Below, one piece after another: positions 1-64,000 of a stretch of 64,000 nt of DNA. A model generated the notes under the pieces. The model saw nothing but the letters and a program-made list of their open reading frames with translations, was not told where the DNA came from and searched no databases. The DNA comes from Geothrix oryzae (lineage in GTDB: Bacteria; Acidobacteriota; Holophagae; Holophagales; Holophagaceae): positions 1,984,001 to 2,048,000 of the forward strand of contig NZ_AP027079.1 of assembly GCF_030295385.1 (NCBI RefSeq), written 5' to 3'. The translations under genes were made by a program, and so were the position numbers. Each line of letters opens with the position of its first letter. Position 1 is the first letter of the stretch.

Positions 1-1
1 G

Positions 2-37
2 TGGGTGAACGGCGTGGAAGTGCCCCTGGCACACTAG
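2..37 (+). CDS. 3' end of an unidentified upstream gene (partial)
   Basis: The second reading frame is open from the window edge and ends in a TAG at 35-37, five bases before the rpe start. It encodes only WVNGVEVPLAH. The spacing is typical of an operon partner of rpe. Eleven residues are too few to name the product, and the frame could be chance. Confidence 0.35.
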   Translation, partial: WVNGVEVPLAH

Positions 38-41
38 AGCC

Positions 42-740
42 ATGAGCCACCCCTCGAGCCTCCGCCCCGCCGCCCCCCTGCTGGCCCCGTCCCTGCTCTC
101 CGCGGACTTCACGCGGCTGGGCGAAGAGCTGCGGATGATCGAGACCGCCGGGGCCCAGGTGGTGCATGTGGATGTCATGGACGGCCGCTTCGTGCCGAAC
201 ATCACCATCGGCCTGCCCGTGGTGGAGAGCCTGCGGAAGGCCACGGCGCTGCCCCTGGACTGCCACCTGATGATCGTGGAGCCTCTGCGCTACGCCGCCG
301 AGTTCGTGAGGGCCGGCGCCGACTGGGTGAGCGTCCATCAGGAGGCCGATCTCCACCTGCACCGCACCCTGGCCGCCATCCGCCAGGCCGGCGGCAAGGC
401 CGGCGTGGTGCTGAACCCGGGCACCCCGGTGGAGACGCTGGTGGATCTCGTCGGCGACTTCGACTTCGTGCTGCTCATGAGCGTGAATCCCGGCTTCGGC
501 GGCCAGAGCTTCATTCCCCGCGTGCTCGACAAGGTGAAGCGTCTGGATGCCCTCCGCACCGAGCGCGGCGTGCCCTTCTTCATCCAGGTGGACGGCGGCG
601 TGAGCCTGAAGAACGCCGGGGATCTGGTGCGGGCCGGCGCCGACTGCCTCGTGGCGGGCAACGCCGTGTTCAAGGCCGCGGATCCGCGCATCGCCGTGAC
701 GGACCTGCTGGGAGGGATGGCCGCCGGCCGCCGGGCCTGA
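42..740 (+). CDS. rpe: Ribulose-phosphate 3-epimerase
   Basis: Interconverts ribulose 5-phosphate and xylulose 5-phosphate in the cytosolic pentose phosphate pathway. The 232-residue protein has the full TIM-barrel signature: LAPSLLSADF near the N-terminus, HVDVMDGRFVPN with the metal/catalytic Asp at about residues 43-54, the HLMIVEP strand, NPGFGGQSF and the C-terminal DGGVSLKN phosphate-binding strand. Length matches the family (about 220-230). The ATG is the first in frame, and the short Pro/Ala-rich N-terminal lead makes a slightly later true start possible. The upstream gene stops five bases before it, suggesting co-transcription. The family assignment is secure. Confidence 0.95.
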   Translation: MSHPSSLRPAAPLLAPSLLSADFTRLGEELRMIETAGAQVVHVDVMDGRFVPNITIGLPVVESLRKATALPLDCHLMIVEPLRYAAEFVRAGADWVSVHQEADLHLHRTLAAIRQAGGKAGVVLNPGTPVETLVDLVGDFDFVLLMSVNPGFGGQSFIPRVLDKVKRLDALRTERGVPFFIQVDGGVSLKNAGDLVRAGADCLVAGNAVFKAADPRIAVTDLLGGMAAGRRA

Positions 741-913
741 GCCTCCGGTCCGCTGCAGGATGCCACGCGCCCCAGGGCCCGCAGGCCACCGGCGCAGCGA
801 CAAGTCTCCAACTCACAATCACATCCCTGCGCATGGCCCCGGAGTGGCACCAGATCTGCTACCGAGGCATCCAATCCAGTGCCCGACTCGAAGGCCTGGC
901 CAGGGAGGCACCC

Positions 914-1690
914 ATGACACGGCATCGACGCGCAAGCACCTGGGCCCTGCTGCTGATGGTGGCGGGCCTCCACCTGAACGCCCAGCACGACCGCCGGGAG
1001 GAGGAAGCCCGCCCCCGGCGGCCGCAGGAGGGTCGCTCCCAGCCCGGCCGAAGCCTCGGTCGGGACCAGGACCGGGGCCGGGAGGCGCCGGTCCGGTCCG
1101 CCCAGGCCCCCCGGGAGCGGGGGTTCGAGGAGCGCCCGCGTCCGGAGCAACCTCGGCGGGGCGAACCGGAGCGGCTCCGGCGGGCCGAGGAAGTCCGGCC
1201 ACGCCCGGAACCGCGGCCTGAGCGGAGGGAATCCGCCGTCCCCCGGGGCGCCCCTCCCACCCGGGACCTGGGCCGCCCGGTCCGTCCCGAGGCCGCCCGC
1301 GCCTGGCAGGCCCGGGAATCCTGGCGCCGGGACGCCTGGCCCGCCCGCCCCTCCTGGCGGGAGCACCGGGCCCACCGCTGGGAAAGCGAGCACCGCACCT
1401 GGGCCCAGCGCGGAGGCTACGGCGGCTACCGCATCCCCGAGCCGCAGTTCGTGGCCCGCTTCGGCGACCGGCACGCGTTCCGGATCGGGAGCCGCCCCGT
1501 GATCTACCGCGGCTACCCCCGGTTCCGCTGCGGCGGCTACTGGTTCCTCATCGTGGACCCCTGGCCCGAGTTCTGGGCGGACGAGTGGTATCTGTGGGAC
1601 GACATGTACATCGACGATGCCTTCGACGGCTACTACCTCACGAGCCGCCGCCACCCGGGCATCCGGCTGGCGATCATGGTCTCGCTGTAG
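914..1690 (+). CDS. Arg/Pro-rich secreted protein of unknown function
   Basis: The 258-residue product begins with a signal-peptide-like segment (MTRHRRASTWALLLMVAGLHLNAQ). A strongly basic, low-complexity stretch rich in Arg, Pro and Glu follows to about residue 160. The C-terminal 90 residues are ordered-looking and aromatic, with several Tyr/Trp and a WPEFW motif. I chose the ATG at 914 because it gives the signal sequence and follows an AGGGAGG-like ribosome site; an earlier in-frame ATG at 833 lacks both. The C-terminal part resembles small YXWXV-type periplasmic proteins, but I cannot assign a family. The 3' end overlaps the convergent GIY-YIG gene by 17 bp. Confidence 0.7.
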   Translation: MTRHRRASTWALLLMVAGLHLNAQHDRREEEARPRRPQEGRSQPGRSLGRDQDRGREAPVRSAQAPRERGFEERPRPEQPRRGEPERLRRAEEVRPRPEPRPERRESAVPRGAPPTRDLGRPVRPEAARAWQARESWRRDAWPARPSWREHRAHRWESEHRTWAQRGGYGGYRIPEPQFVARFGDRHAFRIGSRPVIYRGYPRFRCGGYWFLIVDPWPEFWADEWYLWDDMYIDDAFDGYYLTSRRHPGIRLAIMVSL

Positions 1691-1925
1691 CCGCCAGCGC
1701 CGCCTTCGCCTTCCGCCGCATCCGCTTGATCTCCCGCTCCCGGCGCAGGGCCTCGCCCTTCGCGCCGCACCGCTCGCGGTAGACCAGCTCCAGCGGGCCG
1801 CGGCCCCGGGTGTACTTGGCCCCCTTCCCCGCCTGATGCTGCGCCAGGCGCGCCGCCACATCGAGGGCGATGCCGCAGTAGAGCGTGCCATCGCCGCAGC
1901 GGAGCAGATACACCCACCAGTTCAC
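1674..1925 (-). CDS. GIY-YIG domain protein (YhbQ/UPF0213-like)
   Basis: A single-domain GIY-YIG nuclease-fold protein of 83 residues. It opens with WWVYLLRCGDGTLYCGIA, where VYLL is the GIY equivalent and LYCGI the YIG equivalent. A basic ARLAQHQAGKGAKYTRGRGP segment and a VYRERCGAKGEALRREREIK helix follow, both characteristic of the small UPF0213 group. Members are thought to cut DNA, but the physiological role of this class is mostly undefined. Its ATG overlaps the stop of the upstream SpoIID-like gene by four bases, so it is probably the last gene of the minus-strand operon running from 12960. Confidence 0.85.
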   Translation of the reverse strand: MNWWVYLLRCGDGTLYCGIALDVAARLAQHQAGKGAKYTRGRGPLELVYRERCGAKGEALRREREIKRMRRKAKAALAATARP

Positions 1926-3415
1926 GGCGTCCGCCAGGAAGCCGGGAACGCTTCATCGAGGATCTGTTCAGCCGTGGCGCCATGGGCCGCGCGGAATCGG
2001 GCGGTGGCGAGGCAGAGGCCCGCGTTGTGGCCCCACCCGACGCCCCGGAGCCGGAGGGAGCCATCCGGCCCGACCTCGCCTTCGCAGGCGTTGCTGGGCC
2101 AGGCCGTCCATCCGAAGCGGCGGCCCGCGGCCAGCCGCAGGTCCTCCACCGCGTAGGGCCCCGAATCTCCCAGGCTGAGGCCGCGCTGGCCCGGCTTCAA
2201 CCCCGGCCGCACATCCCGCTTCAGGGCTGCCACCTCCGCGGCATCGAGGGAGCGCTCCCATGTGGACCAGCGGTCTCCGGGCACATCGACCGCACTGCCC
2301 GATTCGGCTGGGCCCTCGCCCCACACCTCCCGGGGGGAAAGCTCCTGGCCCCCCGCGGAGCCCGTGAAGAAGGCCCAGCGTGGGTCCAATGGCAGATCAG
2401 GTAGCGAAGCCACGGCGGCGAGCGTCGTGTCCGCGGCCGCCCCGCGCACGACCGCGCAGTGGGTCAGAGGACAAAGGGCGCCGCCGGGGTGCTGGTGGCC
2501 ATGCCCCTCCAGCCACCGGTCGAGCACGGCCGCCAGGGCCCGGCGGGCTTCCACCGGGGCGTCGGCTCCCAGCTCCCCCTCGGTGGCCGCGGCGATCCAG
2601 GCTTTCCGGGAGGCGGTCCAGGCGACCCGCCAGCCGTGGGCGGCGGCCTGCACGCGGACCGCGCCACGCAGGTCGTGGACGGGAAATCCTGGAGAGAACC
2701 GCACATGGCCGCGAAAGCGCCAGGATCTTCCGACCCGATGGGGCAGCCGCAGGCCGTTGACCACCAGAGGCCCTCGGAGGCGCTCGGCGGGCCAGACCAC
2801 CGTGACCTGGTCCGCCAGGGTGGCCGAGTCCTTCACCCACGCCTCGGAGGGCCGGTTCTGCACCCCGGGCGGCGACGGCAGGACCCCACCCTGGAGCCAG
2901 GCCCGGAGCCACCGGTACGCCCATGCCTGCTCCCGGGTGGTGCCGCTGGCCAGGGCCCGGTCCAGACGATCCTGCAGGGCCCCGGCGGGTCGCTCCGCCT
3001 TGGCGGCCAGAGGGTGTCGATGACCCTCTGCGAAGAGGCAGCGGGCCTCCTCCTCCCAGCGCCGGAGACCTTGGGCGGCCAGCCGGCGGTGGGTCAGTTC
3101 GTGGCGCAGGATCGCCCCCAGATCCCGCCGTTGCAGCTGCACCCAAGGCCGCAGGTGGAGGGTGCCTCCCGACCACTGCGCCGCCCGGCCCGGCGGCGCG
3201 CCCGTGGACCGCTCAAAGGAGCCCGCGTCCAGGTGGATCAGCACCGTCCAGGGTCCCGGCGGCCAGGGTCCCTGCCCCGCCGTCACCGAGAAGGCCGCGC
3301 GAAGCGTCGCCTCGACCATGGGCCGGACCTCGATGTCCCCCTCGAACACCGGCGGAGTGAAGGCGGGATGGCCCTGCGACGCGGGCAGCACGAGTGTGGC
3401 GAGCGGCAGGAACAT
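1922..3415 (-). CDS. Secreted SpoIID/LytB-like protein with an HELTH motif
   Basis: 497 residues. A short hydrophobic N-terminus (MFLPLATLVLPASQG) suggests export. Residues 105-109 read HELTH, an HExxH-type zinc-metalloprotease signature, inside the segment AILRHELTHRRLA. The last 40 residues (GVGWGHNAGLC, then an AHGATAEQIL helix) match the C-terminal signature of SpoIID/LytB proteins, which cut or bind peptidoglycan. The start ATG shares one base with the stop of the penicillin-binding-like gene upstream (TGATG), which supports translational coupling. I infer that this gene and its neighbour together do what E. coli YfaQ does, but that correspondence is from memory and uncertain. Confidence 0.7.
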   Translation of the reverse strand: MFLPLATLVLPASQGHPAFTPPVFEGDIEVRPMVEATLRAAFSVTAGQGPWPPGPWTVLIHLDAGSFERSTGAPPGRAAQWSGGTLHLRPWVQLQRRDLGAILRHELTHRRLAAQGLRRWEEEARCLFAEGHRHPLAAKAERPAGALQDRLDRALASGTTREQAWAYRWLRAWLQGGVLPSPPGVQNRPSEAWVKDSATLADQVTVVWPAERLRGPLVVNGLRLPHRVGRSWRFRGHVRFSPGFPVHDLRGAVRVQAAAHGWRVAWTASRKAWIAAATEGELGADAPVEARRALAAVLDRWLEGHGHQHPGGALCPLTHCAVVRGAAADTTLAAVASLPDLPLDPRWAFFTGSAGGQELSPREVWGEGPAESGSAVDVPGDRWSTWERSLDAAEVAALKRDVRPGLKPGQRGLSLGDSGPYAVEDLRLAAGRRFGWTAWPSNACEGEVGPDGSLRLRGVGWGHNAGLCLATARFRAAHGATAEQILDEAFPASWRTP

Positions 3416-4221
3416 CAGCCCTTCAGCCCGAGGATTTCCCGGATTCGGACGAGCCCCTCCTGCTTGCCCCGGCCCCTGGGCAGATGGAGCACCACGATGG
3501 CCGAGCCCTTGCCGCCGGCCACCCAGGCGCTGGTGGCCGTGGGGTCGCCCGGAACCGGAGCCGTGCCGGTCTTGAACCACCACTGTTCCTTGCCGAAGAG
3601 GGCGTTGAACTCGACCCAGTAGCCCGCCAGGAACCGCTTGCCGAAGGTCACGACCTCAGCCTTGTCGGGTTCCATGAGCCAGCGGAGGAAGGCTTCGGGG
3701 CTGGTGCGCAGCAGGTCGCCGTCGCCGACCCAGGCTGGCGTCAGTGGCGGCAGGAGATCCCCGGGCGGCAGGCGCCGGCCCAGGAAAGGCGCGAACACCT
3801 CTTCCATGCGGACCCGGGCCGCGGCCTCGCCGTAGTCCTGCCTCCAGTGCATCTGGGCATCGCCGATCCAGGCCAGGAAGGCGAGGTTGCAGCTCTCCTT
3901 CAGGGCCGTGCCCAGATCCACCCGACCGTGGCCCTCCCGGTTCCAGCAGTGGAAGGAACCCGCCGCGCCCGTGCACTTGTACCGCACGCCCTGGCTGGCC
4001 CAGTCGGAGCCTTCGAGGCGCATCCACACCAGCTTCGCGAGGCTGCCCATGGGCGCCTCCCGGCCGGCCTCGCCGTAGACCCGCACCTCGCCATCGCCCA
4101 GCGTGATGGCGAAGCCTTCACCGGGTTGCAGGGCGGGCGACTTGGGGATGTCGGGCGCCGGCTGGATCGCCGCGAGGCAGGTGGCCGCGAGCGCGAACAG
4201 GATGCCCCTAGGGTTCCACAT
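3415..4221 (-). CDS. Penicillin-binding/DUF2300-like secreted protein (YfaQ-like)
   Basis: 268 residues with a signal-like N-terminus (MWNPRGILFALAATCLAAIQ). The three motifs of serine penicillin-recognising enzymes appear in order: S60-L-A-K63 (SxxK), S110-C-N112 (SxN) and K217-T-G-T220 (KTG). A Cys pair (residues 83 and 92) lies between the first two, and another Cys is within SCN itself. This implies a periplasmic transpeptidase, carboxypeptidase or beta-lactamase-like fold. The gene sits in a yfa-type macroglobulin operon where E. coli has the DUF2300 protein YfaQ. It overlaps the preceding YfaP-like gene by 14 bp and the next by one base. The motifs are seen directly; the activity is inferred. 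Confidence 0.75.
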   Translation of the reverse strand: MWNPRGILFALAATCLAAIQPAPDIPKSPALQPGEGFAITLGDGEVRVYGEAGREAPMGSLAKLVWMRLEGSDWASQGVRYKCTGAAGSFHCWNREGHGRVDLGTALKESCNLAFLAWIGDAQMHWRQDYGEAAARVRMEEVFAPFLGRRLPPGDLLPPLTPAWVGDGDLLRTSPEAFLRWLMEPDKAEVVTFGKRFLAGYWVEFNALFGKEQWWFKTGTAPVPGDPTATSAWVAGGKGSAIVVLHLPRGRGKQEGLVRIREILGLKG

Positions 4222-5077
4222 CGAAGGTCCCCAGGGTGGCCGGGCCCGCGCCCGGCAGAATGAGGCGTTCCCAGATCCAGCGGCGCTCCTGGTCGGTGCC
4301 GCCATCCAGCACCGCCTCCACCCGGATGCGGGCGGGCCGGCCTCCGCGCCAGCCGCCGGTCCACTTCAGCGTGTAAGTGCCTGGAGGGGGCGTGTCGTGG
4401 GTGTACTCGCCGGACCAGCGGAGCATGCCGCCGGAGGGCGTGCGACGCCCGCCCGTGGCCAGGGCCCCGTCGGGTTCCAGAACCTGGAGGCTGCCCCCGG
4501 TGTACTCGTCATTGGCCTGGATGCTGACGACGCGGAGCCGCGTCCGCGCCGTGGACACCCACCAGCTGCGGACCACTTTCAGTCCCGAGTCGGGTTCGAG
4601 GATCTCCAGGCGGTTCTCGCCGTTCTGGGCCGTGAGCTCGGTGACCAGAGTCGTGCCCACCCGGGCGGACCAGGTGTGCGTCGCGCCGTTGAACCAGACC
4701 CTCAGGGTGCGCTGGCGCCAGGCCTGGCGCGCCGTCTCGGCTTCCCGCTGGAGCCGCTCCTGTCGCAGCTGCTCGGCGGTGCGGGTGTCCTCCGTGCGGC
4801 CATCCCCACCGTCACCCTCGTATTCGTCCTCGTCGTAGCGCGGCGCAGCCTCGTCCTTCGGCGGGTTGGGATCCTTCGGGTCCACCAGCTTGATGCGCAG
4901 GCTCACCGCACGATCGCTGGACCAGCCGCCGAGGGCGGGCGACAGCTCCATCCGCCAGGCCTTCAGGTCCGGCACATAGGCGGCGGCCGGCGGCTTCGCG
5001 GACTTCGGCGACGGCGCCTTCTGGGCCCAGAGCCCCGTGGCCGCCAGCAGCAGGATCGGCACCATCCAGCGGTTCAT
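4208..5077 (-). CDS. yfaP: YfaP-like DUF2135 secreted protein
   Basis: 289 residues with a clear signal peptide (MNRWMVPILLLAATGLWAQK). A Pro/Asp/Glu-rich linker, a helical segment rich in Arg/Gln/Glu (about residues 90-120) and a beta-rich C-terminal half follow. The stretch GGSLQVLEPDGALATGGRR and the nearby TYTLKWTGGWRGG match the DUF2135 pattern of a (D)LxVxEPDG strand plus a GTYxV strand seen in E. coli YfaP. Function is unknown; YfaP-type proteins accompany bacterial alpha-2-macroglobulins and are probably periplasmic. The start overlaps the macroglobulin stop by four bases (ATGA). Confidence 0.75.
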   Translation of the reverse strand: MNRWMVPILLLAATGLWAQKAPSPKSAKPPAAAYVPDLKAWRMELSPALGGWSSDRAVSLRIKLVDPKDPNPPKDEAAPRYDEDEYEGDGGDGRTEDTRTAEQLRQERLQREAETARQAWRQRTLRVWFNGATHTWSARVGTTLVTELTAQNGENRLEILEPDSGLKVVRSWWVSTARTRLRVVSIQANDEYTGGSLQVLEPDGALATGGRRTPSGGMLRWSGEYTHDTPPPGTYTLKWTGGWRGGRPARIRVEAVLDGGTDQERRWIWERLILPGAGPATLGTFDVEP

Positions 5078-8000
5078 CGCGCACCCCCGTCCTGCACCTT
5101 CAGGTCCAACCCGTCGCTGGTGACCCACTGCCCCTCGTTCGACATGAGGCTCAGCTTGGCCGGGCGCAGCCGATAGGTGCCCGCCATGCCTGCGCGGAGC
5201 AGGATGCGCACGGTGTGGGTGTTCCAGCTCCAGGTGCGGTGGAACAGGAAGGTCACCTTGTCGGAATGGACCTCGACGCGGGGCTTCATCCAGGTGTCGG
5301 AAGCGCCCTCTTCGGTGAAGGACTTGCCCTCGAGCACGAAGCCCTCGAGCTTCACGGTGGGGTTGAGCCCGCCCGGAATGGGCACTTCGAGCATCACATA
5401 GTCCGCGTCCCGGTCCGTGCGGAACTGCACTTCCATCCAGGCTTCGTCGCCGGCCTTCAAGGTTCCGGTCCAGGGCTGGCGGATCCATCCCTGACGGGCA
5501 TTGCCCGTCTCCTGGGGCGTCCGAAGCTTCCACAGATGGCGGGTCACCGACAGGCGCAGCGCCGAGGAGGCCTCGGCCTTGGTCACACCGGCCGCGCTGC
5601 CGGGTACCTGGTAGGCGTAGGTCCAGACCAGCAGGCCCCGGCCGCTGGCCGTGACCGTCACGGGCTTCGGCTCCGCCATCAGGTGGCCGCCGGCCCTCGG
5701 TTCCCGGGCATTCCAGCGCCGCGCCTCGGGCCGCTCCTTGAACTCGAAGGCGGGACCGCCCTGCACCGCCGCCTGGATGGCCAGGGGCCCCCAGTCCAGC
5801 TTGCGGGTCTTCATGAGGTAGGGAAGCAGCTCCACGATCTGCGAGGTGCTCCAGGTGGAATACCAGCCGTAGCCGCGGTACTCGGAGGCCAGGAAGGTCT
5901 CCCCCTGGCGGATCAGCGGGGACTGCGGCTTCGCCAGGCAGAGGGCCTTCAGGGCCATCACCGTGGGCACCACATCGCCCGAGGCGTAGCTCCACCAGTC
6001 CTCCCGGCGGCCCTCCCAGCGGGCCAGCCCGCCCTTCAGCACCGCCCGCTGCTCCAGCCGCTCGGCCAGGGCCGCGGCCTTGGGATGCCGGACCTGGGCG
6101 GCCGCGAGGGCCGTCATGGCCAGCACATGATTGCCGCTCCAAGCGCCCTTCAGCACCTTGTCCGCGGCGCTGTCCACCAGCCCCGCGACGGGTTCTCCCG
6201 TCTGGGCCAGCGACAGGAGCAGGAAGGCCGCGTCGGCCTGAGGGTCCGCGCTGCGGCCCCGACCGCCCTGACCGCCTTGGCCAGAGGCCTGGTCAGCTTG
6301 CCGGGCCGCCTGCTGGAACAGGCTCATGGCGGCCTGGCGGCCCCGGCGGTAGACGCCCTCGTCCACGGTGTAGCCCAGGCGCTTCATGGTCGCGAAACTC
6401 TGGATGGCGTAGCCCGTGGTGTGGGGATTGGCGTCCAGGCCGAAATCCCCGGGCGCGTACCACCCCCAGCCGCCATTGGGCTGCTGGTAGCCGTAGACCT
6501 TGAACACGCCGTTGCGGATGTTGCGGTCCAGGTCCGTGAGCTTCTTCCAGTCGAGGTCGGGCATGGCGCCCTGCTTCACCAGGTCGGCCACCAGCAGGTT
6601 GGGCACGAAACTCGACAGGGTCTGCTCCACGCAGCCGTATGGATACCCGATGAGGTAGGGCAGCGACGGCGCCGCCAGGTGTTCGAGGTTGCCCACGGGC
6701 GTGAGCACCAGGCTCGCCTCGCCCTTGGCGCCGGGCGGGACGGGAACCGTGAAGGTCTGGGCTCCGCCGTCCAGCACGACGGAGCCGGACATGGAGGCCG
6801 GCACCAGCTGGTCGAGCACGGTGACGCGCTGCCGCTCGGCGTCCTTCAGGCCACCGCCCTCGACACGGGCCGTGACCGTGAGGGGTCCGGTCTTGTCGGA
6901 GAAGAGCGGCAGGGCGAAGCGGAACTCGCCCTGGTCCGGCAGGCTGAAGGCACCCTCGGGCGACCCCGTGACGCGCCCGTTCTGCACTTCCAGGCGGACC
7001 TTCCCCTGGATGGGCTGGCCCGAGAGGTTACGCACCAGCGCGATGGCCCGGGCCTCTTCGCCCACGCTGAGGGTGCGCGGCAGCGCGAGGGCCACCTGCA
7101 GGGGCTTGGCAGCGGGTTTGGAGCTGCGGCCCACGCCCACCTTGGTATCGGCGGTGACGGCCGTGGCCGTGGCCCGCCAGGCCGTGAGGTTGTCCGGCAG
7201 CACCAGATCCACGCTGGCCCTCCCGTCGCGGCCCGCGGCCACGAAGGGCGCCCAGTGGGCCGTGTCCTTGAAGTTCTGGCGCACCTTGTCGTCGTCATCG
7301 GCCTTGAACTCGCCGCGCTTCGTCTGCTTGAGGCTCCATACGGGCCGCTGCCGGCGCAGCAGGTCGTGGAAGCTCCAGTCGGTGGAGCCCGAGCGCAGCA
7401 CGCCGTGGCGGCGCGTGGGATGGAAGAATCGAACGGGATCCGGATGCAGCTCCTGGCTCAGGGCGTAGATGGCTTCGTCTACCACACCCACGCTGAGGTC
7501 GGCGGGCGCCGGGCGCCCGGAGGCATCCTTCACCTCCACGGATACCTTCATGGGCTGGCCGGGCTGGTAGCGCTCCTTGTCCGTGGTCACGGCCACCTGC
7601 AGGCGGCGGTCCCGCTTCGGCACGCGGAGGGGCACTTCCACCATCTGGCGGCGGCCCTCCGCCACGATCTCGAACACAGCCCACACATTGGGCTGCATGG
7701 CCGCGGTCACGGGGATGTCCACCAGGGCGGTGGTGCCCTGAACCAGGCGCGTCTGCCGCTGGCCCAGGGCCTCGTGCTCGAGGGCCCAGTGCAGGGTGAG
7801 CCTGGGCCGGGGCAGCTGCACGAGCACCCGAGCGGTGTCGCCGGGCTGGTACTCGGGCTTGTCCGCCGCGGCGCGGAGATCCGGCACGGCCGGCAGGGGC
7901 GTCCCTTCGGCGGCCACGGTGATCTGGCGCTGGGCCGTGACGGGCCGGCCCTTGGCGTCTTTCGCCTCGGCCACCAGCAGGAAGGCCCCGCCTTCGGGAA

Positions 8001-9828
8001 TGGTCAGCGTGGCCTGGGGACCCGGGGCGGACGCCACGGTCTCGCCGGGTTTGAGGGCATTGGGACGGGACCACCAGTAGGCGTTGTCCTTCTGGGCCAC
8101 GATGCGGGCCGCCCGGAGGGCGATGGCCACGCCCGGGACCTCCTTGCCGTCGAGGTCGAGGGCGCGCGCAGTCACCTGGAAGGGCTTCCCGGGAAGTGCC
8201 ACCTGCCGGTCGGCGGCGATCATCAGCACCAGGTCCCCGGCCGCGGCGCGCACCTGGGCCTGGCCGCTGTTGCGCTGGCCCGAGGCGTCGGCCACCTTCA
8301 CGACCATGCGCCACAGCCCGTCGCTCTCGGCCTTGAAGACGGGAAGGTCGGCCTGGCCCTCGTCGTCCAGGTCCAGCTGGCCGCTTTCCATCAGCTCGGG
8401 CGCCGGGCCGGAATCCTCGTCATCCCAGATCCAGCGCACCTTGGGCGGCACCACCCTGTAGAGGAACCAGTCCGCCTTGGCACCCCGCACCGCGGCACCG
8501 TAGAAATAGCGGGCATTCGCGTGGAAGCTCAGCGCATCGCCCAGGCCCACCTTGGTCTTCCCGGTGGTCACCTTCACCTCGAAGGCGGGCTTCACGAACT
8601 GCTCGACCTTGAACTCGGCCTGCCCCGGCCCCTGGGGCCCCTGGAACACCACCCGGTAGAGGCCCAGGCGCCCGGCACCCGGCAGGTTGAACTGCGCAGC
8701 GTAGGTGCCGGTCTCGGCATTCAGCAGCTTCGCCTGGCCCTCGGCGACCTTCGTGTCTTCCGGATCCAGCACGGTGAAGGGGAGCGCCTGGACGCCACCG
8801 GCCACGCGGTTCTCACCGTCCTCCACGCGCCGGAGGATGGCCTTCACGAACACCTCCTGGCCGGGGCGGTAGAGGGGGCGCTCCGTGAAGGCGTAGAGCC
8901 GCTGCCGCACGGAGGCTGCGCTCTGCCCTTCGCTGGCGAGGATGGCAAAGCTGGCGCCGCTCCGGACCAGCACTACCCGCCGCACACCGGGCGCAGCGGG
9001 CGACTCGGCCTTGCCGGCGCCATCGAAGGCCAGCGCCAGGGCCTTGGCGCCCTCCAGCATCTGCCCGGTCACACCCGCCCGGGGCGCGCCGTCGCGGGCA
9101 TCCACTGCCTGCAGGCGGATACGGCCACCGTCCTGTTCGGAGAGCAGGGCGAGGTCCGTCACCAGCCAGGGCACATAGGCCGCGTCACTGCCCCGAATCA
9201 CTTCCACCAGGTAGAGCCCGGCGGCCTGGGCCGGCAGTTCCACGCGGCTGAGGAACCCGTCGTCGCCGGATTCGTCGTCTTCCTGTCCCCGCTTGCCGGT
9301 GAGGTCCTCCTGGATCCGGGGCACGATCTCGGTGACGAAGGTGATGCCCGGCTGACCCTCCAGCGGCAGCGCGGAACCCTCCCGGACCTTGCCGGGGCTG
9401 GTGCGGGCGGAGGTGAGCCGGTCGGTCTGCTTGGCCGCGTCCCGCAGCCCCTGGCTGGCGGTGCGGTGGACCGTCACGAAGGCCCGCCGGCCGCCCCAGA
9501 GCACCGCTTCCCGCAAGACATCGAGGGGATCCTGGGCGCCCCGGGCGCCCTCCGCCACGGCGTTGCCGCGATCCAGGAGGACCTTCTTCAGGAAGGTGTC
9601 CGGATCCTCCACCCGGTAGAGGCGGATGCGGGCCTCGGCAGGGATGGGCCCCGCCGCCTCCAGCTGCCCCGCCTTGCCGGGCAGGGTGGGACGGAGCGTG
9701 GCGAAGGCGCCGGTCCAGCCGCCTTCGCGCCAGGGCGCCTCGGCGCCCCGCTTCTGGGCCGTGCCATGGGTGGGCAGCAGGAGGAGCGCGGGCAGGAGGA
9801 GGGTGACGAGGGGACGGAACCAGCGCAT
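5074..9828 (-). CDS. yfaS: Bacterial alpha-2-macroglobulin with thioester motif (YfaS-type locus)
   Basis: 1584 residues starting with a signal peptide (MRWFRPLVTLLLPALLLLPTHG). It has the macroglobulin layout: MG domains with RPLYRPGQEVFVKAI, a bait-like region, the alpha-2-macroglobulin domain signature with WxxTAVTADTKVG, and a TED-like all-helical domain with repeated GGWGWY/ANPHTTGYA elements. The thioester motif GCVEQ is intact, with the reactive Cys at 1066 and Gln at 1069. The protein probably traps proteases in the periplasm by covalent attachment. E. coli YfaS sits in the same gene context but, as I recall, lacks the thioester, so this is a hybrid character. The gene starts one base after the yfaT-like stop and overlaps the yfaP-like start by four. 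Confidence 0.93.
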   Translation of the reverse strand: MRWFRPLVTLLLPALLLLPTHGTAQKRGAEAPWREGGWTGAFATLRPTLPGKAGQLEAAGPIPAEARIRLYRVEDPDTFLKKVLLDRGNAVAEGARGAQDPLDVLREAVLWGGRRAFVTVHRTASQGLRDAAKQTDRLTSARTSPGKVREGSALPLEGQPGITFVTEIVPRIQEDLTGKRGQEDDESGDDGFLSRVELPAQAAGLYLVEVIRGSDAAYVPWLVTDLALLSEQDGGRIRLQAVDARDGAPRAGVTGQMLEGAKALALAFDGAGKAESPAAPGVRRVVLVRSGASFAILASEGQSAASVRQRLYAFTERPLYRPGQEVFVKAILRRVEDGENRVAGGVQALPFTVLDPEDTKVAEGQAKLLNAETGTYAAQFNLPGAGRLGLYRVVFQGPQGPGQAEFKVEQFVKPAFEVKVTTGKTKVGLGDALSFHANARYFYGAAVRGAKADWFLYRVVPPKVRWIWDDEDSGPAPELMESGQLDLDDEGQADLPVFKAESDGLWRMVVKVADASGQRNSGQAQVRAAAGDLVLMIAADRQVALPGKPFQVTARALDLDGKEVPGVAIALRAARIVAQKDNAYWWSRPNALKPGETVASAPGPQATLTIPEGGAFLLVAEAKDAKGRPVTAQRQITVAAEGTPLPAVPDLRAAADKPEYQPGDTARVLVQLPRPRLTLHWALEHEALGQRQTRLVQGTTALVDIPVTAAMQPNVWAVFEIVAEGRRQMVEVPLRVPKRDRRLQVAVTTDKERYQPGQPMKVSVEVKDASGRPAPADLSVGVVDEAIYALSQELHPDPVRFFHPTRRHGVLRSGSTDWSFHDLLRRQRPVWSLKQTKRGEFKADDDDKVRQNFKDTAHWAPFVAAGRDGRASVDLVLPDNLTAWRATATAVTADTKVGVGRSSKPAAKPLQVALALPRTLSVGEEARAIALVRNLSGQPIQGKVRLEVQNGRVTGSPEGAFSLPDQGEFRFALPLFSDKTGPLTVTARVEGGGLKDAERQRVTVLDQLVPASMSGSVVLDGGAQTFTVPVPPGAKGEASLVLTPVGNLEHLAAPSLPYLIGYPYGCVEQTLSSFVPNLLVADLVKQGAMPDLDWKKLTDLDRNIRNGVFKVYGYQQPNGGWGWYAPGDFGLDANPHTTGYAIQSFATMKRLGYTVDEGVYRRGRQAAMSLFQQAARQADQASGQGGQGGRGRSADPQADAAFLLLSLAQTGEPVAGLVDSAADKVLKGAWSGNHVLAMTALAAAQVRHPKAAALAERLEQRAVLKGGLARWEGRREDWWSYASGDVVPTVMALKALCLAKPQSPLIRQGETFLASEYRGYGWYSTWSTSQIVELLPYLMKTRKLDWGPLAIQAAVQGGPAFEFKERPEARRWNAREPRAGGHLMAEPKPVTVTASGRGLLVWTYAYQVPGSAAGVTKAEASSALRLSVTRHLWKLRTPQETGNARQGWIRQPWTGTLKAGDEAWMEVQFRTDRDADYVMLEVPIPGGLNPTVKLEGFVLEGKSFTEEGASDTWMKPRVEVHSDKVTFLFHRTWSWNTHTVRILLRAGMAGTYRLRPAKLSLMSNEGQWVTSDGLDLKVQDGGAR

Positions 9829-9829
9829 G

Positions 9830-12960
<3,131 letters not shown>

Positions 12961-13079
12961 CCAAATCCCCCTGCCCCGCACTGGACCCTCCGATGTGGAG
13001 CGATCCTATCAAGCCGGACCCCCTGCGCGAGGCATCCAGCTGTGATTTTTTCTACCCTCGTCCCTGGCAGACTGGTTCC

Positions 13080-14300
13080 ATGTCCGAAGCCCTGCCCAAC
13101 CGATGTGTGCTCCTCAACCTCAGGGGCGTCCTGACGCCTGATCCCCTGAAGACCTGGGCCGTGGATCGCATCCCGGATGCGGCCCTGGCGCTGGAGGGGG
13201 ACCGGGTGGCCTGGCTGGGCCGGGCTGCGGACCTGCCGGCCGCCTGGGCGGACGCACCCCGGGTGGATGGCGCCGGGGCCTGGGCCACACCGGGCTTCGT
13301 GGATCCGCACACCCACCTGCTCTTCGGAGGCAACCGGAGCGGTGAATTCAACCGGCGGCTCCACGGCGTCAGCTATCAGCAGATCGCCGCCGAAGGGGGC
13401 GGCATCCGCGAGACCGTGCGCGCCACCCGGAGCGCCACGGTGGCGGAGCTGGTGGCCTCGGGCGAGGCGCGGCTGAAGGCCTTCCGCGAGCGCGGTGTGG
13501 TGCACCTCGAGTGCAAGACCGGCTACGGCCTGGAGCTGGAAGCGGAGTCCCGCCTCACCGCGGCCTACGCGGAACTGAAGCGGCGCGGCTGGAGCCTGGA
13601 TGTGACGCTGCTGCCCGCCCATGACCTGGCGCCGGAATTCGGCGGGGATGTCGAGGCCAATGCCCGGGCCGTGGCCGAGGATTGGCTGCCGGAGCTGGTG
13701 CGCCGCCATCCCGGCGTGGCGCGGTTCTGCGATGTGTTCGTGGAGACCGGCGTCTTCAGCGCCGACCAGGGCCGCCGCATCTTCGAGGCGGGACGACGCC
13801 TGGGCCTCATCCCCCGCCTCCACGCGGACGAACTCACCTGGACCGGCGGCGCCGAGCTGGCCGCGGACCTGGGCGCCGCCAGCGCCGATCACCTCATGTT
13901 CTGCAGCGAGGCGGGCATGAAGGCCATGGCCGCGGCGGGGGTCACCCCCGTGCTGCTGCCGGCGACCACACTCTTCCTCGGCATGCGCGACTGGGCCCCC
14001 GCCCGGAAGATGATCGACGCAGGCTGCCGCGTGGCCCTGGCCACGGACTTCAACCCCGGGTCGTGTCCCTGCGTGGATCCCCTCACCGTGCTCCGCCTGG
14101 GCTGCCTCCAGCTGCGGATGACCTTCGAGGAGGCCTTCACCGCCATGACCCTCCACGCCGCCCGCAGCCTGCGCCACGCCGACCTGGGCCACCTGCATCC
14201 CGGCGCCCGCGCCGAAGTGCTGCTGTGGGATGTCGAAGAAATGCTGGAACTCGTCTACTGGGTGGGCGAGCCCTACCGGCCGAGGTTCCTGCCGGATTGA
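13080..14300 (+). CDS. hutI: Imidazolonepropionase
   Basis: Hydrolyses 4-imidazolone-5-propanoate to N-formimino-glutamate, step three of histidine degradation, in the cytosol. The 406-residue amidohydrolase has the metal site DPHTHLLFGG, the substrate-binding RLHGVSYQQIAAEGGGI region, HLECKTGYGLELE, LHADELTWTGGAELAADLGAASADH and the catalytic Asp in ATDFNPGSCPC. Length matches the family (about 400-415). The ATG follows the divergent yfaA-like promoter region. No other hut genes lie in the window, so the remaining steps must be encoded elsewhere. Two hairpins follow the stop. Confidence 0.93.
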   Translation: MSEALPNRCVLLNLRGVLTPDPLKTWAVDRIPDAALALEGDRVAWLGRAADLPAAWADAPRVDGAGAWATPGFVDPHTHLLFGGNRSGEFNRRLHGVSYQQIAAEGGGIRETVRATRSATVAELVASGEARLKAFRERGVVHLECKTGYGLELEAESRLTAAYAELKRRGWSLDVTLLPAHDLAPEFGGDVEANARAVAEDWLPELVRRHPGVARFCDVFVETGVFSADQGRRIFEAGRRLGLIPRLHADELTWTGGAELAADLGAASADHLMFCSEAGMKAMAAAGVTPVLLPATTLFLGMRDWAPARKMIDAGCRVALATDFNPGSCPCVDPLTVLRLGCLQLRMTFEEAFTAMTLHAARSLRHADLGHLHPGARAEVLLWDVEEMLELVYWVGEPYRPRFLPD

Positions 14301-14322
14301 AGAAAAGGCGCTCAATCGCAGG

Positions 14323-14358
14323 GGGCGCAGAGAAATAAAGCGCTTTCCCTCTGCGCCC
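14323..14358. repeat. Perfect 10-bp hairpin downstream of hutI
   Basis: GGGCGCAGAG (14323-14332) pairs with CTCTGCGCCC (14349-14358). The 16-base loop carries its own palindrome AAAGCGCTTT. There is no T-run, so it is not a simple terminator. It may be a dispersed intergenic repeat of the GCAGAG type or an mRNA-end stabiliser. Confidence 0.6.
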
Positions 14359-14375
14359 TCGGGGGTTAGGAACTT

Positions 14376-14410
14376 AAAAAACGAAGCCCCGGGCCGATTC
14401 CCGGGGCTTC
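14376..14410 (-). terminator. Rho-independent terminator of the DUF465 gene
   Basis: An 11-bp perfect stem, GAAGCCCCGGG (14383-14393) with CCCGGGGCTTC (14400-14410), has a six-base loop. On the minus strand it is followed by six T's (14376-14382 region), the classical arrangement. It lies 21 bp past the minus-strand DUF465 stop, and the stem may also stop hutI transcripts. Confidence 0.85.
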
Positions 14411-14431
14411 TCCTACGAGTGCTAGGCGGCC

Positions 14432-14665
14432 TTACTGTTCGGCGTGCCTTGAGGCCTCCTGCACGATGTGATAAATCCGTTCCTTCGCGCGCAGCTTCGT
14501 CTTCTTCAGTTCCACCTCTTCCAGGGACTCCTTGGCGGAGAGGCTCGGCTTCCGTTGGAGATCGCCCAGGCGCGTGTCGGCGGCCTTGTGCTCCTCCATC
14601 AGCTTCCGGAATTCAAAGTGTTCCTTCATCAGGCGCTCCTGAAGCTCTGGGCGCAGAAAATCCAT
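14432..14665 (-). CDS. DUF465 / YdcH-like small helical protein
   Basis: 77 residues beginning MDFLRPELQERLMKEHFEFRKL, with an EEHKAADTRLGDLQRKPSLS turn and a highly charged second helix (LEEVELKKTKLRAKERIYHIV). This is the hallmark two-helix pattern of the DUF465/YdcH family, whose role is unknown. The length fits (about 70-80). The ATG at 14665 is preceded by GGAGGAG, which fixes the start; longer upstream reading is chance. It is followed by a strong terminator and appears monocistronic. Confidence 0.85.
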   Translation of the reverse strand: MDFLRPELQERLMKEHFEFRKLMEEHKAADTRLGDLQRKPSLSAKESLEEVELKKTKLRAKERIYHIVQEASRHAEQ

Positions 14666-14814
14666 GACTCCTCCATGCCGGGGCGGGATCGGGCGGGACC
14701 CCGCAGGGTGATAGGGTGGCCCAAGAGTAGGACCGCCCCGGGGGGCGTCAAGGGGTATTCCGGGAGAGACCGGAACTCGTTTGACTTCTGTTATTTCCAT
14801 GGGATTCTGGGGCC

Positions 14815-15786
14815 ATGTCCCTGGCCATCGATGCACTGCTCCTGGAACGGGCGGACGGCGTCCGTCTGCTGGGGCCCCTGAGCCTTTCCCTGGCCCCTGG
14901 GGACCGCCTGGGGCTGGCGGGAGAGAGCGGTTCGGGCAAGAGCCTGCTGGCCCAGGCCTTGTTCGGCGTGCTGCCCCCGGGAGTGCGGCAGGCGGGGGGC
15001 TCGATCTCGGCCTTCGGCGTGCCCCTGGATCGACCCGGCGCGGCACGGGACCGCCTCCGGGGCGTCCGGATCGGTTGGGTGCCCCAGGATCCTGGCCAGG
15101 CCTTGAATCCCCTCCTGACCCTGGCCCAGCACTTGGCCCTGCTGCCGGAGCTCCATCGCGGAGAATCCGCCCCCGCCGCCCTGGCCCGGCTGACGCCCCT
15201 GCTGGAGCAGCTGCGCCTGCCGGCGGATCCGGCCTTCCTGGAGCGCCTCCCGCACCAGCTCAGCGGGGGCCAGCGCCAGCGCCTCGCCCTCGCCATGGCC
15301 CTGTCCTGCGATCCAGACCTGCTGGTTCTGGACGAACCCACCACGGCCCTCGATCCGGCGGCGCGGAAGGCCTTCGTGGATCTGGCCCTGGACCTCCAGC
15401 AGGAGCGGGGCCTGGGTTTCCTGTGGATCACCCACGATCTGGCCCTGGCGGCCCAGGCCTGCGACCACCTGCTGGTGCTGTACGGAGGCGAACCCATGGA
15501 GGCGGGCCCGGTCGCCCGGGTGCTGGGGGCGCCACGCCATCCCTACACGGCCCGCCTGGTGGAGGCCTCCCGGCGCCGGCCCTCGCGCGAATCCGGTTTT
15601 CTCCCCGCGCCCCAGGATCGCCCGGCAGGCTGCCCCTTCCGCCCCCGGTGCGCCGTCGCCTCGGGAGCCTGCGCCGCCTGGGCGCCCTGGCAGGGAACGG
15701 CAAGCCAGGGTTTCCGTTGCGAGCAGCCCCTGCCGTCCGCAGACTGGACCTCCCCATGCACCCCCTGCTCCGCACCCTCGACCTGA
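14815..15786 (+). CDS. Peptide (Opp/Dpp)-type ABC transporter ATP-binding protein
   Basis: 323 residues containing one complete ABC ATPase: Walker A GESGSGKS at about residues 37-44, Q-loop QDPGQALNP, signature LSGGQRQRLALAMAL, Walker B DLLVLDEPTTALD and H-switch WITHD. The C-terminal oligopeptide-transporter extension with its Cys-bearing GCPFRPRCAVASGAC segment identifies the Opp/Dpp group (substrate peptides, possibly nickel). No permease or binding-protein gene is nearby, so its partners are unknown. The last 31 bp overlap the TonB-like gene. Confidence 0.88.
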   Translation: MSLAIDALLLERADGVRLLGPLSLSLAPGDRLGLAGESGSGKSLLAQALFGVLPPGVRQAGGSISAFGVPLDRPGAARDRLRGVRIGWVPQDPGQALNPLLTLAQHLALLPELHRGESAPAALARLTPLLEQLRLPADPAFLERLPHQLSGGQRQRLALAMALSCDPDLLVLDEPTTALDPAARKAFVDLALDLQQERGLGFLWITHDLALAAQACDHLLVLYGGEPMEAGPVARVLGAPRHPYTARLVEASRRRPSRESGFLPAPQDRPAGCPFRPRCAVASGACAAWAPWQGTASQGFRCEQPLPSADWTSPCTPCSAPST

Positions 15787-16604
15787 CGCCTGGCGCCGGG
15801 ACGGAATCCTCGGTCCACGACCTGCGCCCCATCAGCCAGGCCGCGGCGACCCGATCCCATGCCCTCCCGCTCCTCCTCAGCCTCGGTCTGACGCCCTTGC
15901 TGGTCTATGGGCTCTCCATGAGCCTGCTCGCGCCCGCTTCGCTGCAGTCCGCGCGAAGCGGCGTCAGCCGCGCCGTCCGGTCCGTAACGCTCCTGCTGCA
16001 GGAGCCTGCCGCCCCCACCCCTCTCAAAGAACCGGTCCGGAACCTCGTGGGCCCCGAGGGGCCCGGCGGAGTGGGCCACCGGGAGGGGACCTCCACGCTG
16101 GACCCAAGGCTGGCCGGCATCCAGACCTCCGCCCGATCCATGCCCACCGATGCCGTGGATCCGGACGACCTGAGCCTCTCCCCCAGGGCGGAGCGGATCG
16201 GCCTGTCCCTGAATCCCGCCCTCCCCCTGCAGGCCGGGGGCAACGGGCTGGCCCGGGGGACCGGGAGGGATGCCGCCCGGGGAACGGGCGGACTCATCCG
16301 GCCGCCCGTTCCCGTGCCGGTCGCGGATCAGAAGCTGGTCCCCATCCGCCAGGTGCCCATCTACCACCGCCTCTCCCCGGGCGAGGAGGGTGCTGCCACC
16401 CGGCAGCCGGTGCGGGTGCGCATCCTCATCGGCGACGATGGCGTGCCCTTTCAGGCCACCGTGGTGTCCGGGCCCGCCCTCCTGCACGAAGAGGCTCTCA
16501 GGGCCGCCCGGGAGTGGCGCTTCGAGCCCCTGGGGCCTCATGGCCTCAAGGCCCCGGTGTCGCTGACGCTCACCTTCCACCCCAACCTTCTGCGCCGGCG
16601 CTGA
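15756..16604 (+). CDS. TonB-like energy transducer protein
   Basis: 282 residues with one transmembrane helix near residues 33-52 ([20 protein letters not shown]). A long Pro/Gly-rich periplasmic spacer and a C-terminal TonB domain of about 80 residues follow. The domain has [36 protein letters not shown] and a terminal VSLTLTFHP strand. TonB-type proteins pass inner-membrane energy to outer-membrane receptors, or act as generic periplasmic linkers. No exbB/exbD is seen here. The first codons lie inside the ABC ATPase gene in another frame, so translational coupling is likely. Confidence 0.8.
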
Positions 16605-16722
16605 AACCGCCGCCCCGCGAATCCTGGCGCCCCCCGGGACCTGGCCCTGGAACCTCGGGCCGCCCCGTGAGACCATGTCTTGCAAGGCGCCGCAGGCCGC
16701 GGGCCCCGACCGAAGGCTCCCC

Positions 16723-18183
<1,461 letters not shown>

Positions 18184-18197
18184 AGCAGACAAGATTC

Positions 18198-18229
18198 ACC
18201 ACCAAGACACGAAGACACCAAGAAAAGCT
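18198..18229. repeat. Left copy of ACCACCAAGACAC intergenic repeat
   Basis: ACCACCAAGACAC (18198-18210) and CAAGAAAAGCT (18219-18229) lie just after guaB. Both recur in reverse complement at 18960-18984, on the far side of the HNH gene. The order of the two blocks is permuted, so these are two inverted copies of a repetitive unit rather than ends of one simple inverted repeat. Confidence 0.75.
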
Positions 18230-18255
18230 GGTAATTCAGTTGAGGTGACCACGCC

Positions 18256-18942
18256 ATGAAGCCAGGGGATATCGTCTCCTACCTGGAGATGTGCCAAGAA
18301 GAAGGGGCGAGCCTTCAGCGAGGCATGAACTTCCAGCTTCGCCCTGGTCATTCCGTAGTACTCATGAGCCTGCGCGCAGGAGCCCCGTACGACGACTCTC
18401 TCCTTGAATCTGGTCGAGTGCTCATCTACGAGGGGCATGACGTTTTGAATTTGGCCGCAGGCCCAGATCCCAAACTCGTCGACCAGCCGCTTGAGACCCC
18501 TGCTGGAAAACCCACTGAGAACGGAAAATTCTGGGCCGCTGCAAAAGTGCGTGAACAAGGTGGAAATGCTGAGCGGGTGAGAGTCTACGAAAAAATCAAG
18601 GCTGGAATTTGGGCCTATAACGGCACCTTTCACCTTCTTTCAGCCTGGATGGAACCATCCAAGAGCCGCAAAGTTGTGAAGTTTCGTATGGAGCTGTCCG
18701 ACGATGAGGACAATCCAGTTGCGCACCATGGACCCCTCAAACATCAAAGAATGATCCCCAGCCAGGTCAAACAAGCCGTTTGGAAGCGAGATCAAGGCAA
18801 GTGTGTCCTCTGCGGAGATCAAAAAAACCTTCACTTCGACCACGAAATTCCCTTTTCCAAAGGGGGGTCCTCGCTGGTGGCAGAGAATGTTCGTCTGCTT
18901 TGTGCCAAGCACAATTTAGCCAAGAGCGACAAAATCGAGTGA
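18256..18942 (+). CDS. SRA-like/HNH endonuclease (candidate modification-dependent restriction enzyme)
   Basis: 228 residues in two parts. The N-terminal 140 residues (RGMNFQLRPGHSVVLMSL, RVLIYEGHDVLN, RVYEKIKAGIWAYNG) resemble an SRA/YDG-type modified-base reader. Residues about 178-222 form an HNH nuclease with CVLCG, then FDHEIPFSKGG, then ENVRLLCAKHN, supplying two Cys pairs and the catalytic His. Such fusions are candidates for type IV cleavage of modified DNA. The gene is visibly lower in GC than guaB and pyrC and sits between two copies of an intergenic repeat, suggesting insertion. The HNH part is clear; the SRA assignment is an inference from pattern. Confidence 0.8.
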   Translation: MKPGDIVSYLEMCQEEGASLQRGMNFQLRPGHSVVLMSLRAGAPYDDSLLESGRVLIYEGHDVLNLAAGPDPKLVDQPLETPAGKPTENGKFWAAAKVREQGGNAERVRVYEKIKAGIWAYNGTFHLLSAWMEPSKSRKVVKFRMELSDDEDNPVAHHGPLKHQRMIPSQVKQAVWKRDQGKCVLCGDQKNLHFDHEIPFSKGGSSLVAENVRLLCAKHNLAKSDKIE

Positions 18943-18959
18943 GTCCTTTGCTGTTTTTG

Positions 18960-18984
18960 GTGTCTTGGTGGTTAGCTTTTCTTG
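18960..18984. repeat. Right copy of ACCACCAAGACAC intergenic repeat
   Basis: GTGTCTTGGTGGT (18960-18972) and AGCTTTTCTTG (18974-18984) are exact reverse complements of the two blocks at 18198-18229. The copy lies between the HNH gene and pyrC. Confidence 0.75.
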
Positions 18985-19010
18985 ATTGGTAGATAAATTC
19001 TGGAGCCCCC

Positions 19011-20303
19011 ATGTCCCTCCTCGTGAAGAATGTCCGCCTGGTCGATCCTGCGCAGAACCTGGACGGGCCCGGCCTGCTGCTGGTGGTGGACGGGAAGGTG
19101 GAAGCCATCGCCACGGACGCGGCGGCCCTGCCGAAGCACGAAGGCGTGGAGGTGGTCGACGGCGGCGGCGCGGTGCTGACGCCGGGCTTCGTGGATCTCC
19201 ATGTGCACTTCCGCGAGCCGGGGCAGACCCGCAAGGAGAGCATCGAGAGCGGCAGCCGGGCCGCGGTGGCGGGCGGCTTCACCGCCGTGTGCGCCATGGC
19301 CAACACCAAGCCCGTGAACGACAGCGTGGCCATCACGGAGATGATGCTCACCCGCGCCGCGAAGGCCGGTCTCTGCCGCTACTTCCCCATCGGTACCGTC
19401 AGCCGCGAGATGAAGGGCGAAGAGCTGGCCGACATGGGCACGCTGAAGGCCGCCGGCTGCGTGGCCTTCTCCGATGACGGCCTGCCCATCTCCAGCGCCT
19501 CGCTCATGCGTCGCGCCCTGGAATACACGCGCTGGCTCGAGGTGCCCGTGGTGGCGCACGAGGAGGATCGCGACCTCGCCGGCAAGGGCTACATGCACGA
19601 AGGCGCCGTGAGCGCATCGCTGGGCTGCCTGGGCATCCCCGCCGCCGCCGAAGAGGCCATGGTGGCCCGAGACATCGTGCTGGCCGAGCACACCGGCGGC
19701 CACCTGCACCTGGCCCACCTCAGCACGAAGGGCTCCATGAGGATGGTGCGCGAAGCCAAGGCCCGGGGACTGAAGGTCACCTGTGAGGTGACGCCCCACC
19801 ACTTCGCCCTGTCGGACAAGGAGCTGATGAAGTTCGACAGCGACTACAAAATGAACCCGCCCCTGCGCACCGAGGCCGACATCCAGGCCGTGCTGGAGGC
19901 CCTGGCCGACGGCACCGTGGACGCCATCGCCACGGACCACGCCCCCCACGGCTGGGACGACAAGGAAGTGGAGCTGCCCATCGCCGCCTTCGGCGTCATC
20001 GGCCTGGAGACCGCCCTGCCCCTCACGCTCGAGCTGCTGGTGAACAAGAAGGTCATCAGCCTGGCCAAGGCCATCAGCCTGCTCACCTGGGAGCCCGCCA
20101 AGGTCTTCCATCTCGACCAGCAGGGCCTCGGCACCTTGAAGCCCGGCGCCCCCGCGGACTTCGTCCTCTTCGACCCCAACGCCCAGGTCCAGGTAGACCG
20201 CGCCTTCATCCAGTCCAAGTCCTTCAACACCCCCTTCAAAGGCTGGAGCCTCCCCGGAAAGATCCTGGGCACCTGGGTGGGCGGCAAGCGAGTCTGGGGC
20301 TAA
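19011..20303 (+). CDS. pyrC: Dihydroorotase (class I)
   Basis: Cyclises N-carbamoyl-aspartate to dihydroorotate in de novo pyrimidine synthesis. The 430 residues match class I enzymes. The zinc site DLHVHFREPG has His64, His66 and Arg68; the substrate-binding Asn lies in AMANTKPVND; further metal His residues are in VPVVAHEED and HLHLAHLST; and the catalytic Asp is in AIATDHAPH. Length and motifs are complete. It was probably adjacent to guaB before the HNH gene arrived. No pyrB is seen. The cassette array begins about 130 bp after its stop. Confidence 0.94.
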   Translation: MSLLVKNVRLVDPAQNLDGPGLLLVVDGKVEAIATDAAALPKHEGVEVVDGGGAVLTPGFVDLHVHFREPGQTRKESIESGSRAAVAGGFTAVCAMANTKPVNDSVAITEMMLTRAAKAGLCRYFPIGTVSREMKGEELADMGTLKAAGCVAFSDDGLPISSASLMRRALEYTRWLEVPVVAHEEDRDLAGKGYMHEGAVSASLGCLGIPAAAEEAMVARDIVLAEHTGGHLHLAHLSTKGSMRMVREAKARGLKVTCEVTPHHFALSDKELMKFDSDYKMNPPLRTEADIQAVLEALADGTVDAIATDHAPHGWDDKEVELPIAAFGVIGLETALPLTLELLVNKKVISLAKAISLLTWEPAKVFHLDQQGLGTLKPGAPADFVLFDPNAQVQVDRAFIQSKSFNTPFKGWSLPGKILGTWVGGKRVWG

Positions 20304-20433
20304 TCCCAATCCTGTTTTTTAGGTTTGGCTTATCACCCGCGCTTTATCTAAAGCAAGTTATTGAAATACCTTCAACAGCATCTTTCTGATCTTGGGCGGC
20401 ACCTCTTATCCAAACGAGTGTCGTCTAATCCCT

Positions 20434-20440
20434 GTTAGGC
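20434..20440 (+). other. GTTRRRY recombination core at the start of the cassette array
   Basis: GTTAGGC is an exact match to the GTTRRRY core at which integron integrases join cassettes. It lies six bases before the first cassette start codon. Sequence to its left (20304-20433, AT-rich) shows no clear attC partner, so this could be a residual attI-like point or a degraded site. Confidence 0.5.
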
Positions 20441-20446
20441 CCTTTC

Positions 20447-21076
20447 ATGCGCCTGTACCATTTCGTCGATAAGAATCACGGGCTCGATGATCTCCGAAAG
20501 CAGAGATTGAAAATTGCCCGTATTCATCAACTCAATGATCCTTTTGAATTCCTAGGCGTTGATCTCACGGAACCATTTTTCCGACAGGCCCTAGAAAAAT
20601 CAAAATGGGATCTCTCACAATCGAATGGACTCCTCTGCTTTAGCCATAATTGGAGTAATCCAGTTCTGTGGGGTCATTACGCAGACAAACATCGGGGCCT
20701 TTGCCTTGGCTTCGACCTTCCTGATGGCCTACCACAAGAAATCACCTACATAGCGAATCGGATGCCTCAACCAAAGCAGGTAGACGAGGCTTTCACTCGA
20801 AACCTACTGTTCACAAAATTCGATCATTGGCGATATGAAGAAGAATATCGCGTTTATGTCTCACTTGAAACTGATGAGGGCGGGCTGTTCTTCTCCGAAT
20901 TCGGGGAAAATCTCGTACTGCGGCAAGTGATTGTAGGTTGTGAATCTGATACGACACGCCACGAGCTTGAACTCGCACTCGGGGATCAGTCATCCAAGGT
21001 TTCCTTCATTAAAGCTCGGCTTGACTATCGAAAATTCTCCATGGTGCGCAACCATGATCACAATGCATTTGGGTAA
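20447..21076 (+). CDS. DUF2971 family protein (first cassette)
   Basis: 209 residues with the DUF2971 pattern: MRLYHFVDKNHGLDDLRKQRL, the conserved LNDPFEFLG, LLCFSHNWSNPVLWGHYADKHRGLCLGF split by a small turn, and HWRYEEEYRVYV. The function of the family is unknown; it is common in mobile and defence-associated DNA. The GC content is far below that of the flanking housekeeping genes, which indicates transfer. An attC-like repeat begins 20 bp after its stop. Confidence 0.85.
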   Translation: MRLYHFVDKNHGLDDLRKQRLKIARIHQLNDPFEFLGVDLTEPFFRQALEKSKWDLSQSNGLLCFSHNWSNPVLWGHYADKHRGLCLGFDLPDGLPQEITYIANRMPQPKQVDEAFTRNLLFTKFDHWRYEEEYRVYVSLETDEGGLFFSEFGENLVLRQVIVGCESDTTRHELELALGDQSSKVSFIKARLDYRKFSMVRNHDHNAFG

Positions 21077-21095
21077 TATCTATCAGCTCGGTTGG

Positions 21096-21219
21096 GCCTA
21101 ACCCTCCGCTCAACTCGGACCCCGCCTGCATTTCCTTCCGCTCTTTCTCCTCTTACCACTTCCTTGGCTCCGTTCAGCGCCTCGACGCAGGCGTGACCGC
21201 TTAGCCTCTTCCGTTATAC
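21096..21219 (+). repeat. attC-like cassette recombination site A
   Basis: A 124-bp element runs from GCCTAAC (an exact RYYYAAC core, 21096-21102) to GTTATAC (one mismatch to GTTRRRY, 21213-21219). The inner arms GCCTGC (21125-21130 region) and GCAGGC (21188-21193) are complementary, flanked by further imperfectly paired blocks. It follows a stop codon directly and matches site B at 47 of its first 53 bases. Confidence 0.7.
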
Positions 21220-21282
21220 GCTCGCAATCTGCCATCTCAATTATCGTTGTTATTCTATTCAACTAATTACCGGAGAGATCAA

Positions 21283-21888
21283 ATGGCGAACCGGGTGATT
21301 GCCGTTATTCCAGCCTTGCTCATGGCTCTTGGGCTGCGAGGCCAAGAAGGCCCCTCGCGGGTTGGATTTGCGGTGGGATACGCATCTCCGCAGGAGCTGC
21401 ATGCCGCAGCCGGGATCGCTGCTGGATTGAATGTACATTTCAATCAAGGGACCCCCGGGGAAGGCCGCCTTCGTCTTGAGGGAGTGAGCTTTGGTGTGAA
21501 AACGAAGCGCACATCGATAACCACGCTTGAGAGTCAAGGAAGCGCCTGGAGCGTTGGTTACGACTGGATGCCTGGCAATAGGAATGTTCGTGGAATTCTC
21601 GGAATCGGGGGCATGCATTGGTCTCAGAGATTAGTACAACAGGACATCATCAATGGGGTACCGGGCTTCAGAGCCTATGGTGGGACTAAATCGGGATTCT
21701 CTATCGTGCCAACCCTGGGTGCGCAAGTTCGGATCAACCCATACCTCTCAGTTGAAGCTCGTTATGTGATTGCTGCCAATATTGGTAATAACGGTAAATA
21801 TTACTTTACCTATTCTGAAAACAATGAAATTCGTGAAATGAGATATTTTGTTCTCGGTGTGGAACTGCGTTTCCCAAAGCTGCGATGA
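21283..21888 (+). CDS. Secreted beta-rich protein, possibly a small outer-membrane barrel (second cassette)
   Basis: 201 residues: a signal peptide (NRVIAVIPALLMALGLRGQE) followed by alternating beta strands rich in Gly, Tyr and aromatic residues. Strands such as SAWSVGYDWMPG, GILGIGGMHWSQR, VPTLGAQVRINPYLSVEARYV and the terminal REMRYFVLGVELRF end on an aromatic/basic residue, as in small OmpA/OmpW-like barrels. The ATG at 21283 is preceded by GGAGAG, which decided the start. GC content is low. No family is recognised. Confidence 0.7.
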   Translation: MANRVIAVIPALLMALGLRGQEGPSRVGFAVGYASPQELHAAAGIAAGLNVHFNQGTPGEGRLRLEGVSFGVKTKRTSITTLESQGSAWSVGYDWMPGNRNVRGILGIGGMHWSQRLVQQDIINGVPGFRAYGGTKSGFSIVPTLGAQVRINPYLSVEARYVIAANIGNNGKYYFTYSENNEIREMRYFVLGVELRFPKLR

Positions 21889-21922
21889 GCTGCACGATGA
21901 CCTGCAGTGACGAATCGGCTCG

Positions 21923-22047
21923 GCCTGATCCTCCCCTCAAGTCGGACCCCGCCTGCATTGCCTTCCGATCTTTCTTGCCTTCTCGGTTCTCAGGTCCCGC
22001 TCAGCAGCCCGGTGCAGGCCACGCCAGTTAGCTTCCTTCCATCGGCG
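21923..22047 (+). repeat. attC-like cassette recombination site B
   Basis: A 125-bp element aligns end to end with site A. It begins GCCTGAT where A has GCCTAAC, shares the block TCGGACCCCGCCTGCATT exactly except one base, and has the GCTCAGC and GTGCAGGCC counterparts in the 3' half. The terminal core is degenerate (ATCGGCG in place of GTTATAC). It starts 35 bp after the second cassette's stop and ends 16 bp before the next ATG. Confidence 0.65.
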
Positions 22048-22062
22048 TTCCACAGAGGTTCC

Positions 22063-22488
22063 ATGCTTCCCTGGCTCTCATCTCCCATGCTGCTGGTTGC
22101 CTTGACGCAGCAGAGTGCGCAATTGCCCCCCATGGGCAACACCCCTCAGGAGCGCTCCTCGCAGGTGGTCCGGTTGGAGCAGGCCAAAGACTACAAAGGC
22201 CTTGCTGCTCACGCCCGAGCCTGGATCGACCAGCACCCCGATGACGCGGAGGCTTGGACCTCCCTTGGGGTCGCCCAGTTCAACCTTCACGAGGAAGCCG
22301 GAGCCCTTGAGAGCCTTTCCAAGGCCGTGACCCTCAAGCCCGATCTGAAGCGGGCCTGGTACATCCTCGGGCAGATCCATCACCAACGACACGACCAGCC
22401 TGCGACCATGAATTGCTATCACCAACTCCAGAAGCTCGATGCCGGGCTTGCCAGGCACTTCTATCGAAATGTCCTCGGTCGCTGGTAA
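22063..22488 (+). CDS. Small TPR protein (third cassette)
   Basis: 141 residues. The N-terminus MLPWLSSPMLLVALTQQSAQ looks like a signal peptide. About three tetratricopeptide repeats follow (YKGLAAHARAWIDQHPDDAE; AWTSLGVAQFNLHEEAGALES; AWYILGQIHHQRHDQPATM), and the protein ends in LGRW. TPRs mediate protein binding; no partner is evident. The ATG at 22063 follows AGAGG. The stop codon lies inside the next attC-like repeat, as is usual in cassettes. Confidence 0.75.
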   Translation: MLPWLSSPMLLVALTQQSAQLPPMGNTPQERSSQVVRLEQAKDYKGLAAHARAWIDQHPDDAEAWTSLGVAQFNLHEEAGALESLSKAVTLKPDLKRAWYILGQIHHQRHDQPATMNCYHQLQKLDAGLARHFYRNVLGRW

Positions 22489-22581
22489 CTTGCGCCGATC
22501 TTGCTCTTTCTCGATTTTCTGATTCTCGGCTCCGCTCAGCGCCTCGGCGCAGACGGGTCCAGTTCACTTCATCCGTCAGGT
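22482..22581 (+). repeat. attC-like cassette recombination site C
   Basis: A roughly 100-bp element begins at TGGTAAC, overlapping the TPR stop, and ends at GTCAGGT (22575-22581), one mismatch from GTTRRRY. TGCGCC (22491-22496) pairs with GGCGCA (22546-22551). Its 3' half, with TCCGCTCAGCGCCTCGGCGC, closely matches site A. The 5' half has diverged or shortened. Confidence 0.6.
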
Positions 22582-22598
22582 ATTCTCCCGGAAGCTCC

Positions 22599-23096
22599 AT
22601 GGCCCTCGATCCCATGTCCAAGCAAGTTCTAGGCTTCTTTGGGTGGCTCGGTATCTGCTTCCTGGCCGCGGCACTTGGCGCACTCGCCTCCGTGCAAGCG
22701 GGGGCCTTCTATCAGTCCCTCGTTCGCCCCCATTGGGCACCGCCTGGCTGGCTGTTTGGCCCTGTCTGGACTGTTCTCTACATCCTCATGGCCATTTCAG
22801 CCTGGCTCGTATGGCGTGAGCACGGCTTTCGGAAAGCTGGTCTTGCGCTGTCTCTATTTCTTGTCCAATTAGCGGTGAACGCTTTATGGACTTGGTTGTT
22901 CTTTGTTTGGCGCCTGGGCAGCCTGGCCTTTGCCGAGATCCTCATGCTGTGGTTGCTGATCCTCGCCACGGCCTGGATGTTCGGGCGTCGAAGCCGTGTT
23001 GCCGGGGCTCTGCTTCTCCCTTATCTGGCCTGGGTATCGTTCGCCTCCGTCCTCACATGGGCCGTGTGGAGAAGCAATCTCCACACCCTCGGCTGA
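22599..23096 (+). CDS. tspO: TspO/MBR family membrane protein (fourth cassette)
   Basis: 165 residues with five predicted membrane helices and the TspO signature: the YQSLVRPHWAPPGWLFGPVW loop, then TVLYILMAISAWLVWR, then VNALWTWLFFVWRLGSLAFA. TspO proteins bind porphyrins and other small ligands and can act in stress or tetrapyrrole handling. The length fits (about 150-170). The start at 22599 lies 17 bp after the site C core. Its TGA overlaps the GGCTGAC opening of the next repeat. Confidence 0.9.
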   Translation: MALDPMSKQVLGFFGWLGICFLAAALGALASVQAGAFYQSLVRPHWAPPGWLFGPVWTVLYILMAISAWLVWREHGFRKAGLALSLFLVQLAVNALWTWLFFVWRLGSLAFAEILMLWLLILATAWMFGRRSRVAGALLLPYLAWVSFASVLTWAVWRSNLHTLG

Positions 23097-23120
23097 CCCT
23101 CCGCTCAGCCCGGCCCCACC
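23091..23120 (+). repeat. 5' half of an attC-like site
   Basis: GGCTGACCCTCCGCTCAGCC and the following CGGCCCC correspond to the opening of site A (GCCTAACCCTCCGCTCAACT). I could not find a convincing 3' half immediately downstream, so the site is truncated or strongly diverged. Confidence 0.45.
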
Positions 23121-23147
23121 GACCTTCGACGGGCTCGATGCCCTGTC

Positions 23148-23285
23148 CTACTTTTTCTTCTTGGCGGGAAAGAGCGCAGCTTTTGCCAGGGGTTCAGCAA
23201 GCTTGCCGCTGAGTTCCGCGCCACGATGGGTGGCGCCGTGGATCACCGTCGGTTTGGCCTTCTTCGGTTTCTTGTCGTTCGACAT
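23148..23285 (-). CDS. Lys-rich 45-residue protein on the opposite strand of the array
   Basis: The short minus-strand frame begins MSNDKKPKKAKPTVIHG and ends FPAKKKK. It is basic at both ends with a plausible central helix (AELSGKLAEPLAKAALF). It is preceded by GGAAAG about ten bases before the ATG. It lies after the half attC site and runs against the other cassettes. No family is recognised; the even composition and clean start/stop favour a real gene, but chance cannot be excluded. Confidence 0.5.
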   Translation of the reverse strand: MSNDKKPKKAKPTVIHGATHRGAELSGKLAEPLAKAALFPAKKKK

Positions 23286-23612
23286 GGCCGTTCTTTCCGA
23301 GCGTCGGCAATTCGAGACCGGGCTCCTTGTCCATCATGGGCTCGATTCCCGATGGCGCTCGGTATTTCGCCTGGAAGGGTTTGCCCTCTGGTTGGTGAAG
23401 TCAGCGCCGGTGCGCCGCGCGGCGCATCGCCCTCCGCACGAGTCCCCCCAACCATCCCATCCATGGCATCCGCGTCCGGTACGAAAGGCCCGGTCAACCG
23501 CATCCTCATGTGCCTTGGCGGAAGATCCGGGCCGTAAAGGCTTTCGTTCATTGGTGAAGCTGCGCGAAATGCCTATGTTATGCATCGGCGAAAGCCACAC
23601 GAGGAGGGCGAT
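23286..23612. other. 327-bp region without a convincing gene, ending in a GTTRRRY-like core
   Basis: No frame here looks protein-like on either strand. GGCCCGG (23487-23493) pairs with CCGGGCC (23527-23533). GTTATGC at 23577-23583 is one mismatch from GTTRRRY and stands 30 bp before the DUF2188 start. This stretch may be the remnant of the fourth cassette's attC and a promoter for the small reverse gene. Confidence 0.5.
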
Positions 23613-23837
23613 ATGAAAAACTATCACCTCGCCAAGGAAGGAAACGCCTGGGCCCTCAAGCCTGAAGGCGGCCGTCGGCCCGTGGTCCACGCGGCGACCA
23701 AGGCGGAAGCCATCGGGCAGACGCGGGTCTACATGCAGCAGCATGCGGGCTCGGTGAAGATCCACAAGGAGGATGGCCAGATCCAGGAGGAACGGACCTA
23801 TCCGAGGTCCATGGATCCCCGGCGCATCAAGAGCTGA
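23613..23837 (+). CDS. DUF2188 domain protein
   Basis: 74 residues carrying the DUF2188 pattern: MKNYHLAKEGNAWALKPEGG, then ATKAEAIGQTRVYMQ, then VKIHKEDGQIQEERTYPR. This small alpha/beta domain is widespread in bacteria and of unknown function. The ATG at 23613 is chosen because GAGGAGG lies just upstream; an earlier ATG at 23580 falls in the GTTATGC core. It is probably the last cassette, since normal chromosomal composition resumes after it. Confidence 0.8.
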   Translation: MKNYHLAKEGNAWALKPEGGRRPVVHAATKAEAIGQTRVYMQQHAGSVKIHKEDGQIQEERTYPRSMDPRRIKS

Positions 23838-23896
23838 AGCCTGATCCATCCCCAGCGGTCCCCAGGTGCAGGTCCCGGCCCGGGTAGCATGGGTTT

Positions 23897-24442
23897 ATGC
23901 TCGCAGTCCTCCTCCTCTTCCTGCTTCCCATCGGGGGCGGGATCCCGGCCGGAGTGCTGCTGGCGCAGTCGAAGGGGCTGGGCTGGGGACCGACGGCGGG
24001 GCTGTACCTCGTGTCGGACCTGATCCTGGCCCTGGCCTTCGAGCCCGTGCTCCGGGGCCTGGTCTCCCTGGCCCGGCACAGTTCCTTCTTGGCCCGATTC
24101 GGCGCCGCCCTGAGGGCCGCCATGGCCCGCAGCGCAGCCCAGGTCGGCGGCCCGGGCATGGGGCCCATCGCCCTCGTCATGGTCGCGTTCGGGGTGGATC
24201 CCATGACGGGCCGCAGTGCGGCCCTGGCTGCGGGTCACGGTTTCCTGGCGGGCTGGGCCATCGCCATCGCGGGCGATCTGCTCTACTACGCCGTGGTGGC
24301 CCTCGCCACCCTGCGTCTCCATGCCTGGCTGAAGCATCCCGAAGCCACCGTCTGGATCATCCTCGCGGCCATGCTGCTGCTCCCGGCCCTCGTACGCCGG
24401 TTCCGCCCGGGGCGGCCCGCCGTCCCTGCCGCCGGGATCTGA
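23897..24442 (+). CDS. Multi-pass membrane protein of unknown function
   Basis: 181 residues with about four or five hydrophobic helices. They include LAVLLLFLLPIGGGIPAGVLL, a LYLVSDLILALAFEPVL helix, GPIALVMVAFGV, and the C-terminal WAIAIAGDLLYYAVVAL and IILAAMLLLPALVRR. A polar VGGPGMGP loop lies mid-protein. It loosely resembles small-multidrug-export or DedA-like proteins, but no signature settles this. It lies alone after the cassette array; an in-frame ATG does not exist further upstream in good context. Confidence 0.7.
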   Translation: MLAVLLLFLLPIGGGIPAGVLLAQSKGLGWGPTAGLYLVSDLILALAFEPVLRGLVSLARHSSFLARFGAALRAAMARSAAQVGGPGMGPIALVMVAFGVDPMTGRSAALAAGHGFLAGWAIAIAGDLLYYAVVALATLRLHAWLKHPEATVWIILAAMLLLPALVRRFRPGRPAVPAAGI

Positions 24443-24507
24443 ACCGCCGGGGATTCGGCTACCGTGTCCTCTGACCCTGAGCGCCACCCCGCCCGCCGGA
24501 GACCGCC

Positions 24508-25071
24508 ATGCGCCGCCTGAACCCGCCCTTCGCCCTGACCCTGAGCCTGGCCCTGAGCCTGGCCCTGAATCTGGCCTTGAGCTTGGCCAGCACCCCGGGC
24601 CGCGCCTTCGCGCCCCCACCCCCACCTTCACCCGCCTCACCCGCGCCCGCCCCCACACCCGCGGCGGTCCCCCTGCCCTCCGTGGCGCTGCCGCCGGACC
24701 TCGACCGCGTGCTCCGCGACTACGAGACGGCCTGGCAGCATCGCAATGCCGCGGCCCTGGCCGACCTCTTCGCCGAGGACGGCTTCGTGCTGGCCCAGGG
24801 CAAACCGCCGGTCCGCGGCCGGGCCGCGATCCGGGAGGCCTACGCCGATGCGGGCGGGGCGCTGTCCCTGCGCGCCCTGGCCTATGCCACCGAGGGGCCT
24901 CTCGGCTACATCCTCGGGGGCTTCACCCGCCGGGCCGGGGAGCCCGACGCCGGCAAGTTCGTGCTGACCCTCCGGCGCGGCGCCGGAGGCCGGTGGCTCA
25001 TCGTGTCCGACATGGACAACCCCAATCACCCGCCCCGGCGGATGGGTCCGCCGCCGGAGGTGGTGCGATGA
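24508..25071 (+). CDS. Secreted SnoaL/NTF2-like (DUF4440-type) protein
   Basis: 187 residues: a signal peptide whose hydrophobic core is repetitive (LSLALSLALNLALSLAS), a Pro/Ala-rich linker to about residue 60, then an NTF2-like cone domain. The domain shows LDRVLRDYETAWQHRNAAALADLF, AEDGFVLAQGKPPVRGRAAIREAY split by short turns, and GGRWLIVSDMDNPN. The family often binds or isomerises small hydrophobic compounds; the substrate is unknown. It overlaps the next NTF2-like gene by four bases (ATGA), so the pair is co-translated. Confidence 0.8.
   Translation: MRRLNPPFALTLSLALSLALNLALSLASTPGRAFAPPPPPSPASPAPAPTPAAVPLPSVALPPDLDRVLRDYETAWQHRNAAALADLFAEDGFVLAQGKPPVRGRAAIREAYADAGGALSLRALAYATEGPLGYILGGFTRRAGEPDAGKFVLTLRRGAGGRWLIVSDMDNPNHPPRRMGPPPEVVR
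24541..24588 (+). repeat. Four tandem 12-bp units inside a signal-peptide coding region
   Basis: CTGAGCCTGGCC occurs twice exactly (24541-24564), then CTGAATCTGGCC and TTGAGCTTGGCC (24565-24588). Each unit encodes Leu-Ser/Asn-Leu-Ala, so copy-number change keeps the frame. Confidence 0.85.
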
Positions 25072-25427
25072 CGCCGAAGGCCCGCGTGGCCGCCTGGGTC
25101 GAGGCCTTCAACCGCGGCGATGCCGATGCCCTGGCCGCGATGTACCACGCGGACGCGGTGAACCACCAGGTGGCGGAATCCCCGGTGGTGGGCCGGGAGG
25201 CGATCCACGCCATGTTCGCCCGGGAGTTCGCCGCCGCTGAGATGGTCTGCCTCGTGGAGAACCTCTTCGAGGACGGCGAGTGGGCCATCCTCGAGTGGCG
25301 CGACCCCCTGGGCCTGCGCGGCTGCGGCTTCTTCCGCGTGGTCGGCGGGCTGATCGCCTTCCAACGCGGCTACTGGGACAAGCTCAGCTTCCTCCGCCAG
25401 CACGGCCTGCCCATTCCGCCGAACTGA
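25068..25427 (+). CDS. NTF2-like / SnoaL-like protein
   Basis: 119 residues forming one NTF2-like domain: VAAWVEAFNRGDADALAAMY, HADAVNHQVAESPVVGREAI, the FAREFAAAEMVCLVENLFEDG helix-strand, and the closing strand FFRVVGGLIAFQRGYWDKLSF. Such proteins are steroid-isomerase-like or polyketide cyclase-like enzymes, or ligand binders. It has no signal peptide, unlike its partner upstream, so it is cytosolic. The start codon overlaps the upstream stop. Confidence 0.85.
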   Translation: MTPKARVAAWVEAFNRGDADALAAMYHADAVNHQVAESPVVGREAIHAMFAREFAAAEMVCLVENLFEDGEWAILEWRDPLGLRGCGFFRVVGGLIAFQRGYWDKLSFLRQHGLPIPPN

Positions 25428-25509
25428 GGGCGGACGGCCATCCCGGGTGGTGTGGGATCCGCCGCGCCCCCCGCTCGATGCGGCTATGGTCTTCCTGCAG
25501 GAGTCGCCG

Positions 25510-25914
25510 GTGCCCACAGATCACGAAGAAGCCTTTGCCAAGGCCTTTCTCCCCTCGGAGAAGCGGGCGCGGTTCACCCAGCTCCTCGCCCAGCCCAAGC
25601 GGCGCAAGGAGGTCCTCGGCCAGCTGAGCCGCGGCCTGCCCTATCTGCCGGAATTCGCCTCCGAGGTGCCGGGGCCGAAGGACTTTCCCGAGGAACTGGA
25701 AAAGCTCCTCGCGGCCCGGGGCGCGGGTCCGACCTGCCATGTGATCGCCGATGGGCTGAAGGCCGATGGCCGGGAGCTGCCGCTGCGCGAGGCCCTGCGC
25801 CTGGTCTGTCTGCATGGACCCGGCGCCATCCTGTCGTGCATTCCGGGTCGCCTCGCCTACTACAAGCCGCAGTCCCCCGGACTAGGCATCCTGCTTGAGC
25901 GGCCGCGCCCCTGA
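25510..25914 (+). CDS. Conserved-looking hypothetical protein
   Basis: 134 residues from a GTG that follows AGGAG at six bases. An ATG at 25486 would extend it by eight residues but has no ribosome site. The sequence opens VPTDHEEAFAKAFLPSEKRARF and has a charged helical first half with an AQPKRRKEVLGQL segment. The second half (TCHVIADGLKADGRELPLREAL, then GAILSCIPGRLAYYKPQSPG) has a single mid-length beta pattern. No family is recognised. It is soluble and has no signal peptide. The 3' end overlaps the convergent TPR gene by 33 bp. Confidence 0.65.
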   Translation: MPTDHEEAFAKAFLPSEKRARFTQLLAQPKRRKEVLGQLSRGLPYLPEFASEVPGPKDFPEELEKLLAARGAGPTCHVIADGLKADGRELPLREALRLVCLHGPGAILSCIPGRLAYYKPQSPGLGILLERPRP

Positions 25915-26679
25915 GGCAGAGGCCGCGAGGACGGCCTGCTTCAGGTCGGGACGGATGGCGATGCGGGCGGCCTCGGCGCGGTCCAGGTCGGCGCGGGCCT
26001 GCGCATAGGCCCCGGCCTCCCACTGCAGGCTGATGAGGTTGTTCCAGGCGCCGCCGTGGGCGGGATCCGTCTGCACCGCCTGCCGGTACTGATCCAGCGC
26101 CTCGCTCCGGCGGCCCAGGCGGTAGAGGCAGTTCCCGTGCAGGAAGGCGTACTCCGCGGGGAGGCCGAAGGGATTCTCCCGGTCGTGGAGATGCCCCTTC
26201 CTCGCCTCGTAGTAGTCCAGCGCGTTCTGTTTGCTGCGGAACAGCGGAGCCGTGCACCCGCTGGGGTCGGCCCCCCGGGAGTAGAGGTTGTCCAGGCTGG
26301 CCCGCATGGCCTGCTCTTCCGCCTCCACCTGGGCCTTCATGGCCGCCATCTCGTCGCGGTAGAGGTGATCCAGTTCCGCCAAGCTCCGACGGGCGACCTC
26401 GAGGTGCCCCAGCGCTCCGGTGAAATCCTTCGCCTCGTAGGCCATCCGGGCCAGGAGGAAATGGGCCTCGAAGTGCTCCGGAACCTTCGCCAGGCAGGGT
26501 TCCAGCAGCCGCTGCGCCTCCCCGAAGCGGCGCGCGGCCACGGCGCGGCCCGCCTGTTCCACCGTGCCGTTCAGCGCGAGGTACCGAAGGAAGATCGAGG
26601 TGTCGCGGGCCTCCTGCGCCCGCAGGCCCGCGACGAGCAGGAGGCCCAGCAGGAGGGGGGAACATCGTCGAAGGGTCAT
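25882..26679 (-). CDS. Secreted TPR protein
   Basis: 265 residues with a signal peptide (RRCSPLLLGLLLVAGLRAQE) and several tetratricopeptide repeats. One group spans about 45-110 (RFGEAQRLLEPCLAKVPEHFE; AHFLLARMAYEAKDFTGALGH) and another about 190-245 (AEYAFLHGNCLYRLGRRSEAL; AWNNLISLQWEAGAYAQARAD). A helix rich in Met/Glu/Ala lies between. It probably acts in the periplasm as a binding scaffold. It lies directly downstream of the CadC-like regulator gene on the same strand, so the two may be co-transcribed. The ATG at 26679 is chosen for the signal peptide. Confidence 0.75.
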   Translation of the reverse strand: MTLRRCSPLLLGLLLVAGLRAQEARDTSIFLRYLALNGTVEQAGRAVAARRFGEAQRLLEPCLAKVPEHFEAHFLLARMAYEAKDFTGALGHLEVARRSLAELDHLYRDEMAAMKAQVEAEEQAMRASLDNLYSRGADPSGCTAPLFRSKQNALDYYEARKGHLHDRENPFGLPAEYAFLHGNCLYRLGRRSEALDQYRQAVQTDPAHGGAWNNLISLQWEAGAYAQARADLDRAEAARIAIRPDLKQAVLAASASGARPLKQDA

Positions 26680-26735
26680 GGCAGGCGACGGAACTCCAGT
26701 AGGGAAACGGCCCACTCCGCCAGTCTAGGCCCTTT

Positions 26736-27686
26736 TCATGGCCTGTCCCGGCCTCCGGCGGCGGCTCCGGCCGCCGGGATGGGCTTGGCGCCCTGCGGCG
26801 GCAGCGCTCGGTCCGGCGCCCGGCCCAGCGCCTGATGCACGAGATAGGCGGCGATCTCCCGGTGCGCCTCGTGGAGGTTCTCGGGGCTGGAGCGGAAGGC
26901 CTGGTCCCCCAGGCCCTGCCCGCCCCGACCGGCCAGCTGCACGGCGATCCGGTAGCCCTGGGCATCCCGGGCCAGGGTCCAGGTCAGTACCAGGTCGGCG
27001 TCCGCGGCCCCTCCGGCGGCCTGCGCGCCCCGGGGACCGGGCACCATTGGCGGGAGGACCCGCAGGTCCCGGGAGGCCGCCAGATCCTGCGCCACCTGGC
27101 GGCCCAGGGCCGAGGCGTAATAGTCCACGGCGGGATCCCCGGTGACATTCACCAGAGGGGTGAGAGCCACCGTCGGCGTGCGGGGGCGGAAAGCGCCCCA
27201 GACGAGGGCTCCCGCCCCGAGGAGGGCGAGGCCCAGCGCTCCGGCCATCCAGGCCTTGCCCGGCCCCCACCATCGGCGGGCGGGCAGGGCCAGACGCGGG
27301 GCCCAGCCCGAGTCCGGCCGGTGGACCGGCATGGGGAAGGAAGCCGAGGGGGGCCGGGGGTTCCCGGGCAGCGGCGTCACCCGGCCCACGAAGCGGTAGC
27401 CCTTCCGGGGCACGGTCTCGATGAACTGGGGCCGCTCGGCGGAGTCACCGAGGACCTGCCGGAGCCGCCAGGCGGCCGCATTGAGGCCATCCTCGAACCC
27501 CACATGGATGTCGCCGGTCCAGACCCGCTTCTGGAGCTCTTCGCGCCCCACCAGCTGCCCCGGCCGCTCCAGCAGGCAGAGCAGGAGCTTGAGGGGCTGC
27601 TCCTGGATGCGCAGGCAGGCCCCGGCCTTCCAGAGTTCGCCGGAGGTCGGGTCCAGCTCAAAGTCGCCAAAAGCCAAGCGGGCCAT
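26736..27686 (-). CDS. CadC-like membrane-bound winged-helix transcriptional regulator
   Basis: 316 residues: an OmpR/PhoB-type DNA-binding domain at about 1-100 (MARLAFGDFELDPTSGEL, QEQPLKLLLCLLERPGQLV, ETVPRKGYRFVG), a Pro-rich linker and one membrane helix at about 145-165 (AWMAGALGLALLGAGALVWG). A periplasmic domain of about 150 residues starts with PRTPTVALTPLVNVTGDPAV. This is the CadC/ToxR architecture: a one-component sensor that binds DNA from the membrane. The ATG is preceded by AAGGGG. It is divergent from the secreted protein at 27947, with 260 bp between the starts. Confidence 0.85.
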   Translation of the reverse strand: MARLAFGDFELDPTSGELWKAGACLRIQEQPLKLLLCLLERPGQLVGREELQKRVWTGDIHVGFEDGLNAAAWRLRQVLGDSAERPQFIETVPRKGYRFVGRVTPLPGNPRPPSASFPMPVHRPDSGWAPRLALPARRWWGPGKAWMAGALGLALLGAGALVWGAFRPRTPTVALTPLVNVTGDPAVDYYASALGRQVAQDLAASRDLRVLPPMVPGPRGAQAAGGAADADLVLTWTLARDAQGYRIAVQLAGRGGQGLGDQAFRSSPENLHEAHREIAAYLVHQALGRAPDRALPPQGAKPIPAAGAAAGGRDRP

Positions 27687-27946
27687 AGCTACCCCTTGGG
27701 GGTGGAGAAAGTATGGTGCCTCCGGGGTCATCTTCAAGCGCCATCCCCGGGCTAACGGCCGGCTAACGAGAGCGTCCATCAGCCCACACATGGAAAAAAG
27801 CGAGCATTCAACCCACCGTAAGTCAGCATTTCGGATTTCAGCCAGCGGTCATGGCGCGGTGAGGCGCCCCGGGCCAGGTTGACCTCCGCCGCAGCCCCTG
27901 GCTCGGCACCACCTGGCCCGGCCGGGCCCTTTCTCGGAGGTGTTCC

Positions 27947-28507
27947 ATGTTCCGTCCCACCCATGCGCTGGTCGCCCTGGCAGCCCTCTCCACCGCCCTC
28001 GTCGCCGAGGATTTCGGTCCCGTGGTGAAGGCCGCGAACCTGATCTACCAAGGCAAGATCCACTACGGCGTGGTCTGCGATTACGGCCGCAGCCGCACCC
28101 AGGTGGCGGACCTCGAGCGGGCCCTGCCCAACGGCTCCGTCCTCACGGTGGTCGATGTCCGGCATCCCATGCAGGTGGGGGCGGCCGGTACCACCATCCT
28201 CCAGCGGGGCGTCGAGCTGCTCGCCCTCATGCCGAATGATCCGCTCATCCGCGATGGCTCCCCGCATGCCACGGCCCTGGTCCAGCGGGTCAACGGCACC
28301 ATTCCGGCCTTCGGGACCCGCCCCGAGGCGCTGAAGAACGGCTGCGCCCTGGCCCTGGGCCAGGCCACCAACTGGGAGCTGATGATCAATCCAAAGATCC
28401 TCGATCCCGAGCTGAAGGGCACCATCGGCCCCATCGAGATCTCGCCCATGCAGCGCGGTGCCGGTCGAGGCGCCGCCACGCTCGACCAGGTGCTCCGGCA
28501 CCGCTGA
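27947..28507 (+). CDS. Secreted protein of unknown function
   Basis: 186 residues with a signal peptide (RPTHALVALAALSTALVAED). The mature part has beta/alpha character: a KAANLIYQGKIHYGVVCDYGRS segment broken by turns, VLTVVDVRHPMQVGAAGTTIL, and a C-terminal GTIGPIEISPMQRG stretch. The pattern is faintly like small periplasmic ligand-binding domains, but I recognise no family. It is divergent from the CadC-like regulator, which is therefore a candidate regulator. A strong hairpin follows 17 bp after the stop. Confidence 0.65.
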   Translation: MFRPTHALVALAALSTALVAEDFGPVVKAANLIYQGKIHYGVVCDYGRSRTQVADLERALPNGSVLTVVDVRHPMQVGAAGTTILQRGVELLALMPNDPLIRDGSPHATALVQRVNGTIPAFGTRPEALKNGCALALGQATNWELMINPKILDPELKGTIGPIEISPMQRGAGRGAATLDQVLRHR

Positions 28508-28524
28508 ACTTCGTCCGGACCTGG

Positions 28525-28550
28525 GCGCGCCCCGCTTCGGCGGGGCGCGC
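28525..28550. terminator. UUCG-loop hairpin between convergent genes
   Basis: GCGCGCCCCGC (28525-28535) pairs perfectly with GCGGGGCGCGC (28540-28550) around a TTCG loop. It sits between the convergent stops at 28507 and 28563. There is no T-run, so it may act as a rho-assisted or bidirectional terminator. Confidence 0.65.
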
Positions 28551-28562
28551 TGCATCCGGGGT

Positions 28563-31115
28563 TCAACCGGAGGCCTCGGCGATCTTCCGGCGCAGATCTT
28601 CCAGTTGCACGCACAGGTATTCGGGCAGCTCTCCCCGGGCCTTGGCCCGGTCGAGCTGGCGCACCACGGCGGTGGTGGCCTCCCGGGTGGCCCGCAGGAT
28701 GCCGGGGAATCGCGGGTGGCTGCGGAGCTTCTGCATGTCGGGATCCACCAGGAGCCAGTCCAGGGGCGGCGGGGCCCCCATGTCCAGGCTCTTCTGAAGC
28801 AGCCGGCAGGCCTCGTCGCGGAGGCCCACCCGCACCAGGCACGGGGCATTGAAGAGCACGGCGTTGCCCAGATCGATGGCCCGCGGCTTGGGCCCCAGCC
28901 AGTGGTCCAGGAGGGGCCCCGCCAGCGCCCGGGCCGCTTCCACCTGCCCGCGGTGAGCCGCCAGCAGGAACCGGGAGTTGGCGCGGAGCGGCCGGCCCGA
29001 GCGGGCCAGCTGCGCCTCCGCCTCATCCAGGCGCCCCAACCGCATCAAGGCGTAGGGCTTGACCGTGTCGTTGAAGAGCACATGCCCCGGTTCCCTCGGC
29101 AGGGCCCGCTCCACGATGACCAGCGACTCCTCCCCCCGCCCCATCCAGGCGAGGCCCAGGGCCACGAAGGCCGGCCCGGTGAGATCCATGGGATCCAGCT
29201 CCATGGACCGCCGCCCCCCCGCGATAAAGAGCCCCACGGAGCCCGGCCCGGACACGATGGTGGCCAGGGTGATGTGGGCCTGGGCCTGGTTCGGGGCGAG
29301 ACAGACCCCCTTCACCGCGTATTCCACGGCCCGCTCGGGATCTTCCTGGCGCGCCTGGACCTGGACCGCCCCCAGGAGGCTCCAGGCCATGCCACAGCGC
29401 GGATCGACCTGCAGCGCCCGCCGGGCCCAGGCTTCCTCGACCCGCCGTTCAGCCTCGCCGGCCGGGGTGGGGCCCAGCTGGTAGGAGCGCCAACCGTGGA
29501 GGACCGCCAGCTGGGCGGCGGCGTCCGCCTGGTGCGGGTCCAGCCGGAAGACCTTCTCGAAGGCCGCGACCGCCCGCTTGAAGTCGTCGTCCTGCTGCAG
29601 GGCCCGGTAGCGGTACTGGAAGTGCTTCCCCTCCCCGAAAGCCAGCTCGGCTTCGGAGCTGGTGGTGGGTCGCGCCAACAGCGGCGCGCCTCCCGCCTCC
29701 TCCCGCAGGAGCGCCCGGGCCAGCGCTCCGGCCGCCTCCCGCATGAGGTCGTTGTAGGCGGCTTGGGTTCCCTGGTACTGGTGCCCCCAGCGCACCTTCC
29801 AGGTTCGGGTGTCCACCAGCTGCACATCGAGGATCAACCGCTTCGCCTGCTTGGTGATGGTGGTGACCACGAGGTGGTCCGCCCGGTAGGCCTCGGTGAT
29901 CTGGGCCAAGTCGCCATGCCACTTGTCGACCTGGACGCTGGAGGGCGGTGATTTGGTGTCGAGGCCCTCCACCCCGGCCAGCAGCGTGGACAGGGAATTG
30001 GGCACCGCGTCCGTCAGGTAGGCGGCTTCACCGGTCCCCATGACCCGAGCCGGCAGGGCCAGCACGCTGGGGGACCGGGAGACCGCAGGGGCCGCTGAAG
30101 GCACCGGGGCAGCTGGCCCCCGGCGCCAGGCGTACAGCCCACTCGCCGTGGCCACCGCGCCCAATCCCAGGGCCACCCACAGGGTCCGCCGCCGGACCAC
30201 GGATTTGATCTGGGGCCTCAGGTCCCAGGCGGGCCGGGGGCCCAGCTCCGTCCGGGCGGCAAACCGCAGGGCCTCGGCAAGGTCCAAGGCGCTCTTGAAG
30301 CGCTGGGAAGGCTCCTTCGCCAGACAGACCCGGAGAATCCGGCCCAGGGGCGAGGGGGGCCGTTCCGAGCCGGCGGGCGCCTCGGGTCGGCCCAGCCGGA
30401 TCACCCGCATGGTCTCGTCCGGGGCGGCGCGGCGGAAGGGGTGGCCTCCCGTGGTCATCTCCCACAGGATCACGCCCAGGCTGAAGAGATCGCTACGGGC
30501 CTCCACAGCCTGACCCTGCACCTGTTCCGGGCTCATGTAGTCGGCGGTGCCCATCACCAGGCCCGCCTCGGTGAGCCCGCCGGTCGGCGCAGAGGCTCCC
30601 ACGGCCCGCAAAGCCCCGGGGGGGAGGCTCTGCTCCTCGCGCCGTTTGGCCAACCCGAAATCGAGGATCTTCACATGGCCGTGGACCGTCAGCATCAGGT
30701 TCTCGGGCTTGAGGTCCCGGTGGATGATCCCCTTGGCATGGGCCGCCGCCAGGCCATCCGCCACGGCCGCGGCCAGTTCCGCGGCCTGGCGCCAGGGCAA
30801 GGGGCCGGCGGCCATCCGCTGGCGGAGGGTCTCCCCTTCCACGAGTTCCATGACCAGGTAGGGGCGCCCCAGGTGCTCCCCCACATCGAAGATCTGCACG
30901 ATGCTGGGATGGGACAGGGCGGCCAGCGCGTGCGCCTCCCGCTGGAAGCGGTGCAGGCGGCCGGGATCCTCCGCGAAGGCCTCGGGCAGGACCTTGATCG
31001 CCACCTCGCGGCCCAGCTTCGGATCCCAGGCCCGGAACACCTCCCCCATCCCGCCCACGCCCAGGACGCCCACGATGTCGTAGGCGCCCAGGGTCGTGCC
31101 GGCCGCAAGGGACAT
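28563..31115 (-). CDS. Membrane-anchored Ser/Thr protein kinase with TPR-rich sensor domain
   Basis: 850 residues. The kinase domain (about 10-285) is complete: Gly loop GVGGMGEV at 19-26, VAIK Lys41, IHRDLKPEN with Asp134, DFG Asp152, and GTADYMSPEQ. One membrane helix follows at about 311-330. The C-terminal 500 residues hold a domain beginning VLALPARVMGTGEAAYLTDA, typical of acidobacterial kinase fusions, then many TPR-like helices. It should phosphorylate cytosolic targets in response to a periplasmic cue. The start ATG follows GGAGGT. Confidence 0.93.
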   Translation of the reverse strand: MSLAAGTTLGAYDIVGVLGVGGMGEVFRAWDPKLGREVAIKVLPEAFAEDPGRLHRFQREAHALAALSHPSIVQIFDVGEHLGRPYLVMELVEGETLRQRMAAGPLPWRQAAELAAAVADGLAAAHAKGIIHRDLKPENLMLTVHGHVKILDFGLAKRREEQSLPPGALRAVGASAPTGGLTEAGLVMGTADYMSPEQVQGQAVEARSDLFSLGVILWEMTTGGHPFRRAAPDETMRVIRLGRPEAPAGSERPPSPLGRILRVCLAKEPSQRFKSALDLAEALRFAARTELGPRPAWDLRPQIKSVVRRRTLWVALGLGAVATASGLYAWRRGPAAPVPSAAPAVSRSPSVLALPARVMGTGEAAYLTDAVPNSLSTLLAGVEGLDTKSPPSSVQVDKWHGDLAQITEAYRADHLVVTTITKQAKRLILDVQLVDTRTWKVRWGHQYQGTQAAYNDLMREAAGALARALLREEAGGAPLLARPTTSSEAELAFGEGKHFQYRYRALQQDDDFKRAVAAFEKVFRLDPHQADAAAQLAVLHGWRSYQLGPTPAGEAERRVEEAWARRALQVDPRCGMAWSLLGAVQVQARQEDPERAVEYAVKGVCLAPNQAQAHITLATIVSGPGSVGLFIAGGRRSMELDPMDLTGPAFVALGLAWMGRGEESLVIVERALPREPGHVLFNDTVKPYALMRLGRLDEAEAQLARSGRPLRANSRFLLAAHRGQVEAARALAGPLLDHWLGPKPRAIDLGNAVLFNAPCLVRVGLRDEACRLLQKSLDMGAPPPLDWLLVDPDMQKLRSHPRFPGILRATREATTAVVRQLDRAKARGELPEYLCVQLEDLRRKIAEASG

Positions 31116-31223
31116 GGGACCTCCGCACGCAAAGCGGGGGAGGGAAGCGACCCACTATACGGCCTGTCGGGTCACCATGCAGCCGTTTTTTTCCACCTCA
31201 AAAGTCGTGCCGGAGGCGACCCT

Positions 31224-32267
31224 TCACAGAGTCTTCATGTCCAGCACGAAGCGGTAGCGGACATCGTTCTTCAGCATGCGCTCGTAGGCCTCGTTCACCT
31301 GCTGGACGGGGATGAGCTCGATCTCGGAGACGATGCTGTGCTCGGCGCAGAAATCGAGCATCTCCTGAGTCTCCTTGATGCCGCCGATGAGCGAGCCCGT
31401 CAGCACCTTGTGGCCGAAGATGAGCGATCCGGCGGCCACGGGGGTGGGTTCCGGCGGCACGCCCAACAGCACCATGGCGCCCTCCAGGCGGAGGAGGCCC
31501 AGGTACTTGTTGTAGTCGTGGGGCGCGGAGATGGTGTCGATGATGAGGTCGAACTGGCCCGCCAGCCGCTTGAAGGTGGCGTCGTCCGAGGTGAGGCCGA
31601 AGTGGTGGGCGCCGAGCTTGCGGGCGTCGGCTTCCTTCGATTTCGAGGTGCTGAGCATGGTCACTTCGGCACCCATGGCGGCGGCCAGCTTCACGGCCAT
31701 GTGACCCAGCCCGCCCAGGCCCACCACGCCCACCTTGTCCCCCTTCTTCGTGTTGAAGCGGCGGAGGGGCGAGTAGGTGGTGATGCCCGCGCAGAGCAGG
31801 GGCGCGGCCGCGGCAAGGTCGAGCTTCGGAGAGACCTTCAGCGCAAAGGCCTCGTCGACCACCACGCTCGAGGAGTAGCCGCCCTGGGTGGGGGTCTTCT
31901 TGTCCATCTCGAAGCTGTTGTAGGTGAAGGCGGCCCCCTTCTCGCAGAACTGCTCGAAGTGGCGCTGGCAGCTGGGGCAGGTGCGGCAGCTGTCCACCAT
32001 GCAGCCCACGCCGGCCAGGTCGCCGGCCTTGAAGCCCTTTACATGGGCGCCCACGGCGGCGACGCGGCCCACGATCTCGTGGCCGGGCACCATGGGGAAC
32101 TTCGAGCCGCCCCACTCGTCGCGCACCTGGTGGAGGTCCGAGTGGCAGATGCCGCAGTAGGCGATCTCGATCTGGATGTCGTGGGGCCCCACGGCCCTGC
32201 GCTCGAACTGGAAGGGGGTGAGCGGCGCCGAGGGAGAGGTTGCGGCGTAGGCTTTGGCGATGGCCAT
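31224..32267 (-). CDS. Zinc-dependent NAD(P)-linked alcohol/aldehyde reductase (YahK/CAD-like)
   Basis: 347 residues of the medium-chain dehydrogenase family. The catalytic zinc ligands lie in YCGICHSDLH (Cys38) and PMVPGHEIVG (His63, Glu64). The structural zinc loop has CMVDSCRTCPSCQ plus a following Cys, and the nucleotide-binding motif is GVVGLGGLGHMA. Relatives such as YahK reduce aldehydes to alcohols with NADPH. The length fits the family (about 349). The ATG at 32267 is preceded by AAGGAG. It is divergent from the acetyltransferase gene. Confidence 0.92.
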   Translation of the reverse strand: MAIAKAYAATSPSAPLTPFQFERRAVGPHDIQIEIAYCGICHSDLHQVRDEWGGSKFPMVPGHEIVGRVAAVGAHVKGFKAGDLAGVGCMVDSCRTCPSCQRHFEQFCEKGAAFTYNSFEMDKKTPTQGGYSSSVVVDEAFALKVSPKLDLAAAAPLLCAGITTYSPLRRFNTKKGDKVGVVGLGGLGHMAVKLAAAMGAEVTMLSTSKSKEADARKLGAHHFGLTSDDATFKRLAGQFDLIIDTISAPHDYNKYLGLLRLEGAMVLLGVPPEPTPVAAGSLIFGHKVLTGSLIGGIKETQEMLDFCAEHSIVSEIELIPVQQVNEAYERMLKNDVRYRFVLDMKTL

Positions 32268-32375
32268 GGAAACTCCTTGAGGCAGGACATCCACTCTAGT
32301 CCATGGCCGCGGGAAGAACAGAAGGCACCCCGGGGTGCGTGGCATCCGGCCGGTGGGTTGGGCCATCCTGGAACC

Positions 32376-32885
32376 ATGACGCCCCTGCTCACCCGCCGCC
32401 TGCTCATCCGCCCCTTCACCCTGGAAGACGCGCCCTTCATCCTGCGGCTGCTCAACGAACCCTCCTTCATCGAGCACATCGCCGACAAGGGCGTGCGCAC
32501 GATCGATCAGGCCGAGGACTACCTGCGTCAGGGGCCCCTGGCGAGCTATGCCGCCCACGGCCACGGACTATGGATGGTGCAGGACCGGGGTGCGGGCACG
32601 CCCATGGGCATGTGCGGCCTCATCCGGCGCGAAGCGTTTCCCGAGGTGGACCTGGGCTACGCCTTCGTGCCGGAGTTCTGGGGATGCGGATATGCCCGCG
32701 AGGCCGCCGCGGCGTGTCTCGCCTACGCGCGCGAGGCCCTGAAGCTGCCGGGAGTTCTCGCCATCGTCTCACCCGGCAATGCGCCCTCCACCCGCCTGCT
32801 GGAAGCCCTGGGCTTTCGGTCCACGGGGAGCATGGCGTGGTCGCCGGGCGACGAGGTGGCCGTGTATCGCATCGCCCTGGATTGA
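32376..32885 (+). CDS. GNAT acetyltransferase (RimJ/RimL-like)
   Basis: 169 residues with the GNAT fold of the RimJ/RimL subgroup: TRRLLIRPFTLEDAPFILRL at the N-terminus, GMCGLIRREAFPEVDLGYAF, and the acetyl-CoA-binding part with EFWGCGYAREAAAACLAYA. The C-terminal ALGFRSTGSM motif also matches. These enzymes acetylate N-terminal or small-molecule amines; the substrate is unknown. The Gly-x-Gly-x loop reads GCGYAREA, a normal variant. No operon partner is present. Confidence 0.87.
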   Translation: MTPLLTRRLLIRPFTLEDAPFILRLLNEPSFIEHIADKGVRTIDQAEDYLRQGPLASYAAHGHGLWMVQDRGAGTPMGMCGLIRREAFPEVDLGYAFVPEFWGCGYAREAAAACLAYAREALKLPGVLAIVSPGNAPSTRLLEALGFRSTGSMAWSPGDEVAVYRIALD

Positions 32886-32892
32886 GCCGACC

Positions 32893-33447
32893 TCAGTACA
32901 CGGACTCGATGGGCCCGTCGGAAGGCGGTTCCTCCTGCCGGTGCAGCAGGATCAGGTACCAGCCCAGGGCCGCCAGCAGGGGCACCCGGGGGCTGAAGTG
33001 GCCCGCGGGCGTGACCTCGACCTCGGCCTGGACCCGATGGGGGCCCGGGCCCTCCTCGCCGTCGTCGCGCAGCTTGAGGGCGACCAGCACCTCCCCCCCG
33101 TCGCCGCGGAAGGACCAGGTGGCCGAGCCCAGGCCCTCGTGCCGCCACTGGAAGACGACCCCGTTGGTGAACCGGAGGCGGCCATGGCCCAGCAGGCCGG
33201 GACGGAACACGGCGAGGTCCAGATCCGATTCCTCCTCGCGCACGAGAATCGAGGGGCGGAGGAAGCCCGCCTGCTGGAAGGTCCATCGGCCCTCCTGGGT
33301 TTCGACGGTGCCGAGGGTCCGGCACGGCGATCCGAAGGACAGGGTCGCCAGCAGGTCCTCCCCGGCCCACAGCTCGTACCGGGGTTCGGCGGCCTGAGGT
33401 TCCTTCCATTCGAGGGATGATCGGATCGGGTCAGTGATCGTGTTCAT
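32893..33447 (-). CDS. Hypothetical soluble beta-rich protein
   Basis: 184 residues, no signal peptide. It is mostly beta strands (YELWAGEDLLATLSFGSP, RWTFQQAGFLRPSILVRE, RLRFTNGVVFQWRHEGLG, ATWSFRGDGGEVLVALKL), like a lipid-binding or tubby-like barrel. A hydrophobic stretch (PLLAALGWYLILLHRQ) near the C-terminus could lie at a membrane. The function is not recognised. The start follows GGGGGAG. A tandem GC-rich repeat lies 20 bp upstream. Confidence 0.65.
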   Translation of the reverse strand: MNTITDPIRSSLEWKEPQAAEPRYELWAGEDLLATLSFGSPCRTLGTVETQEGRWTFQQAGFLRPSILVREEESDLDLAVFRPGLLGHGRLRFTNGVVFQWRHEGLGSATWSFRGDGGEVLVALKLRDDGEEGPGPHRVQAEVEVTPAGHFSPRVPLLAALGWYLILLHRQEEPPSDGPIESVY

Positions 33448-33466
33448 GGCTCCCCCTCTCTCCAAC

Positions 33467-33499
33467 GCTCCCGCCGGGCTCCCGCCGGGCTCCCGCCGG
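33467..33499. repeat. Three tandem 11-bp units GCTCCCGCCGG
   Basis: Exact triple repeat in the divergent intergenic region between the hypothetical gene at 33447 and the thioredoxin-like gene. Its last copy can pair (CTCCCGC with GCGGGAG near 33507-33513). It may be slippage-derived or a protein-binding array. Confidence 0.8.
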
Positions 33500-33588
33500 G
33501 CGCTCGCGGGAGGCGCTCCGCGCCGCCCCAAAGGTACGCCCCGGAACGAGGGGCGACATGGCAGCATCAAACGACTCCCGGAGGTTCC

Positions 33589-34158
33589 ATGCCCCGCCCC
33601 GCCACCCTGCCCCTCATCGACTGGAAGGCCGTCTTCGACTCCGGCCAGGAGTACGCCGCCTGGCTGAGCGCCGCCGAGTCGACCGAGCAGGCCCACGAGA
33701 TCGAGGCGCAGCGCCGGGCGCTCGTGCTGGATCCCACGGCGGCGGGCTTCCTGGCCACGCTGCCCGTCCCCGTGCATGTGGTGGCCATCGCCGAGGACTG
33801 GTGTGGGGATGTGGTGCGCCATGTGCCCGTGCTCCAGCGCATGGCCGAGGCCGGGCCCAACCTCCGGGTCCGCTACATCAGCCGGGAGCAGCACCCGGGC
33901 GTGTTCATCCGCTTCCTCACCAACGGCGGCGAGGCCATTCCCAAGTTCATCTTCCTGAGCGACCGCTTCGTGGAATGCGGGAACTGGGGACCCATGCCCG
34001 AGGCCTGCCGGGAGCTCATCGCCCGGGGCAAGGCCTGCGGGAATGTGGCCGCCGCGCGGAAGGAAGTCTCCGCCCGCTACGCCCAGGACACCGCCCGTCA
34101 GGAAGTGGTCGATGAGCTGCTGCACCTCACCGACATCGCCGCCAGCCAGGGGCGCTAG
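33589..34158 (+). CDS. Thioredoxin-family protein with a single active-site Cys
   Basis: 189 residues. The thioredoxin-like core has PVHVVAIAEDWCGDVVRHVP, where relatives typically read WCGDC. Here W71-C72-G73-D74-V75 keeps the first Cys but replaces the second with Val. IPKFIFLSDRF supplies the cis-Pro region. N- and C-terminal helices extend the fold. Without a resolving Cys it cannot perform dithiol exchange, so a monothiol or chaperone role is inferred. No redox partner is nearby. Confidence 0.85.
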   Translation: MPRPATLPLIDWKAVFDSGQEYAAWLSAAESTEQAHEIEAQRRALVLDPTAAGFLATLPVPVHVVAIAEDWCGDVVRHVPVLQRMAEAGPNLRVRYISREQHPGVFIRFLTNGGEAIPKFIFLSDRFVECGNWGPMPEACRELIARGKACGNVAAARKEVSARYAQDTARQEVVDELLHLTDIAASQGR

Positions 34159-34163
34159 GCCAA

Positions 34164-34199
34164 CCTTCAGATCGGCCTTCAGGTTGGCCTTCAGGCCGG
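34164..34199. repeat. Three tandem 12-bp units CCTTCAGxxxGG
   Basis: CCTTCAGATCGG, CCTTCAGGTTGG and CCTTCAGGCCGG run head to tail between the thioredoxin-like gene and the convergent TPR gene, covering the latter's stop. Confidence 0.7.
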
Positions 34200-35144
34200 A
34201 TCCGCCGCTTCCGGGTGGACCGGCGCAGCGGCTCCGGCCTCGAGCCCGGCGGCCGCGGGGACCTGGGCCAGGAGCAGGCTGGCGCGCGCGTCCTCCGGAT
34301 TCCGCGCCAGGATGGTCTCGTAGCAGCGGATGGCCTCGGCGGGAGCGCCCAGCTGGAGGTGCACCTTGGCCAGCCCGAGCAGGGCGGAACGGTCGTAGCC
34401 GGAGTCGAGGGCGCGGCGGAACAGGGCCGCGGCTCGGTCGCACCGCCCCAGCCGCGTGAAGCAATCCCCGGCCCGGCAGAGCACCTGCCGGTTCCCGGGA
34501 TCGGTCTCCAGGATCTCGTCCCAGTAGGGCGCCGCCTCCTCGAAGCGGCCCTGTCCGCGCAGGGCGTCAGCCAACCCGAAGACCGCGTGGGCATTGTGGG
34601 GATCCAGGGCGAGGGCCTCGCGGAAATGGTGTTCCGCCCGATGGAAATCCAGTTTCCGGCGACACAGGTTCCCGGCCATGGTGCGGATGTTCAGCAGGCC
34701 CGGGGCGAGGGCCAGAAGCTGCTCCCAGCAGGCCAGCGCTTCCTCCGGGCGATGCGCCTTCTGGTGCAGGTCGCCGAGACCCATGAGGGCATAGCGGTCC
34801 CGCGGATCGTGATGCAGGGCGGCCTGGTAGTGGGCGGCGGCCCGCTCCAGCTGGCCGGCCCGTCGGCAGGCGTCCCCCACGCGGGTCTGGACGGAAACAT
34901 CGCCCGGGTAGAGGACGAGGTAGCGGTCCCAGGTCTCGAGGCATCGCCCGGCCTCGCGGAGCCCGCGGTAGGCCTCGGCCAGTCCCCGCAGGGCCTGGGG
35001 ATGGCGCGGATCCCGTTCCAGGGCGCGCAGGTAGTGCCCGCTCGCGGCCCGGAAATCCCGGGCCTTGGCGCTCGCGGCACCCGCCTCGATCCAACCCTGG
35101 AGGGTTCCGACCCCTTCGCCTGATTCAATCCACCCGAGTGTCAT
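34191..35144 (-). CDS. Cytosolic TPR protein
   Basis: 317 residues made almost entirely of about eight tetratricopeptide repeats (for example YLRALERDPRHPQALRGLAE; YQAALHHDPRDRYALMGLGD; FREALALDPHNAHAVFGLAD; FRRALDSGYDRSALLGLAKV). Each spans about 34 residues with Pro at the helix junction. There is no signal peptide. It should be a protein-interaction scaffold. Its start is divergent from the response regulator, with 236 AT-rich bases between them, so the two may share control. Confidence 0.85.
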   Translation of the reverse strand: MTLGWIESGEGVGTLQGWIEAGAASAKARDFRAASGHYLRALERDPRHPQALRGLAEAYRGLREAGRCLETWDRYLVLYPGDVSVQTRVGDACRRAGQLERAAAHYQAALHHDPRDRYALMGLGDLHQKAHRPEEALACWEQLLALAPGLLNIRTMAGNLCRRKLDFHRAEHHFREALALDPHNAHAVFGLADALRGQGRFEEAAPYWDEILETDPGNRQVLCRAGDCFTRLGRCDRAAALFRRALDSGYDRSALLGLAKVHLQLGAPAEAIRCYETILARNPEDARASLLLAQVPAAAGLEAGAAAPVHPEAADPA

Positions 35145-35157
35145 TTTATCCGCCCGA

Positions 35158-35205
35158 AAGCATGCTCAAGCATAGGTTGATTAGGTAAAAAATAAACATT
35201 GATAA
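35158..35205 (+). promoter_or_regulatory. Candidate promoter and direct-repeat site before the response regulator
   Basis: TTGATT (35177-35182), a 17-base spacer and TGATAA (35200-35205) fit a housekeeping sigma promoter. Immediately upstream, AAGCAT occurs twice at a 10-bp interval (35158-35163 and 35168-35173), the spacing expected for an OmpR-family dimer. Autoregulation is an inference. Confidence 0.45.
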
Positions 35206-35380
35206 CTTGAACATCGTAAAAGAACCTGCTAGTTTTTGCCCTCGGCGACCATCTCGTTTCGGTTCGGTCGCCCCCCGGGGATCCATGAATCAGCGGACAC
35301 CCTGCCTTCCCGAGCCAACCCCCGCGCAGATCCCCCTCCGCGGGCACCAGGATTCGCCTGGCCAGAGCTGGGTCGGCATC

Positions 35381-36067
35381 ATGGAATCCATCAGTCCGGT
35401 CCTGCTGGTGGAGGATGATCCCGTCGCCCGCAAGTTCATCCGGATCACGCTTCAGAAGGCGGGCTTCAAGGTCCACGAAGCGGGCAGCGGCGAGGAGGCC
35501 CTCGACCTCTTCGAGCGCCATCCGACGCAGGTGGCCCTCCTGGATATCGGCCTGCCGGGCATGGATGGATTCGAGCTGTGCCAGAAGCTGCGGCAGCGGA
35601 GCGAGGCGGTCGCCATCCTCATCCTCACGGGACGGGGCGACGACTCTGACAAAGTCTCGGGCCTCGAACTGGGCGCGGATGACTACCTGGTGAAGCCGTT
35701 CGGCCCGGATGTACTTGTGGCGCGGATCAGGGCCGTGCTGCGGCGGTACGCACACCAGTCCCAGGTCTCGAACACCTTGTCCCTCGGCGATCTGCGCCTG
35801 GAATGTCTGACGATGAAGGTCTTCAAGGGTGGCCGCGAGGTGGATCTCACCCCCCGGGAATTCGCCCTGCTGGCCGCGTTCCTTCGGCACCCGGGCGAGG
35901 TGCTCACGCGGGAGCAGCTCCGCGATGAGGTCTGGGGCGAGCACCACTTCGGCAGCGCGAAGGCCCTGGATGTCTTCGTGTGCAAGCTGCGCGAAAAGCT
36001 CGAAGACGACCCCGCCCACCCGCAGCATTTCAAAACGGAGTGGGGCGTCGGATTCGTCTGCTGCTAG
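35381..36067 (+). CDS. OmpR-family response regulator
   Basis: 228 residues. The receiver domain (about 5-118) has acidic pocket Glu11/Asp12/Asp13, phospho-acceptor Asp55 in LLDIGLPGMDG, switch Thr83 in LILTGRGDD, and Lys105 in DYLVKPFGPD. The effector winged helix (about 135-228) has VDLTPREFALLAAFLRHPGE and KALDVFVCKLREKLEDD. I chose the ATG at 35381 because the receiver starts at once; an earlier ATG at 35207 adds unconserved sequence. No sensor kinase is adjacent. It is the gene immediately before the fimbrial operon, which it may control. Confidence 0.92.
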   Translation: MESISPVLLVEDDPVARKFIRITLQKAGFKVHEAGSGEEALDLFERHPTQVALLDIGLPGMDGFELCQKLRQRSEAVAILILTGRGDDSDKVSGLELGADDYLVKPFGPDVLVARIRAVLRRYAHQSQVSNTLSLGDLRLECLTMKVFKGGREVDLTPREFALLAAFLRHPGEVLTREQLRDEVWGEHHFGSAKALDVFVCKLREKLEDDPAHPQHFKTEWGVGFVCC

Positions 36068-36444
36068 CGGGAAGGTCCCTCGCCAAGCCGAAGATCCGCG
36101 GTCGAGAGCCCGGTAGGCAAGAAGATATCAAATAAAGATAATAAACGATTTATATTGTTGTTTTTCATCGATTTTTTAATAAATCTTAACCTTTTCCGGT
36201 CTTGCCGGGCCCCCTTCACGGCCTCACCTTTAGACCTGTTCCAGTCACCTGCATCGGTCCGGTCAGGAACCTCAAAGCAACGCCCCAAAGGCTGCTGCGC
36301 CCGCATGAACCCGGGACTGCGTCCGCCAGTGGCCCGTATCACCCCGGAATCCCCCGCGTGGGGGCATCCGGGTTCCCCAAACATTGTCCGGCCAGGGCGG
36401 AATCCATCGCCCACCGGACGCTAGCCCCATATGGAGAATCATTC
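36068..36444. other. 377-bp AT-rich to GC-rich intergenic region before the fimbrial operon
   Basis: The first 130 bases are unusually AT-rich and hold a good promoter (see 36155-36182). The remaining 250 would form a long transcript leader with possible structure, including CCCCC-GCGT-GGGGG at 36351-36364. No gene is convincing. I looked for c-di-GMP and cobalamin riboswitch consensus elements and did not find them. Confidence 0.6.
36155..36182 (+). promoter_or_regulatory. Candidate promoter of the fimbrial operon
   Basis: TTGTTG (36155-36160), a 16-base spacer and TAATAA (36177-36182), in a block that is strikingly AT-rich for this genome. This is the best candidate to drive the pilin gene at 36445. 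Confidence 0.55.
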
Positions 36445-37038
36445 ATGCGCAAGCTCATCGCCTTCGCGCTCGTCGCATCCCCGCTGCTGGCCCTCGATCC
36501 GGTCGGCATCGGCAACAGCGACACCGCCACCGCCCACTCCTTTGCCAAGATCATGGCGCCCGTCAAGGTCGTGTCCACCCAGGACCTGAACTTCGGATCC
36601 ATCGTGCTGGATGAGCTCGGAAAGGCCGCCAGCGTGGAGCTGACCTTCAACACGCCGCCCAATGGCAACCCGTCCCTCACGGACAAGAAGCTCGTGAACT
36701 GCGGCTTCTACAACAAGACCGCGATGCCGACCGCAGCCTTCTTCCACTATCAGAGGGACAACAACTTCGGCGGCGGCGGCCCGAGCCTCCTGCCCGTCCC
36801 TGATGGCGATCCCAATGTGAGCATCGACATCACCGCCACCGATCTGATCGGCCCCCATGGGAAGGCCTGCCACTTCACCCCGAAGAACGACCTGCCCGTG
36901 GATTCCTGCCTCTACTTCGCCCCCAAGGAAGGCACCGCGGCCAAGCACTTCTCGGTGTTCGGCAAGCTGGACATCCCCTCGGATGCCATCCCCGGCAACT
37001 ACGCCGGAACCATCACGGTGAAGGTCACCTACAACTGA
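36445..37038 (+). CDS. DUF4402 fimbrial subunit-like protein
   Basis: 197 residues with a signal peptide (RKLIAFALVASPLLALDP) and one DUF4402 domain. The diagnostic TQDLNFGSIVLDELGKA strand opens it, and DAIPGNYAGTITVKVTYN closes it, resembling the donor/acceptor beta-strand layout of pilins. Two mid-protein Cys (about residues 82 and 134) and a third could form a disulfide. As first gene of the operon, it is the likely major subunit. GGAG stands 11 bases before the ATG. Family by pattern; pilin function by context. Confidence 0.8.
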   Translation: MRKLIAFALVASPLLALDPVGIGNSDTATAHSFAKIMAPVKVVSTQDLNFGSIVLDELGKAASVELTFNTPPNGNPSLTDKKLVNCGFYNKTAMPTAAFFHYQRDNNFGGGGPSLLPVPDGDPNVSIDITATDLIGPHGKACHFTPKNDLPVDSCLYFAPKEGTAAKHFSVFGKLDIPSDAIPGNYAGTITVKVTYN

Positions 37039-37126
37039 GCCTCTGCGGCGTCAGGAATCCCCGGGGGCTGCGAGGCCGAACCTCGCGGCCCCCGGGTCGG
37101 CGCCGAAGGCCAACCACCCCACCGCC

Positions 37127-38086
37127 ATGATGCCGAACCGACCTGCCCTACCCATCCTTCTTGGCTGCCTACTGGCGATCTCCTGGGTCGCCGGCGGCGG
37201 CCAATCGGTCGTTCCCCAAACGCCCGCGCCGTCTCCACCTGCCGCGCCACCCGCGCCGCCCCCTGCCGGTCAGCCCGTCAAGACCCCTTCGGGCATGCCG
37301 GCGCCCCGGCCCGGAGGCACCGGGGATCTCGCCATCTTCCCCACCCGCGTGGTGCTGGAGGGACGGGAGCGTTCCGCCGAGATCATGCTGCAGAACTGCG
37401 GGGTTTCGGCCGCCTCGTACCGGGTGAGCTTCAAGGAGATGGACATGCTGCCCGGCGGGAAGATCCAGGAGCGGGAACGGAAGCCAGGCGAGATCACGGC
37501 CGCGGATCTGGTCCGCTTCTCGCCCCGCCAGGTGGATCTCGCCCCTGGCGAGTCCCAGACGGTCCGCGTCCAGGTGCGCAAACCGGAAGGGCTCTCCGAC
37601 GGCGAGTACCGATCCCACCTGCTGTTCCAGGCCATCCCCACCGCCGAGCCCCCGAAGCCTTCCGGCGAGGACCCCGAACAGAAGCTGAGCTTCAACATCA
37701 CGCAGCTGGTGGGCATCTCCATTCCCATCATCGTCCGGCACGGACCGACCACGGCGAACATCACGCTCTCCGGATTCCGCTTCTGGCAACCGGATGTACC
37801 TGAGGCGCTTCCCGTCCTGAGCCTCATCATGGAGCGCACCGGGAATCGCAGCGTCATCGGTGAGTTCGCCGTCACGGTGGAATCCGGTGGCAAGTTCAAG
37901 AAAGGCGCCCGCATCAGCGAGCTGAAGGCGATCGCCATCTACGCGAACCTCGCCCGGCGGGAGGTCCACCTGCCCATGCAGCTTGGACAGAACGGCGGGC
38001 TCAAGGGGACCCGGGTCAAGGTCACCTTCACCGCCACCGACATGAAGCTTCCCCCCGTCTCGGCCTCCTTCGACATCGACCACTGA
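37127..38086 (+). CDS. PapD-like periplasmic fimbrial chaperone
   Basis: 319 residues: signal peptide (ILLGCLLAISWVAGGGQS), a Pro/Ala-rich stretch to about residue 65, then two immunoglobulin-like domains. DLAIFPTRVVLEGRERSAEI begins the first, and the motif VRFSPRQVDLAPGESQTVRV is the classical chaperone strand that binds subunit ends. VGISIPIIVRHG marks the second domain's start. The protein caps and folds pilin subunits in the periplasm. It is longer than most chaperones (about 230-250) because of the linker. It follows the pilin by 88 bp. Confidence 0.82.
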   Translation: MMPNRPALPILLGCLLAISWVAGGGQSVVPQTPAPSPPAAPPAPPPAGQPVKTPSGMPAPRPGGTGDLAIFPTRVVLEGRERSAEIMLQNCGVSAASYRVSFKEMDMLPGGKIQERERKPGEITAADLVRFSPRQVDLAPGESQTVRVQVRKPEGLSDGEYRSHLLFQAIPTAEPPKPSGEDPEQKLSFNITQLVGISIPIIVRHGPTTANITLSGFRFWQPDVPEALPVLSLIMERTGNRSVIGEFAVTVESGGKFKKGARISELKAIAIYANLARREVHLPMQLGQNGGLKGTRVKVTFTATDMKLPPVSASFDIDH

Positions 38087-38088
38087 AC

Positions 38089-40872
38089 ATGCCTCCAGAT
38101 CGGTGTTTCCTCCGGGCGGCCGTGGCGGTGTTCCTCGCGGCCGCCCTGGTGGATGCCCAAGAACGGAAGGACGGCCCCCTGGACGAGGCCGACGCCATGA
38201 TCCTGCAGCCCTACCTGGACCGGACCCCTTTGGGCGACGGCCTCCTGGCCTTTCCCGCCCGGCCGGCCCCCCTCGTCCCCCTGGGGGAGCTGTCGCGGCT
38301 GCTTTCCCTCGGCATCACGGTCCAGGGCGCGAAAGGACAGGCCTCCGGCTTCTTCATCTCACCCAAGCGGCGCTTCGCGCTGGACCTCGCGGGCCGGACG
38401 GTGGAGGTGGAGGGCCGCCGCATGACCTTCGAGGCCACGCAGGTGCGCCCGTTCAAGTCCGACCTCTATGTGGACGCCCGCCTCTTCCAGACCTGGTTCC
38501 CCCTGGAGCTCGAGATCGACCTGCGGGCCTCGGCCATCCAGATCAAGGCGAAGGAGCGCCTGCCGATCCAGGCCGCATGGGACCGCGACAAGCGGTACGG
38601 CGGGCGGCTCGGATTCGCCCCGGATGCCGACCCCGCCAGCCAGGCGCCGCGCTACCCATCGCCCTACACCTTCATCGATGTCCCCATGGTGGATCTCAGC
38701 GCCTCCTGGCGGACGGCGCAGCGGGGGTCCGGCGCACCGGTCCAGGGCGCTGTCATGACCGGCGGCGACCTGCTCTGGATGAGTTCCGAAATCTACCTCA
38801 CCCGGGATGCGAACGGTTCCTTCGCCTCGAGCCGCGGAACCCTGTCCCGGGACGACCCGTCGGGTGGCTTGCTGGGACCCCTCCACGCCAGGCATGTGGC
38901 CCTGGTGGACATCCCCACCCCTTCGCTGGAACTGGCCGGCTCCCTGCCCTCCGGACGCGGAGTGCTCGTGGACAACTACCCCACCTCGTACCGCGCCACC
39001 TTCGCCGCCCGGACCTTCCGGGGGCCCCTGCCGGAGGGCTGGACGGTGGAGCTGTACCAGAACGGCAGCCTCGTATCGTTCCAGCGGTCCCGGGCCGATG
39101 GCCAGTACGAGTTCATGGATGTGCCGATGCGGTTCGGGTTGAACCAGTTCCGGCTGGTCTTCCACGGTCCGCTCGGCCAACGCACGGAACGGAACTACCG
39201 CCTGGACATCGCGCAGGAGCAGCCGCCTCCGGGGACCTTCTACTACCGCGCGGCGGGCTGGCGGCCGCGGGCGTCGTACCTCACCTATCCCCTGGTGAGC
39301 CTCGACCCGAGTGCCCAGCCCATCCTGCTGGACCCGACCCGCCGGACGGCCCTGCTGGCCGAGGCCGAATATGGGCTGTCCACGATGTTCTCCGTGAAAT
39401 CGGGCTTCAGCCGCATGGCCGTCTCCACCGGCACGCACGACTACAGCGTGCTGGGGCTCCGGGCGATCCTGCCCTTCCTGTCCCTGCAGCTGAACGGAGC
39501 CCAGGACCAGGCCGAGAAGACGGATGGAACCGAGTCCCGGGGGCTGGCCGCCGAGGGCATCCTGATGACGGGCATCGGCTACTCCACCATGACCCTGAGG
39601 CGGTCGGAGTACCGGCGGGGCTTCTACAAACTCGGTGTCTCGGAGCGCGGCGAAGTGATCCGCACGGAGGACTTCGCGGACTTCTCGGCGCCCCTTCCCC
39701 TCAAGAGCTTCCCGCTGAACCTCTACCTCCAGCACCAGCGCCAGGTCTTTCTCGACAGCGCCTTCCAGAGCGATCGCGCCCAGGTCACGGCCAGCCTCTC
39801 CAGGCTCAGCATCTCGCCCATCCTCACGCGCATCCGCTCCCTGCGCGCCGGGCAGGAGTCCGTCCGGACCGAGGGCAGCGTCTTCGTCTCCTCCTTCGGC
39901 GAGAACCTCAACCTTCTGGGTTCGGTGACCTTCGCCCGGGAGCAGAACCGGACGCGGTTCCAGAGCTGGGGCCTGGGCGCGGATTACCGCCACGGAGAAG
40001 GGATGCTCTACCGGGTGACTTTGCAGGGGAGCAACGGGTCTCTGCGCGACACGGCGATCAACGCCAGCGTCACCAAGATGACGGGCCGCATCGCCTACGG
40101 GATCGATGCCAGCTATGCCCGGGCCACGGGCTACACCGCCGGCCTGCGGCTGTCGGCCTCCTTCGGGCGCGAGCCGCGGACGGGCAAGGGCTTCATGGAC
40201 GCCCGCGCCATGTCGTCCATGGGAGCCGTCTCGGCCTCCGCCTTCATGGACGAGAACCTGAATGGGCGGCGGGATCCCGGCGAACGCACCCTCGAGGATG
40301 TCCGGTTCAAGGTGGGCGGGAGCGAACTGCCAGAACGGCGACCCGATCCCAAGGTCGCGCTGTACTCCCATGTGGGCAGGAGCCAGGATCTGGCCTTCCA
40401 GGTGGACGAAGGCACCCTGGAGGATGCCTCCATGCGGCCGACCCTCCCTTCCTACCGGATCCTCCCCAGGCCCGGCAAAGTCATGACCGTGGACTACCCC
40501 ATCACCATCATGGGTGAGGTGAGCGGCACCACCCGGCTCCGCAAGGCCGGCAAGACCGAGGAGCTGCCTGGTCTCGAGCTGGAGGTCATCACGCCCGCCG
40601 GCGTCTCCCTCAAGGCGAAGCGGAGCGCCTACGACGGCTTCTTCGAATTCCGCGATCTCCCGCCCGGCGACTATGTGCTGCGGATCACGCCCGAGGAGGC
40701 CCGCCGCCTGGGACTGACGCGCGCGCCTTCGCGCCCCATCCACATCGATGCGAAGAAGAGCTTCCTCGAAGGCTTCGACCTGGTGGTGGAGGAGGGCTCC
40801 CCGGAAGCCTCGCCCGCACCCCCGCCGCCCACCCCGCCCGTCCGGGAGGATCCCCCTCCCCAAAAGCCCTGA
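38089..40872 (+). CDS. Usher-like outer-membrane assembly protein
   Basis: 927 residues with a signal peptide (FLRAAVAVFLAAALVDAQ). Several features point to an outer-membrane usher for fimbrial export. The RGVLVDNYPTSYRATF and FRGPLPEGWTVELYQNGSLV segments and the MDVPMRFGLNQFRLVFHGP strand resemble the plug-flanking region of ushers. A long set of alternating barrel-like strands follows (about 380-740). The C-terminal 150 residues contain a carboxypeptidase-regulatory-like beta domain (GFFEFRDLPPGDYVLRI). The first 250 residues are unlike FimD. It is coupled to the chaperone by a two-base gap, and the Pro-rich tail is unusual. Confidence 0.75.
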   Translation: MPPDRCFLRAAVAVFLAAALVDAQERKDGPLDEADAMILQPYLDRTPLGDGLLAFPARPAPLVPLGELSRLLSLGITVQGAKGQASGFFISPKRRFALDLAGRTVEVEGRRMTFEATQVRPFKSDLYVDARLFQTWFPLELEIDLRASAIQIKAKERLPIQAAWDRDKRYGGRLGFAPDADPASQAPRYPSPYTFIDVPMVDLSASWRTAQRGSGAPVQGAVMTGGDLLWMSSEIYLTRDANGSFASSRGTLSRDDPSGGLLGPLHARHVALVDIPTPSLELAGSLPSGRGVLVDNYPTSYRATFAARTFRGPLPEGWTVELYQNGSLVSFQRSRADGQYEFMDVPMRFGLNQFRLVFHGPLGQRTERNYRLDIAQEQPPPGTFYYRAAGWRPRASYLTYPLVSLDPSAQPILLDPTRRTALLAEAEYGLSTMFSVKSGFSRMAVSTGTHDYSVLGLRAILPFLSLQLNGAQDQAEKTDGTESRGLAAEGILMTGIGYSTMTLRRSEYRRGFYKLGVSERGEVIRTEDFADFSAPLPLKSFPLNLYLQHQRQVFLDSAFQSDRAQVTASLSRLSISPILTRIRSLRAGQESVRTEGSVFVSSFGENLNLLGSVTFAREQNRTRFQSWGLGADYRHGEGMLYRVTLQGSNGSLRDTAINASVTKMTGRIAYGIDASYARATGYTAGLRLSASFGREPRTGKGFMDARAMSSMGAVSASAFMDENLNGRRDPGERTLEDVRFKVGGSELPERRPDPKVALYSHVGRSQDLAFQVDEGTLEDASMRPTLPSYRILPRPGKVMTVDYPITIMGEVSGTTRLRKAGKTEELPGLELEVITPAGVSLKAKRSAYDGFFEFRDLPPGDYVLRITPEEARRLGLTRAPSRPIHIDAKKSFLEGFDLVVEEGSPEASPAPPPPTPPVREDPPPQKP

Positions 40873-40904
40873 CCCGCCCCCGATTCACCCGGAAAGGAGC
40901 TGCC

Positions 40905-41816
40905 ATGTTCATCCGGCCCATCCTGCTCTCCCTCGCCCTGTCCCCGATCCTGGCCCAGGCCCAGGATCCGGCCATCCGGCTGGTGCAGGACATGCACTTC
41001 GGCGGCCTCCAGGTGGCGGACCGGGGCGGCATGATCACCCTCACCCACGAAGGGGTGCGGATCGCCCTGAGCCCCGGCCTCAGCCCCATCCTCCGGCCGA
41101 CCAGCCAGGAGGCCCGGTTCCAGCTGTCGGGTCCACCCCGGGCCCGGTTCCTCCTCCGGCTGGATCCGGCGAAGCCGCTGCTCGCCGGACCGCGGGGCGG
41201 GCAGATCCATGTGGAGTCGTTCTTCCCGTCCTTCCCCAGCCTGGAGGGAACCTTCGACACCCAGGGGCAGGCGGAGCTGCGGCTGGGCGCCAAGCTCGAC
41301 ATCCAGGCCGGCACGCCCGAAGGCCCTTATGCCTTCGAGCAGGTGATCCTGGAGATGCGGGTCCAGGGGGATCGGGAGCCCCGGGTCGCGCGGCAGTCCT
41401 TCGGCATCCGCGCCTACCTGCGCCCCGTCCTCAAGCTGAGCAACGGGAGTCCCCTGGACTTCGGAAGCCTGCTGCCGGGCTCCACCGAGGGCACCTTCAG
41501 CGTCGCCCCGGATGGCTCGCACCGGAGCACCCCCGGCGGAGGACCGCGCCTGGTCCGGGGCAACCCCCGGCCCGCGGCGTTCCTGCTGTCGGGCCCTCCG
41601 GGCTCGGGCTACAACCTGCAGCTACCCACCCGGATGCTGCTGACGGGGCCCGGCGCGCCCCTCGAAGTCCGGGAATTCGTCTGCGACCTGCCGGTGCAGG
41701 GCGCGCTTCCGGCGGGCACCGTGCCCTTCCGAGTGGGGGCCAGCCTCGTGGTGCCGCCCGGACAGGCCAGCGGGCTCTACCGCGGGCTGTTCAAGGTGTC
41801 GGTCTGCTACCAGTGA
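40905..41816 (+). CDS. Two-domain DUF4402 protein, possible fimbrial tip
   Basis: 303 residues: signal peptide (RPILLSLALSPILAQAQD) and two DUF4402-like domains. The first opens with DMHFGGLQVADRGG and the second with SPLDFGSLLPGSTEG; both contain an xFxLSGPPxxxxxLxLx strand ([31 protein letters not shown]). The second ends in GLYRGLFKVSVCYQ, the pilin-like closing strand. Tandem adhesin-pilin organisation is typical of tip proteins, so this is inferred to cap the fibre. Its 3' end overlaps the convergent methyltransferase gene by 26 bp. Confidence 0.75.
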   Translation: MFIRPILLSLALSPILAQAQDPAIRLVQDMHFGGLQVADRGGMITLTHEGVRIALSPGLSPILRPTSQEARFQLSGPPRARFLLRLDPAKPLLAGPRGGQIHVESFFPSFPSLEGTFDTQGQAELRLGAKLDIQAGTPEGPYAFEQVILEMRVQGDREPRVARQSFGIRAYLRPVLKLSNGSPLDFGSLLPGSTEGTFSVAPDGSHRSTPGGGPRLVRGNPRPAAFLLSGPPGSGYNLQLPTRMLLTGPGAPLEVREFVCDLPVQGALPAGTVPFRVGASLVVPPGQASGLYRGLFKVSVCYQ

Positions 41817-42600
41817 GGCCGGGTTCCCCCATCCGGAACATTAGGATCGCCCCGGCGGCCGCGACATTGAGGCTGTCCATGCCCGACGCCATGGGGATGG
41901 CCACGGCGCGGTCGCAGCAGGCCAGCTGACGGAGGTCCAGGCCCGTGTCCTCCGGGCCCATCACCAGCGCGCAGCGGGGGGCGGGCTGCCAGGCATGCGC
42001 ATCCTCCGCCGCCGGCGTGAGCGCGGCGGCCACGACTTCGGAGCCGGGTTCCGCCGCCTTCCAATCCGCCAGGAGCACCCAGGGGTCGTCCACCCGCCAC
42101 ACAGGGATGCGCCACACGGCGCCCATGGAGACGCGCACGGTGCGCCGGGTCCACTGGCCCGGCCCCGGGCCCGCCAGCACGCCATCCAAACCCAGGGCCG
42201 CGGCGCTGCGCAGCAGCAGCCCCAGGTTCTCGCTGTCGTAGAGGCGGGGCAGCACCAGCAGGCGGCGGGCGGCGCGCAGGGCCGGGGCCGGGGGCGGCGC
42301 GGGCACCTGGGCGCAGGCCATGAGGCCGCGGTGGAAGGGAAAGCCCGCCAGCTCCGACAGGGCCGCAGGCTCCATCGTCAGGAGGTCCGTACCGGCCGGA
42401 AGGCGGTCGCGAAGCTCCGCCGCCGCGGTTGTGGTGGCGGCCACGGAGATGACCTTCAGCCGCCCGGCGCGGCCCGCCTCCAGCAGGTCCTCCACCAGGA
42501 TCCGGCCCTCCGCGATGAAGCAGGTCCCGTATTCCGGGTGCTCCCGCGTGCCGGCGAAGCGCAGGTCGCGGTAAGGGTCCCAGGGGTCGAAGGCCGGCAT
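41791..42600 (-). CDS. TrmH/SpoU-family RNA 2'-O-methyltransferase
   Basis: 269 residues. The SPOUT motifs are intact: motif 1 NLGLLLRSAAALG, motif 2 ALVMGPEDTGL and motif 3 IPMASGMDSLNVAAAGAILMF, which carries the catalytic Ser/Asn in the knotted fold. The N-terminal part resembles an L30-like RNA-binding domain (ECGTCFIAEG-type region at about 25). Substrate is probably an rRNA or tRNA ribose; the subgroup is not resolved. It is divergent from the LysR gene, with 31 bp between the starts. Confidence 0.88.
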   Translation of the reverse strand: MPAFDPWDPYRDLRFAGTREHPEYGTCFIAEGRILVEDLLEAGRAGRLKVISVAATTTAAAELRDRLPAGTDLLTMEPAALSELAGFPFHRGLMACAQVPAPPPAPALRAARRLLVLPRLYDSENLGLLLRSAAALGLDGVLAGPGPGQWTRRTVRVSMGAVWRIPVWRVDDPWVLLADWKAAEPGSEVVAAALTPAAEDAHAWQPAPRCALVMGPEDTGLDLRQLACCDRAVAIPMASGMDSLNVAAAGAILMFRMGEPGLTGSRPTP

Positions 42601-42631
42601 GGGATCAGGTTACAGGCGGTAGGCTGGTGCC

Positions 42632-43552
42632 ATGCCCCGCAAACTTCCCCGGCACCTCACCTGGCTCGAGGCCTTCGTGGCCGTCGTGGAGACGGGCTCG
42701 CTCGAGGCGGCGGCCCAGCACCTGAGCGTGGCGCGCTCCGTCGTGAGCGAACACCTCCGCGCCCTGGAGGAGACCCTCGCCGACGGCGAGACCCTGGTGG
42801 AGCGCGGACCCGGCCGCCGCCTGAGCCTCACCCCGCGGGGGGAGCGCCTCTTCGCCGGCGCCCAGGCCTCCTTCCACCAGCTGGACCTCAAGCGCCTGCG
42901 CGACCTCGCCTCGCCGGAACCGGGGCTGCGCCTGGGCCTGAACCCCACCCTCTCCGCCCTGCTAATGGAACCGCTGGCCCAGGCCGCCGCGCGCACGGGC
43001 CTCAAGCTGGAGGCGGCCTTCGGCGGCGCCCACGAGCTGGTGCGCCAGATCCAGACGCGCCAGCTGGACCTGGCCCTGGGCTTCACGCCCCTGCCGCCCC
43101 ACCGGGGGGTGGAGTATCGCGTGCTCGCCCGCCTGCCCTTCGTGGTGCTGGCCGCCCCGGGTTGCGGGCTGGGTTGCGGCTTGGCTCCCGAGGCGGGTTT
43201 CCTCCGGGTGAAGGACCTGGCCGACAAACCCTTCGTGGATTGGCTGAGGGACGATCCCTACGGCGGCGCCAACTCGGCGCGCTTTGCGGAGGCCGGAATC
43301 CAGGTGCGGGAAGCGGCCCGGGTGGAGAACTTCCTCCAGCTCTATCCGGCCCTGCGGGCCTTCCGGGCCTGCGCCATCGCCCCGGATCTCCGGGCCCTGG
43401 GACCCTTCCCCGCCGACCTCCAGGTCTGGCCGCTGAAGGAAAGGAAGGCCCAGGCAGTGGAGGTGGTGGCACTCTGGCCTTCGGGCGGGGCGTCCGCCGC
43501 GGCCGAGGCCTGTCTGAAGGCCCTGGCCGCCCACCTTCGCAAACGACGATAA
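42632..43552 (+). CDS. LysR-family transcriptional regulator
   Basis: 306 residues. The N-terminal winged helix is typical: LTWLEAFVAVVETGSLEAAA, QHLSVARSVVSEHLRALEE. The effector-binding domain starts near residue 92 (GLRLGLNPTLSALLMEPLAQ). The inducer is unknown. It is transcribed toward the phenylalanine hydroxylase pair with 79 AT-rich bases between, and is a plausible regulator of them. Length fits the family (about 300). Confidence 0.9.
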   Translation: MPRKLPRHLTWLEAFVAVVETGSLEAAAQHLSVARSVVSEHLRALEETLADGETLVERGPGRRLSLTPRGERLFAGAQASFHQLDLKRLRDLASPEPGLRLGLNPTLSALLMEPLAQAAARTGLKLEAAFGGAHELVRQIQTRQLDLALGFTPLPPHRGVEYRVLARLPFVVLAAPGCGLGCGLAPEAGFLRVKDLADKPFVDWLRDDPYGGANSARFAEAGIQVREAARVENFLQLYPALRAFRACAIAPDLRALGPFPADLQVWPLKERKAQAVEVVALWPSGGASAAAEACLKALAAHLRKRR

Positions 43553-43631
43553 TCCGACGAATGGTTCATTATTTATTCAATTTCCGCCTATCTGTTCTGA
43601 CACTAGGCTTGGGGGATCCCCGGAGCGCGGT

Positions 43632-45230
43632 TTGACCTCTCCCTCGGTCCATCCCCTGATGTCCAGTCCCACCCAGCGGGCCATCGACCGCCTGCCGCCC
43701 CACCTCCGCCGCTATGTGGTGGACCAGGACCACGGGGCCTACACGCCCAGGGACCACGCCGTCTGGCGGCACATCCTCCACCGGCTGACGGACCGCCTGA
43801 AGCACACCGCCCACGCGAGCTACCTGTCCGGCCTGGCGGCCACCGGCATCGGTCTCGAGGCGATCCCCAGCCTCGACGAGATGAACGGGAAGCTGGAGGC
43901 GCTGGGCTGGTCCGCCGTGGGCGTGCGCGGCTTCATCCCCCCGGCGGTGTTCACGGAGCTGCAGTCCCTGGGGGTGCTGGCCATCGCCGCGGACATCCGC
44001 AGCCACGAGCACATCGAATACACGCCGGCCCCAGACATCGTCCACGAGAGCGCGGGGCACGCGCCCATCCTGGCGGACCGCCGGTTTGCCGACTACCTGA
44101 AGCGCTGCGGCGAGGCGGGCTTCCGCGCCATCGCCTCCGTGGAGGACCAGGCCGTCTACGAGGCCATCCGCCACCTCAGCGTGGTGAAGGAGGATCCTTC
44201 CGCCACGGAGGGGGAGAAGCAGATGGCGGAGGCACGCCTGCGCGCGGCCGCTGCCAGCCGGCGCTACGAGAGCGAAAGCACCAAGGCCAGCCGCCTCTAC
44301 TGGTGGACCGCCGAATACGGCCTGGTGGGCAGCCTCGATGACCCGAAACTCTACGGGGCCGGACTCCTCAGCAGCCTGGGCGAGGCGGTCCACTGCCTCA
44401 CGGGCGCGGTGAAACGGGTGCCCCTCAGCCTGACCTGCGTCGAGACCGAATACGACATTACGCGCATGCAGCCCCAGCTCTTCGTGGCCCGGGATTTTGA
44501 CCACCTTTTTGAAGTGCTGGAGGCCTTCGAGGCCACCCTGAGCTGGCGGCGCGGCGGGGACCACGGCCTGGCGGAGGCCCTGCGGGCCCGCACCGTGAAC
44601 CACCTCCGGCTGGCGGACGGCCTCGAGCTGACGGGCCGCGTGACGGCGCAGATCGCGGCCCGCCAGCCGGTGGCCCCGGGGCTCGCCACGGCCCTGGCCC
44701 GGATCGAGGGCCCAGTGCTGCTGTCCCGGCAGGGCGCGGCGGAAGGCCGCCCCTGGACGGGGGAAGCCCTGGTGGCCTTCGGACGGGGTGCCTTGCCTCC
44801 CCGCGGAGCCTTCAACCTGGAGCTGCCCTCCGGGCTCGCCCTCTCGGGCTTCCGCGTGGACGGGCACGAAGTGATCGACCTTCAGGGCCACCTGGATGGC
44901 CGCCCCCTGGACCTGCCCAGCTGGGCCCTGCTCTTCCTGAGCGAAGGCCTGCCCTCGGTGGCGGGGGGCCCGGCGGATCCCGGTTCCTGGGATCGCTGGT
45001 TCGGCGATCAGGGGGCCTTTTCCGAAGGGGAGGCCGAAGCCCAGGCCCGGATCCGCAAGGCCGAGTCCCTGCCGGCGGAAGTTGCGGAACTTTACCTCGA
45101 GGTCCGGGCATTGAGGGAAGGTGGCCGGAGGGACGGTCCACGCCTGCGGGCCCTGGCCGACCGGGCCCGGAGGCATCCCGCCGAGTGGCTGCTGCAGGCT
45201 GAACTGACGGAACTGGAGGCGATGGCATGA
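43632..45230 (+). CDS. phhA: Aromatic amino acid (phenylalanine) hydroxylase, long form
   Basis: Hydroxylates phenylalanine to tyrosine with O2 and tetrahydropterin, using a mononuclear iron. The iron ligands are visible: TPAPDIVHESAGHAP with His138 and His143, and Glu228 in YWWTAEYGL. The catalytic domain is complete within about 1-300. A C-terminal region of about 230 residues has no counterpart in classical 260-300-residue bacterial PhhA; similar long forms are known elsewhere. The TTG at 43632 has GGAG six bases upstream, and an ATG at 43659 is the alternative. It overlaps the dehydratase gene by four bases, which confirms the pathway. Confidence 0.9.
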   Translation: MTSPSVHPLMSSPTQRAIDRLPPHLRRYVVDQDHGAYTPRDHAVWRHILHRLTDRLKHTAHASYLSGLAATGIGLEAIPSLDEMNGKLEALGWSAVGVRGFIPPAVFTELQSLGVLAIAADIRSHEHIEYTPAPDIVHESAGHAPILADRRFADYLKRCGEAGFRAIASVEDQAVYEAIRHLSVVKEDPSATEGEKQMAEARLRAAAASRRYESESTKASRLYWWTAEYGLVGSLDDPKLYGAGLLSSLGEAVHCLTGAVKRVPLSLTCVETEYDITRMQPQLFVARDFDHLFEVLEAFEATLSWRRGGDHGLAEALRARTVNHLRLADGLELTGRVTAQIAARQPVAPGLATALARIEGPVLLSRQGAAEGRPWTGEALVAFGRGALPPRGAFNLELPSGLALSGFRVDGHEVIDLQGHLDGRPLDLPSWALLFLSEGLPSVAGGPADPGSWDRWFGDQGAFSEGEAEAQARIRKAESLPAEVAELYLEVRALREGGRRDGPRLRALADRARRHPAEWLLQAELTELEAMA

Positions 45231-45472
45231 GCTGGACCGAAGAGAACGGAAGCCTGGTGCGGACCTTCAAGACCCCGGACTTCCTCACGGCCTACCACCT
45301 GGTCGGCGCGGTGGTGGGGCCCGCCGAGGGGTTGAACCACCATCCGGACATCGCCTTCGGCTGGGGCTATGTCCGCATCGCCCTCACCACCCACGATGCG
45401 AACGGCATCACCGACCTGGACCACCAGCTGGCCCGGCTCATTGATGATGCGGTTAAACCCTTCGGACTATGA
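45227..45472 (+). CDS. phhB: 4a-hydroxytetrahydrobiopterin dehydratase
   Basis: 81 residues. Recycles the pterin cofactor made by the hydroxylase upstream by removing water from the 4a-carbinolamine. The active-site His38-His39-Pro-Asp motif (NHHPDI) and His56 in ALTTHDANGITDLD are conserved. Length is slightly under the usual 95-105, lacking part of the N-terminal strand. The ATGA overlap indicates translational coupling to the hydroxylase. Confidence 0.9.
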   Translation: MSWTEENGSLVRTFKTPDFLTAYHLVGAVVGPAEGLNHHPDIAFGWGYVRIALTTHDANGITDLDHQLARLIDDAVKPFGL

Positions 45473-45490
45473 CCATTTGCCGTTTGTTTA

Positions 45491-45508
45491 CTGTCTGAGC
45501 ATGGACAG
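45491..45508. promoter_or_regulatory. Inverted repeat CTGTC-N8-GACAG before the lipoprotein gene
   Basis: The perfect 5-bp half-sites (45491-45495 and 45504-45508) stand 22 bases before the start codon in the only gap of this strand's gene run. This is a possible operator overlapping the promoter of the cytochrome c maturation genes. Confidence 0.35.
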
Positions 45509-45529
45509 GTCCGTTATTCTGAAAAGTCC

Positions 45530-46186
45530 ATGAGGAACCCCTTGCCGACCCTGCCCCTCCCCCCCCGCCACCCCCATCCATCCCTGCTGAAGGGCGCCCT
45601 CGTCGGGATCGGCCTGCTGGGCCTGACCCTGGGCTGCCGCCCGGACGGGGTCTCCCACTTCCGGGTGCCCAAGGAGACCGCCGCGCCCCACCCCGACCAT
45701 CCGGGGCACGCCGAGGAGGCCATGCCCCCCCAGGCCGCCGGCCCTGAATCCGCCGGTCCCGCCGCCTCGGCCCGGGGGCCGCTGAAGTGGTCCCTCCCCA
45801 AGGGCTGGAGCGAGCTGCCCGGCGACGGCATGCGCTTCGCCACCTTCAAGACCCCCGTCGCCGGTCGCCTGGAGGCCACCGTGGTGGTCCTTCCGGGTCC
45901 CGCGGGTGGCGAACTGGCCAATGTGAACCGGTGGCGCGGCCAGATCACCCTGCCCCCGATCGACGAGCAGGCTCTGGCTGCCGCCCGCGTGGTGCTCAAG
46001 ACCAAGGCCGGCGCCGTGAACCTCTACGACTTCACCAACGACGGCACCAAGAGCCGTCTGGTGGCCGGCCTGATCTCCACGCCCGACGGGAACACCTGGT
46101 TCCTGAAGATGAGTGGGGACGCCGCCGCCGCGGCGAAGGCAAAGCCTGACTTCATGCGCATCCTGGAGAGCCTCCGCCTTGATTAA
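45530..46186 (+). CDS. Lipoprotein upstream of the cytochrome c assembly genes
   Basis: 218 residues. A signal sequence (LLKGALVGIGLLGLTLGC) ends in the lipobox LTLGC at about residues 32-36, so the protein is lipid-anchored. A Pro/His-rich linker follows to about 85, then a beta-rich domain (GWSELPGDGMRFATFKTPVA, LEATVVVLPG, FMRILESLRLD). The C-terminal part resembles the PsbP/MlaB-like domains of unknown proteins near ccs genes. It overlaps the ResB gene by eight bases. Confidence 0.78.
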   Translation: MRNPLPTLPLPPRHPHPSLLKGALVGIGLLGLTLGCRPDGVSHFRVPKETAAPHPDHPGHAEEAMPPQAAGPESAGPAASARGPLKWSLPKGWSELPGDGMRFATFKTPVAGRLEATVVVLPGPAGGELANVNRWRGQITLPPIDEQALAAARVVLKTKAGAVNLYDFTNDGTKSRLVAGLISTPDGNTWFLKMSGDAAAAAKAKPDFMRILESLRLD

Positions 46187-47336
46187 GACACTCGCCACCC
46201 GCCTCTGGAAATTCCTGAAGTCCTTCCAGCTCACCATCGTCCTCCTGGCCCTCCTCATGGCGCTGGTGGTGCTCTGCACCCTGGCCCAGGTGGAGATGGG
46301 CACGGCGGGCGCCGTGAACGCCTACATGCGCAGCTTCTTCGTGTGGCGCCAGTTCCCGGCCCTGCCCTTCCCCCTGCCGGTGTTCCCGGGCGCCGCCCTG
46401 GTGGGCCTCCTCCTCACCCTCAACCTCATCGCCAAGACGCTCGACATCCAGCGCTCCTGGACCAAGGCCGGCATGTGGCTCGTCCACTCGGGCCTGGTGG
46501 TTCTCTTCGCGGGCGAATTCGTGGCCGGCATGATGCAGGTGGACACCAACATGTCCATCGAGGTGGGCCAGACGGTCAACTATGTCCAGAGCTACAAGAA
46601 TGTGGAACTGGCCGTCATCGATGTCACCGATCCCGCCTTCGACGAGGTCTATTCCGTCCCCGACACGCTGCTGTCGCGCCGCGCCTCGATCCCCGTCCCC
46701 GGCACGCCCATCACCCTGAATGTGAAGCGCTTCTATCCCAACGCGGAGCTGAGCAACCTGCCGCCCGGTTCCCCCGCCCTGGCCACGGCCGGCGTGGGCC
46801 AGGGCGTCGCCATCGTGGAGCGCCCCACGGTCACGGCCGACAACGACATGAACCAGACCTCGGTCTTCGTGGAGCCCGTCGCGGGCGGCCGGAGCTACGG
46901 CACCTGGCTGGCTTCCGTGGCCATCGGCGCGCCGCAGACCTTCACCCACGAGGGCCGCACCTACGCGCTGAGCATGCGCCTGCGCCGCCAGTACCTGCCC
47001 TACGCATTCACGCTCAAGCAGTTCCGGCACGATGTCTATCCCGGAACGGACATCCCCAAGAACTTCTCGAGCCTCGTCCAGGTGGTGAATCCCGCCCAGA
47101 ACGAGTCCCGCGAGGTGCTCATCTACATGAACCAGCCGCTTCGGTACGAGGGCAAGACCTTCTACCAGGCGAGCTTCGGCAAGAACGACACGCTCTCGGT
47201 CCTTTCCGTGGTTGAAAATCCCGGCTGGCTGCTCCCGTATGTGTCCTGCGTGCTGGTCTCCCTGGGCCTGCTCGTGCACTTCGCCATCGTCCTCCGGCGC
47301 TCCCTCAAGCGGCGCCAGGACAAGAAGGAGGGCTGA
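46179..47336 (+). CDS. resB: ResB-like cytochrome c assembly protein
   Basis: Part of the system II cytochrome c maturation complex, which brings haem and reduced apocytochrome together. The 385 residues contain four membrane helices, including LTIVLLALLMALVVLCTLAQ, ALVGLLLTLNLIAKTL and the last SCVLVSLGLLVHFAIVLRRS. A large periplasmic loop is present. An FVWRQFP segment and a conserved loop His in MWLVHSGLVV fit ResB. The TTG at 46179 is chosen: the only ATG upstream lies in another gene, and the LIKTL start matches the family. It precedes ccsA by two bases. Confidence 0.88.
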   Translation: MIKTLATRLWKFLKSFQLTIVLLALLMALVVLCTLAQVEMGTAGAVNAYMRSFFVWRQFPALPFPLPVFPGAALVGLLLTLNLIAKTLDIQRSWTKAGMWLVHSGLVVLFAGEFVAGMMQVDTNMSIEVGQTVNYVQSYKNVELAVIDVTDPAFDEVYSVPDTLLSRRASIPVPGTPITLNVKRFYPNAELSNLPPGSPALATAGVGQGVAIVERPTVTADNDMNQTSVFVEPVAGGRSYGTWLASVAIGAPQTFTHEGRTYALSMRLRRQYLPYAFTLKQFRHDVYPGTDIPKNFSSLVQVVNPAQNESREVLIYMNQPLRYEGKTFYQASFGKNDTLSVLSVVENPGWLLPYVSCVLVSLGLLVHFAIVLRRSLKRRQDKKEG

Positions 47337-47338
47337 CC

Positions 47339-49111
47339 ATGACCTTCGTTCAGAAATACCTCGCCTGGGGGGCCGGCGTCCTCGCCCTCCTCGTCGCCCT
47401 CATCTTCGCCCTGCCCGGCGGCAAGGCCCGCGGGTTCGATGTCAACGGCTTCGCCACCCTGCCCATTCTCGAGGGCGGTCGCGTCAAGCCGTTGGACTCC
47501 GTGGCCCGCAACTCCCTGCTGGTGATCCACAGCCGCCAGGGGTTCCGCCACGAGGGCCGCATGGTGGGCCCCGACGAATGGATCCTCGATGTGATGTTCC
47601 GGCCCCAGGTGGCGGACCAGCAGGCCATCTTCGTCATCGACGATCCCGATGTCATCGGCCTCATCGGCGCCAAGCAGACCAAGAACCGGAACTACTTCAG
47701 CTTCGCCGACCTCTCCTCCCACCTGGAGGAGGTCCAGAAGCAGGCCATGGCGGCCCAACCCATCGCCGCCCAGAAGCGCACCCGTTTCCAGAGCGCCATC
47801 GTCAACCTGTTCGACCGCGTCTACCTGTATTACAAGCTCCGCAACACGCTGCAACTGTCGGGTTCCCCGGGCCTGGGCTGGGAGATCCAGTCCCTCGGCA
47901 CGCCTGACGCGACCCTGCGCCACCAGGACCTGATCCAGCTCGCCCAGTTCCGGATCCTGCCGCCCCCGGCGGGCGCGGGGCCCGATGCCTGGCAGAGCGT
48001 CGGCCAGGCCCTCAGCGCCGCCTCCACCGGTGGCGCGATGCACCCGGGCCTGGTGCCCCTGGCCAAGCTGAACGCCGCCTACATCACCAACGATCCCGCC
48101 AGCTTCAATCAGGCCCTCGATGAGATGAAGGGCGTGGTCACCACCCTGAAGCCGGGCGCGCTCAGCCACGCCTCGAACGAGATCCTCTTCAACCGCGCGC
48201 AGCCTTTCTTCGTGGGCCTCTCCATCTACTTCGTGGCCTTCCTCGTGCTGTGCGTCTCCTGGATCTGGAAGCCCGGGCTCCTTCAGCCCACGGCCTACGC
48301 CCTGCTGTTCGCCGGCGCCATCGTCCACACCCTGGGCCTGGCCGCCCGCATCATCCTGCAGGGCCGCCCCCCGGTTACCAACCTCTACTCCTCCGCCGTC
48401 TTCGTGGGCTGGGGCGCGGTGATCCTCGGCCTCATCGTCGAGCGGATGTACCGCAAGGGCTTCGGCACCGCCGTGGCCGCCGCGGCCGGCTTCGCCTCCC
48501 TGATCGTGGCCCAGAACCTCGGCACCGAGGGCGACACCATGGAGATGATGCGTGCCGTGCTGGACTCCAACTTCTGGCTGGCCACCCATGTGGTGACCAT
48601 CACCATCGGCTATTCCGGCACCTTCCTCGCGGGCGCCATCGCCATCGGCTACGCACTGCGCAAGCACATCGCTGCCAAGGCGGATCCGGAGACCGACAAG
48701 GCCCTGGTGGACATGGCCTACGGCATCATCTGCTTCGCCCTGTTCTTCAGCTTCGTCGGCACCGTGCTGGGCGGCATCTGGGCCGACCAGTCCTGGGGCC
48801 GCTTCTGGGGCTGGGATCCCAAGGAGAACGGCGCCCTCCTCATCGTGCTGTGGAACGCCATCATCCTCCACGCGCGCTGGGCCGGTTATGTGCGCGAGCG
48901 GGGCACCATGGTCATGGCCATCTTCGGCAATGTGATCACCGCCTGTTCCTGGTTCGGCGTGAACATGCTCGGCGTCGGCCTCCACTCCTACGGCTTCATG
49001 GATCAGGCCTTCTGGGCCCTGACCGGCTTCATCGCCAGCCAGCTGCTCCTCATGGCCATCTGCTACGCGCCCGCTCGGTTCTGGATCACCAAGCCCGGCG
49101 CCCACACCTAG
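47339..49111 (+). CDS. ccsA: CcsA/ResC cytochrome c assembly protein
   Basis: 590 residues. The C-terminal half is a haem-handling CcsA protein: the WWD motif reads WGRFWGWDPKENGALL, and flanking His residues lie in LATHVVTIT and ILHARWAGYV. About eight hydrophobic helices are visible. The N-terminal 290 residues are an extra domain with one TM start (VLALLVALIFALPG) and a soluble region of unclear role. It is the last gene of the three-gene operon, followed by a terminator 15 bp after the stop. Confidence 0.92.
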   Translation: MTFVQKYLAWGAGVLALLVALIFALPGGKARGFDVNGFATLPILEGGRVKPLDSVARNSLLVIHSRQGFRHEGRMVGPDEWILDVMFRPQVADQQAIFVIDDPDVIGLIGAKQTKNRNYFSFADLSSHLEEVQKQAMAAQPIAAQKRTRFQSAIVNLFDRVYLYYKLRNTLQLSGSPGLGWEIQSLGTPDATLRHQDLIQLAQFRILPPPAGAGPDAWQSVGQALSAASTGGAMHPGLVPLAKLNAAYITNDPASFNQALDEMKGVVTTLKPGALSHASNEILFNRAQPFFVGLSIYFVAFLVLCVSWIWKPGLLQPTAYALLFAGAIVHTLGLAARIILQGRPPVTNLYSSAVFVGWGAVILGLIVERMYRKGFGTAVAAAAGFASLIVAQNLGTEGDTMEMMRAVLDSNFWLATHVVTITIGYSGTFLAGAIAIGYALRKHIAAKADPETDKALVDMAYGIICFALFFSFVGTVLGGIWADQSWGRFWGWDPKENGALLIVLWNAIILHARWAGYVRERGTMVMAIFGNVITACSWFGVNMLGVGLHSYGFMDQAFWALTGFIASQLLLMAICYAPARFWITKPGAHT

Positions 49112-49126
49112 GCTTTTCAAACTTGC

Positions 49127-49156
49127 AAAAGGGCCCCTGATCCCGGGGGCCCTTTT
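49127..49156. terminator. Bidirectional rho-independent terminator
   Basis: An 11-bp perfect stem, AAAAGGGCCCC (49127-49137) with GGGGCCCTTTT (49146-49156). Five T's end it on the plus strand and four on the minus. It serves the convergent ccsA (stop 49111) and DUF1579-like gene (stop 49184). Confidence 0.85.
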
Positions 49157-49183
49157 TGCGGCCGGGAACGCCCTTGGAGGCTG

Positions 49184-49705
49184 TCACTTCACCTGGCGCG
49201 TGACCCCTTCGAGGTAAGTCTTGAAGGCGTCCGGCGCCGGGGGTGGGGCGATCTCGAAGCGCACGGTGACGGCGGCATCGGGCTTCTGCAGGTAGGTCAG
49301 ACGGAAGCGGGGCCCGGGGGCCGGTTCGCTGGTGAACGCCACGCCCCCGGGCACGGCAGCGCCGGCGTAGCGGATGACATGCCCCTCGTTGTCGAAGTAG
49401 ATGGCCTTCAGCTGCCCGCCTTCGGCGAAGATCGTCATCAGATCCTCGTGATGGGAGGCGGGGCGTCCGTTGGCGGCGGGGTAGTCCGCGTGGCTGCGAC
49501 GGACCAGGGCCTTCCCCTCCAGCTCGAAACGGAAAGTCGCGGCCCCGGCGGCCTGACCTGGCTGGCCGTCGCCCTCGCCCTTCCACTGGCCCACCAGGAA
49601 GCGCACCGGCGCGAAGGCGTCGGCCTTGGGGGCGGCCGCCGGCGTGATCGCCTGGGCGACCAGGGGCGCCGCGAGCGCCAGGTAGAGCCATTTATTTCCG
49701 CCCAT
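49184..49705 (-). CDS. Secreted DUF1579/heme-barrel-like protein
   Basis: 173 residues with a signal peptide (NKWLYLALAAPLVAQAITPA). The mature part begins FAPVRFLVGQWKGEGDG, a pattern of DUF1579 or nitrobindin-like barrels, and continues with FRFELEGKALVRRSHADYP, DLMTIFAEGGQLKAIYFDNEG and YLEGVTRQVK. No catalytic motif is visible, and the ligand is unknown. It overlaps no gene but lies just after the FAD oxidoreductase; transcription may be shared. Confidence 0.7.
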   Translation of the reverse strand: MGGNKWLYLALAAPLVAQAITPAAAPKADAFAPVRFLVGQWKGEGDGQPGQAAGAATFRFELEGKALVRRSHADYPAANGRPASHHEDLMTIFAEGGQLKAIYFDNEGHVIRYAGAAVPGGVAFTSEPAPGPRFRLTYLQKPDAAVTVRFEIAPPPAPDAFKTYLEGVTRQVK

Positions 49706-49729
49706 GGATCATTCCTTTCAGTAGGTCAT

Positions 49730-51148
49730 TCAGGCCAGGCGTGTGGTGCCCAGCAGGTTCCCCGGATCGAGGTGCTGCTTGAGCGCATGGTTCACGCCCT
49801 TCACCGGCTCCGGCGTATAGGTGTCATAGAACCGCTGGTTGTGGGGCCCGACGCCGTGTTCGGCGCTGTACGAGCCGTCGAAGCCGCGCACCGCCAGTTC
49901 GTAGATCCGGGCCTGCAGCTCCTCGACGAGCACCGCGGCCGGCCGCGAAGACTCCGCTTCCTTCCAGACCAGGTTGAGGTGCGTGCCGCCATCGCCCCAG
50001 TGGCCGAAGTCGCAGGCCCGGACGAAGGGATAATCCTTGGCCAGCAGGGCCACCGCCGCCTCGGTGAAAGCCGCCATGCGGCTGCGGGGCACGCTGATGT
50101 CGAAGGCCAGCACTTTGCCTTCGCTGCGCAGGCTCTCGCTGATGTGGTGGCGGATGGCCCAGAAGTCCTCGGGCCTGCCCATGAACACATCCGTGACCCC
50201 TTCGCCCGCATCGCCCTCCAGGAACGCGCCCAGGCGCTCCTCCAGCACCTCGGGCAGGTTCAGGGCCTCCTCGGGCAGGGTGGACGACAGCTCCACCAGC
50301 GCTGTGTAGGCGGGGGGCCGGCCGGTGCCGTAGGGATTCCGGATGTCGTCGTGGTGCGTAAACACTGGAATCAGCGCGTTGGCACTGATGACTTCGTAGG
50401 CCGTGAACACATCCGCAAGCTCGCGTTCCAGGACCTGCATCAGGGCCAGCACGGCCTCACCCGAGACGCAGCCCACCAGGGCCACCGCCTGCTGGCGGGG
50501 CACGGGCACCACCTGCAGCACCGCCCCGGTGATCACGCCGTAGACACCGCTGGTGCCCACGAAGAGCTGCTTGAGGTCCAGGCCCGTGTTGTTCTTCCGC
50601 AGGTGGTTCAGCGCATCGACCACCGTGCCATCCGCCAGCACCACTTCCACGCCCTGCAGGTTGTGGCGCACATCCCCGTACTTCAGGAGGCGGGTGCCGC
50701 CGGTGTTGGTGGCGATCATGCCGCCGATGGTGGGATCCGCCCCGAGGTCGATGGGGAACATGAGGCCGTGCGCGGACAGGGCCCCATTCAGCGCGCTGAG
50801 CAGCAGCCCACCATCCACCACGGCGGTGCGGTTGACCGGATCGATCTCCAGGCGCTTGTTCAGGCGCTCCAGGCTGAGCACCAGCATCTGGCCGCTGGCG
50901 TCGGGATTGGAAGCGCCCACCAGCCCGGTGTTGGCCCCCTGGGGCATCACCCGGATCCCGTGCGCCTGGCAGTAGGCCATGAGCTTCGACACCTCGCCCG
51001 TGGTCCCCGGGCGGGCCGCCAGCAGGGCCCTGCCCTTCCCGTACCGCCAACCCGACTCGTAACGGACGAGATCCTCCGCCTCGGTCAGGACGGCGTCGCC
51101 CCCCAGCAGGGCGCGCAGGTCGGAAGCGGTTCGGACGGAATCGTGCAT
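49730..51148 (-). CDS. FAD-linked oxidoreductase (GlcD / D-2-hydroxyacid dehydrogenase-like)
   Basis: 472 residues. The FAD-binding PCMH domain (about 35-215) includes ARPGTTGEVSKLMAYCQAHG, PQGANTGLVGAS, and DLGADPTIGGMIATNTGG. The C-terminal cap of GlcD-like enzymes ends with SAEHGVGPHNQRFYD and DPGNLLG. Likely oxidises a 2-hydroxy acid (D-lactate, glycolate or 2-hydroxyglutarate) to the keto acid; substrate undetermined. The ATG at 51148 follows AGGAGAG. It sits nine bases after murD on the same strand, an unusual dcw neighbour. Confidence 0.9.
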   Translation of the reverse strand: MHDSVRTASDLRALLGGDAVLTEAEDLVRYESGWRYGKGRALLAARPGTTGEVSKLMAYCQAHGIRVMPQGANTGLVGASNPDASGQMLVLSLERLNKRLEIDPVNRTAVVDGGLLLSALNGALSAHGLMFPIDLGADPTIGGMIATNTGGTRLLKYGDVRHNLQGVEVVLADGTVVDALNHLRKNNTGLDLKQLFVGTSGVYGVITGAVLQVVPVPRQQAVALVGCVSGEAVLALMQVLERELADVFTAYEVISANALIPVFTHHDDIRNPYGTGRPPAYTALVELSSTLPEEALNLPEVLEERLGAFLEGDAGEGVTDVFMGRPEDFWAIRHHISESLRSEGKVLAFDISVPRSRMAAFTEAAVALLAKDYPFVRACDFGHWGDGGTHLNLVWKEAESSRPAAVLVEELQARIYELAVRGFDGSYSAEHGVGPHNQRFYDTYTPEPVKGVNHALKQHLDPGNLLGTTRLA

Positions 51149-51156
51149 GGGCTCTC

Positions 51157-52482
51157 CTACTGGAGCCACGCGCGGATCAGCGCCTCAAACCGCTCACCGC
51201 GCTGCTCGAAGTTGTCGAACTGGTCGAAGCTGGCGCAGGCCGGGCTGAGGAGCACCTGGTCGCCGGGCCGGGCCAGGGTCAGGGCCGCATGGACGGCGTC
51301 GTCGAAGGCCGGCACCACCTCGTGGGGCAGATCGCCGAGATCGCGGGTGAGCTGGGGGATGGCCTCGCCGAGGAAGACGAGACGCCGCAGCTTGCCCTCG
51401 AGCGCCGTGCGGAGGGGCCCGTAGCTGGCGCCCTTGTCCGTGCCGCCCAGCAGCAGCACGAGGGGGCCCGGGAGCGCCTTGATGGCGGTGAGCGTGGCGT
51501 CCACATTGGTGCCCTTGGAGTCGTTGTAGGCGCGGACGCCGCCCTTCTCGCCGCAGAAGGCGATGCGGTGGGCCAGGCCGGGGTAGCTCCGCAGGCCCTC
51601 GCGGATGGCCTCCAGGCTGGCGCCGCCGTGCCGGGCCAGCAGCGCCGCGGCCAGGGCGTTCTCCACATTGTGAGCGCCCGGAAGGCGCAGCTCGTCGCGG
51701 TGGAGGAGCCCCGCTCCGTGAAGGTTCAGGCGGCCTTCCCCATCGCACCAGGCTTCGCAGGGCGTCCAGCCGAACCGGGCCGCGCGTCCCATCCCCGGGG
51801 CGTCCTCCCACCACTCGGGGTGGGCGGCGGGCACCACGCGGAGATCCCCGGCGCCCTGCCGCTCGAAGATCCGCAGCTTGGCCTGGCGGTAGGCCTCGAG
51901 GGTGCCGTGGCGGGCGAGGTGGTCGGGCGTGAGGTTGAGGAAGGCGGCGCCCTCCGCATGGAACCCCGCCAGGGACTCGAGCTGGTAGCTGCTCAGCTCC
52001 ACCACATAGGCCGTGCCGGGAACGCCGGCCGCGACGGCTTCGATCACGGGGGTGCCCAGATTGCCGCAGGCCACCGAGGGCGACCCCGCGGTCCTCAGCA
52101 GGTGCGCCACCAGATCCGTGGTGGTGCTCTTGCCGTTGGTGCCCGTCACGGCCAGCACGAGGCTCCCGTCATTCCGGGCGCGGAGGACGCGATGGGCCAG
52201 TTCCACCTCCCCGATCACGGGGATGCCCCGGGCCAGGGCCTCGGCCACGAAGGGCGCGCTGCGGGGAATGCCGGGGCTGATGACGAGCTCGCCGCAACCC
52301 TCCAGCAGGGCTTCGGGATGGCTCCCCCAGACGCCGGGAACGCCCGCCTTCGCCAGGGCGAGTTCCAGATCGGGGCTGGGCCCGGAACGGCTGTCCGTGA
52401 CCACCACCGGCCGCCCGGCCGCCGCCAGGAAACGGGCCGCCGCCAGGCCCGAGCGTCCTGCCCCCATGACCACGGTCCTCAT
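51157..52482 (-). CDS. murD: UDP-N-acetylmuramoyl-alanine:D-glutamate ligase
   Basis: Adds D-glutamate to UDP-MurNAc-L-alanine in the cytoplasm, step two of stem peptide assembly. The 441 residues match the family. The N-terminal VVMGAGRSGLAAARFLAAAG Rossmann strand, SPGIPRSAP, ATP-binding VTGTNGKSTTTDLVAHL, VELSSYQLE, and the C-terminal YNDSKGTNVDATLTAI and LLLGGTDKGASY motifs are all present. It is separated from mraY by an antiparallel EAL gene. Confidence 0.95.
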   Translation of the reverse strand: MRTVVMGAGRSGLAAARFLAAAGRPVVVTDSRSGPSPDLELALAKAGVPGVWGSHPEALLEGCGELVISPGIPRSAPFVAEALARGIPVIGEVELAHRVLRARNDGSLVLAVTGTNGKSTTTDLVAHLLRTAGSPSVACGNLGTPVIEAVAAGVPGTAYVVELSSYQLESLAGFHAEGAAFLNLTPDHLARHGTLEAYRQAKLRIFERQGAGDLRVVPAAHPEWWEDAPGMGRAARFGWTPCEAWCDGEGRLNLHGAGLLHRDELRLPGAHNVENALAAALLARHGGASLEAIREGLRSYPGLAHRIAFCGEKGGVRAYNDSKGTNVDATLTAIKALPGPLVLLLGGTDKGASYGPLRTALEGKLRRLVFLGEAIPQLTRDLGDLPHEVVPAFDDAVHAALTLARPGDQVLLSPACASFDQFDNFEQRGERFEALIRAWLQ

Positions 52483-52560
52483 GCAGCCTCCCGCTCCAGC
52501 GTAGCGGGGGACGGCCCCCCATGGGGTACACTGCCGTTCCGGCCCTTGTATGGAGCGGTC

Positions 52561-53328
52561 ATGCAGAAGGGCATCCTGGAACATCTGCTGAGCGGCGAGG
52601 GCGCCATCGTGCCCCATGTCCAGCCCATGTACCGGCTGCGGGACAACCGCATGATGGCCCAGGAGTACCTGGCCCGGCACCTGGATGCGGCGGGCGTGAC
52701 CCACCCCGTGGGCCCGATCCTCCAGGATCCGGGCCTGGCGCCGGCGGACCGTCTGGCCCTGGACCTGCGCTTCCTCGATGCCACCTTCGCCGCCCTCGCC
52801 CGCCACAGCGAAGGCGACTTCCTGCATTTCGTGAACCTCGAGCCGGTGAGCCTGGAAGCCCCGGGGTTCTGGGACTGCCTCCCGCGCTGGCTGGAGGCCC
52901 TGCCCTTCCCCGTGGAGCGCGTGGTGATGGAGTTCACCGAATCCCAGGGCGTGCATGATCTGGCGGCGCTCCAGCGCTATGCCCAGAAGCTGCGCGATGC
53001 CGGCCTGCGCCTGGCGGTGGACGACCTCGGGGCCGGCGTCGCCAGCCTCACCCACATGGCCCGCCTGGCCCCGGATTTCATTAAGGCCGACCGCAGCCTC
53101 GTGGAGCAGGTCCACCGCCGCCCCTACCAGGCCGCGCTGCTCAACGCCCTCTCCCACTTCGCCCAGCGCATGTGCATCGGCTTCATCGCCGAGGGCATTG
53201 AGACGCTCGAAGAACTCGAATCCGTCATGGATGCCGATGTGCCCTGGGGACAGGGCTTCATCCTGGGCCAGCCCTGGCCGACCCGGCCCAGGCCGATCGC
53301 TGGGCCTATCGCAGCTTCAGAGAGCTGA
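52561..53328 (+). CDS. Stand-alone EAL-domain protein (c-di-GMP phosphodiesterase)
   Basis: 255 residues: a single EAL domain with no sensor. Most active-site residues are in place: Glu35 (EYL for EAL), Asn92 in NLEPVS, Glu124 in EFTES, Asp154-Asp155 in DDLGAG, Lys175, Glu211 in AEGIET and Gln in GQGFILGQP. It should therefore hydrolyse c-di-GMP. It lies on the opposite strand between mraY and murD. The 3' end overlaps the end of mraY by 23 bp, and its start is 78 bp from the divergent murD start. Confidence 0.88.
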   Translation: MQKGILEHLLSGEGAIVPHVQPMYRLRDNRMMAQEYLARHLDAAGVTHPVGPILQDPGLAPADRLALDLRFLDATFAALARHSEGDFLHFVNLEPVSLEAPGFWDCLPRWLEALPFPVERVVMEFTESQGVHDLAALQRYAQKLRDAGLRLAVDDLGAGVASLTHMARLAPDFIKADRSLVEQVHRRPYQAALLNALSHFAQRMCIGFIAEGIETLEELESVMDADVPWGQGFILGQPWPTRPRPIAGPIAASES

Positions 53329-54394
53329 GGGCCAGGATCGAGCAGACGATGGCGGTGATCCACATCCGGATCACCACTTTCGTTTCCTGCAGCCCGCCCA
53401 GCTCGAGGTGATGGTGGAAGGGCGCCATGCGGAAGATGCGCTTCCCGCCCCGCAGCTTGAAGCTGCCCACCTGCAGGATGACGCTCACCGCCTCCACCAC
53501 GAAAAGGCCGCCGGCGATCACCAGCAGCACCTCCTGCTTGATGATGACGGCCACGGTGCCCAGCGCGCCGCCCAGGCCCAGCGAACCCGTGTCGCCCATG
53601 AAGACTTCCGCGGGATGGGCGTTGTACCAGAGGAAGCCCAGGCAGGCCCCCGCCATGGCCCCCATGAACACGGACAGTTCGGCGCCGCCGGGCACATGGG
53701 GCACCACCAGGTAGGCGGCGATCTTCACATGGCCCACCACATAGGCCAGGATCGCGTAGGTGAGCGACACGATGAGCGTGCCGCCCGTGGCCAGGCCGTC
53801 CAGGCCGTCCGTGAGGTTCACGGCGTTGCTCGTGCCCACCATCACCAGCCAGATCCAGGGGATCAGGAAGACGCCCACATCCGGCCGGAAATTCTTGAAG
53901 AAGGGCACGGACAGCTGGCTGGTGGTCGATCCCCGCAGGCCGAAATGCAGGATGAGCCACGCCACCACCAGCGAGATGCCGGTGAGCAGGGCCATCTTCT
54001 GCCAGCTGCTGAGGCCCAGGTTCTGCTTCTTGAGCAGCTTCTGGGCGTCGTCGAAGGCGCCCACGGTGCCGAAGCCCAGCAAGGCCATGAGGGCCACCCA
54101 GATGGCGCCGTTCTTGAGGTCGCACCAGAGCAGCGTGGATACGGTGATCACCAGCAGGATGAGGATGCCGCCCATGGTGGGCGTACCCGCCTTCTTCTGG
54201 TGGTGCTCGGGTCCGACATCGCGGATGTGCTGGCCCATCTTCAGGGCCGTCAGGGTGCGGATGACCCAGGGACCCAGCAGCAGGCTCAACACCATGGCCG
54301 TGGCCGCGGCCATGGCCGTGCGGAAGGTCACATAGCGGAAGACGGAAAAGCCCGGGACCAGGTCGCGGAAGGGGTAGAGCAGCCAGGGAAGCAT
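53306..54394 (-). CDS. mraY: Phospho-N-acetylmuramoyl-pentapeptide transferase
   Basis: Transfers the phospho-MurNAc-pentapeptide to undecaprenyl phosphate, forming lipid I at the inner membrane. The 362 residues contain about ten helices and the catalytic motifs: GTPTMGG, the DDAQKLLKK pair of Asp, NAVNLTDGLDGLA, and the C-terminal KRIFRMAPFHHHLE loop. Length fits (about 360). It follows murF by 10 bp. Confidence 0.96.
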   Translation of the reverse strand: MLPWLLYPFRDLVPGFSVFRYVTFRTAMAAATAMVLSLLLGPWVIRTLTALKMGQHIRDVGPEHHQKKAGTPTMGGILILLVITVSTLLWCDLKNGAIWVALMALLGFGTVGAFDDAQKLLKKQNLGLSSWQKMALLTGISLVVAWLILHFGLRGSTTSQLSVPFFKNFRPDVGVFLIPWIWLVMVGTSNAVNLTDGLDGLATGGTLIVSLTYAILAYVVGHVKIAAYLVVPHVPGGAELSVFMGAMAGACLGFLWYNAHPAEVFMGDTGSLGLGGALGTVAVIIKQEVLLVIAGGLFVVEAVSVILQVGSFKLRGGKRIFRMAPFHHHLELGGLQETKVVIRMWITAIVCSILALSSLKLR

Positions 54395-54404
54395 GGGGAT
54401 CCGT

Positions 54405-55784
54405 TCAAGAGCCTGAGGACTGGGGACTGGGGGGAGACGACTGCAGAAGGAATTCCACGGCGCGCTCGGCCCGCCAGAATCGGCTTCCCTTCACCAGGAT
54501 ACGGGCTCCCGGCGGGATTGCGGAGAGTCCCCCGGCCTCGTCGCGCAAAGCCTCGAAATCCGGGAAGGCCCGGGCCCCGGACCCGAAGCCCTCGGCGTAG
54601 GCCGCCGCGAAGTCGCCATAGGCCCAGAGGCGGGAAAGGCCCTGGGCCTTCAGGGCCGCGCCGGTCTCGCGGTGGATGCGCGGCGCCTCGGGGCCCAGCT
54701 CTCGCATGGAGCCCAGCACGGCCAGGGCCTCGCCGCCCGGCAGCTGCAGGAGGGCCATGGTGCAGGCGAGGATGGAATCGAAGCTGGCGTTGTAGCTCTC
54801 GTCCAGGATGCAGCCGCCCCCCGCCAGCGGGACGAGGCGCCCCCGGCCGGGCTCGGGCAGGACGGCTCCCAGGCCCCCCGCGACGCGTTCCGGATCAAAT
54901 CCGGCCCGGAGGGCGATGGCGGCGGCAAGGGCGGCGTTCCGGACCTGATGCTCCCCCGGCAGCTGGATTCGCACCGGGAGTTCGCCCGCGGGCGTCCGCA
55001 GGCGGAAGGCCTCGCCGGCGGCGCCCAGGGATTCGACCCCTTCCCAGCCATAGGCCTGCCCCTCGCCCACGGGGAGGGCCTCGGCATGGCGGGCCCAGGG
55101 CTGCCCGGCGATCCAGCGGCACCACTCGTCCGCCGCCAGGTAGGCCCAGGCGCCTCCCGGTGCCAGGCCCGCCACCAGCTCACCCTTGGCCTCCGCGATG
55201 CCTTGCCGGCCCTTGGCGAAGTTCTCGATGTGGGCCGTGCCGACCAGGGTGATGAGCCCGAAATCCAGCGGGGCGATCTCCGTCAGGCGGCGGATCTCGC
55301 CGGGCGTGCTCATGCCCATCTCCAGCACCGCGGCGCCCAGCCCCTCCGGCAGGGTGGCCAGGGCTTCGGGCAGACCCAGGGTGTTGTTGCGGTTGCCCGG
55401 CGTCTTCCAGCCGCCCAGGGCCGCGGCCAGCAGTTCCTTGGTGCTGGTCTTGCCGACGCTGCCGGTCACGCCAAACACGGCCCGGGGTCGCACGGCCGCC
55501 AGCCGCGCCTGGCCCCAGCGCTGGAGGGCCGCCAGGGTATCGGGCACCACGAGTTGTGGACACCCGCTGTCCAGAGGGTGATCCACCAGCAGGGCCGCAG
55601 CGCCCCCCTCGACCGCCTGGGCACAGAACGCATGGCCATCCCGCTCCGCCCGCAAGGCGACGAAGCAGGCACCGGGCTGGATCGTCCGGGTATCCATGGA
55701 CAGGAACGAGGGCGTCACCGTGCCGTCGCCGAGGATCTCCCCTCCCACTTGGGAGGCCACCTGGAACAGGGACCAGAGGCTCAT
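54405..55784 (-). CDS. murF: UDP-N-acetylmuramoyl-tripeptide:D-alanyl-D-alanine ligase
   Basis: Adds D-Ala-D-Ala to complete the stem pentapeptide. The 459 residues match the family. Present are SMDTRTIQPGACFVAL, the ATP loop GVTGSVGKTSTKELLA, NNTLGLP, EMGMSTPGEI, and the C-terminal LDESYNASFDSI. The ATG at 55784 follows AGGAGGTG, an excellent ribosome site. It starts 70 bp after the Sua5-type gene ends, the largest gap inside the dcw block. Confidence 0.95.
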   Translation of the reverse strand: MSLWSLFQVASQVGGEILGDGTVTPSFLSMDTRTIQPGACFVALRAERDGHAFCAQAVEGGAAALLVDHPLDSGCPQLVVPDTLAALQRWGQARLAAVRPRAVFGVTGSVGKTSTKELLAAALGGWKTPGNRNNTLGLPEALATLPEGLGAAVLEMGMSTPGEIRRLTEIAPLDFGLITLVGTAHIENFAKGRQGIAEAKGELVAGLAPGGAWAYLAADEWCRWIAGQPWARHAEALPVGEGQAYGWEGVESLGAAGEAFRLRTPAGELPVRIQLPGEHQVRNAALAAAIALRAGFDPERVAGGLGAVLPEPGRGRLVPLAGGGCILDESYNASFDSILACTMALLQLPGGEALAVLGSMRELGPEAPRIHRETGAALKAQGLSRLWAYGDFAAAYAEGFGSGARAFPDFEALRDEAGGLSAIPPGARILVKGSRFWRAERAVEFLLQSSPPSPQSSGS

Positions 55785-55854
55785 GCGGCACCTCCTATGC
55801 CGCACGCTTCGGGCTTCGGCTGCGCCAAAGTGGCACTCCGCTCCTGCTTCGTGC

Positions 55855-56841
55855 TCATGGCCGCTCCTTCGCGGAAGCGCGGCGGAGCCGGTCCCGCACC
55901 GCCAGCCATGCCTCCGTTTCCGGCGGCCGTTCCATGAGGATGCAGTCGAATCCCGCATCATCCAGCTCGTGCAGGAGGGCGTACAGCCGCGTCCCCACGG
56001 CCTCCGCATCCAACGGAAGGAGGATGCCGCGAACCCCGCCAGGCAGGTGCGGCAGGGCGCCCAGGGCCACATAGGCCACGCGCCCGGAAGCGGCCGCCAG
56101 GCCCGATCCTGGCGCCACCAGCTCCAGCCGGGCCCGGGGCGCGTAATGGCGTTCGGCCATGCCGGGCGCGGCTTGGCGGGTCCCGGCCTTCACGGCGCCC
56201 TCCCACAGGTCCACGGGGCCGATGAGGGCGGCCAGTTCGGCGGGTTGGATGGGCCCGGGTCGCAGGATGCGGGGGGTCTCGCCGCTGAGGTCGAGGATGG
56301 TGGACTCGAGACCGGCCTCCGTCGGGCCGCCATCGAGGATGAGGTCCACCGCCTCACCCAGGCTGGAAGCCACATGCTCGGCGCGGGTGGGCGAGAGGTG
56401 CTGGCTGCGGTTGGCGCTGGGCGCCGCCAGCGGCCGGCCCGCGGCTCGGATCAGGGCCAGCGCCACCGGGTGGGCCGGGCAGCGCAGCGCCACCGAAGGA
56501 CCTCCCGCACGCACGATGGCGGGCACAGCCTCCGAGGCCGGCAGCACCAGGGTCAGCGGACCCGGCCAGAACCGCTCGACCAGGACCTGGGCTTCGGCGG
56601 GCCACCGGGACACCAGCGCCCGGGCCGCGTCGGCATCGGCCACATGCAGGATGACGGGATTCGTGGCGGGGCGGCCCTTCGCGGCGTAGATGCGCGCCAC
56701 GGCCTCGGGATTGAGCCCGTCCGCACCCAGGCCATAGACGGTCTCCGTGGGGAAGGCCACGAGCCTGCCGGAGGCGAGGATCATGGCCGCCTCGCGGATC
56801 GCGGGATCGTCCGGACCCGTGACCTGGAGCAGCCGCGTCAC
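55855..56841 (-). CDS. Sua5/YrdC threonylcarbamoyl-AMP synthase
   Basis: Makes threonylcarbamoyl-AMP for the t6A37 modification of ANN-decoding tRNAs. The 328 residues carry the YrdC core (FPTETVYGLGADG, KGRPATNPVILHV, RFWPGPLTLVL, PSANRSQ) plus a C-terminal Sua5 domain (GMAERHYAPRARLELV onward). A GTG start overlaps the murE stop by four bases (GTGA). It is an unusual insertion within a cell-wall cluster, though it is in-frame coupled and probably expressed with it. Confidence 0.92.
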   Translation of the reverse strand: MTRLLQVTGPDDPAIREAAMILASGRLVAFPTETVYGLGADGLNPEAVARIYAAKGRPATNPVILHVADADAARALVSRWPAEAQVLVERFWPGPLTLVLPASEAVPAIVRAGGPSVALRCPAHPVALALIRAAGRPLAAPSANRSQHLSPTRAEHVASSLGEAVDLILDGGPTEAGLESTILDLSGETPRILRPGPIQPAELAALIGPVDLWEGAVKAGTRQAAPGMAERHYAPRARLELVAPGSGLAAASGRVAYVALGALPHLPGGVRGILLPLDAEAVGTRLYALLHELDDAGFDCILMERPPETEAWLAVRDRLRRASAKERP

Positions 56842-58295
56842 TTCGGCCCCCCGAGCGCGGCTTCCACGGCGCTGCGGTCGCTGTAGGGGTATTTCACGCC
56901 GCAGATCTCCTGGTAGGGTTCGTGGCCCTTCCCCGCCAGCAGCAGCAGGTCGCCGGGCCGACAGTCCGCCAGGGCCCGGCGCACGGATTCGCGGCGATCG
57001 GCGTGGCGGTGGTACCGGGCGCCATCGGCGCGGATGGCTTCGGGAATCCCGGGGGCGGCATCGTCCAGGATGCGCTCCGGCTCCTCGCTGCGGGGGTTGT
57101 CGCTGGTGTGCCAGAGCACATCGGCACCGGCCGCCACGGCCGCCGCCATGAGGGGGCGCTTGGCCCGATCACGGTCGCCACCGCAGCCGAAGAGCACATG
57201 CAGGCGGCCCCCGGGCGGCAGCAGGCGCCGGCCCTCGGAGAGCAGCTTCTCCAGGGCGTCCGGCGTGTGGGCGTAATCCACCATCACGCCAAAGGGCTGG
57301 CCGCAGTCCACCCGCTCCAGGCGGCCCGGGGCACCGGTCACCTTGGGCACGGCCGGCACCAGCCCATCCAGGTCGAAGCCGGCCTCGGCGCAGGCGGCCA
57401 GGGCCGCCAGCAGGTTGTAGACATTGAAGCGGCCCAGCAGGGGGCTGTGGACTTCCCAGCTTCCCTTGGCCGAATGGAGGGTGAAGCGGGTCCCCGTGGG
57501 GCCCAGCTCCAGACCATGGGCCCGGTAGCAGGCGGGGCGGTCCACGGCGTAGCTCACATGGCCCTCCCGCTCCAGCAGGCCGCGGCCCCAGGCGTCGTCG
57601 GCGTTCACGAGAAAGCGCCCGCTCTGCGCCACGAGGCGATACTTCGCCTCGAAATAGGCCTCCAGGGTGCCGTGGTAGTCCAGGTGATCCTGCGTCAGGT
57701 TCGTGAAGACGCCTACCTTGAAGTGCGCGCCGTGGACCCGGCCCAGGCAGAGGGCGTGGCTGCTCACTTCGACTGCCGAGGCCCGGTCGCCGGCCTCCAC
57801 GCTGCGGTGCAGCCAGCGGTAGAAGGCGGGGCTTTCCGGCGTGGTGCGGACAGCCTCCTCCTCCCGGTCTCCCGCGGCATTCAGGACGGTCCCCACGAGC
57901 CCGCAGCCGACCCCCGCGCCACGCAGAAGCTGGCGGATCAAAGTGGTGGTGGTGGTCTTGCCGTTGGTGCCGGTGACGCCGATGAGGGCCAGCTGCTCAT
58001 CCGGCAGGCCGTGCAGGCGGCGGGCCAGGTCGGCCATTTGAAGGCGGGGATCCCCCAGGAAGGTGCAGTTGGCCGTGGTTTCTGGCGTATTCACGCCCGA
58101 AGCAGAAAAGACGGCGCTGGCGCCTTGCGCGAGGGCCTGGGGCACGAATGCCGCGCCGTCGACCTGCTCGCCCTGCAGGGCCACGAATGCCCAGCCGGCA
58201 AGTACCTCCCGGCTGTCGCTGGTGAGGTCCACCACCTCGACCTCCGGGCCGGAGCGCCGCAGGGCGATTCCATCGATGAGCGCATCCAGCTTCAT
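56838..58295 (-). CDS. murE: UDP-N-acetylmuramoyl-dipeptide:meso-DAP ligase
   Basis: Adds the third stem amino acid. The 485 residues match the family. The ATP site is VTGTNGKTTTTTLI, and EVSSHALCLGRVHG and TNLTQDHLDYHG are typical. The substrate-specificity loop HTSDNPRSEEP carries the DNPR motif associated with meso-diaminopimelate rather than lysine. It starts within the last four bases of ftsI (ATGA), so they are translated together. Confidence 0.95.
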   Translation of the reverse strand: MKLDALIDGIALRRSGPEVEVVDLTSDSREVLAGWAFVALQGEQVDGAAFVPQALAQGASAVFSASGVNTPETTANCTFLGDPRLQMADLARRLHGLPDEQLALIGVTGTNGKTTTTTLIRQLLRGAGVGCGLVGTVLNAAGDREEEAVRTTPESPAFYRWLHRSVEAGDRASAVEVSSHALCLGRVHGAHFKVGVFTNLTQDHLDYHGTLEAYFEAKYRLVAQSGRFLVNADDAWGRGLLEREGHVSYAVDRPACYRAHGLELGPTGTRFTLHSAKGSWEVHSPLLGRFNVYNLLAALAACAEAGFDLDGLVPAVPKVTGAPGRLERVDCGQPFGVMVDYAHTPDALEKLLSEGRRLLPPGGRLHVLFGCGGDRDRAKRPLMAAAVAAGADVLWHTSDNPRSEEPERILDDAAPGIPEAIRADGARYHRHADRRESVRRALADCRPGDLLLLAGKGHEPYQEICGVKYPYSDRSAVEAALGGPK

Positions 58296-60433
58296 GGCAT
58301 CCCCGCCTTGATCTTCACCACCGTCCCGGGCTCCAGCGGGGCGCCGGGCTCGGGACTCTGGCTCAGCACCCGCATCGCGGTGGTTCCCGCCGACGACTCC
58401 ACGCGGGGGGTGCCGCCCACCAGCACCACGCGATGGATGGCGGCCTTGAGGCTCAGCCCCTTGAGGTCGGGCACGCGGCCCCGCTCCACATGGACGGCGG
58501 CCTCGTCCGTCTCGCTCACGGGCCAGTCGCGCAGGGACAGCTTCAGGTCCGCTTCGCGGTCCAGGTCGGGGGTGGTCTGCCGGAAGCGGAGGATGCCGTC
58601 GCCGATCCGCTTGAAGAGGGGCGCGGCCACATCGCCGCCGGTGGTGTCGCCCGCGGGATCGTCGAGCATGACCAGCACGCCGTACTGAGGCTTGTCCGCC
58701 GGGAAGAAGCCCATGAAGGAGGCGAAGTGGCGCTTGGGATCGTACTTCCCGTCGATGAGCTTGCGGCTGGTGCCGGTCTTGCCGAAGGCCTCCACGCCGT
58801 TGTCGAGCCGGGCCCGCTTGCCCGTGCCCTGGGTGAGGACGCCCTTGAGCGTCTCCTTCATCAGGTTCGCGGTCTCCTCGCTCAGCACCTGCCCGCGCAC
58901 GGTGGGCTTGAACTCCTTCAGCAGGAGGCCCTTGTCGTTGTAGATGCGCTGCACCAGGATCGGCTGCATGAGCTTGCCGCCGTTGGCCAGGGCGCAGCCG
59001 GCCATGAGGATCTGCAACGGGGTGGTGCTGAGGCCGTAGCCGTAGGAGAAGGTGTACTGGGTGGGCACGCTCCAGCGGTCGGGGGCGATCATGCGGCCCG
59101 GGCTCTCGCCGGGGAAGTTCAGACCGGTCGCATCCCCGAAGCCGAATTTGCGGAGGTACTGGTAGTGCACCGCGGGATCCAGCCGGATGCCCATCTTAGC
59201 GGCGCCAATGTTGGAGCTCTGCCAGAGGACTTCCTCGAAGGTGAGCACGCCGTGGCGGTGCGTATCCGTGATGGGCGGGACCTTCGGGCTGTACAGCCAG
59301 CGGCCGGCCAGGCAATCGATGCGTTCCCCCAGGTGGACCTTGCGCTCCTCCAGGGCGATGGCGGCGGTGAAGATCTTCATGGTGGAGCCAGGCTCGTAGA
59401 CATCCTCCACGGGATGCACCTTGCGGGCCGCCTTCTGGCGCTCCAGCTCCCGGCGCAGCTCTTCGCGCTCGCCGGCCGATAGCTCGGCCTCGCCACGGTT
59501 GAGGAATTTCTTCGGCAGGATGTGATTCGGGTCGAAAGTGGGCGTGCCGGCCATGGCCAGGATCTCACCGGTCTGGGGGTCCACCACCACGGCGTAGGCC
59601 GTGCGGGGACGGGAGAGGCGAACCCCTTCCTCCAGCGCGTCCTCCACGATGTGCTGGATGGAGGCGTCGAGGCTGAGCTGGAGCGAGGCCCCGTTCACGG
59701 GCACCTGGCTGTAGTTTTCCTGGAGGATGAGCAGCTTGCCGTGGGCGTCGCGGGGGGCGATGAGCTCGCCCTTCAGGCCCGCCAGCTGCTTGTCGTAGGT
59801 CTGCTCGATGCCCAGCTGGCCCAGACCGTCGATGTTCGTAAAGCCGATGATCTGCGCCGCCAGGCTGCCGCGCGGATAGAAGCGGCGGCTCTCGGGCTGG
59901 AACTCGATTCCGTCGAGGTTCAGGGCCCGCACGGCGGCGGTCTTGATGGGCGGCAGGTGCCGCTCGAGGTAGACGAAGGTCTTCTTGCGCAGGAGCTTCT
60001 CCAGTACCTGCCCCCGGGTCTGCTCCAGGATGGGGGCCAGCTTGGCCGCCACCTCCGACGCGGCCCGGCGGTCAGGCTCGCCCCAGTGCCGCTCCTCCCC
60101 CTTCGCCGGCTTGTAGTCCGGGTAGAACACGCGGGGATCGGCGAAGAGGCTCTCGACTTTGATGGAGATGGCCAGCGGCTCCCCCCGGCGGTCCCGCAGC
60201 TCCCCGCGGATGGGCGGAATGGGCACCACCGTGGTGTGCTGCTGCTCGGCCTTGGCGTGGTAGCGCTTGTGCTCCACCCCCTGCAGCCAGAAGAGCCGGA
60301 GGAGGATGCAGAGGGCCCAGAAGGCCATGCCCCCCATGATCCAGGGCATGCGCCGGCCCAGCAGATCCTGGGGATCCTGCCGGCCCAGCAGGCGCCGGGA
60401 GGCACGGGGTTCAGTGGCGAAGCGGAGGGACAC
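58292..60433 (-). CDS. ftsI: FtsI / class B penicillin-binding protein with PASTA domain
   Basis: Septal peptidoglycan transpeptidase. 713 residues: one membrane helix at about 33-52 (WIMGGMAFWALCILLRLFWL), a pedestal domain, and the transpeptidase domain. Motifs are SxxK Ser350 (EPGSTMKIF), SSN (WQSSNIGAA) and KTG Lys552 (GKTGTS). The last 65 residues (RVPDLKGLSLKAAIHRVVLV, SPEPGAPLEPGTVVKIKAG) form one PASTA domain, more typical of Gram-positive PBP2x. The start is a GTG, with no strong ribosome site. Confidence 0.93.
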   Translation of the reverse strand: MSLRFATEPRASRRLLGRQDPQDLLGRRMPWIMGGMAFWALCILLRLFWLQGVEHKRYHAKAEQQHTTVVPIPPIRGELRDRRGEPLAISIKVESLFADPRVFYPDYKPAKGEERHWGEPDRRAASEVAAKLAPILEQTRGQVLEKLLRKKTFVYLERHLPPIKTAAVRALNLDGIEFQPESRRFYPRGSLAAQIIGFTNIDGLGQLGIEQTYDKQLAGLKGELIAPRDAHGKLLILQENYSQVPVNGASLQLSLDASIQHIVEDALEEGVRLSRPRTAYAVVVDPQTGEILAMAGTPTFDPNHILPKKFLNRGEAELSAGEREELRRELERQKAARKVHPVEDVYEPGSTMKIFTAAIALEERKVHLGERIDCLAGRWLYSPKVPPITDTHRHGVLTFEEVLWQSSNIGAAKMGIRLDPAVHYQYLRKFGFGDATGLNFPGESPGRMIAPDRWSVPTQYTFSYGYGLSTTPLQILMAGCALANGGKLMQPILVQRIYNDKGLLLKEFKPTVRGQVLSEETANLMKETLKGVLTQGTGKRARLDNGVEAFGKTGTSRKLIDGKYDPKRHFASFMGFFPADKPQYGVLVMLDDPAGDTTGGDVAAPLFKRIGDGILRFRQTTPDLDREADLKLSLRDWPVSETDEAAVHVERGRVPDLKGLSLKAAIHRVVLVGGTPRVESSAGTTAMRVLSQSPEPGAPLEPGTVVKIKAGMP

Positions 60434-60493
60434 GGGAGGGCCGGGGCTGGATGGAGCGGTGACGCGGGGCCGCAGCGCCCCACAGCCTATAGG

Positions 60494-60862
60494 CTACAGC
60501 CCTTCGGACGACACGGGACGGAGCTTGGCGAGGCGCTGGTCCTCGGGCGTGAAGGCCCGGCGTATCAGATGGCCCTGCTTGCGGGGCTGGAGCCCGGCCT
60601 TCTGGGCATAGACCTGGACTTCCTCATCGCGCTGATAGCGGCTGCGCTCCAGCATGAGCTTGCGCTGGAACTCCTCCTCCTTGCGGATGCGCTCCTTCAG
60701 GTCGCCCATGGCGTAGCTCAGGCGCGTGCTCTGGATCTTCAGGTAGGCGAGGGTGCCGAGGGGCATGGCCAGGGCCAGCACCAGCAGCAGCATGCGCAGG
60801 ATGCCTTCGCTCTCGACCATGCGGACGGGAGCGGCGGGGCTCGGCAGAGTTCCGGCGGCCAT
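60494..60862 (-). CDS. ftsL: FtsL-like cell division protein
   Basis: 122 residues with one membrane helix (about 22-40, LRMLLLVLALAMPLGTLAYL) followed by a coiled-coil-like stretch (KIQSTRLSYAMGDLKERIRK, then EEEFQRKLMLERSRYQRDEE) and a short C-terminal tail. Sequence is too divergent for a motif, but position between rsmH and ftsI plus topology identify FtsL. It would act with FtsB/FtsQ at the septum. The ATG follows GAGG. Confidence 0.8.
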   Translation of the reverse strand: MAAGTLPSPAAPVRMVESEGILRMLLLVLALAMPLGTLAYLKIQSTRLSYAMGDLKERIRKEEEFQRKLMLERSRYQRDEEVQVYAQKAGLQPRKQGHLIRRAFTPEDQRLAKLRPVSSEGL

Positions 60863-60873
60863 GGGTACCTCGG

Positions 60874-61839
60874 TCAGGGGAGCCGTTCCGCCACGCGCAG
60901 GCGGGCGGACCGGGAGGGGGGATTGGCGGCGGCTTCGGCCTCGCTGGGAGCGATGCCACCGGGATGAATGAGCTTGAGGATCTTGGGAAGCGGTGCCGGG
61001 GCCACGCGGCCGGGCCCGTCGTAGGTGCCCGCGAGACGCCGCAGGGTCTGCTTGACGATGCGGTCCTCCAGGCTGTGGAAGCTGATGACCGCCAGGCGGC
61101 CGCCGGGCCGCAGGTGGGAGACCGCCGCCTCCAGCGCCGCGGCCAGCCGGTCCAGCTCGCCGTTCACGGCGATGCGGATGGCCTGGAAGGTCCGGGTGGC
61201 GGGATCGCTCTGGCCCTTCCGCTTGGCGGGTTCGCGCGGGATCACGGTGTAGACGGCCTGGGCCAGGTCCCGCGTGGTGGCCAGCCGGCCTTCGCCATGC
61301 GCCCGGAGGATGGCGCGGGCGATGGGCCGGCTGGCACGCTCTTCGCCAAACTGGTAGATCGCGTCGGCCAGACTTTCGTCGGTCTGCTCCGCGATCCATT
61401 CCAGGGCAGTGGGGCCGGAATTGGTGTCCATGCGCATGTCGAGGGGGCCTTCGTCCCGGAAGCTGAAGCCCCGCTCCGGGGTGCGGAGCTGCAGGGTGGA
61501 GACGCCCAGGTCCGCCAGGATGGCGTCGAAGCCGCCCGGGGCATGGGTTCCGGTCCAGGCCAGGAACTGGGGATCGGTCCAGATGTCCTCGTAGTTCCCC
61601 GCCAGGATCTCCAGGCGGCCATCGTCGCCCAGGCGGCGGCGGGCCAGATAGCGGGCCTCGGGATCGCGGTCCACGCCCAGGTAGCTGGCGGCCTTGTCGC
61701 ACCGGCCCAGCAGGGCTTCGGCGTGGCCGCCCAGGCCCAGGGTCAGGTCGAGGACCCGCGCCCCCGGAGGCAGCACGAGGTTGTCCAGCACCTCCTGGAG
61801 GAGGACGGGGACATGGGTGGGGGGCTGAATGGTCATCAT
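60874..61839 (-). CDS. rsmH: 16S rRNA (cytosine1402-N4)-methyltransferase
   Basis: Methylates N4 of C1402 in the ribosomal decoding site. The 321 residues include HVPVLLQEVLDNLVLPPG, the AdoMet motif LDLTLGLGGHAEALL, ADLGVSTLQLRTPERGFSF, and the closing RPGGRLAVISFHSLEDRIVK. The family is well matched (about 310-320). It starts with Met-Met; its first ATG shares the final base of the mraZ stop, so the two are coupled. Confidence 0.96.
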   Translation of the reverse strand: MMTIQPPTHVPVLLQEVLDNLVLPPGARVLDLTLGLGGHAEALLGRCDKAASYLGVDRDPEARYLARRRLGDDGRLEILAGNYEDIWTDPQFLAWTGTHAPGGFDAILADLGVSTLQLRTPERGFSFRDEGPLDMRMDTNSGPTALEWIAEQTDESLADAIYQFGEERASRPIARAILRAHGEGRLATTRDLAQAVYTVIPREPAKRKGQSDPATRTFQAIRIAVNGELDRLAAALEAAVSHLRPGGRLAVISFHSLEDRIVKQTLRRLAGTYDGPGRVAPAPLPKILKLIHPGGIAPSEAEAAANPPSRSARLRVAERLP

Positions 61840-62324
61840 CAGATCCCCAGGTCCGCGAGCTGCGCCAGGTCGTCGGCACCGAGGGGTTCGGCCGCGAGGC
61901 GCCGCTCGAAGCCGGCCTTGTTCCACAGGGCCAGGTGGTCCATCTGTCCCAGCACGGCCACCTCGCCCGTGAGCTGGGCGGCCTCGCGCAGGATGGGCGG
62001 GATGACGAAACGGCCCTGGGCATCCGGCTCCACTTCGCTGCCGAAGTAGGCGGTGGTCTCGAGGAACTTGCGCTTGGCGGGGCTGGTGGACGGCAGGGCG
62101 GCCAGCCGCGCCTCGATGGCCTCCCAGACCGGCAGGGGATAGAGGCGGGCGGAGCGGCCGTCCAGCGAAGTCAGGTAGTGCCGCAGGGCGGAAACGCCCT
62201 CGCGCAGACCCCGGCCCCCTTCGCCCTGAGCGAAGGTTTCCAGCTCGGCCTTGAAGGAGGAGGGGAGCTTCAGACGGCCCTTCTCATCCACCGTGGCCGG
62301 TGAGTTTCCGCGAAGTCGCAGCAC
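61839..62324 (-). CDS. mraZ: MraZ transcriptional regulator
   Basis: Binds DNA as a ring of AbrB/SpoVT-fold units and controls the dcw operon. 161 residues with the two conserved swapped-hairpin halves: MLRLRGNSPATVDEKGRLKL at the N-terminus, and FGSEVEPDAQGRFVIPPILREAAQL. The DEKGRLKLP and DAQGRFVIP copies each carry the DxxGR motif. Start is GTG. Its own target sites appear just upstream. Confidence 0.94.
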   Translation of the reverse strand: MLRLRGNSPATVDEKGRLKLPSSFKAELETFAQGEGGRGLREGVSALRHYLTSLDGRSARLYPLPVWEAIEARLAALPSTSPAKRKFLETTAYFGSEVEPDAQGRFVIPPILREAAQLTGEVAVLGQMDHLALWNKAGFERRLAAEPLGADDLAQLADLGI

Positions 62325-62378
62325 CGGTATCGCCTTTCAACCAGCTACCCAGGAGAGGCCGATGGATGCGAAGCGAGA

Positions 62379-62423
62379 CCACTTTGATCCACTTCAGACC
62401 ACTTTTCTCCACTGAGAGCCACC
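62379..62423 (-). promoter_or_regulatory. Five-box MraZ-type operator
   Basis: GTGG motifs recur at exactly 10-bp intervals on the minus strand: four AGTGG and one GGTGG, at 62379-62383, 62389-62393, 62399-62403, 62409-62413 and 62419-62423. This spacing places every box on one DNA face and matches the known GTGG-type repeats bound by MraZ. Five is more than the usual three or four. Confidence 0.8.
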
Positions 62424-62427
62424 TCAA

Positions 62428-62455
62428 AGTCTAGAAAGACCCGGGATTGCAACAA
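62428..62455 (-). promoter_or_regulatory. Candidate promoter of the dcw operon
   Basis: On the minus strand, TTGTTG (62455-62450) is followed after 16 bases by TAGACT (62433-62428). The first MraZ box begins five bases downstream, so bound MraZ would block the start site. Confidence 0.5.
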
Positions 62456-62470
62456 GCGGAAATAAAAACG

Positions 62471-62500
62471 AAAAAGACACGCAAACGCGTGCCTTTTTCG
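62471..62500. terminator. Terminator after the HIT gene
   Basis: CACGC pairs with GCGTG (62479-62483 and 62488-62492) around AAAC. Flanking GAAAAAG and CTTTTTC extend the stem with one mismatch. It is T-rich on both strands and sits between the HIT stop (62528) and the dcw promoter, so it insulates the dcw operon. Confidence 0.75.
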
Positions 62501-62527
62501 CTAAATGAAAGGATTTTCGACGACTGG

Positions 62528-62887
62528 CTACTGGCAGAGCTTCCCGCCGAGGGGCTTTCCCCCCAGCAGGTGGAAGTGAAGGTGGAAGACGGTCTGGCCC
62601 GCATCGGGGCCGCAATTGCTCAGCAGGCGCCACCCGCCGGTCATGACGCCGTGGTCCCTCGCCAGCTGCGCGGAGAGCTGGAGGATCCGGCCCGACAGGG
62701 CGGCCACCTCGGGGGTCAGGTCGCCCAGCCCTTCGCAATGCGCCTTCGGAATGATGAGCAGATGGACGGGCGCCTGGGGGAAGATGTCCTTGAAGGCGAG
62801 CAGCTCATCGTCTTCATACACCAGGGCGGCGGGGATCTCCTTCCGCACGATCTTGCAGAACAGGCACTCGCTCGCAGGGGCGCTCAT
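62528..62887 (-). CDS. HIT family hydrolase (HinT-like)
   Basis: 119 residues of the histidine-triad group that cleaves adenosine-linked phosphoramidates. The active site HLHFHLLGG has His102, His104 and His106. Two N-terminal Cys (8 and 11) in ECLFCKIVRKEIPA may bind zinc. Length is typical (about 115-120). It starts 12 bp from the divergent trmL gene, with GGAGGT before the ATG. Confidence 0.93.
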   Translation of the reverse strand: MSAPASECLFCKIVRKEIPAALVYEDDELLAFKDIFPQAPVHLLIIPKAHCEGLGDLTPEVAALSGRILQLSAQLARDHGVMTGGWRLLSNCGPDAGQTVFHLHFHLLGGKPLGGKLCQ

Positions 62888-62899
62888 CCGGGACCTCCC

Positions 62900-63355
62900 A
62901 TGTTCCACATCATCTTGCATCAGCCCGAGATTCCGCAGAATACCGGAAGCATCGGCCGCCTCTGCGTGAACAACGGCGTGAAGCTGCACCTGATCCACCC
63001 GCTGGGCTTCGACACCAGCGACTACTACCTGCGCCGGGCGGGCCTGGACTACTGGGAGAAGCTGGATCCCACCCACTACGCCGACTGGAATGACTTCCTG
63101 GCCCGGAACCCCGCCAAGCGCCTGTGGTTCTTCACCACCAAGGGCGCCCGCCGGCACACCCAGGTGCCCTGGGCCTATGGCGACGGGCTCGTCTTCGGCC
63201 AGGAGACCGTGGGGCTGCCCGAGGACCTGCTCGCGGCCCACAAGGACTCGCTGCTGCGGATCCCGATGCTGGGCGACCACCACCGCAGCTTGAACCTGGC
63301 CCAAGCCGCGGCCATTGGCCTTTACGAAGCCCTGCGGCAGACTGAGGGTTGGTAA
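62900..63355 (+). CDS. trmL: tRNA (cytidine34/uridine34-2'-O)-methyltransferase
   Basis: Ribose-methylates the wobble base of certain tRNA-Leu. A minimal SPOUT protein of 151 residues: [55 protein letters not shown], and [19 protein letters not shown] with the knot residues. Length and motif order match TrmL. The ATG at 62900 is chosen; upstream in-frame sequence belongs to the opposite-strand HIT gene. Confidence 0.93.
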
Positions 63356-63369
63356 TCTCCGGAGCCCCC

Positions 63370-63768
63370 ATGAACCCAGCGCCGATCCGCGTCGTCATCG
63401 CCAAGCCCGGCCTCGACGGGCATGACCGCGGCGCCAAGGTGGTGGCGCGCGCCCTGCGGGATGCGGGCATGGAGGTGATCTACACCGGCCTGCGACAGAC
63501 GCCGCAGCAGATCGCCGCCGCCGTGGTGCAGGAGGATGCCCGCGTGCTCGGCATGAGCATCCTCAGCGGCGCCCACAACCAGATCTTCCCCGAGGTGCTG
63601 CGCCTGCTGAGGGAGCAGGGCGCGGACGATGTGCTGGTCTTCGCCGGCGGCATCATCCCCGACGAGGACATCCCCGCCCTCAAGGCCCAGGGCATCCGCG
63701 AGATCTTCCAGCCCGGCACGAACACCGACGACATCGTGGCCTTCATCCGGCGCGAGATCCCGAACTGA
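63370..63768 (+). CDS. B12-binding subunit of methylmalonyl-CoA mutase type
   Basis: 132 residues forming one cobalamin-binding Rossmann domain: [20 protein letters not shown] carries the Asp16-x-His18-x-x-Gly motif whose His ligates cobalt. [18 protein letters not shown] and [13 protein letters not shown] supply the rest. Its length matches the separate small subunits of two-part mutases. The large subunit is not in this window. Its TGA overlaps the radA ATG (TGATG). Confidence 0.9.
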
Positions 63769-64000
63769 TGGCGAAGACCAGCCCCCTCTTCGAGTGCACG
63801 GCCTGCGGCGCCCGCCATCCCAAGGCTCTGGGCAAGTGCACGGGCTGCGGCGCCTGGGACACCGTCCAGGAGATCCGCGGCGCCCTGAAGCGCGACCTCC
63901 AGCGGGCCGGGTCCGCCTACGCGCAGAGCCATTATGCGGGCCCCATCGCCCTTCCCGATGTGGAGGTGACGGACGCCCAGCGCAGCCCCACCGGCATCGC
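63768..64000 (+). CDS. radA: DNA repair protein RadA/Sms (5' part)
   Basis: Only the first 77 residues are present; the gene runs off the window. The N-terminal zinc finger, with Cys10-x-x-Cys13 and Cys24-x-x-Cys27 in FECTACGARHPKALGKCTGC, is the RadA hallmark. RadA is a RecA-like helicase aiding recombination branch migration. It is coupled by overlap to the B12-binding gene. Confidence 0.9.
   Translation, partial: MAKTSPLFECTACGARHPKALGKCTGCGAWDTVQEIRGALKRDLQRAGSAYAQSHYAGPIALPDVEVTDAQRSPTGI

Follow-up and report, generated by a model that had tools for sequence, protein, structure and literature searches.

The usual picture of an integron comprises a single integrase with a single attI site and a single array beside it. 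The recombination site of the cassettes, attC, folds as a single strand, and IntI recombines the folded bottom strand. The Vibrio superintegron with its VCRs is a sedentary chromosomal integron. In Xanthomonas, CALINs occupy conserved loci distant from intI (PMC12444791). Three ways in which CALINs may arise have been put forward (PMC8618304). Partial copies of attI carried on cassettes are known from mobile integrons (PMC12901181). For the Acidobacteria, the attC-taxa covariance models describe conserved chromosomal attC sites that are specific to the phylum (PMC9176274).

The cluster described here lies in a Geothrix genome made of one contig (3,265,981 bp). The window, i.e. the whole stretch of 64,000 nucleotides that was analysed, corresponds to positions 1,984,001–2,048,000. 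Like a CALIN, the cluster has cassettes and attC sites, two of them full and two partial, and no integrase nearby; unlike a typical one, its sites are decayed and no attI was detected here, though other clusters of the host carry one. The genome as a whole resembles the Vibrio superintegron in having one intI, an attI, a long homogeneous array of 124-bp attC sites and a decay of these sites away from attI, but it differs in that a further array of the same length, headed by an attI of its own, is located 965 kb from the only intI, and in having smaller outposts. Cassettes located away from the primary attI also recall attG insertion and delta-attI cassettes. Unlike the latter, the orphan sites of Geothrix retain more of attI, with an upstream TAGGCGAAC-type element, and stand at the start of arrays. 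A further comparison is with the Acidobacteria-type attC sites, chromosomal like those of Geothrix.

The window cluster itself is an ordinary CALIN, and one integrase with several attI-headed arrays is apparently new. No relevant report of the latter was found in titles and abstracts, within a partial coverage of the literature. Under the same partial coverage, no paper on a Geothrix integron was found, the sole co-mention of integron and Geothrix being a sewage survey. Taken together as one reading, it is held with high confidence that two palindromic spacers of the window, A and B, are attC sites of a CALIN with four cassettes, flanked by pyrC and a DUF2188 gene, that the cassettes would have been placed there long ago in trans or be the relict of a broken array, and that the feeding system, with one integrase and several attI-headed arrays, is seemingly unusual.

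Characterization of sites A and B

Both spacers were recovered where the initial annotation had placed them (Table 1), 827 bp apart. The identity it had given for their first 53 bases (47/53) is exact and the complementary inner arms GCCTGC/GCAGGC are present. Its term 'near-identical' applies to the 5′ half but not to the full length, over which 86 of 124 bases are identical (69%). The block TCGGACCCCGCCTGCATT has two copies in the window at 0 mismatches (expected from shuffles with up to three mismatches: 0.18). The genome-wide search for this block, which had been proposed as a check, gave 67 matches with up to three mismatches, nearly all in tandem on the same strand and with cassette-like genes. 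They cluster at 557–581 kb and 1530–1547 kb, with a few small clusters in addition.

Forty-eight copies taken from the two large clusters, and none from the window, were aligned and used to build a covariance model (R1). Mean column identity over these 48 sites was 90%, a homogeneity of the VCR type, as had been supposed. The anatomy of the sites is that of an attC: R″ GCCTAAC and R′ GTTAGGC, L″ and L′ arms that pair with each other, an unpaired central spacer, three bulged, extrahelical bases and a long inner stem. Stem pairing was observed in 93.9% of cells (48 sites, bulges at columns 16, 20 and 24) versus 20–49% for slid versions, and a compensatory C-G/G-C switch was found at pair 19-106 in 10 of the 48 sites. 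The model gave 81 matches in the genome, 70 of them within two same-strand arrays, and matches were obtained in 40 of the 41 Geothrix genomes sampled. Outside the clusters, two weak attC-like matches of 41 bits each stand alone, at G000:C1:915871-915984 and 2321772-2321892 (G000 is the host genome).

With this model, site A scored 108.2 bits (E 2.8e-25) and site B 69.5 bits (E 2e-15). Sites of the arrays carry the boxes RYYYAAC and GTTRRRY with the G^TT core. Site A largely does (R′ is GTTATAC), and its cut is expected after position 21213. In site B, whose terminal core had been rightly described as degenerate, R′ reads CATCGGC instead of GTTRRRY and R″ reads GCCTGAT instead of GCCTAAC, the AAC being gone. 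Site B is probably a decayed, inactive attC copy, and the cassette that it bounds is probably frozen in place because the G^TT core is lost. Site A may still be excisable, while B and the later sites would not be. The single-strand folding energy of A and B was no better than that of shuffled sequences (z −0.37 and +1.19, respectively) and is uninformative; support for the two sites comes from homology and covariation. A search against Rfam gave no match.

Integrase, attI sites and arrays of the host genome

The host genome contains a chromosomal integron with an integrase gene of the intI family, an attI site and an array. A single intact integron integrase gene was found (336 aa, 581.5–582.5 kb). 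Its product matches TIGR02249 with an E value of 7e-140 (465.8 bits for a cut-off of 265) and can be aligned almost completely with 2a3v, an integron integrase of solved structure, the LRHSFATH...YTH region included. Its closest relatives are found in Geothrix and other Holophagaceae (Acidobacteriota), and the assignment to the genus is based on them. The main array consists of 35 attC sites and is divergent from intI, with attI at 581.29 kb. Among the sampled genomes, G012, G013 and G020 have two integron integrase genes each.

The second array, also of 35 attC sites, is located at 1528–1547 kb, without integrase and 965 kb from intI. Median cassette length is 569 and 513 bp in the two arrays, and open frames in the cassettes of both are longer on the sense than on the antisense strand. 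The attI core CACCGTCCAATT(C/T)AAAG^TTAGGC is common to the intI-linked array and the start of the second array, which is thus headed by an attI copy in a genome where no other integron integrase was detected. The same core, with three mismatches at its 5′ end, heads a cluster at 2640 kb. With an attI profile made without the host genome (nhmmer), matches were obtained at 1546.87 kb (E 8.7e-21), 2640.1 kb (E 2.5e-9) and, more weakly, 3245 kb (E 4e-4). Smaller attC clusters are present elsewhere in the host genome, some with an attI copy.

When the core pattern was searched with up to three mismatches, 29 matches were found in 16 of the 41 genomes (reversed control: 0). Twelve adjoin intI and 17 had no intI inside the 1.5 kb examined. 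Judged by flank similarity, the orphan attI sites occupy eleven distinct chromosomal neighbourhoods. One detected intI together with at least one orphan attI was found in 11 of 41 genomes (G000, G001, G002, G006, G008, G009, G015, G017, G018, G026 and G037). For several of them the assembly is a draft, in which a second intI may have escaped detection, but the host is a single contig.

The cassette cluster at the pyrC locus

Four cassettes, encoding a DUF2971 protein, a 201-aa protein, a TPR protein and a TspO protein, are located between pyrC and the DUF2188 gene (Table 1). Three matches to the covariance model were found in the window and the sole intI is 1.42 Mb away. With at least two attC sites, and since no integrase is nearby, the cluster falls into the CALINs; from its sequence, it is an old, eroding one in the Geothrix chromosome. 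Remnant C, which is 77% identical to site A over 52 nt, half-site D and the left-boundary core were absent from the initial annotation, to which the host, the distant integrase, the second large array and the orphan attI sites were not visible either. A truncated attC-like sequence was also read by eye after the TspO gene in G002 and G033. The G+C content is 48.6% in cassette 1 and 52.4% in cassette 2 versus 69.2% in the window. By eye, the product of cassette 2 looks like an exported outer-membrane beta-barrel. Just upstream of pyrC, a gene with weak HNH endonuclease and SRA-like matches (18256–18939) is flanked by imperfect inverted repeats (18208–18228 and 18950–18970).

Table 1. Features of the cassette cluster and its flanks (positions in the window)
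Feature	Position	Strand	Remarks
Dihydroorotase gene (pyrC), flank	19011..20303	+	Present in 38/41 sampled Geothrix genomes
Left-boundary R′-type core	20434..20440	+	GTTAGGC; start of first cassette
Cassette 1 gene, DUF2971, 209 aa	20447..21076	+	Pfam PF11185, E 1.6e-5
attC site A	21096..21219	+	R″ GCCTAAC, R′ GTTATAC; G^TT core kept; 21/27 stem pairs form
Cassette 2 gene, 201 aa	21283..21888	+	No family match
attC site B	21923..22046	+	R″ GCCTGAT, R′ CATCGGC; G^TT core lost; 18/27 pairs form
Cassette 3 gene, TPR-repeat protein, 141 aa	22063..22488	+	Pfam TPR, E 4e-8
attC remnant C	22472..22581	+	5′ half eroded, 3′ half clear from about 22510; 31.9 bits, E 8.1e-6 (covariance model R1)
Cassette 4 gene, TspO/MBR family, 165 aa	22599..23096	+	PF03073, E 3e-44
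attC half-site D (5′ half, fourth attC)	23092..23118	+	84% over 25 nt to site A; overlaps TspO stop codon
DUF2188 gene, flank	23592..23837	+	Adjoins pyrC in cassette-free relatives (G040, G026)

The pyrC locus was compared among relatives. It has no cassettes in G040 and G026, a TspO gene with attC remnants in G033 (same species as the host) and G002, and in G015 different genes accompanied by a degenerate attC. By its sequence context in relatives, the TspO gene is a true cassette, because related genes sit between intact attC sites in G026, G006 and G008. For cassette 1, no relative was found in an attC context; a homologue in G031 (40% identity) has no attC nearby. The window cassettes had no match in the two large arrays beyond attC itself. 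No base-exact empty site was found at the pyrC locus among the relatives, and the G040 and G026 junctions do not align base by base with the host boundary. With nhmmer attI profiles, no match was found upstream of the first cassette, where an orphan attI was looked for, and the pyrC loci of 20 relatives gave chance-level signals only (E above 1). That neither an attI at the left boundary nor an exact empty site was recognised counts against the reading as far as the route of insertion at the pyrC locus is concerned. The sequence GTCTAATCCCTGTTAGGC at the cluster boundary, slightly attI-like by eye, was considered as an attI relic and discarded, the attI profiles giving it no support.

Origin of the cluster

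It is extremely improbable that A and B represent dispersed palindromic repeats, of REP type or other, without integron function. They are palindromic, multicopy and intergenic, and their folding as single-stranded DNA is not exceptional, as such a repeat would have it. Against this, the copies are almost all arranged in tandem on one strand, in clusters with intervening genes, and have the specific anatomy of attC, and an integrase gene and an attI adjoin the main array. A block spread widely over places without cassette-like genes, the picture that the initial annotation had set against its own proposal, was not what the genome contained. The REP-type reading was thus rejected. As attC cassettes, those of the pyrC locus would have been inserted in the distant past by the integron integrase, working in trans, through recombination of attC with attI or with a genomic site; alternatively, they would have been left by an array since broken up.

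For such placement, insertion at a non-attI genomic site next to pyrC (attG-like, off-target activity of IntI) is a tentative candidate, with a little less than an even chance. Such insertion figures among the routes proposed for CALINs (PMC8618304), a GTTAGGC core is present at the left boundary and cassette-free relatives exist (G040 and G026). Their junctions, however, cannot be aligned base by base with the host boundary, so the exact insertion point is not visible, and cassettes occur at the pyrC locus in several species, which makes a recent single event unlikely. It is possible, but rather doubtful, that an attI copy formerly stood at the head of the cluster, which would now be a satellite array, in the course of dying, of a multi-attI integron. 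Orphan attI copies do head other host clusters (1546.87, 2640.1 and 3245 kb), the window attC sites are decayed and the cassettes at the pyrC locus differ between relatives, but the attI signal is absent at the boundary of the window cluster and at chance level in the pyrC loci of the 20 relatives. Splitting of the cluster from a large array by chromosomal rearrangement or duplication, also a proposed route (PMC8618304), appears unlikely. It would fit attC sites all belonging to one family; on the other hand, the window cassettes match neither large array outside attC, and pyrC and the DUF2188 gene are adjacent in cassette-free relatives, so that a breakpoint is not evident.

Possible growth of the second array and presumed action in trans

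The quality of attC sites drops with distance from attI in both arrays (Spearman −0.51, p 0.0016, and −0.53, p 0.001), and two cassette stretches are common to both at 95–97%. In G033, the second locus has the same upstream and distal flanks as in the host and a related oldest cassette, and no match to the cassettes near its attI was found in the host arrays. In G002, the same upstream flank is followed by a long array of largely different cassettes. Conserved flanks with differing attI-proximal cassettes are the trace that growth at an orphan attI would leave. We infer that the distant integrase drives growth at the second array. A single integrase appears to serve, presumably in trans, several attI copies on the chromosome, every one of them at the head of an array.

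A multi-site integron is fairly probable: one integrase would insert cassettes in trans at several chromosomal attI sites, giving rise to parallel arrays that would each grow and age on their own, the window cluster would be a satellite that has become extinct, and attI might spread inside arrays. A single integrase serving several attI-headed arrays would be a natural explanation for some CALINs. The Geothrix system makes it possible to test the reach of an integrase in trans and the birth, growth and death of orphan arrays, the dying end of which would be displayed by the window cluster.

One attI copy of G033 (G033:C31:309287) is located within an array, where attC sites flank it, and another attI is found 5 kb upstream. 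The position of the first between attC sites suggests that attI copies can travel within arrays. A cassette with a short attC (about 66 nt), in which no long gene is evident by eye, matches one place in the second array of the host and about nine places in two arrays of G002, at 73–79% identity.
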